Shown: piece by piece, positions 1 through 20,666 of the stretch
Position numbering within the stretch: the first letter of the stretch is position 1
Layout: every line of letters starts with the position of its first letter
IMG/VR virus record: IMGVR_UViG_3300006735_000336
Span: 1-20,666 of that record
Length of the DNA stretch: 20,666 nucleotides
Strand: one strand, 5' to 3'
Source of the DNA: a virus
Made by a program: the position numbers and the translations under genes
Notes under the pieces: generated by a model
Seen by the model: only the letters and a program-made list of their open reading frames with translations
Told to the model about the DNA's origin: nothing
The model's database searches: none

Positions 1-1231
1 CATCAAAAATTTCGAAGAACGAACCCTCTGGAGTGTCAATTCCAAGTCTGTCAATATTTGTGGTTTCTCTTGCTTTGTCAAAAATTAAATTACTATTTGC
101 AATTGTTTCAAACTCATAACCATTGACATATGCTTTACCGGGAGATAAAACACCAACAAACTTCGTTTCATCATCTGGGGAGAAAACATCAGAATAATCT
201 TTCGAAACGAAAGTAAATGGGTTAACTGTGTAGTTACCAGACTCATCAAATGTTCTTCGAGCGAGAGTTTTTTCCAACTCAGCATAGTCAGCAGTCTTGA
301 CTCTTTTGACTGTCGTGCCACCGTTGACTCTGACGAGTTCAACATAATCTGATGTTGTACCATCAATCACAAGTCCACCTGCGTCAGCATTAGATCCGGT
401 CAAACCCCTCTGAACAAGAGTGGGAGTAATTACAAATCTATCAGCACCGGGAGCGTTGTAATTGTTAAAACCAAAAGCAGGATCATTCAAACTTGCATCT
501 TGGTTAGCGTTTACTGTTGTCTTTACAATATCAAATCCAATTGATGCATCTGGCTCAACAAAGTTTCTATAACCACCAGTCGAGGAGTATGCTGCAAACT
601 GTTGAGCATCATTTAAAACAAAATGACCGTCAAGGAAGTAATAACCCTCATTGACCGTCACGAAGTTTGTCGCGGTTCCGATTGAGGCATCAGTGGTTGT
701 GGTAGTTGCAATACCAAAAGTCAAGCCAAGATTGTTGTCTCCGGTGGTTGACAAGACTGGCTGGGAGGTGGTGAATCCACCACTTGTATTATATTCAATA
801 AACAAAACTTGGTGTGGATCGTTCGTGAATCCATCGGCTGCTAGTGGTTGGTCAAAAGCACCAATGATTGTGGCAAGGGTAGTTGAACTATCACTTTCAG
901 TATCGTCTGTGATTCTTTGACCAATGATTGAGGATAAGTTTTCAGCAGAAATTAGATTAGTATTATCAAGTCTAATGAACGAGGTAGAAGAAACAGAAAC
1001 TTCTCCGCCAAGAATGACTGAGCCATTTTCAAAAATATGCTTACCGAATCTTTCAATTTGATTTTGTAAAATTGATTGAACTTGTGAGAGTTCCCGCGAC
1101 TGAACTGGCAGTCCGGGCTTGAAAAGAATTTTGGCAAACTTCTTTTGGGGTTCAAAGTCATCGTAATAGGGAGATCTTCCCATGATCTCTGGATCAAATG
1201 CACTTGTTTCTGAATTTTTGCCAATACTCAT
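1..1231 (-). CDS. DUF4815-like phage structural protein (C-terminus cut by window edge)
   Basis: Reading leftward from ATG at 1231, 410 codons run open to the window edge without a stop, so the 3' part lies outside. The N-terminus reads MSIGKNSETSAFDPEIMG, followed by a block around residues 25-75 with KILFKPGLPVQSRELSQVQS and then QNQIERFGKHIFENGSV. This 'FKPG.pvQsREL...QsilqnQi.rfG.hif.nGs' pattern is, from memory, typical of DUF4815 proteins of marine T4-like phages, which are virion (baseplate or fibre-associated) proteins. The rest is Ser/Thr/Gly-rich beta-type sequence, usual for fibres. A strong AAGGAG lies 5 bases upstream of the ATG and overlaps the TAA stop of the gp8-like gene (TAAGGAG), so the two are probably translationally coupled. 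It sits where T4 has gp9/gp10-type fibre-attachment proteins, but I see no clear gp10 match. Family assignment is fairly sure; exact role is inferred. Confidence 0.75.
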   Translation of the reverse strand, partial: MSIGKNSETSAFDPEIMGRSPYYDDFEPQKKFAKILFKPGLPVQSRELSQVQSILQNQIERFGKHIFENGSVILGGEVSVSSTSFIRLDNTNLISAENLSSIIGQRITDDTESDSSTTLATIIGAFDQPLAADGFTNDPHQVLFIEYNTSGGFTTSQPVLSTTGDNNLGLTFGIATTTTTDASIGTATNFVTVNEGYYFLDGHFVLNDAQQFAAYSSTGGYRNFVEPDASIGFDIVKTTVNANQDASLNDPAFGFNNYNAPGADRFVITPTLVQRGLTGSNADAGGLVIDGTTSDYVELVRVNGGTTVKRVKTADYAELEKTLARRTFDESGNYTVNPFTFVSKDYSDVFSPDDETKFVGVLSPGKAYVNGYEFETIANSNLIFDKARETTNIDRLGIDTPEGSFFEIFD

Positions 1232-1240
1232 GTTTACTCC

Positions 1241-3169
1241 TTAGAACTCAATTACTAACTCAACAACATCGTCTGAACTTTGGTTGCGAGACACAGCGGT
1301 TATACCATCTATGTATAACAAATTACCTGAATTTAAATCTAATTCCGGTCCAGAAATATTCTGAACAGTGACTCCACCAACATTGCCCCCACAAGTCACA
1401 ATTTCTGAGGGAGTGAAAGATAAGGTTCCAGAACCGAATCCTTTTTGAACATTAGTGACATACATTGTTGCCCCGTTTGCTGCTGATGGGTGAAGTCGAA
1501 CTTCCGAAATTGTTCCCGTGGATAAACTAGCACCAGTGATAGAAGTATCGATAAGAGGAAGTGAATTTCCTGTGGAATTGTTATATGAAATTCCAATTTC
1601 GTGTGTGCATCTCCAATCAGACTTGATCACTGTCAAAGAACTATCTAAAGTTCTTGTTCGAACATGTTTCAAGTTACCACCCTGCGATGCTAAAGTTGAT
1701 CCAACTGTTTGAAGATTTTGAATTACTTCGTCAGTGGTAAATCCACCAGAACATCCTTTGATATTTTTGATTGTTAACGTACCCGATGACTCGCCATCTC
1801 TTCGCACACTTATGACTCGACCAAACGAGTTGTTAGTGTTACCGAAAATAAAGTCATTACTAAAATCGGATACAAAAGTTTTTGACAATTGCCCGGATGC
1901 AGGTTTAACGTCAACCACTGTGCTAGTAAAATTATCAAAACCTGCACTCAGTCCAGTATTTGAGTAACTAATACCAACCGAGGGTGATCCCCAAATACCA
2001 ACTTCATTATAATCATTTCCAATCATTGCATTTGCGTTTTCATCACCCTCAATTTTCACGCGAAGTTTAACATTAACAGGGAGCAACTCACTTACGGGAT
2101 CTTTTCCTAAAGCATCGAAAATTCTTGGTGCGAGTGTTGGAGCGGTCCCAGAATCTTTTGCCGTCCCAATTTCTGCTGTAACGTTGGAGTAGTTAGAACC
2201 AACATCTGTTACGACAACCTCTCTTGCTGTAAAATCTGTATTCACTTCAACATATGCTGTCGCACCGCTACCATCACCAGTAAAATCTACTAAAGGTAAA
2301 ATTTCATATTTGTCACCAACATCAGGTGTAGCACCTGTGATAGAACCATAAATGATTTGATTGTCAGCACCAACATAATCTGTGATTTCTGCTACGATTC
2401 CAATGGCGTTTCCATCAACAAATCGTATAGCGTAGCCGTTGTAGTAATCATCTGACGCATTTGCAATACCTCCACCAAGAACAGCACTTGTTTTACCAGC
2501 GGAAAGCAAAGTCCTATCTGGATTAGAAAGAATTGATTTGCCATAAACAGCAGTGTTTGTTCCAGTGATACCCACAGATCTGATCGTTCCATTCAAAGCA
2601 TCAGTGATTGCAGCGTATTGTGAAAAGTATTGACTTTGTTTTGCCGACTCTCCGTACGCTGTGACCAGTCCAGAATAGTATGGTAATGTTTCAATCGGAA
2701 TGTAATCATCGTCAATAAATTTTTGATTCGCACTACTGACCGTAAAAATATATCTCCACTCATATCCATCAGAAAAAACTTCTGGGTCGGGTGCAGTTGT
2801 GTTTGGAATATTTACTGAAGATCCCTCTCCCTTTTTAAAACAAACGTACACACTAGAGTTTGCATCATTGTAAACATAATAGTTTTTTGTAGTCATGTCT
2901 AAAGACGGGTCATATTCATCATATAAAGTTCCGCTCGTCCAGTTGACTCTAGGAATCAAAAGAGAAACATCATCGGGGGTGATTAATTTTGCAAACAAAA
3001 TATTCTTTCTTGTTGCATCATCGTTTTGCTCGGTTCTTGAAGACTGAGCATCACCAAGAACTCTGCCGATTAAGATAAAGGAGTTTTCATCTCTGAAAGC
3101 ATCAAAAGATTTTACATATCTTTTTGCCAGATCAGTTTTGAATTGTTGGTCAATTGTAACGGTAGCCAT
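1241..3169 (-). CDS. 8: Baseplate wedge protein gp8-like (enlarged)
   Basis: 642 aa. The N-terminal part carries the gp8 signature: LIPRVNW at about 71-77, a YD/YYVYND segment at 83-102, VYVCFKKG at 107-114 and DGYEWRYIF at 134-142, which match T4 gp8's IPRRDW, NDIVVCN, VYRCL and DGYVWEYLF. The last 30 residues (GNLLYIDGITAV...VVELVIEF) match the T4 gp8 end (GEMIYMENRPPI...INILFTF). T4 gp8 is 334 aa, so about 300 residues of Gly/Ser/Thr/Asn-rich beta-type sequence are inserted in the middle. gp8 is a dimeric wedge component that joins gp7, gp10 and gp6 in the baseplate periphery. AAGGAG lies 6 bases before the ATG and overlaps the TAA of the upstream 814-aa gene. A possible late promoter (CATAAATA) lies 45 bases upstream. 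Confidence 0.82.
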   Translation of the reverse strand: MATVTIDQQFKTDLAKRYVKSFDAFRDENSFILIGRVLGDAQSSRTEQNDDATRKNILFAKLITPDDVSLLIPRVNWTSGTLYDEYDPSLDMTTKNYYVYNDANSSVYVCFKKGEGSSVNIPNTTAPDPEVFSDGYEWRYIFTVSSANQKFIDDDYIPIETLPYYSGLVTAYGESAKQSQYFSQYAAITDALNGTIRSVGITGTNTAVYGKSILSNPDRTLLSAGKTSAVLGGGIANASDDYYNGYAIRFVDGNAIGIVAEITDYVGADNQIIYGSITGATPDVGDKYEILPLVDFTGDGSGATAYVEVNTDFTAREVVVTDVGSNYSNVTAEIGTAKDSGTAPTLAPRIFDALGKDPVSELLPVNVKLRVKIEGDENANAMIGNDYNEVGIWGSPSVGISYSNTGLSAGFDNFTSTVVDVKPASGQLSKTFVSDFSNDFIFGNTNNSFGRVISVRRDGESSGTLTIKNIKGCSGGFTTDEVIQNLQTVGSTLASQGGNLKHVRTRTLDSSLTVIKSDWRCTHEIGISYNNSTGNSLPLIDTSITGASLSTGTISEVRLHPSAANGATMYVTNVQKGFGSGTLSFTPSEIVTCGGNVGGVTVQNISGPELDLNSGNLLYIDGITAVSRNQSSDDVVELVIEF

Positions 3170-3178
3170 TTGCTCTCC

Positions 3179-5623
3179 TTATTTGGTTCTCATGTTATCT
3201 GTGAAGTCTTGAATATTTATGTGTTGCATAGCAATGTCTGTGGTCACCGATGTATCACTAATAAAGTTAATGCCGCCAGTCCCCGCGATAAATCTCTCAG
3301 CCCCACTTTCAAGTGCAATCATTTTAATTTTTGCACCAGTTTGATTATATTCATTTGTAAATTCGCCACTGATAACGTCAATTGCTATTGTCTCACTAAA
3401 CGTGACACCACTGGTGTCTTGTGCAGAGACACTTACTGATGGTGAACTAAGTTCAAGTCCAAATCCACCAGTTGCAGATGATTCAATACTCGCAACGCTG
3501 GATAAATTAGAACTAGAGATTGTGGAAAGTTGAGCGATTGTTGAACCAACGATTGTTCCGATTGCAGTTGTCATGTTTGTGTCGCGTTGAACGACAGTAT
3601 TACCAATTGTGAATCCTGCGGTAAGAGATCCGCTCACACCCACCGTTGTTTCTGTAAAAAATCTAATTCTTCTTAGCGTTTGAATGCTAGTTGTAATACC
3701 GTTAACAAGATTTTTTGGATGTCTGTAAATATTCCAATGATCTGCCGTGGTAGAGTCAGTGCCACCAATCATTACTAATTGGTCAATGTTTTCTACCGTG
3801 TAACCTACAAGGGTAGTGCCTGCTGTCACACCATCAAAGGTGAAACCATATGCCTCTGGGTTCAAAGTGCCAGCGGATATGCTACCCATCGCTCCGGGTG
3901 TGAAGCCAGCAGTTTTTGGATCATGGGTTACAGCGGAACCTGATGAAAATGTTCCAAGAGATGCAAGTGTAAGTCCGTTGTATCCGGTTGGATAGTAGTC
4001 CGCAAAGGTTGTACCATAAGTTTCACCACGAAAGTCAGCGGTCATGTTAAATGTGGCTGGAGTGTAGTTACCAATCTTTGCATTTACTACAAGATTATCA
4101 TTTGTGATTGAACTATATTTTGCACCAGCCGTGGCACTAATGTTAAATAATCCTCTTGTGGATTTAATCTTTGTTGCTGCTGCACTGACACCACTCGAAA
4201 AAAGCAAAGAAACTGTGCCAAAAGTGAAAGGATCTGGAAGAGAGATGCCACTGGGCGTAAACCGAACGACCTCCGCTGTGGCAGACGCATTACCATTTGC
4301 CAGCAACAGGTTGATGGTGTCACCACGTTGAAAATTACCTGTGCCTTCAAGAGTTTCAATAATTTCGTAATCAGCGTCACTTTCTGGTGGTCTAAAGTCA
4401 AAGGTTGTTGCGTTGAAGGTTCTCTTGATAAGATGCTCTGAGAAAAATTTAGTGCCAGCGGGGTGACAAACTTTTCTAAGAATATCTGCATAGTCAGACA
4501 ACTGTTTTTCTGCCCGAACAATGTAAGAGTGGGTTTGGTATTTGTTGTTGTCGGGCAGTCTAGACTCAGAAGATAGCAAAGACTTATCACTTAAAAATTT
4601 CTTTCGATCTTGCGAGACTGCTTTATTACCAATCACATCGAGTGAGGAGCCAGTGCCATTTGTATTAATAGTCGCAGTGTAAGTTTCTCTTTCCAGAAAA
4701 ATAGATCTTGAGTCAATCGGAGCAACGCTTTCAATATCACCGCTTCGTCCGACTGCGGAGACAAAAGTAGTTGCGACTAAATTGCCTGATGAATCTGTGA
4801 TCGAGATGGTATCATTGATCGCGTGTCCAGATCCAGACAGTCCAACATCCACAGATGAAATTAATGGCAAACAAGTTTCATAAAATGTGGTGGAGCCTTT
4901 TGAGAATTCTATTTCTTTATTAGGAATGAACGTTCCGCTAATATCTTTAAGTTTAATAGTGCAAGTTTTCAAACCATTATTTTGACTTAAATCAAAATCA
5001 TCAATAAAGGCAGAGCAAATCTCTCCAGAAAATCTTGATGTAATTTTTTGACTTACTCGACCACCAATAACTCCTTCAAAGTCTGCGGGTAAACTCACTC
5101 TGGTTGTTTTCAGTATTCTCTCAATATCAATATTGGAGTCTGAAAGTGTTAACAGTAAATCTTTTGGATACGATACCGATGCCTCAACACCAAAGACAAG
5201 TTTGAAAAGAAAGTTGATCGACTCACTGTCACCTTTTCTTCCATACAAATCCTTTGCAATTTTCACCAACTTCTCAGTGGACATCCCAGATGTTACTTCA
5301 TTGAAACCGTAAAGATACTCGCTTTTGAAAAAGTCTAGAAAGTTTGAAAGAGTTTGATCGATGTCGATGTATGTCGCCATCCGAACAGCCTCGGCTCTTG
5401 GATTTCCAAACTCCTCAGCCCATTCAAAATAAGTCTTTAAAAATTCAATAAAAAGCGGATATTCTTCACTAATGTAACTTGGCAACACATCATTCATCAA
5501 CACCGAAACTCTCTCGTCCACTGAGAGAGTGATGCCGTCACCCTCAACCACACCTTGTAGTGGTGGTGGTTGAACAAGACCTAAAAGAATGCCTGCATTT
5601 TCAAGACTCAATCCACTAGACAT
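3179..5623 (-). CDS. Large baseplate/virion structural protein (gp7-position, unknown fold)
   Basis: 814 aa from ATG at 5623. The start is chosen over an in-frame TTG one codon upstream because the ATG shares its A with the gp6 stop (TGATG) and has GGAGG 6 bases upstream. Residues about 35-165 form an alpha-helical conserved block (LPSYISEEYPLFIEFLKTYF, then a 'FLDFFKSEYLYGF' segment and LYGRKGDSESINFLFKLVFG, then VSYPKDLLLTLSDS). I recall this N-terminal block from large virion proteins of marine T4-like phages, where it sits between gp6 and gp8. The remaining about 640 residues are Gly/Thr/Ser-rich repeat-like beta sequence with no motif I can name. By position it is the best candidate for the gp7-like wedge spoke, but no gp7 homology is visible. 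Virion location is likely; role is inferred from neighbours. Confidence 0.7.
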   Translation of the reverse strand: MSSGLSLENAGILLGLVQPPPLQGVVEGDGITLSVDERVSVLMNDVLPSYISEEYPLFIEFLKTYFEWAEEFGNPRAEAVRMATYIDIDQTLSNFLDFFKSEYLYGFNEVTSGMSTEKLVKIAKDLYGRKGDSESINFLFKLVFGVEASVSYPKDLLLTLSDSNIDIERILKTTRVSLPADFEGVIGGRVSQKITSRFSGEICSAFIDDFDLSQNNGLKTCTIKLKDISGTFIPNKEIEFSKGSTTFYETCLPLISSVDVGLSGSGHAINDTISITDSSGNLVATTFVSAVGRSGDIESVAPIDSRSIFLERETYTATINTNGTGSSLDVIGNKAVSQDRKKFLSDKSLLSSESRLPDNNKYQTHSYIVRAEKQLSDYADILRKVCHPAGTKFFSEHLIKRTFNATTFDFRPPESDADYEIIETLEGTGNFQRGDTINLLLANGNASATAEVVRFTPSGISLPDPFTFGTVSLLFSSGVSAAATKIKSTRGLFNISATAGAKYSSITNDNLVVNAKIGNYTPATFNMTADFRGETYGTTFADYYPTGYNGLTLASLGTFSSGSAVTHDPKTAGFTPGAMGSISAGTLNPEAYGFTFDGVTAGTTLVGYTVENIDQLVMIGGTDSTTADHWNIYRHPKNLVNGITTSIQTLRRIRFFTETTVGVSGSLTAGFTIGNTVVQRDTNMTTAIGTIVGSTIAQLSTISSSNLSSVASIESSATGGFGLELSSPSVSVSAQDTSGVTFSETIAIDVISGEFTNEYNQTGAKIKMIALESGAERFIAGTGGINFISDTSVTTDIAMQHINIQDFTDNMRTK
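3214..3221 (-). promoter_or_regulatory. Possible late promoter before gp8-like gene (CATAAATA)
   Basis: Leftward CATAAATA, seven of eight bases of TATAAATA, inside the end of the 814-aa gene and 45 bases upstream of the gp8-like ATG. Transcription would begin about 38 bases before the ATG, leaving room for the AAGGAG site. Chance occurrence cannot be excluded. Confidence 0.35.
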
Positions 5624-7581
5624 CAATAACCTCCATAACCGCCACCGCCTCCGCCACCACCACTAGAAGTTGTGGATGATGATGTGCTTGCTGATGAGGT
5701 TGACGTTGAAGATGTGCTTGTGCTAGTTCCCGATGAGGAACTTACTTGACTTGGTGTGTAAGATGTAGCCTGTGAAAGTGTCTGAACGCTAACAGCGTTT
5801 GCCAATGCATCCGTATTATCATAAACAATAACTTTATCTCTAACAGAGGTCAAAACATCTCCGCCAAACTTAGCCCTAATTTTGATAGTGCCTAAAGCAC
5901 CAACTGTGTTGAGTCGTGCAACGTTAAGACTAATTACCCCAGTTGAGTAGTCAACTGTTCCAAAATTAGTTACCAAATTATCAGATGAATCTGAAGTTTC
6001 AAAAAGATTAATATTACCAAAACCATCATCTCTGATTCTAACAGTTTTGAATTCACTTCCATCAAGATATAAAAAATCTTCACTACTAACTACAATTTCA
6101 TGACCATCATGGGGATGGAAGATTGGATTTGCAAAATCAATTGAGTAGTCTAGTGCTACATCAGAAACAGGAGTTATTCTTCGCTCCATTTCAATGTTGG
6201 TATTTACTGAGATTATTGATTCAATGTTATCTGATAAATCTTTTTCTATTGCAGATGACGCAAGGAAAGTATCATAGTCATCTGTGTTATCTAAAACATA
6301 AACAGATAAAGTGTTTCGCACTAAAGTAGACAAAGAATTTGAGGTAAGTGTAGTTTTGTTTACATCGTAAACCACGCGAGTGTTAAATCTAGCGTATGTA
6401 ATTTCAGGATCAATCACAACTGGATTGATCGTCACAGGACATCTATCTTTGAGGAATGACACAACATTATTTTTGAAATCAGTTGTTGTAATCGTGTTTG
6501 CCACTGGCTTGAAAGAGATGATGACACTTCCATACTGAGGGGGAGAGGCATCTTCACCACCGTAGACAAAAACAGAAGAGAACCCAGAAAAGTTTGACTC
6601 AATCAAAGTTTTAAAATCTTCTCTTGTCACAGCCCTATTTTGCATGGAGTAAGACCTTGGTGCTAATCTTCTAATGCTATCAATTCCTTGTGGTAAAGCA
6701 CCACCTGATGCATGACTTACGACATCCACCGTATTACCGTTGGCAAATCTGAAAGAGTTGACTCCAAGATCAGAATCAAAAATGCCAACGTTATTTGCAA
6801 GAGGACCGCTGGTGCTAAGATAACTAACTGTGACAACATTCCCTGCTGCAAGAGTGACACCAACAACTCCGTCACCAAAGTTTACAGAGTAGTTTCCGTT
6901 GTAGTCCTCCTCGACAAAATATGCTCGACTCCCGGCAGTCAGAGAGATAGCATCATTACCCTTCACCCAAGAATTTGTGATACCACTTGTATCTGTTGCA
7001 GACTCCTGAACGGTCACTTTGATGGTGGTGGTGTCAACAAACTTATCATCAATCTCAACTTTTTGATAATTTTCATTGTTTGGCACAACAATAGTTTTAC
7101 TTTTTAACGCACCCTCTTTTACGGAGAGATTCGAAATGTGAGGTGTGGTTCCTCCACTATCAGCAGTGAGAGAAATAGTTGCACTTTCTAAGTTTACAAA
7201 ATTGTAATTTCTACCATTTACAGTTGTTGAAAAAATATTACCAACAGGAAGAACGCTTGAGTAACCAGCAGTCGATCCAAGAATCACATTTACGGACGCT
7301 GTAGGTGCTGAGTAGGATCTAGGAGTGTAACCAAGTGCCTTTGCATGAGAAACCACGGACGCTCTTTTTTTCGCAGTGTCAAGAAACATTTCGTTTGCTG
7401 CAAAGTTATTGTAGATGCCTTGATAATATGTGATGTATGCCAAAGTGTCAATCAGAGTTGACATCGCTGATCCTTCAAAATCGTAGTCTGTGAACGTATC
7501 TGAATTTGAAAGATATGTTTTGATGTTTTGTCTGACAACATCAAAATCTACTGAGTTGACGCTAAGGTTTTTTGCTGGCAT
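5623..7581 (-). CDS. 6: Baseplate wedge protein gp6
   Basis: 652 aa, close to T4 gp6 (660 aa). The N-terminus has the family pattern: NSVDFDVVRQNIKTYLSN, then DYDFEGSAMSTLIDTLAYIT, YYQGIYNNFAANEMFLDTA and HAKALGYTPRSYSAPTA within the first about 95 residues. A central gpJ-like segment follows (ALPQGIDSIRRLAPRSYSMQ, RAVTREDFKTLIESNFSGFS at about 300-340). gp6 dimers form the inner ring that ties the wedges around the hub and drives sheath contraction. The start ATG overlaps the gp25 TAA by one base, with GAGAGG upstream. The C-terminus is odd: about 30 Ser/Thr residues followed by eight glycines and YGGY, a tail that T4 gp6 does not have. The last glycine codons also supply the ribosome-binding site for the next gene. 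Confidence 0.93.
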   Translation of the reverse strand: MPAKNLSVNSVDFDVVRQNIKTYLSNSDTFTDYDFEGSAMSTLIDTLAYITYYQGIYNNFAANEMFLDTAKKRASVVSHAKALGYTPRSYSAPTASVNVILGSTAGYSSVLPVGNIFSTTVNGRNYNFVNLESATISLTADSGGTTPHISNLSVKEGALKSKTIVVPNNENYQKVEIDDKFVDTTTIKVTVQESATDTSGITNSWVKGNDAISLTAGSRAYFVEEDYNGNYSVNFGDGVVGVTLAAGNVVTVSYLSTSGPLANNVGIFDSDLGVNSFRFANGNTVDVVSHASGGALPQGIDSIRRLAPRSYSMQNRAVTREDFKTLIESNFSGFSSVFVYGGEDASPPQYGSVIISFKPVANTITTTDFKNNVVSFLKDRCPVTINPVVIDPEITYARFNTRVVYDVNKTTLTSNSLSTLVRNTLSVYVLDNTDDYDTFLASSAIEKDLSDNIESIISVNTNIEMERRITPVSDVALDYSIDFANPIFHPHDGHEIVVSSEDFLYLDGSEFKTVRIRDDGFGNINLFETSDSSDNLVTNFGTVDYSTGVISLNVARLNTVGALGTIKIRAKFGGDVLTSVRDKVIVYDNTDALANAVSVQTLSQATSYTPSQVSSSSGTSTSTSSTSTSSASTSSSTTSSGGGGGGGGYGGY

Positions 7582-7961
7582 TATCTAAGCCTCTCTAATT
7601 TGAAACTGGTGGTAATTGGTCGTGGATCATTTTTTAATCTAAATGTCAACTTAACTCCATAGCGACTGTTTGCTTCATCAGGATAGGCCAGTAGATCAAG
7701 AATAACTGCTCTATTTTCATACAAATTGATTGACCTGCGAATCGAGTCGGTAATTTTTACAGTTGTGATCGGATCAACTTGATCAAATAGTAAAGAACGA
7801 ATTGATCCGCCAAAATCTGGATTGAATTTTTTCTCACCTGAAGAGGTAAGAAGAATATTTTTGATGGATCTAATCACAGCCTGCGCGTCAGTTTTTACCG
7901 ACACATCTCCCGTTATGGGATTACGAACAAACTCCATGTCTAAATCTGTAAACCTACTCAT
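7581..7961 (-). CDS. 25: Baseplate wedge protein gp25
   Basis: 126 aa (T4 gp25 is 132). The family features are AVIRSIKNILLTSSGEKKFN near residues 28-47, then PDFGGSIRSLLFDQVDP, followed by a helical segment ending YENRAVILDLLAYPDE. The protein belongs to the gp25/lysozyme-like fold of contractile injection systems (also TssE and P2 gpW), which nucleates the sheath and holds the wedge core bundle with gp6 and gp53. The conserved EPR triplet of this family reads ENR here. There is no good Shine-Dalgarno; the upstream gene stops 11 bases before the ATG, so translation may depend on coupling. A TACAAATA string overlaps the start codon and is not called as a promoter. Confidence 0.92.
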   Translation of the reverse strand: MSRFTDLDMEFVRNPITGDVSVKTDAQAVIRSIKNILLTSSGEKKFNPDFGGSIRSLLFDQVDPITTVKITDSIRRSINLYENRAVILDLLAYPDEANSRYGVKLTFRLKNDPRPITTSFKLERLR

Positions 7962-7972
7962 ATTTGTATGTA

Positions 7973-8857
7973 TCAGATATTGAACACCTTGTCAGCGACT
8001 ATTTTTCCAAAACAAGGATCGGCAAGCATCGCTAAAATTGAAAACCCAAAAGTTGCTTTGACAAGATATTCTGTCGCAGCCAATACCAATGCTCTTTCAT
8101 TATTGATCAGTTCTTCCACTGCGGTTTTTGCCACCATGACATTATCATATGCATCAACCAGATCTTGCAAATTTTGGGTCGAGGCGTTTAGAAAACTAAT
8201 ATTTCCATTAGAGTCTCTAGGTAGAAGATTAAGTGCGGTTCTAAAATCACCCTCAAGTGCAGCGTTGATACCATTTGTAAGATCTGTACCCGGACCCAAG
8301 ACACTACCAAAAAATTGGCTATAATTGTCAAGCAATTCATCAGTGTTTGACAATGAATTTACAGTATTATTGAAACCAGCAGCCAAAGATTGGATGGCAG
8401 AGATGCCGGGCATATCAGAGACACCACCGTTTTGGTCAAACCCATCTTTTGTTAAAGAAACACCACTAAGAATGTCACTCTGCTCTTGCATGAAGTTTGC
8501 CGTATTAGTCACACGATCTGATAGACTTGTGATAAATTGTGCTGCTGTTGGATTCTCACCACCAAATAAAGATAAATCCACACCGGGGATCGGAGTTCCG
8601 AGTTGAGTTCCATCCAGTGTCATAAAAACTGATCCAACTGCATTATCAACTTCTGTGATGATTTTTCCAACCTCAGCACCAACAGCATTCAAAGCATTTT
8701 GCACTGGATTAATAAAAAGTTCTCCAGAGATTGCTTTATTGATAATATCAAGAGCCTCGTCTGAAATAGGAAGTGCCGGAATATCACAACCTGAAAGATC
8801 TATAAAATCCTGATTGATGAGTGGAGCAATATTGATACCCTCTGGAAAAGCACTCAT
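7973..8857 (-). CDS. Conserved hypothetical virion protein between PAAR tip and gp25
   Basis: 294 aa from ATG at 8857, which overlaps the PAAR stop as ATGA; a longer reading from 8884 (beginning MCYFGCGG) lies wholly inside the PAAR gene and is less likely. I do not recognise a named family. The protein is largely helical and hydrophilic, with NAVGAEVGKIITEVDNAVG in the first third, a Gly/Asn-rich middle (DGFDQNGGVSDMPG) and a hydrophobic C-terminal segment (ATFGFSILAMLADPCFGKIV). I have an impression of similar 'LAD.CFG' ends in proteins next to PAAR/gp25 in marine T4-like phages, but cannot confirm it. Its position inside the hub/needle cluster, tightly coupled to the PAAR gene, argues for a baseplate or baseplate-assembly role. 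Function is not assigned. Confidence 0.65.
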   Translation of the reverse strand: MSAFPEGINIAPLINQDFIDLSGCDIPALPISDEALDIINKAISGELFINPVQNALNAVGAEVGKIITEVDNAVGSVFMTLDGTQLGTPIPGVDLSLFGGENPTAAQFITSLSDRVTNTANFMQEQSDILSGVSLTKDGFDQNGGVSDMPGISAIQSLAAGFNNTVNSLSNTDELLDNYSQFFGSVLGPGTDLTNGINAALEGDFRTALNLLPRDSNGNISFLNASTQNLQDLVDAYDNVMVAKTAVEELINNERALVLAATEYLVKATFGFSILAMLADPCFGKIVADKVFNI

Positions 8858-9138
8858 GGTCCCACCACAACCGAAGTAGCACATGTGGTGTTATCCACCT
8901 TATCGAGTAAATTATTAATATCTGTACCTCTTGTCATATTTAATCCTCCAACTAAGACTGATTGTGATCCCGTGATTATTTCACTAATAACTTTTTCGGG
9001 TGGATATGGTGAAACCATTGAACTAAGTCTTGAGGCTGGCTTGCCCTCAATCAAAACTGAGAGTTCACCAGTAAATATTTTACCAATGCCCTCCTTGCCG
9101 ATTACATTAGTATCAACCGTAGCAGCAAATAAAGCCAT
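8854..9138 (-). CDS. PAAR-like spike tip protein (gp5.4-like)
   Basis: 94 aa from ATG at 9138, which shares its A with the preceding TGA (TGATG); GGTGGA lies about 6 bases upstream. A second in-frame ATG at 9153 would add five residues but sits inside the previous gene. T4 gp5.4 is 97 aa. The PAAR-type pattern is two copies of a 'tGs.sVli.Gkpa.R' motif: TGELSVLIEGKPASR at about 23-37 and TGSQSVLVGGLNMTR at about 56-70, then TTCATSVVVGP at the end. PAAR proteins form the sharp, metal-bound cone that caps the gp5 beta-helix needle. The literal Pro-Ala-Ala-Arg motif and the usual histidine-rich metal site are not evident, so it is a divergent member. Its place just after gp5 and one other gene supports the call. 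Confidence 0.7.
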   Translation of the reverse strand: MALFAATVDTNVIGKEGIGKIFTGELSVLIEGKPASRLSSMVSPYPPEKVISEIITGSQSVLVGGLNMTRGTDINNLLDKVDNTTCATSVVVGP

Positions 9139-9785
9139 CAGATTTCCACCCATGCGGATGTCACTCCGCTTGTGCTTCCGTCAGAAAGATAAACAAACAA
9201 TCTTCCCGAGCCAGTGTTCAACCAATATTGTCCGATGTTTGCAACCGGAGGCACGAAGTTGCCAACAAATTTTGCGTCTGTTTGATTTGATCCACGGATA
9301 CCACTTAAAATATTATCAGTGGTTATCGCTGTTCCTGAATTGATTGAGTTTTCAAAAGTAATGCCGCTTGGCTCGATGATTGGTCGAGTTGTTTTGAAAT
9401 ACTTTACAAAATCATTTTCGATATTATTTGCTTCGTCCAAAACACTTTGATCTGTTAGTGGTCTGGTGGACTCAAGATTAAATTTGAAGGGTCTTCTTTC
9501 TTTGTTACTTTCATAAAAGGAGCGAAGATTTTCTATTTCATCATTTGTTAAGTCAGGATGAACTTTGTTGATTTCTGCGTTTGTCATCGGTCTATTGATA
9601 CCATGACCACCTTGTGTGATCATTTCGATAAAGTGATATCTTGCGGTTTTATTTGGAAAGGATGTGTAAACAGAATATTCAGGCTCATCTTTGAATTCAA
9701 AAAAATCAAAGCCTTTCGCTAAAATTATTTTGATGGAGCGTTCACCGTTCGCTGTAAGATCAACCACATTTTGAAAAGTAGGCAT
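9138..9785 (-). CDS. Hypothetical structural protein next to gp5 spike
   Basis: 215 aa; not recognised as a named family. The N-terminal two thirds are charged and mixed alpha/beta (GERSIKIILAKGFDFFEFKD, then ITQGGHGINRPMTNAEINKV). The C-terminal about 40 residues (PPVANIGQYWLNTGSGRLFV, YLSDG...AWVEI) look like the small 'yW.nt.tg.lfvy..dg....W' beta module often appended to phage fibre and structural proteins. ATG at 9785 is preceded by AAGGAG whose first bases are the gp5 stop (TAAGGAG). A possible late promoter (AATAAATA) lies 68 bases upstream, inside the gp5 end. It is coupled to gp5 and the PAAR gene, so a hub or needle-assembly role is reasonable, but this rests on position only. Confidence 0.6.
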   Translation of the reverse strand: MPTFQNVVDLTANGERSIKIILAKGFDFFEFKDEPEYSVYTSFPNKTARYHFIEMITQGGHGINRPMTNAEINKVHPDLTNDEIENLRSFYESNKERRPFKFNLESTRPLTDQSVLDEANNIENDFVKYFKTTRPIIEPSGITFENSINSGTAITTDNILSGIRGSNQTDAKFVGNFVPPVANIGQYWLNTGSGRLFVYLSDGSTSGVTSAWVEI

Positions 9786-9796
9786 ACAAAAACTCC

Positions 9797-10693
9797 TTAA
9801 TCACTATTCAACTTGATCGGAAAACCACGAATCGAAGTGCTTAGTCCAGTAATATTTATTTTACCCAAAGCATTCAAATCAAAATCACCCAGCACAGAAA
9901 TGGACAAATCATCTGATGCAGTTAGTCGAACGTTACCGTTTAAAATTAAACTTGTGTCACCATCAACTTGTACGTTTGCATTACCCTTGATGTGAACATC
10001 GTCATCACCAAGAATCGCTGTATAGTTTCTATTTACAACTTTTAATACTCTTTCGCCATCAGGTCCAAACTCCTCAAAAGTTCCGCTTCTGTGTTGAGTG
10101 TGTATTCTTTCCGCACCGGGAGTGTCATCAAACTCTTGAACGTGACCACTTTCCGTGAACCTTACATGATTAAATGGATACTCAGCGTCATATCTTGGTG
10201 CAGGCTCAGAGATTGATGCAAATGTAAACATCGACCCAAGATGTTGAGCCATCTCATCAAGATTTTGTTGTCTGTTGATAATTGGCAAACCACTATCACC
10301 TGACGCTAAAGTGTTTGTATCAGAGAAAACGTTTGGACCCTCTTTCAAAGGATACTTTCCGGTTGGATCTCTAAAACCACTATCATCATCATTCAGAGGA
10401 ACACTCTCACCACCAATTGATCCTAAAATTACTGGCAGTTGTGCGTTCTCACCATCTCTGAAAAATCCAAAAACCCATGTGCCTTCAACAAGCCCAAGAG
10501 GTGTCGTGCCGATACCATTCATCGCTGCCGATGTAATTGGCTGAACTGGATGCGCCCAAGGTAAGTCTTGTGTTGGAAGATCAACTTTATTTTCTGTATG
10601 ATATCCAAGACAACGAACTCGTACTCTACCCAATTGTTTAGGGTCGTTCCTATCTTCTACCACACCTTGCCACCAATGAAATTCATTTAACAT
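9797..10693 (-). CDS. 5: Baseplate central spike gp5-like, without lysozyme domain
   Basis: 298 aa. Residues about 7-95 form the gp5/VgrG OB-fold: WWQGVVEDRNDPKQLGRVRV, RCLGYH, LPWAHPVQPITSA, then EGTWVFGFFRDGENAQLPVI and LGSIGG. The middle is a linker with HVRFTESGHVQEFDDTPGAE. The C-terminal about 100 residues (RVLKVVNRNYTAILGDDDVH, then VQVDGDTSLILNGNVRLTAS) are the repeated short beta strands of the triple-stranded needle. T4 gp5 (575 aa) carries a lysozyme domain between OB-fold and needle; here that domain is absent. The protein should trimerise on the gp27 hub and carry the PAAR tip. Start ATG overlaps the gp27-like TAA by one base (TAATG). Confidence 0.88.
   Translation of the reverse strand: MLNEFHWWQGVVEDRNDPKQLGRVRVRCLGYHTENKVDLPTQDLPWAHPVQPITSAAMNGIGTTPLGLVEGTWVFGFFRDGENAQLPVILGSIGGESVPLNDDDSGFRDPTGKYPLKEGPNVFSDTNTLASGDSGLPIINRQQNLDEMAQHLGSMFTFASISEPAPRYDAEYPFNHVRFTESGHVQEFDDTPGAERIHTQHRSGTFEEFGPDGERVLKVVNRNYTAILGDDDVHIKGNANVQVDGDTSLILNGNVRLTASDDLSISVLGDFDLNALGKINITGLSTSIRGFPIKLNSD
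9853..9860 (-). promoter_or_regulatory. Possible late promoter before spike-tip genes (AATAAATA)
   Basis: Leftward AATAAATA, seven of eight bases of the T4 late consensus, inside the 3' end of gp5 and 68 bases upstream of the 9785 start. It could give extra message for the 215-aa, PAAR, 294-aa, gp25 and later genes. Only the string itself supports this. Confidence 0.3.
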
Positions 10694-12210
10694 TAAGCAC
10701 CCACTCCCTCACTTGGTTGTAACTGAACTGTTGAAGATTCAGTTGTTTTGAAATTTTTACTTAAACCAAGTTTCATTCTATGACTTTTTGTAATAAAGTC
10801 AATCACATGTGTAACCGAGTCAACCAAGTATGTGGTTGATAACTGCTTGTCGGAAGAATTATCTTGAGAGGCAGTCGCAGGTGGTATAAGAATTTGCACA
10901 GTATTACCGGCTTCAATAAAATGCATACCAGAAGTGTTTACTTCCATGTAAGTATCCATGGATAATGCCTTCTCACTATGAACCAGTTGTTGAACATCCG
11001 CGTGTCCGAAGTTCCGTTCATCAATTTCTCCACTAAACCTTGACTTATTAAATCTACCCGAGGCTATGTCTTTTGTAAAAACTTTATGCACCCCATCACT
11101 TACCTCAGTGAATCTTGGAGAAATTTTGTTAGGATTGATGACAGGGTATCTACCGCTGATATTTCCCACATATCCCCTATTGTATGAAAAGTTACTTTTA
11201 TAGTAAGTCTTATTTGTAATATCATAAACGTACATTGTTGACTGAAAAGCACCATCTCGGATTTGCATCGATCTTTTATGTGAGCCACCAATTTCGAAAT
11301 CATCCATGTCGTAAATGTTCATAATTGGTCCGGGGTTGTATTGCGAATTGTATTGTGCATCGACTTGACTTTTTGTTAAAAGCATCAATGGTTTTTGCTC
11401 ATACAAATATTGTCTGGGGGCTAATTTGAAACCTGTGTGTGTTTCCCAAAACACATAGCCTTGTTTTCCATTGCTTGTTTCAAGATCATGTGTGATCTCT
11501 TTAATTTTATACAAAGCCCTAGAAAACGGAAATGCAATTTTTAACTCTTCAGTTGTTTTGCCCGTGACCTTTAGGAAGTCATAATTATCATCAATCATTG
11601 TCAACGCTTTGTCTGCTGGCAGTCTCTCTAGAGAAATTTCCTTAAAGTTTGGCAGACTTGTCGTGACCATAGCCTTTCCAGATGTTGAGTCTCCTCCACT
11701 CCTGTCATAAAAATAATTGCTCGCAAGATTTTTAATAATATCAATTGCATTTCCACGAACCGACTGACTCTTTACACTGATGTCATTTAAAAATAAAGAT
11801 GGACTTACAAGGTGTAGTGCCTCAAACTGTGCCGTTTGTTTTGTTCCTCTTGTTTTTGATACAGTTTCGTATACCTTGAACACTACGGTGGCTGGTGTCT
11901 CGATAAGTTTTTCATCAACAAAGCCGCCCATACCATTTTGCATTCGTCTTGGCAAGGGTGTTCTATAACTTACAACCACATAGCAGGCTTCCGTAAAATC
12001 AATTATCTCAGAGAGTCTATTATTGTCTGTCAAAACTAAAAGACCAGTTTGAAAACAGTCAATCATATTTTCATAAATGATTAATTCTTTTACGAAGTCG
12101 CCACTATCCAGTTCAATAAGAGTGTCTGGTGTGTAAAGATAAATTGAGTTGATTACAACATCATCTTTCTTCTCATAAGATTTACGATTCAAGTTTGAAG
12201 TATCAGACAT
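10693..12210 (-). CDS. 27: Baseplate hub protein gp27-like
   Basis: 505 aa, longer than T4 gp27 (391). The N-terminal half shows the hub pattern: VINSIYLYTPDTLIELDSGD, then VKELIIYENMIDCFQTGLLV, LTDNNRLSEIIDF and YVVVSYRTPLPRR, as in gp27/gpD-type hub proteins where an 'iyE.i.d...tG.l.l.D.n.l' segment begins the tube-like domain. A C-terminal segment (EVNTSGMHFIEAGNTVQILI, then LSTTYLVDSVTHVIDF) resembles the second hub beta-barrel. gp27 trimers form the torus that adapts the three-fold spike to the six-fold tail tube. It overlaps the gp53-like stop by 8 bases and the gp5 start by one. The Shine-Dalgarno is weak (GAG), consistent with coupling to gp53. Confidence 0.8.
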   Translation of the reverse strand: MSDTSNLNRKSYEKKDDVVINSIYLYTPDTLIELDSGDFVKELIIYENMIDCFQTGLLVLTDNNRLSEIIDFTEACYVVVSYRTPLPRRMQNGMGGFVDEKLIETPATVVFKVYETVSKTRGTKQTAQFEALHLVSPSLFLNDISVKSQSVRGNAIDIIKNLASNYFYDRSGGDSTSGKAMVTTSLPNFKEISLERLPADKALTMIDDNYDFLKVTGKTTEELKIAFPFSRALYKIKEITHDLETSNGKQGYVFWETHTGFKLAPRQYLYEQKPLMLLTKSQVDAQYNSQYNPGPIMNIYDMDDFEIGGSHKRSMQIRDGAFQSTMYVYDITNKTYYKSNFSYNRGYVGNISGRYPVINPNKISPRFTEVSDGVHKVFTKDIASGRFNKSRFSGEIDERNFGHADVQQLVHSEKALSMDTYMEVNTSGMHFIEAGNTVQILIPPATASQDNSSDKQLSTTYLVDSVTHVIDFITKSHRMKLGLSKNFKTTESSTVQLQPSEGVGA

Positions 12211-14008
12211 CGCTCAACAGTTTCCTCATTTCAAGTTCGACCTGTGAAACGATTGAAGGGTTGGGCAGTTTCAGTGTGCCACTGGTCATGTTTTTAATAA
12301 TTTCATAATCAGAATTTAGAACACGATATTGATTAACTGAGGTATTAGCCGTAATCAAAGACGTTGGTTCAGCGTATTCGAACAATTGAGTGTTTGATGC
12401 TTCTGCTTCGGTGTCTCCAATTTCAATTGTTCTATACTTTTCAAAAAGTTTTGATCTTGCGTCATAACTAGACAAATCTAGCGTGCCACTTGAGAATCCC
12501 AAAGAGTCAACCAAAAAGAGCAAACTTTCATCAGTAACACCACTTGAATATTGAGGAACATTCATTGTCTCGCCAGCACCATTTTCCATTGTACCGGAAA
12601 CAATTAAACTTTTTCCGTTTGCATTTTTGCCAAAAACCATTTCTCCATCACGAATAAATTCTCCTGAAATAGATGCATGATAAAGTGCGGTCACTCCTAC
12701 CGGACTTCTAGCATCAACAGAAAACAATATGTTACTATTTTGATCATATGATATCACGATTGTCGAAAAAATTCCATCTTGCAAATCATAAACGTATGTG
12801 TCATCCGTCACTGTGCCTTGTGATCCTGTTGTGCTGGTGGGACCAAAAAGATAACCATTTCCTTGAATCTTCGTATTACCGATTGAGGGGAATGTATCTT
12901 TATCAGGAGTTGATGCAATCATAAGTTTTGTGCCATTTGAATACATCCCCCAATCTTTAGTTGAAAGCACTCTTCTCATGTTTGATGTATGGTACTCATC
13001 TCTTCTAGTAATCACACCATCACTTGGAAAACCATCGTATGTGACTGACCCACCAACCTCAAAATTTTCCAGTGGCTTAAATTTAAAAATTATGCTGCCT
13101 TGTGTTGCCCCTAAACCAGTGAAGGTGTAACTCGCTGATGTGTTTCCGACCTTTAGTGATGAGACACCGCCAAAGAAGTCTGTGAAATCAAAAGAGCAAG
13201 AATTGTTATCGCCTGTTGACGCAGACAAAGCATTTGCACCAAGCACTTTCTCTGTTGATTCATAGAGATATTTGTGAAGAAGCGTGTCGCTAAACAAAGT
13301 TGTATTTTCAAGACCATCAGTTGTCGAACTTGTAACACCAAGAGATAATTGAGTGCCGTTCGTATCAGGAATTGTACCAAGAGGGTCTAAGTGAGGTGTA
13401 GTCACTCCCAATCCAAAGTGGTGCAATGATGATCGACCATTTTCATCAACCCTAGCGATGTTAGCATTTAAGATTTCGGTGTCGGTTCGAATTATTGCAA
13501 TGTCATCACTCTTCTTAAAAGTTCCGACTTGTTCATAGAGTTGTATTTTTGAAAGATTTTTATCATAATGCTTGACAAAAGCATAGTTGTTTTCATCATA
13601 TGAAACATTGCCTGTGTCTCCCTCTCTACGCATCACAAGATCACCGGACTTGATTTCATCATTAGTCACACTAAATGGAAAAGAAAAACCTCTCTCCGTA
13701 ATAAAAATTGATTGTCCATCATATTTTTTATTGATGAAGTTGTCCATTGAAATTGTATTGAGTGATGAATCATACATCGGGTCAATCATTTCATTAAACA
13801 TCATGAGCAACCAACTTAAATCTTCTCGTCCATACAAATCTAGAGCGATTGACTCAAGGGTATCTGAGTCTTTCATTTTATATGTCGTGTACGCACGATC
13901 TTGTTCAATAGACTCATTTGTGAAGACTGCTTGACGCAAAATGTTTTTTACGTTGACAATATTATCTTTAACTAAAGTTTCAGTATTAGGAAAATTTTTA
14001 AAATACAT
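12203..14008 (-). CDS. 53: Baseplate wedge protein gp53-like with large central insertion
   Basis: 601 aa, three times T4 gp53 (196 aa). The first about 100 residues match gp53: MYFKNFPN, then a LysM-like segment AYTTYKMKDSDTLESIALDL at 39-58 and YGREDLSWLLMMFNEMIDPM at 59-78, as in gp53's 'A..iYGn..lyWvllm.N...DPyy'. The last about 45 residues (VNQYRVLNSDYEIIKNM, then VSQVELEMRKLL) match the gp53 C-terminus. Between them, roughly residues 200-520, lies extra sequence with a LamG/concanavalin-like look: GSIIFKFKPLENFEVGG, FSTIVISYDQNSNILFSVDA and GEFIRDGEMVFGKNANG. gp53 ties neighbouring wedges together around gp25. AAGGA precedes the ATG by about 8 bases. The gp53 ends are fairly sure; the fold of the insert is a guess. 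Confidence 0.8.
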   Translation of the reverse strand: MYFKNFPNTETLVKDNIVNVKNILRQAVFTNESIEQDRAYTTYKMKDSDTLESIALDLYGREDLSWLLMMFNEMIDPMYDSSLNTISMDNFINKKYDGQSIFITERGFSFPFSVTNDEIKSGDLVMRREGDTGNVSYDENNYAFVKHYDKNLSKIQLYEQVGTFKKSDDIAIIRTDTEILNANIARVDENGRSSLHHFGLGVTTPHLDPLGTIPDTNGTQLSLGVTSSTTDGLENTTLFSDTLLHKYLYESTEKVLGANALSASTGDNNSCSFDFTDFFGGVSSLKVGNTSASYTFTGLGATQGSIIFKFKPLENFEVGGSVTYDGFPSDGVITRRDEYHTSNMRRVLSTKDWGMYSNGTKLMIASTPDKDTFPSIGNTKIQGNGYLFGPTSTTGSQGTVTDDTYVYDLQDGIFSTIVISYDQNSNILFSVDARSPVGVTALYHASISGEFIRDGEMVFGKNANGKSLIVSGTMENGAGETMNVPQYSSGVTDESLLFLVDSLGFSSGTLDLSSYDARSKLFEKYRTIEIGDTEAEASNTQLFEYAEPTSLITANTSVNQYRVLNSDYEIIKNMTSGTLKLPNPSIVSQVELEMRKLLSDV

Positions 14009-14009
14009 T

Positions 14010-15917
14010 TTAGAATCCTTGCATGACGAATTGCTTGTTGATCATGATTGCTTGTGTGAATGAAACATTCATATTAACTTGAACAGGAGTGCCATCGACA
14101 AAGAATGCAGACTTGGGGTTTGGTGAGTAGTTTGTGTCAATCGCTGTGACGAAACACCTACCGAGTTTTGGCAACTCTGTGTTCTCTACTAAGGTTACCT
14201 CATCTTTTAAACCAACCAAGTCTTTTGCAACATCAGGGATCAGATCAAGTAGTTCATCGGGAATATCTTTAGCGAATCCTTTGAACTGACCAAGATTAAA
14301 GTTATCTAAAACCTCATCCCTGTTATCGAGAGTTGTCACATCTTTGAACTCACTTGATCCATCTCTACCAAAGGTATCTTTAGCCGTGACATCACCAAGT
14401 AAAGTCGTTCGATAAAATTTGATTTCAACTTCATGGGGTGCAAGATAGTTTAGTGTGCTAGGTGCAAGTTGTGGAACAGAGTGAAATCTAAATGATTGAA
14501 TAATATTTTGCATCATCACAGCCTCTCTCTTGCTGGTCGGAGCAAAAGTAAAGTTCATTGTGAAAGTTTTACGATTCATACCTGAGAACATTGATTCATT
14601 TTTTGGATTGGAAACTACACCAAACTGTCCTCGCAAACCATTATACAAATCTAGGTTGATACCAGTTCTGTCTTCTACTGCCCTGCCAATTTTGTCAGAT
14701 GCCACACTAAGAAATCCTTGCTTGATTCCCTGTGCCACTGCTGTCACATTTCCTGCGGCTGCCTCATATGCGTTTCTTAAAAAGTTTTGACTTTCATCCT
14801 CGTATGAGATGTTGTCGGAGAAAGACAACTGCGTTGGAACGTACATGAAAACTCTGTCTTTTGTTGACTCAGAGGCTCTACTAATTCTAACGTCTTTGTA
14901 TCTTGAAAGTGTGTCTAAGTCCACTTGTCTTTGACTTACAACAACTTCATCACCCGTGACTGGATCAACGAATAAATTAGCATTACCACCGGGCAAGCCC
15001 TCTGTTGAGTAAAAATTACTTTTGTATTTTTCAAACACATCTGGTGTGACTTCATACGGATCAACTCCCGCCACTCCCGGTGTGACAGTGTAAACTTTTT
15101 CTGTTTCAGACAAGGGACCATACGCATAATTATTTTCAACAAGGCTTTGATTTCTAAATTTAACTTGCGACATCTCACTTGCATCAACTGAGAAAGCGTT
15201 AGCAATACCAGCAACTCCTGAAACGGCAAGAGGTAAAAAGTTATCTTTATTAATAATGTTGTTTTCAAGTAAGTTTTCGAAATCTTTCTTAAAAAATTCA
15301 AAAGAAACAACAGAGGGAATCTTTGACAAATCACCTTCAAGAGCATCAAGAGGATATCTCATATCTCTCTCAATATTCTCCTCTCCTAAAATTTCACCAC
15401 GATCACTAAACTTGGCAGACCCCATCTCAGTTGAAGCCTCAAGTGCAAGCCTCCCAGCCTCATTTAAGAAACTGCCTAATTTTTCTCCAACCTCCGTCTG
15501 GACTCCAGAACCCTCTCTAGCGAGTGCGCGTGCGCGTGCTTTACCCTCGGCATCTGCTTTTGCCTCTGCCTGTGCCATGGTATCTTGACCGGCAAAGCGA
15601 TTACTACTAGCCGAAGTTGAATCTGGAACATCACCTTGTTGTAGCGGTGTACCAATATTAGGAACTGGCAATTCTGCACTCTGATTTGGATTATTAAATC
15701 TTTGGAAATACTCTTGCAAGAATGCGTTTGATGCCGGTCCCGCAAGAGATATATTTGCCGCTGGAGGATTGATTGGAGATAATCCTGTCTCTGCTATGAA
15801 ACCCTGTATGTTCCCACTATTAATCGCTTGCTGAATCTGCGCTTGCGAAAAGGCTGAAATGTCATAGACTGTGCCATCGATAGTGAGTGTGCGTGTTTCC
15901 TCATTCAAAAATGCCAT
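14010..15917 (-). CDS. 48: Baseplate tail-tube cap gp48-like with long N-terminal extension
   Basis: 635 aa (T4 gp48 is 364). The conserved part is the C-terminal half: DRVFMYVPTQLSFSD at 354-368, FTMNFTFAPTSKREAVMMQN at 452-471 and IIQSFRFHSVPQLAPSTLNY at 472-491, then LGRCFVTAIDTNYSPNPKSA at 585-604 and the 'PVQVNMNVSFTQ' strand near 611-622. These match gp48's 'R.F.f.f.f.P.n..Ea..i..Ii..fR' pattern and the tube fold. The first about 200 residues are extra, with an Ala/Glu/Arg-rich helical stretch at 115-135 (AQAEAKADAEGKARARALAR). gp48 sits on the hub and, with gp54, starts tail-tube polymerisation. AGGAGA lies 6 bases upstream of the ATG. This is the first gene of the leftward operon, only 21 bases from the divergent gp4 start. 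Confidence 0.85.
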   Translation of the reverse strand: MAFLNEETRTLTIDGTVYDISAFSQAQIQQAINSGNIQGFIAETGLSPINPPAANISLAGPASNAFLQEYFQRFNNPNQSAELPVPNIGTPLQQGDVPDSTSASSNRFAGQDTMAQAEAKADAEGKARARALAREGSGVQTEVGEKLGSFLNEAGRLALEASTEMGSAKFSDRGEILGEENIERDMRYPLDALEGDLSKIPSVVSFEFFKKDFENLLENNIINKDNFLPLAVSGVAGIANAFSVDASEMSQVKFRNQSLVENNYAYGPLSETEKVYTVTPGVAGVDPYEVTPDVFEKYKSNFYSTEGLPGGNANLFVDPVTGDEVVVSQRQVDLDTLSRYKDVRISRASESTKDRVFMYVPTQLSFSDNISYEDESQNFLRNAYEAAAGNVTAVAQGIKQGFLSVASDKIGRAVEDRTGINLDLYNGLRGQFGVVSNPKNESMFSGMNRKTFTMNFTFAPTSKREAVMMQNIIQSFRFHSVPQLAPSTLNYLAPHEVEIKFYRTTLLGDVTAKDTFGRDGSSEFKDVTTLDNRDEVLDNFNLGQFKGFAKDIPDELLDLIPDVAKDLVGLKDEVTLVENTELPKLGRCFVTAIDTNYSPNPKSAFFVDGTPVQVNMNVSFTQAIMINKQFVMQGF

Positions 15918-15926
15918 TTTTTTCTC

Positions 15927-15933
15927 CTAAATA
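15927..15933 (+). promoter_or_regulatory. CTAAATA element 5 bases before gp4 ATG
   Basis: CTAAATA resembles the T4-like late promoter core (TATAAATA, with relaxed forms in marine relatives). It lies in the 21-base divergent gap and is followed by five bases and then ATGGC. The same arrangement occurs before the tube-fold gene at 16971. Initiation at the usual distance from such an element would put the 5' end of the RNA at or next to the ATG, so it could be a leaderless-type start; gp4 has no Shine-Dalgarno. The element is short and could be chance. Confidence 0.3.
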
Positions 15934-15938
15934 TATGT

Positions 15939-16376
15939 ATGGCTTACCGTGGTAAATACAAACCCAAGAATCCAAACAAATATGTTGGTGATCCAACAAA
16001 AATAAATTACCGATCCTTATGGGAAAGAAAGTGTATGCTCACGTTTGATGATAATCCAAACATAATCAAATGGGCATCAGAAGAGATCGCCATACCGTAT
16101 TTATCACCCGTTGATAGAAAGCGTCACAGATATTATCCAGACTTTATGGTTGAACTTAAGAACAAAGAAGGCAAAGTTGAAACAATCATGATTGAAGTAA
16201 AACCAAAAAAACAAACGGAGCCACCAAAGCCTAGAAAAAGAAAATCAGTGACTTATCTCAACGAGGCAAAAACATACGCCATCAATCAGGCAAAGTGGGC
16301 TGCTGCTCAAGCCCTATGTGATCGTAAAGGCTGGACATTCAGAATCATGACGGAGAAAGAAATCTATGGCAAGTAA
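15939..16376 (+). CDS. 4: Head completion protein gp4
   Basis: 145 aa (T4 gp4 is 150). It matches T4 gp4 along its length: MAYRGKYKPKNPNKYVGDPT, KINYRSLWERK, NPNIIKWASEEIAIPYLSP, then KRHRYYPDFMVEL and IMIEVKPKKQTEPPKP, and at the end AINQAKWAAAQALCDRKGWT with FRIMTE. The E...YYPDF...iEvKPK pattern is that of an endonuclease-like (TnsA/PD-(D/E)XK) fold: candidate catalytic residues are Glu in SLWERK, Asp in YYPDF and the Glu/Lys of IEVKPK. In T4, gp4 (also called gp50/65 in older work) completes DNA-filled heads so tails can join. No ribosome-binding site is visible before the ATG. It is the first gene of the rightward operon and overlaps the next gene by 11 bases. Confidence 0.93.
   Translation: MAYRGKYKPKNPNKYVGDPTKINYRSLWERKCMLTFDDNPNIIKWASEEIAIPYLSPVDRKRHRYYPDFMVELKNKEGKVETIMIEVKPKKQTEPPKPRKRKSVTYLNEAKTYAINQAKWAAAQALCDRKGWTFRIMTEKEIYGK
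16098..16105 (-). promoter_or_regulatory. Possible late promoter for leftward operon (GATAAATA)
   Basis: Read leftward, the sequence is GATAAATA, seven of eight bases of the T4 late promoter TATAAATA and a fit to the NATAAATA form described for marine T4-like phages. It lies inside gp4, on the opposite strand, about 180 bases upstream of the gp48-like ATG, so it would give an RNA antisense to the 5' end of gp4. Such a string is expected several times by chance in 20 kb of AT-rich DNA, so support is only moderate. Confidence 0.3.
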
Positions 16377-16962
16377 TCCAGAACTATCGCTCACCGTTGA
16401 TTTTTTCAAAGATTTGGTTCCAATGTTTTCAAATCAAATTCCATCAATTAAAGATCTCAAAAATCAATTGATTCTTGAAACAACAGCACAGATGCCTTCA
16501 CAACTTGGTAGGTGTTATGTTTTTGGATATAGCAATCCAAAAGGTTATGAAAAAGGTGGCAGACTAAAGTATCATCATATTTTTCCTGCATCAATCATGA
16601 TTGGAGAGGAGGGTGGAGACATGATCGGTATCAATCCGTATTACATACCACCCAGAGTCAGAGTCAAAGTTATAGACTTTTTCTTGAATAATTTGACAAC
16701 AAATAAAAATATTGATGCTAATGACAGAACTGTTGTAATTTATCAAAAAATAAAAGATACCGCTCTTGGAGAGGCAATGAAGCCTGCGATTAAAAGGTAT
16801 ATCAAATCGAGGATTAGTTCACGGGTTGTAAGACTTTCTCCCCGTCTTTGGATAGACATGTATCTTGGTCAGACATCAGCAAAGATGAACAAATTGTTTA
16901 GAGGGGCAAGTGTTTCAGAAGTTTACAAAGATTACCGAGTAAAGTTTCTTAGAAACTACTAA
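16366..16962 (+). CDS. Conserved hypothetical protein between gp4 and tube protein
   Basis: 198 aa. The core is LGRCYVFGYSNPKGYEKGGR, then LKYHHIFPASIMIG and MIGINPYYIPPRVRVKVIDF. From memory, many T4-like phages carry a protein of this type with 'G..Y.f.Y.pk...LpYYD.FPl.i......gGf.GiN.HYLp...R..ll'; here it reads YHHIFP and GINPYYIPP. I do not know its function. The C-terminal half is basic (AIKRYIKSRISSRVVRL), which would suit nucleic-acid or head-tail contacts. Start ATG lies inside the gp4 end (11-base overlap) with GGAG about 11 bases upstream. Position among head-completion and tail genes points to virion assembly. Confidence 0.7.
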   Translation: MASNPELSLTVDFFKDLVPMFSNQIPSIKDLKNQLILETTAQMPSQLGRCYVFGYSNPKGYEKGGRLKYHHIFPASIMIGEEGGDMIGINPYYIPPRVRVKVIDFFLNNLTTNKNIDANDRTVVIYQKIKDTALGEAMKPAIKRYIKSRISSRVVRLSPRLWIDMYLGQTSAKMNKLFRGASVSEVYKDYRVKFLRNY

Positions 16963-16965
16963 ATA
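16959..16965 (+). promoter_or_regulatory. CTAAATA element 5 bases before tube-fold gene ATG
   Basis: A second CTAAATA followed by exactly five bases and ATGGC, as before gp4. It spans the TAA stop of the 198-aa gene. If it acts as a late-type promoter core, the RNA would begin at about the start codon. A weak AAAG also lies between it and the ATG, so it may simply be stop codon plus weak ribosome-binding site. Confidence 0.25.
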
Positions 16966-16970
16966 AAGAT

Positions 16971-17579
16971 ATGGCAGAAGGATTATCAATCACTAATTTT
17001 CTCTCTTCGTTGAGCAAGCGAGGATACCAACGAGGCAACAAGTATTTTGTTACCTTTCAAACTATCCCTATGACATTTTCCTCTGCGATTAGAAACAATG
17101 GATTTTTGCGAAGAGACTTTAACAGGGAATTCAACTCTCGGGTGCAGTCAGTTGAAGTACCGTCCTTAGCAACTCTAACCTCCGATATCTCAGATCAAAG
17201 TGCGCATGCGTATAAACATGTCTATGGTTTTAATATCAGTGACTCTTTGAGTCTCAGGCTTCTCTCAGATGCATCCAATCGTTTCTATTCAGTGTTCCAA
17301 GATTGGCTTGAACTTACCACAGGTACGGTGAGTGCAGGACAGATTCCATATCGTGATACCCTTGAATGTGACTTGGCGATTATTGGCTTAGATGATCAAG
17401 AAAGGGCGAGACACGGATTCATGGTAAGAAACGCTATCCTAAGTTCGGTGTCAAATGGAAGTTTCGCTGACTCAGATGAGGGTGCAGGGCTTATGTCGTT
17501 CGATGTTGTTTTGAATCCAAGAAGCATGGATAGATTAAACTCAGTGGAAGCAGCGACTATTTTTAGATCAAACATTTAA
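16971..17579 (+). CDS. Tail-tube-fold protein (gp54-like tube initiator or gp19-like tube)
   Basis: 202 aa. The start ITNFLSSLSKRGYQRGNKYF followed by VTFQ matches the N-terminus of T4 gp54/gp19-type tube proteins ('F......R.N.F.v.f'). Further matches are VQSVEVPSLATL at about 58-69, DSLSLRLLSDASNRFYSVFQ with DWLELTTG at about 91-118, then RDTLECDLAIIGLDDQERAR and the end strand MSFDVVLNPRSMDRL; T4 gp54 has SVKMPE, 'ISFRMDSEACNYRAMQDWV' and 'TTFDVTFAYRVM'. It is shorter than gp54 (320 aa) and longer than gp19 (163 aa). The protein should form a ring on the gp48 cap or the tube itself. Gene order (tube, gp26-like, small ORF, tape measure) fits either choice. Confidence 0.75.
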   Translation: MAEGLSITNFLSSLSKRGYQRGNKYFVTFQTIPMTFSSAIRNNGFLRRDFNREFNSRVQSVEVPSLATLTSDISDQSAHAYKHVYGFNISDSLSLRLLSDASNRFYSVFQDWLELTTGTVSAGQIPYRDTLECDLAIIGLDDQERARHGFMVRNAILSSVSNGSFADSDEGAGLMSFDVVLNPRSMDRLNSVEAATIFRSNI

Positions 17580-17593
17580 TATGAAAGGTTATC

Positions 17594-18298
17594 ATGCAAT
17601 TACCAAAAATTAAGACTCCTGAATATGTGATTGAATTACCAATCTCAAAACAAAAAGTAACTTATAGACCCTTCTTAGTCAAAGAAGAAAAAATGTTCAT
17701 GATGCTCAAAGAGGCAAAGGATCAGAACCTTCTCGTAAATAACTTAAAAAAGATTGTTGAGCAATGTATTATTGATGGTCCCAAGATTGATGATATTAGT
17801 TACAACGATTTTGAAATTCTATTTTTGAGCATGAGAGTTAGATCGATGGGTGAGTCTGTTGATCTTTCGCTTAAATGTAAATCTTGTGGAAAGCAATCGC
17901 CCGTGTCAATTAATCTTGATGATGTTTGCGAAACCACTAAAAAGTCAGATATCGGTGAGGCAAGGATTATGCTGAACGAAGAGGTTGGTGTTACTTGCAC
18001 ACCGATCAAGATGTCAAGAATGGGACAGGCTGCCTCGCTCACAGAGAAAGACAATGTAAACTCAGTGGCATTTTTTATTGATAAAGTTTTTACGAAAGAT
18101 CAAATTTATACTTTTTCTGAGATGCCATTCTCCGAGCAAAAGGCTTTTGTTGATTCTTTGAGTATGAAGCACATCACTGAAATCACACAGTATGCTGAAA
18201 AATTACCAACTGCCTCTTGTGAGGTAAACTATACCTGTGCAAGTTGTGGTGCGAAGAATAATCAACTTGTCAAAGGACTGGAGAATTTTTTTATGTAA
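17594..18298 (+). CDS. 26: Baseplate hub assembly protein gp26-like, likely with -1 frameshift extension
   Basis: 234 aa (T4 gp26 is 208), of the T4_baseplate family. Conserved opening: LPKIKTPEYVIELPISKQKV, then TYRPFLVKEEKMFMMLKEAK, and DFEILFLSMRVRSMGESVDL near 72-91. Two CxxC pairs, CKSC at 95-98 and CASC at 215-218, could form a zinc ribbon. In T4, gp26 helps build the gp27-gp5-gp29 hub. AAAGG lies 7 bases before the ATG. The last codons are AAT TTT TTT ATG TAA: seven T's in slippery phase, followed by a 9-bp stem, predict a -1 shift that would replace the last residue with 62 residues of the next frame (295 aa total, ending at 18480). The gp26 call is good; the shift is predicted from sequence only. 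Confidence 0.87.
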   Translation: MQLPKIKTPEYVIELPISKQKVTYRPFLVKEEKMFMMLKEAKDQNLLVNNLKKIVEQCIIDGPKIDDISYNDFEILFLSMRVRSMGESVDLSLKCKSCGKQSPVSINLDDVCETTKKSDIGEARIMLNEEVGVTCTPIKMSRMGQAASLTEKDNVNSVAFFIDKVFTKDQIYTFSEMPFSEQKAFVDSLSMKHITEITQYAEKLPTASCEVNYTCASCGAKNNQLVKGLENFFM

Positions 18299-18331
18299 GC
18301 ATGTGTCATGATAACCTTGAGGGACACATGC
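18286..18331 (+). other. Predicted -1 programmed ribosomal frameshift signal
   Basis: Three parts are visible. The slippery site is seven T's at 18286-18292, in phase as T TTT TTT with the gp26 codons, so both tRNAs can re-pair perfectly after a -1 slip. The spacer is 6 bases (ATGTAA, 18293-18298) and holds the gp26 stop codon. The stem is GCATGTGTC (18299-18307) paired with GACACATGC (18323-18331), nine perfect pairs, with a 15-base loop that could add a small CC/GG helix. The -1 frame is open from 18262 to the TAG at 18478. The stem also buries the ATG at 18328, the best independent start of the small ORF. No feasible pseudoknot was found. Confidence 0.65.
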
Positions 18332-18480
18332 GTTCAAACTACATACTTTGCACAAGAATGAATATGAGTTTGGGTGATATTGAAGATTTACTCCCTTGGG
18401 AGAAAACAACTTACTTCTACATGATTATGGAGCAACTAAAACAAGAACAGGAAGGTTTTAAGCGAAGTGGCAGATCCTAG
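18328..18480 (+). CDS. Small ORF after gp26: gp51-position peptide / frameshift extension
   Basis: 50 aa if started at ATG 18328 (GAGGGA lies 3 bases upstream), 59 aa from ATG 18301, or the last 62 residues of a gp26 fusion if read by -1 frameshift. The sequence RSNYILCTRMNMSLGDIEDL, LPWEKTTYFYMIMEQLKQEQ looks conserved in type: a short helical peptide with 'LPWEk..Yf.mi...L..E', like the C-terminal part of GT-type tail chaperones or small T4-like proteins that follow gp26. T4 has gene 51 (hub assembly catalyst, 249 aa) at this place, but the length differs greatly. It overlaps the tape-measure candidate by 14 bases. It is likely a real coding region; the mode of expression is uncertain. Confidence 0.7.
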   Translation: MRSNYILCTRMNMSLGDIEDLLPWEKTTYFYMIMEQLKQEQEGFKRSGRS

Positions 18481-19930
18481 TGATAACAGTTTCATCGGAC
18501 CAAGACCAATAGCAGGTCCATCACCAGTTCCGACTGGTGGTGCTGATGTCCCATTCCGTGAGATTGTTGAGGCTTTGCAGGCTGAACAGTCACAAGAAGA
18601 AAACATCCTACAGATTAGAGATAATGTTACTACTGACATTGTTCCAGATTTAAATGAACTTGTATCTTTAAATAAAACTTCATCACGCGACTTGCTGGAA
18701 GCAGAAGAGGAGCGTGCCGAAGAGGTAAAAGACGTTGAAAAAACTTTGTTTGATAAACTTGGTGATAGGATTACGGGTGCGATTGACCTCGTAAGAAACA
18801 CCATTCCCAGTCCTCTTAGTATTGCCTTTGCAAACAGAATGGCTGATGTGTTATCTGTGCTTGGCTTGGCTGCTATTCCTGCCATATTAATAAGAGGATT
18901 CAAAATTGATAAAGAGATTGCAGCCATCGGAACAACATTATTTGCTATTAATAGAGGTTTGTTTCAAAGTGTTTTTACGATTCCAAAAATTTTGACTGGT
19001 TTGGCTCGAAGCACCCAAGCCTTCTTTACCGGGACAAAACTTGCCTCGATAGGACCGAGTATTGTTAAAGCAGTTCAAGCAGCAACATTATTTTTTGCAG
19101 AATCTCCAAGAATTCTTCGTGGTGTCGAAATACTCGTTAATTCGTTTATTGCCGTGAAAAATTTTGCTATCAGCACGGGGTCTTTACTTCAAAAAATTGT
19201 CACACCAGTTCTCAAGTTTCTTGGTTTTGCGGGCGGTATCTTTAAAACAATCATGCCCTTCTTTAAAGTAGTGTCAGGAATCTTGGGAAAAATTTTCATA
19301 CCTATCACAGTAGTGCTTGGCATCATCCAAGGATTGTCTGACTACTTTAGGGCTGGTGGACAGGCAGGAATCGGAGGACTTCTCACATCGGTTGTTGGAG
19401 GTCTTTTAGAATCTTTTACTTTTGGTCTTTTAGACATTGAAAGAATTTTTGGTTTCTTTGATTTGATTGCGACAAGCGTGCGGAAGGCAGTAAATTATTT
19501 ACTTTTTGATTTTACGCGGGCAACAGAACTTGAAAGAGAGTTCCAAATCAGGAAAGAGGAACGAGAGAGAAAAAGAGCAGATCGACTTGCCTTGAGAGAG
19601 GGCAAGGCGACTAGAGAAACAATCAAAGAGGCATCCGAGCAAGAACTTGAGTCAACTGATATTTTTGCAACCTTGAGTAAAGAACTTGATGAAGTTTTGA
19701 GTTTGATTTCAAATTCAAACACCGGGCTAAGAGATACGATGCTTGAGAATAGTGCGCAAACAAATGGTTTGATCGCAAATTCAGTTGCGGCAAATGCTCA
19801 GGCTCTTGCCACTCAGGGAGTAGTGAGCGGTAGTAGAGGCGGTGGTAGAGATGTCCCAACTCCCGCTCCGACAGTTGACCCTTACAATAGGGCAGGCGGA
19901 CGCGATACTCCGGGTGGACCAAGAAACTAA
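18467..19930 (+). CDS. Putative tail tape-measure / hub protein (gp29-position)
   Basis: 487 aa, starting with GTG at 18467 with AGGAAGG about 11 bases upstream; no closer ATG exists. Architecture: Pro-rich start, a charged helical region at about 30-100 (EIVEALQAEQSQEENILQIR, then EAEEERAEEVKDVEKTLFDK), hydrophobic helices at about 125-145 (VLSVLGLAAIPAILIRGF) and 250-345 (GILGKIFIPITVVLGIIQGL, then LTSVVGGLLESFTFGLLDIE), a basic coiled-coil at 350-395 and a Gly/Pro tail. This is the usual look of phage tape measures, which fill the tube and fix its length. T4 gp29 is 590 aa and also follows gp26/51 at a distance. The place just after the gp26/small-ORF pair supports the call; I see no direct gp29 signature. 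It ends 8 bases before a terminator. Confidence 0.6.
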   Translation: MADPSDNSFIGPRPIAGPSPVPTGGADVPFREIVEALQAEQSQEENILQIRDNVTTDIVPDLNELVSLNKTSSRDLLEAEEERAEEVKDVEKTLFDKLGDRITGAIDLVRNTIPSPLSIAFANRMADVLSVLGLAAIPAILIRGFKIDKEIAAIGTTLFAINRGLFQSVFTIPKILTGLARSTQAFFTGTKLASIGPSIVKAVQAATLFFAESPRILRGVEILVNSFIAVKNFAISTGSLLQKIVTPVLKFLGFAGGIFKTIMPFFKVVSGILGKIFIPITVVLGIIQGLSDYFRAGGQAGIGGLLTSVVGGLLESFTFGLLDIERIFGFFDLIATSVRKAVNYLLFDFTRATELEREFQIRKEERERKRADRLALREGKATRETIKEASEQELESTDIFATLSKELDEVLSLISNSNTGLRDTMLENSAQTNGLIANSVAANAQALATQGVVSGSRGGGRDVPTPAPTVDPYNRAGGRDTPGGPRN

Positions 19931-19932
19931 AC

Positions 19933-19959
19933 AAAAAACCCCCAGCCGAAGCCGGGGGT
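19933..19959 (-). terminator. Rho-independent terminator with UUCG loop, between convergent genes
   Basis: Read leftward, ACCCCCGGC - TTCG - GCTGGGGGT is followed by a run of six T's (19938 to 19933, the first shared with the stem). The stem has nine pairs with one G-U, closed by the very stable UUCG tetraloop: a strong terminator for the leftward gp32 message, 26 bases after its stop. Read rightward the same hairpin has an A-C mismatch, a CGAA loop and only CTTTG after it, so it is a weaker terminator for the tape-measure operon, with the A-run on its left. It probably works in both directions. Confidence 0.9.
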
Positions 19960-19985
19960 CTTTGCACACATCACACCCGTGATGT

Positions 19986-20666
19986 TTAGTCCTCACTGGC
20001 GAGCCGAGAGAAGTAGTCAAGAGCGGACTCTTCGCTGTCGGGTTCCACTGGTTGTGGAACCGATTCACTAACGGTTTCTGTCGTAACCGTTTCATCCACA
20101 GAGGTATTCTCTGCTGTATTGGTCGGCTGCGAACCACCGAGGACGGTTTCCAGACGAGTCTTCAACTCATCATAGGATTTGTAGTTTGTCGGATCAACAA
20201 ACTCGCTGAGAGGATATTGGGTAGCCCAAACTTCCTTCAACTTTTCTTCATCTCCCTCATACAGAGCAGAGACAGAATCAAACTCCGACTTGTCGTAGTT
20301 AGGATAACCAGCGACCTTGCGTTGACGCAATCGGAAGTTTGCACCTTGCCAGAAGTCGAATGGGATGATTGGATCTTCATCCGCAAACTCTGGCTTCATG
20401 GCATCCACCAACTTCTGATGAATCTTCATTCCATAACGGAACAAGAAAACCTTACCTTCATTTTCAGGTGCAGCAGGATCAGAAATCACAAGGATGTTGG
20501 AGACAAAGTTCTTCTTACGCTTTGTCTTTTGTGAAACCATATCCTTGTTGGCTTGGATGCCGCTGTTCCAAAGACGAGAGTTGTATTCGGAAACAGGGTC
20601 TTTCTCACCAAAGGTGGTGCGAGAGTTCTCGATGAACCAACCGCCCGGACCTTGGAAAGCGTGAGA
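19986..20666 (-). CDS. 32: Single-stranded DNA binding protein gp32 (N-terminus cut by window edge)
   Basis: 226 codons are present; the frame is open to the window edge, so the true start lies outside and the Met at 20540 is internal. Strong matches to the gp32 core: NILVISDPAAPENEGKVFLF, RYGMKIHQKLVDAM, PFDFWQGANFRLRQRKVAGY and PNYDKSEFDS. The C-terminus is acidic (VEPDSEESALDYFSRLASED), as in T4 gp32, where it recruits replication partners. gp32 coats single-stranded DNA in replication and recombination. The zinc module is altered: where T4 has Cys-77 and C-x2-C at 87/90, the sequence here is GGWFIENSRTTFGEKDPVSE, with Ser, Asp and Ser in those places. C-ending and AAG codons are more frequent than in the tail genes, consistent with high expression. 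Confidence 0.93.
   Translation of the reverse strand, partial: SHAFQGPGGWFIENSRTTFGEKDPVSEYNSRLWNSGIQANKDMVSQKTKRKKNFVSNILVISDPAAPENEGKVFLFRYGMKIHQKLVDAMKPEFADEDPIIPFDFWQGANFRLRQRKVAGYPNYDKSEFDSVSALYEGDEEKLKEVWATQYPLSEFVDPTNYKSYDELKTRLETVLGGSQPTNTAENTSVDETVTTETVSESVPQPVEPDSEESALDYFSRLASED

Follow-up and report, generated by a model that had tools for sequence, protein, structure and literature searches.

A conserved -1 frameshift signal between gp26 and gp51 of T4-like phages predicts short and long tail assembly chaperones from one gene

The viral DNA analyzed here, from a marine T4-like phage, is a single stretch of 20,666 nt (hereafter the window), and the genes of interest all lie on its + strand. 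A tail-tube-like gene (16971-17579, 202 aa; phrog_45 tail tube, E 4.1e-12) is directly upstream of a gp26 homologue (17594-18298, 234 aa), the candidate short tail assembly chaperone (TAC-N). The homologue matches Pfam family PF12322 with E 1.6e-46 and 159.2 bits, against a curated cutoff of 24.5, as well as phrog_150 (baseplate hub, E 1.2e-47); it is the only gp26 match in the 20.7-kb record, which is a fragment of a genome. In the -1 frame, the end of gp26 is continued by an extension of 62 codons and a stop (18292-18480). An earlier note on this DNA had described the extension as an anonymous small ORF; the ORF is present, but it can be given a name, as residues 3-56 match phrog_634 (baseplate hub assembly catalyst, E 2.9e-13) and identify it as gp51, a putative T-like domain. 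Some distance upstream of these genes, positions 15939-16376 encode a head-completion-like protein of the gp4 type (phrog_218 head closure) whose N-terminal domain resembles TnsA endonuclease (PF08722, E 3.7e-25).

The gene that follows (18467-19930, 487 aa, GTG start) overlaps the end of gp51 and is tape-measure-like. Its own match to phrog_16051 is weak (E 0.17), so that this gene, taken by itself, is only weakly identified as the tape measure; in some relatives, ORFs at the same position match TMP families in profile searches with E values down to 3.4e-11. Among the relatives (loci L182, L110 and L005) the gene after gp51 is variable, with lysozyme, transglycosylase or metallopeptidase domains in some and tape-measure-like matches in others. 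The gp26/gp51 pair thus has a tail-tube gene on one side and a tape-measure-like gene on the other, which is where G/GT-type chaperone genes are expected.

The junction itself contains the parts of a -1 frameshift site, which the earlier note had proposed and which can be located as follows. Seven Ts at 18286-18292 are read AAT TTT TTT ATG TAA in the gp26 ORF, and the heptamer T_TTT_TTT is therefore in the correct X_XXY_YYZ phase. A 6-nt spacer (ATGTAA, 18293-18298) includes the gp26 stop at 18296-18298, and next comes a putative stimulatory hairpin (18299-18331) with a 15-nt loop, in which the stem arms at 18299-18307 (GCATGTGTC) and 18323-18331 (GACACATGC) pair fully over 9 bp, as described. 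From the slip site, the -1 frame runs without a stop codon as far as the TAG at 18478-18480, in agreement with the proposed fusion of 295 aa (233 + 62), and the predicted peptide across the gp26/gp51 junction is GLENFFYVSMCHDNLEGHMR. All of these coordinates stand, but a further part had been missed: a Shine-Dalgarno (SD)-like AAAGGA at 18272-18277, an inferred stimulator, whose AGGA begins 12 nt 5' of the heptamer. Similarly, the ATG at 18328 does lie in the stem, as had been claimed, but the small ORF has an earlier ATG, its first, at 18301, likewise within the stem. A second role for the hairpin in curbing independent initiation, as the note suggested, is a possibility.

When folded, the 80 nt 3' of the heptamer give -18.8 kcal/mol (z -1.71), and 12 of 200 shuffled sequences are equally stable; the hairpin of the window alone is only moderately better than chance. 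Three near relatives come from other contigs: two (L001 and L002) do not differ from the window over the stretch compared, and the third (L003) has diverged. All three, like the window, have seven Ts in the run, which makes a homopolymer sequencing error unlikely and bears out the run length that the earlier note wanted checked. The stem arms of L003 are identical to those of the window, with one change in the loop, so that covariation is absent from the window stem, for which there is this one diverged near relative. A search for further close relatives yielded only these three via gp26 and none useful for covariation via the downstream protein. Nucleotide conservation in gp51 is unusually strong in this pair, with 3 of 182 nt differing between the window and L003 in 18299-18480 and 51 of 705 in gp26.

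For a wider comparison, 254 distinct gp26/gp51 junctions were collected from Kyanoviridae, Emmerichvirinae, and rhizobial and uncultured phages. Loci were gathered with an N-terminal gp26 motif, supplemented with GenBank phages, so the sampling hardly depends on the junction itself; a first single-protein scan with several gp26 peptides as queries had added only the three near relatives. The T4 clade, in which gp26 and gp51 are two divergent genes, is outside this sample. Grouping at 80% nucleotide identity gives 200 clusters. A T_TTT_TTN heptamer in the -1 phase, 7-31 nt 5' of the gp26 stop, is found in 253 of the 254 junctions (172 TTTTTTC, 77 TTTTTTT, 3 TTTTTTA and 1 TTTTTTG) and begins at stop-10 nt in 205 of them, whereas an in-phase heptamer is present in only 1.0% of the 60-nt stretches taken from elsewhere in these genes. 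TTTTTTC at stop-10 was also found in the KVP40-like phage V09 and in Citrobacter phage Ci1, which were checked separately. It is because of this conservation, and not because of the fold of the window's hairpin, that the signal exceeds chance.

Beyond the heptamer, the -1 frame continues for 53-75 codons before a stop in each of the 245 complete junctions, compared with a median of 5 codons in the +1 frame. In 87 junctions there is no ATG, GTG or TTG within its first 11 codons. Past the gp26 stop, these start-less junctions differ at 23, 16 and 94 sites in -1-frame positions 1, 2 and 3, respectively (43 comparable pairs, which are not independent of one another). Change biased to the third position, with no start codon within reach, indicates that the stretch is translated and under coding selection; judging from these sequences, only a frameshift or a non-standard start would reach such codons. 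In Vibrio phage VmeM-32 (L011, 3705-3884) and Aeromonas phage AS-zj (L015, 3690-3857), the T-like domain is present in the -1 frame with no gp51 gene annotated, and the first start codon of the VmeM-32 frame is at codon 16.

These observations bear on whether gp51 might instead be a separate small gene, translated by termination and reinitiation at the ATG at 18301. That ATG comes 3 nt after the TAA, an arrangement also seen in S-PM2, and several cyanophages have gp51 annotated as a gene of its own in GenBank. However, the ATG at 18301 lies within the stem and has no SD sequence at normal spacing; the 87 junctions without an early start codon still show protein-level conservation of the codons concerned; the unannotated gp51 of VmeM-32 and AS-zj, with the late start codon of the former, does not fit a separate gene; and the in-phase T run in nearly every junction would be left unexplained. 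We therefore regard reinitiation as an unlikely substitute for frameshifting, while the data leave room for some free gp51 made from the ATG at 18301 in addition to the fusion.

Frameshifting in bacteria may be stimulated by sequences on both sides of the slip site; the E. coli dnaX-type -1 signal consists of an SD-like element, a slippery heptamer and a hairpin. The junctions studied here have, as a family, the same three parts, with a T-rich heptamer in place of A_AAA_AAG. In 135 of the 200 clusters an SD-like 4-mer lies between -15 and -12 relative to the heptamer, against a background of 11%, and the element of the family is GAGGGA/AAGGA, about 12-15 nt 5' of the heptamer. Codon choice at this position is skewed accordingly: GAG:GAA for Glu is 84:37, compared with 1214:3388 elsewhere, and Gly codons favor GGA and GGG. 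RNA structure, measured against shuffled sequences, peaks on the 3' side, in the 50-nt segment that begins where the heptamer ends (mean z -1.28); an overlapping segment from -15 has z -0.70, and all others are at -0.60 or weaker. The dip persists when the amino acids are held fixed (z -1.49, versus about 0 to -0.5 further downstream), which points to selection on structure at the level of the family, the value for the window being moderate. Stimulators vary among the clusters, about a third of which have no SD-like element, and z is below -1.5 in under half.

Further evidence for a stem comes from a sister group in which one pair is U-A in 18 sequences, G-C in 7 and A-U in 5, a three-way compensation in which the 5' change is synonymous and the 3' change alters an amino acid. 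The covariation score of this group, 0.161, is reached by 0 of 500 shuffles, and slid controls score 0.003-0.068; no convincing covariation was found in a second sister group (B). In sum, the comparison with homologues proposed in the earlier note finds heptamer, phase and local structure retained in the relatives, and one sister group shows compensatory change; together with the seven-T run, this favors a -1 frameshift.

The frames could also be joined by RNA polymerase slipping on the T run, rather than by the ribosome, and the run of seven in the window could be cited for this. A run of six Ts is short for transcriptional slippage, however, and 172 of the 253 heptamers are TTTTTTC, with six; in addition, polymerase slippage would leave the SD-like element, the hairpin and the strict codon phase unexplained. 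We consider it very improbable.

Protein sequence could in principle account for the T run as well, since a Phe pair at the end of gp26 is conserved and TTT is the commoner Phe codon overall (TTT:TTC 1636:649). The first slip codon is TTT in 200 of 200 clusters and the preceding codon ends in T in 200 of 200, whereas the invariant Phe27 of gp26 is TTT in only 128 of 200; thus, protein constraint alone is insufficient. A naive codon-usage probability for the slip codons is about 1e-71, a figure that takes no account of relatedness and means no more than 'very small'. That the run is a by-product of Phe-Phe in AT-rich genomes, with an accidental -1 frame, has almost no probability left: a conserved domain is encoded in that frame, and relatives with TTC TTC or without a T before the Phe pair that retain an intact, start-less -1 gp51 number none among the 253, the nearest to such relatives being Ackermannviridae, which may use another site.

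Comparison with phage T4 suggests what the two products would correspond to. T4 gp26 and gp51 are hub assembly chaperones; as in the window, T4 gp26 belongs to the PF12322 family and T4 gp51 ends in the same C-terminal domain. By contrast with the window, the two T4 genes stand apart in divergent orientation and lack a frameshift site. In profile searches, residues 1-201 of T4 gp51 match PF12322 and residues 147-246 match phrog_634, and the -1 extension of the window can be aligned with the C-terminal end of the protein. T4 gp51 is thus a gp26-like body followed by the same C-terminal domain, so that the gp26-gp51 fusion would be its equivalent; by homology, gp26 alone is the predicted counterpart of T4 gp26 and the fusion that of T4 gp51. 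The gp51 proteins of cyanophages and marine vibriophages have been described as lacking the first ~200 residues of T4 gp51 (PMC3037559), and they would be short because gp26 supplies the missing N-terminal part through the frameshift.

The Ackermannviridae (loci L316, which is SFP10 2229-2470, L320, L317 and L016) also encode a gp51-like domain beyond gp26, again in the -1 frame. At the end of their gp26 there is no T_TTT_TTN; the sequence (A/C)TTT(T)C_A is found instead. In SFP10 and the Taipeivirus among these loci, no gene is annotated at the gp51-like domain and the frame lacks an early start codon. The pattern suggests that Ackermannviridae use a non-standard -1 site. On balance we lean slightly toward a history in which frameshifting with SD-like element, T_TTT_TTN and hairpin is the usual, possibly ancestral, route to the long chaperone outside the T4 clade, the split into genes 26 and 51 in T4 is derived, and the Ackermannviridae retain the -1 arrangement with another slip site that looks weaker.

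Tail assembly chaperones made by -1 frameshifting, including gpG/gpGT of phage lambda, were reportedly described by Xu, Hendrix and Duda in 2004. The gp26/gp51 locus resembles gpG/gpGT in that one gene, with a -1 slip near its 3' end and a location between tail tube and tape measure genes, would give short and long forms; as in G/GT pairs, there is an in-phase heptamer close to where the short ORF ends, and the -1 frame is open. It differs in its protein sequences (PF12322/phrog_634) and in its T_TTT_TTN slip site with hairpin and SD-like element. An AlphaFold2 model of gp26 (mean pLDDT 89.9) had no match in the PDB at E<=0.001; the HK97 TAC (2ob9) was at rank 15 (E 3.1, prob 0.15).

According to a 2016 review (PMC5009743), lambda-type TAC frameshifting is widespread, 'except T4'. 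The TAC genes of T4-like phages were since identified by Vladimirov, Gautam and Davidson (2022, Virology 566:9-15); going by its title and by papers that cite it, that work concerns the same genes, gp26 and gp51, with a title that emphasizes a mechanism other than frameshifting. It is cited for T4-like phages using two genes in the PRFect paper (PMC10885494), and in PMC12846349 for -1 slippery signals of the poly-T type in the TAC genes of T4-like phages. Going by these citations, the earlier note was mistaken in knowing of no such frameshift for T4-like gp26, and its doubt about precedent is answered by the identification of gp26/gp51 as T4-like tail assembly chaperones. PMC12846349 itself deals with other phage families, Vandenendeviridae/Andersonviridae, in which the TAC of phage Adele likewise has a conserved poly-T -1 site (there GTTTTT), an unannotated C-terminal domain and a position upstream of the tape measure gene. 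Our literature search for a description of a gp26/gp51 frameshift in cyanophages found none beyond the papers citing Vladimirov et al. As far as seen, the additions made here are the extent of conservation, the SD-like element, the evidence for structure and the explanation of gp51 length, some of which may be contained in Vladimirov et al.

Taken together, it is very probable that one gene gives rise by -1 frameshifting to short and long tail assembly chaperones of the G/GT type, gp26 and gp26-gp51. In the mechanism that we infer, efficiency and protein roles included, most ribosomes would terminate at 18296 to give gp26, the short, G-like form, and a minority would slip by -1 on the heptamer and read to 18480, giving the 295-aa, GT-like form. 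Slippage would be aided by the SD-like element upstream and the hairpin downstream. If the roles parallel those of lambda gpG/gpGT, the short form would coat the tape measure protein, and the C-terminal domain of the long form would recruit tail tube subunits.

Such frameshifting would provide a translation mechanism for a pair of core genes in marine T4-like phages, an abundant group in which gp26 and gp51 are usually annotated as two genes or the second is absent. The signal, kept in hundreds of relatives, would also account for gene 51 of these phages looking shortened compared with that of T4.

Follow-up and report, generated by a model that had tools for sequence, protein, structure and literature searches.

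The DNA analysed here (the window) comprises 20,666 bases, the full length of a virus record whose end falls inside a gene for the single-stranded DNA-binding protein gp32. The minus-strand frame at this end encodes 226 amino acids, reads SHAFQGPGGWFIENSRTTFGEKDPVSEYNSRLWNSG... and is open at the window end (Table 1). It is confirmed as a T4-family gp32: it matches the Pfam gp32 family PF08804 with an E value of 3.5e-33 (115.8 bits, against a cut-off of 26.8) and phrog_224 with an E value of 2.7e-80, and phmmer aligned it with four distinct T4/RB69 gp32 chains in the PDB (E 1.1e-31 to 3.9e-30). A helical stretch is found at the N-terminus of relatives, and the corresponding cooperativity domain of the window protein would lie outside the window. 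Of the records found, the three nearest to the window (about 99% identity for two of them and about 91% for the third) likewise stop within gp32; the contigs L002/L003 (78% identical to the window) and L004 (76%) extend to their own N-termini.

Table 1 Features of the window (positions count from its first base)
Feature	Position	Strand	Remark
gp32, N-terminally cut	19986..20666	(-)	5' end lost at the window and record end
gp32 C-terminal tail	19986..20150	(-)	In record G002, 34-40% divergent over ~20001-20100
Former zinc-knuckle segment GWFIENSRTTFGEKDPVSE	20586..20642	(-)	Placed by alignment
His at T4 His64	20661..20663	(-)	His in 152 of the 154 Cys-less cores
Ser (TCT) at T4 Cys77	20622..20624	(-)	Placed by alignment
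Asp (GAC) at the third-ligand place (T4 Cys87)	20598..20600	(-)	Placed by alignment; immediately before a conserved Pro
Ser (TCC) at T4 Cys90	20589..20591	(-)	Placed by alignment
PF12322 baseplate protein	17594..18298	(+)	Zinc-ribbon-like four-Cys set
TnsA-like endonuclease N-terminal domain protein	15939..16376	(+)	PF08722
PAAR-motif protein	8854..9153	(-)	PF05488

The ligands of the T4 gp32 zinc are given as His64, Cys77, Cys87 and Cys90 in PMC3012046. At these places, in both phmmer and MAFFT alignments, the window protein carries His, Ser, Asp and Ser, so that the ligand set of a T4-type zinc metalloprotein is absent. Compared with T4, it has two residues fewer in the loop that joins the second and third ligand places, and both programs placed the window Asp under T4 Asp85 and left Cys87 opposite a gap. 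We nevertheless assign this Asp to the place of the third ligand, because zinc-type relatives with an equally short loop (C-x7-C-x2-C) have their third Cys in that column, before the conserved Pro. Since these zinc-type relatives share the short loop, the shortening itself is not the loss of the site. A preliminary description of this DNA, made from its sequence, had read Ser, Asp and Ser at the three Cys places within an otherwise retained flanking core, and both readings were borne out; it did not mention that His64 is retained as well. The window residues are not a sequencing error, as L002/L003 and L004 carry an identical His-Ser-Asp-Ser set.

Relatives of the window gp32 were gathered in an earlier round of 105 loci, which was then extended to 349 loci plus the window. 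The 349 loci consist of 27 named records and the products of scans seeded by five queries, with the best 80 of at least 600 rows taken in four of the scans. Merging identical cores gave 275 distinct cores, with loci L351-L353 standing outside the tally; no core is a substring of another, and six groups among them have an identical central stretch. Because this sampling was seeded by chosen queries, the proportions of the site states given here are not population frequencies. The full His-Cys-Cys-Cys set (HCCC, in the order of the T4 ligands) was found in 106 cores, 154 had no ligand Cys, and 15 had a single one. By state, HSDS accounted for 129 cores, HSDG for 15, HSDA for 5 and HSDR for 2, with HSDY, FHDQ and YSDQ found once each. 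The mixed cores were Ser-Cys-Ser (HSCS, n = 8), Cys-Asp-Ser (HCDS, n = 4) and single instances of Cys-Asp-Met (HCDM), Gly-Cys-Arg (HGCR) and Ser-Cys-Gln (YSCQ); the ligand set does not always change as a block. The Cys-less cores were nearly uniform: Asp occupied the third place in all 154, Ser the place of Cys77 in 153 (the exception has His) and His that of His64 in 152. Position 90 was Ser in 129 of them, Gly in 15, Ala in 5, Arg in 2, Gln in 2 and Tyr in 1. A change from Cys to Asp takes two base changes, and for this reason the constant Asp is not easily ascribed to drift. The codon class of the serines at the Cys77 and Cys90 places (TCN or AGY) was considered as a sign of independent losses and rejected, other Ser columns being equally mixed.

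No substitute ligand was detected. Among the 154 Cys-less cores, no column held Cys in more than 15%. Two columns held His in 28% and 45% of these cores; they do so in HCCC cores also (22% and 20%), and the window has Ala and Tyr there. Before His64, any Cys occurred in 4 and any His in 3 of 56 Cys-less rows of a full-length alignment, in which the window's N-terminus is absent. Replacement ligands outside the window, which the preliminary description had raised as the finding that would speak against a zinc-less protein, were thus not found as conserved residues among the relatives in the core and full-length alignments, N-terminus included. AlphaFold models of the zinc-less L003 and the zinc-type L109, both computed from one mixed set of 85 sequences, had mean pLDDT values of 86.2 and 85.9, and ten-residue blocks around the knuckle reached 94-97 and 93-98, respectively. 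It should be noted that such models may look right regardless of metal. The L003 core superposed on 2a1k with Z 25.2 and an rmsd of 2.0 over 211 residues, and on 1gpc with Z 24.6; for L109 the Z scores were 24.8 and 24.1, with helix boundaries that agree with those of L003. As models, the zinc-less and zinc-type proteins fit T4/RB69 gp32 equally well, and the gp32 OB core fold was predicted through L003 as a relative 78% identical to the window. The loop that the preliminary description had singled out for modelling was thereby obtained in L003, within a T4 core fold and at a pLDDT of about 94-97. Its claim that the protein must fold without the zinc site gains support from the 154 of 275 cores that are Cys-less, the lack of a conserved substitute and the confident L003 model, which together suggest that H-S-D-S gp32 does fold in this way.

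We consider it probable that the window encodes a T4-family OB core whose structural zinc site has given way to a knuckle free of metal and built of protein alone. In zinc-type gp32, His64 and the three Cys anchor the loop, together with a short helix, to the barrel. Helix starts favour Asp and Pro, and in the zinc-less form the Asp at the Cys87 place, lying before Pro at a helix start, could serve as a helix cap and perhaps pair with His64, which is still present. The predicted secondary structure is consistent with this role, which we otherwise infer from sequence: the L003 model has a helix at 92-101 right after Asp91, and the L109 model one at 91-100 right after the corresponding Cys. With Cys77 replaced by Ser and Cys90 by Ser, Gly or Ala, Ser77 and its neighbours would complete the packing. 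Metal is presumably absent from H-S-D-S gp32, and DNA binding is presumably kept. For the T4 protein, PMC10862658 reports that zinc supports the DNA-binding conformation and that its removal weakens DNA binding; the zinc finger is described as buried in PMC12893549.

Alternatively, the His-Ser-Asp-Ser set might still bind a divalent metal, either another metal or zinc weakly, and the site would be altered, not lost. Both His64 and Asp are residues that commonly bind metals, and they occur together in 152 of the 154 Cys-less cores; but Ser is a poor metal ligand, position 90 also admits Gly, Ala, Arg, Tyr and Gln, and residues at position 92 are bulkier, which makes this explanation very unlikely. 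The residues around the ligands were compared in a cyanophage-type set of 95 HCCC and 147 H-S-D-S/G/A rows. These states are what defines the two groups, and the set excludes L090, L094 and the 11 HCCC rows of T4 or KVP40 type. After the ligands themselves, the most state-linked columns corresponded to T4 positions 73 (F/L to Y/F), 92 (H/A to L/Y/M) and 75 (D/E to E), all of which sit at the knuckle; in the window, 73 and 75 fall inside the former knuckle segment and 92 just beyond it. In zinc-less gp32, position 73 mostly becomes Tyr, and position 92 tends towards a bulkier Leu, Tyr or Met. The window follows the zinc-less trend at 92 (Tyr) and 75 (Glu), but not at 73, where it has Phe, as do 59 of the 95 zinc-type rows; the neighbour change at 73 and 92 is a tendency only.

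Zinc-type and zinc-less gp32 interleave on trees built with the motif columns removed. The first tree held 116 rows; the second, of 111 rows, dropped eight long-branch rows (L089, L090, L092, L094, L097, L099, L100 and L105). On both, the zinc label changed at least 13 times. Inner branches were mostly weak (20 of 108 starred on the 111-row tree), and starred branches alone force five changes of the zinc label on the 116-row tree (HCCC) and three on the 111-row tree; for the no-Cys label, strongly supported branches of the 111-row tree force six. S-PM2 (HCCC) and S-RSM4 (HSDG) are sisters with a support of 99 on the 116-row tree. The results that follow come from a single tree, many of whose branches are weak. 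Constraining the 72 site-lacking rows into one clade lowered the log-likelihood by 262 units and was rejected (p-AU 3e-105); the site-lacking rows are not one clade, contrary to the earlier suggestion that the loss is a clade trait. A two-state model rooted on the T4-type rows gave a zinc-type root (P 0.98-1.00) with means of 9.8 losses and 4.6 gains, and a loss-only model was about 8 log units worse than one with gain and loss. Related phages have kept or lost the site repeatedly, mostly with the same replacements, in sea, lake and land alike.

Relaxed constraint would offer one account of such a pattern: phages that regulate gene 32 by other means could lose the zinc domain, which in T4 is said, in 1991 work by Shamoo cited in PMC535899, to be needed for translational self-repression. 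The scattered, lineage-specific losses would agree with this; however, varied replacements would then be expected, and the Asp and Ser77 of the Cys-less cores are almost invariant. We regard it as unlikely. A reading that we put forward tentatively, at somewhat less than even odds, is that T4-like phages hold two interchangeable versions of the knuckle, one zinc-bound and one metal-free, with crossings in both directions, the metal-free version being a repeatedly reached solution with an Asp cap beside His64. As part of the main explanation, too, the gp32 family has passed from one form to the other on many occasions, whether by repeated mutation or by exchange of gp32 alleles.

It is doubtful, though less so than relaxed constraint, that the patchiness is chiefly due to phages exchanging gp32 alleles or segments and that genuine losses were few. 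The locus itself is variable. Record G002 is 99.2% identical to the window over 20 kb (about 99% up to gp32), and in the gp32 tail its 50-base blocks drop to an identity of 0.60-0.66 before recovering to 0.88 and 1.0. Record G003 is 88-96% identical to the window in the five neighbouring genes upstream, compared with 0.96-0.99 in the gp32 core; core conservation alone may be a partial explanation of this contrast, and two other 200-base stretches of G003, outside gp32, also reach 0.975. In window coordinates, G001 ends at 20558, G002 at 20191 and G003 at 20567, and the window's own record at 20666, which, in favour of exchange, suggests that allele variation breaks assembly within gp32. The tree is that of gp32 itself, and therefore whole-gene transfer would make no switches within it. 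Exchange of a short tract at the knuckle was tried as an explanation with synonymous differences in 64 pairs of rows and rejected: no pairing of a zinc row with a zinc-less row gave evidence of such a tract, and the only pair that survived correction was a same-state control, L187/L075, whose synonymous differences cluster at the knuckle (p 5e-5). Moreover, for each of 10 rows checked, the closest row judged by the motif and the closest judged by the remainder of the protein both had that row's state. In the pair L187/L075, both Ser-Cys-Ser, codons for the same residue differ at 7 of 24 places in the knuckle and at 5 of 189 elsewhere, a pattern that looks like a short exchanged tract.

The loss was also proposed to be an adaptation to zinc-poor ocean water and to be shared by marine T4-like phages. 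In its general form, this zinc-sparing explanation holds that gp32 is very abundant during infection and that phages of hosts in zinc-poor, open-ocean water drop its zinc. PMC9337993 reports 24-1,138 zeptomoles of Zn per cell for field Synechococcus. By our arithmetic, this is about 14,500-685,000 atoms per cell. T4 produces on the order of 10,000 gp32 per cell, an output that would strain the low end of this range. In addition, two Pelagibacter phages, the Prochlorococcus phage P-SSM2 and a Methylophilales phage all lack the site, and its absence is indeed common in marine phages; the cyanophages S-PM2 (sea water, English Channel), Syn1 and S-CAM1 (the last from the Southern California coast) nevertheless keep HCCC, as does Vibrio phage K566 (seawater and oysters), so that this part of the proposal held only in part. 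An adaptation to the ocean is not supported: phages of pond, reservoir, river, soil and poultry origin lack the site too, as does a Salmonella phage. Those found without the full site are Caulobacter phage Cr30 (pond), Stenotrophomonas phage YB07, Klebsiella phage phi1_175010 (river), Pseudomonas phage pf16, Salmonella phage SenALZ1, Campylobacter phages F207 and CP220, Rhizobium phage I1_9 and the reservoir cyanophage S-SRM01.

The habitat counts cover 30 hand-chosen named records. Of these, 16 were without the complete site; by our own habitat assignment, they make up 7 of the 12 marine records and 9 of the remaining 18. DSL-LC03, S-PM2, Syn1, S-CAM1 and EniLVp02 were included for matching a Cys motif, and K361 and F207, with one Cys each, were scored as lacking the site. 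P-SSM2, HTVC008M, S-RSM4 and Syn1 were taken as marine by host or background knowledge, and EniLVp02, from retailed shrimp, was scored as marine; YB07, pf16, SenALZ1, JS98, PX29, ECML-359 and 60AhydR15PP were scored as other without a written source. The window's own PF12322 baseplate protein also speaks against zinc sparing, with its zinc-ribbon-like four-Cys set, which is absent in S-PM2, a phage that retains the gp32 zinc ligands. Zinc sparing is conceivable, yet the habitat pattern and this four-Cys protein do not favour it as a general cause, and we hold it to be quite unlikely, marginally less so than an altered metal site. A finer effect of coastal versus open-ocean water on the site state is possible.

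Compared with T4/RB69 gp32 (1gpc, 2a1k; PF08804), the window protein shares the family, the predicted OB core fold, His64, the flanking core and a C-terminal tail of low model confidence; it differs in having Ser-Asp-Ser in place of Cys77/87/90, a loop two residues shorter and a Lys aligned with T4 Tyr84. The gp32 proteins of P-SSM2, HTVC008M, Mosig and Melnitz (Kyanoviridae) are H-S-D-S like the window at 50-54% identity and, as far as compared, differ from it by sequence distance only. Those of S-PM2, Syn1, S-CAM1 and DSL-LC03 (also Kyanoviridae) share the family and the short loop but have the full His-Cys-Cys-Cys set, C-x7-C-x2-C. In the Ackermannviridae, the more distant SenALZ1 and phi1_175010 proteins have H-S-D like the window and differ by Arg at 90. 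Zinc-less gp32 sequences such as that of P-SSM2 are already public, and gp32 is a known protein, of which this is a variant form. No description of a zinc-less gp32 was found in the titles and abstract openings of the top literature matches outside subscription papers; PMC2984593 names gp32 once and zinc never. Zinc should accordingly not be assumed in every annotated gp32. This large natural set of zinc-less proteins, whose substitutions are nearly the same and whose close relatives include zinc-type forms, allows a direct test of how a structural metal site can be replaced. If the two versions are indeed interchangeable, gp32 would be a natural experiment in which structural zinc is replaced by protein contacts.

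Three other genes of the window were recorded. The PF12322 baseplate protein, which we take to be gp26-like, carries its four Cys in two CxxCG motifs (KCKSCGK and YTCASCGAK); the homologous proteins in P-SSM2, S-RSM4, S-PM2, Melnitz, Mosig and HTVC008M lack this set, and phmmer found no match to the protein in the PDB. A 145-amino-acid protein with a TnsA-like endonuclease N-terminal domain (E 3.7e-25) is encoded amid structural genes, and a PAAR-motif protein was identified with an E value of 1.2e-8.
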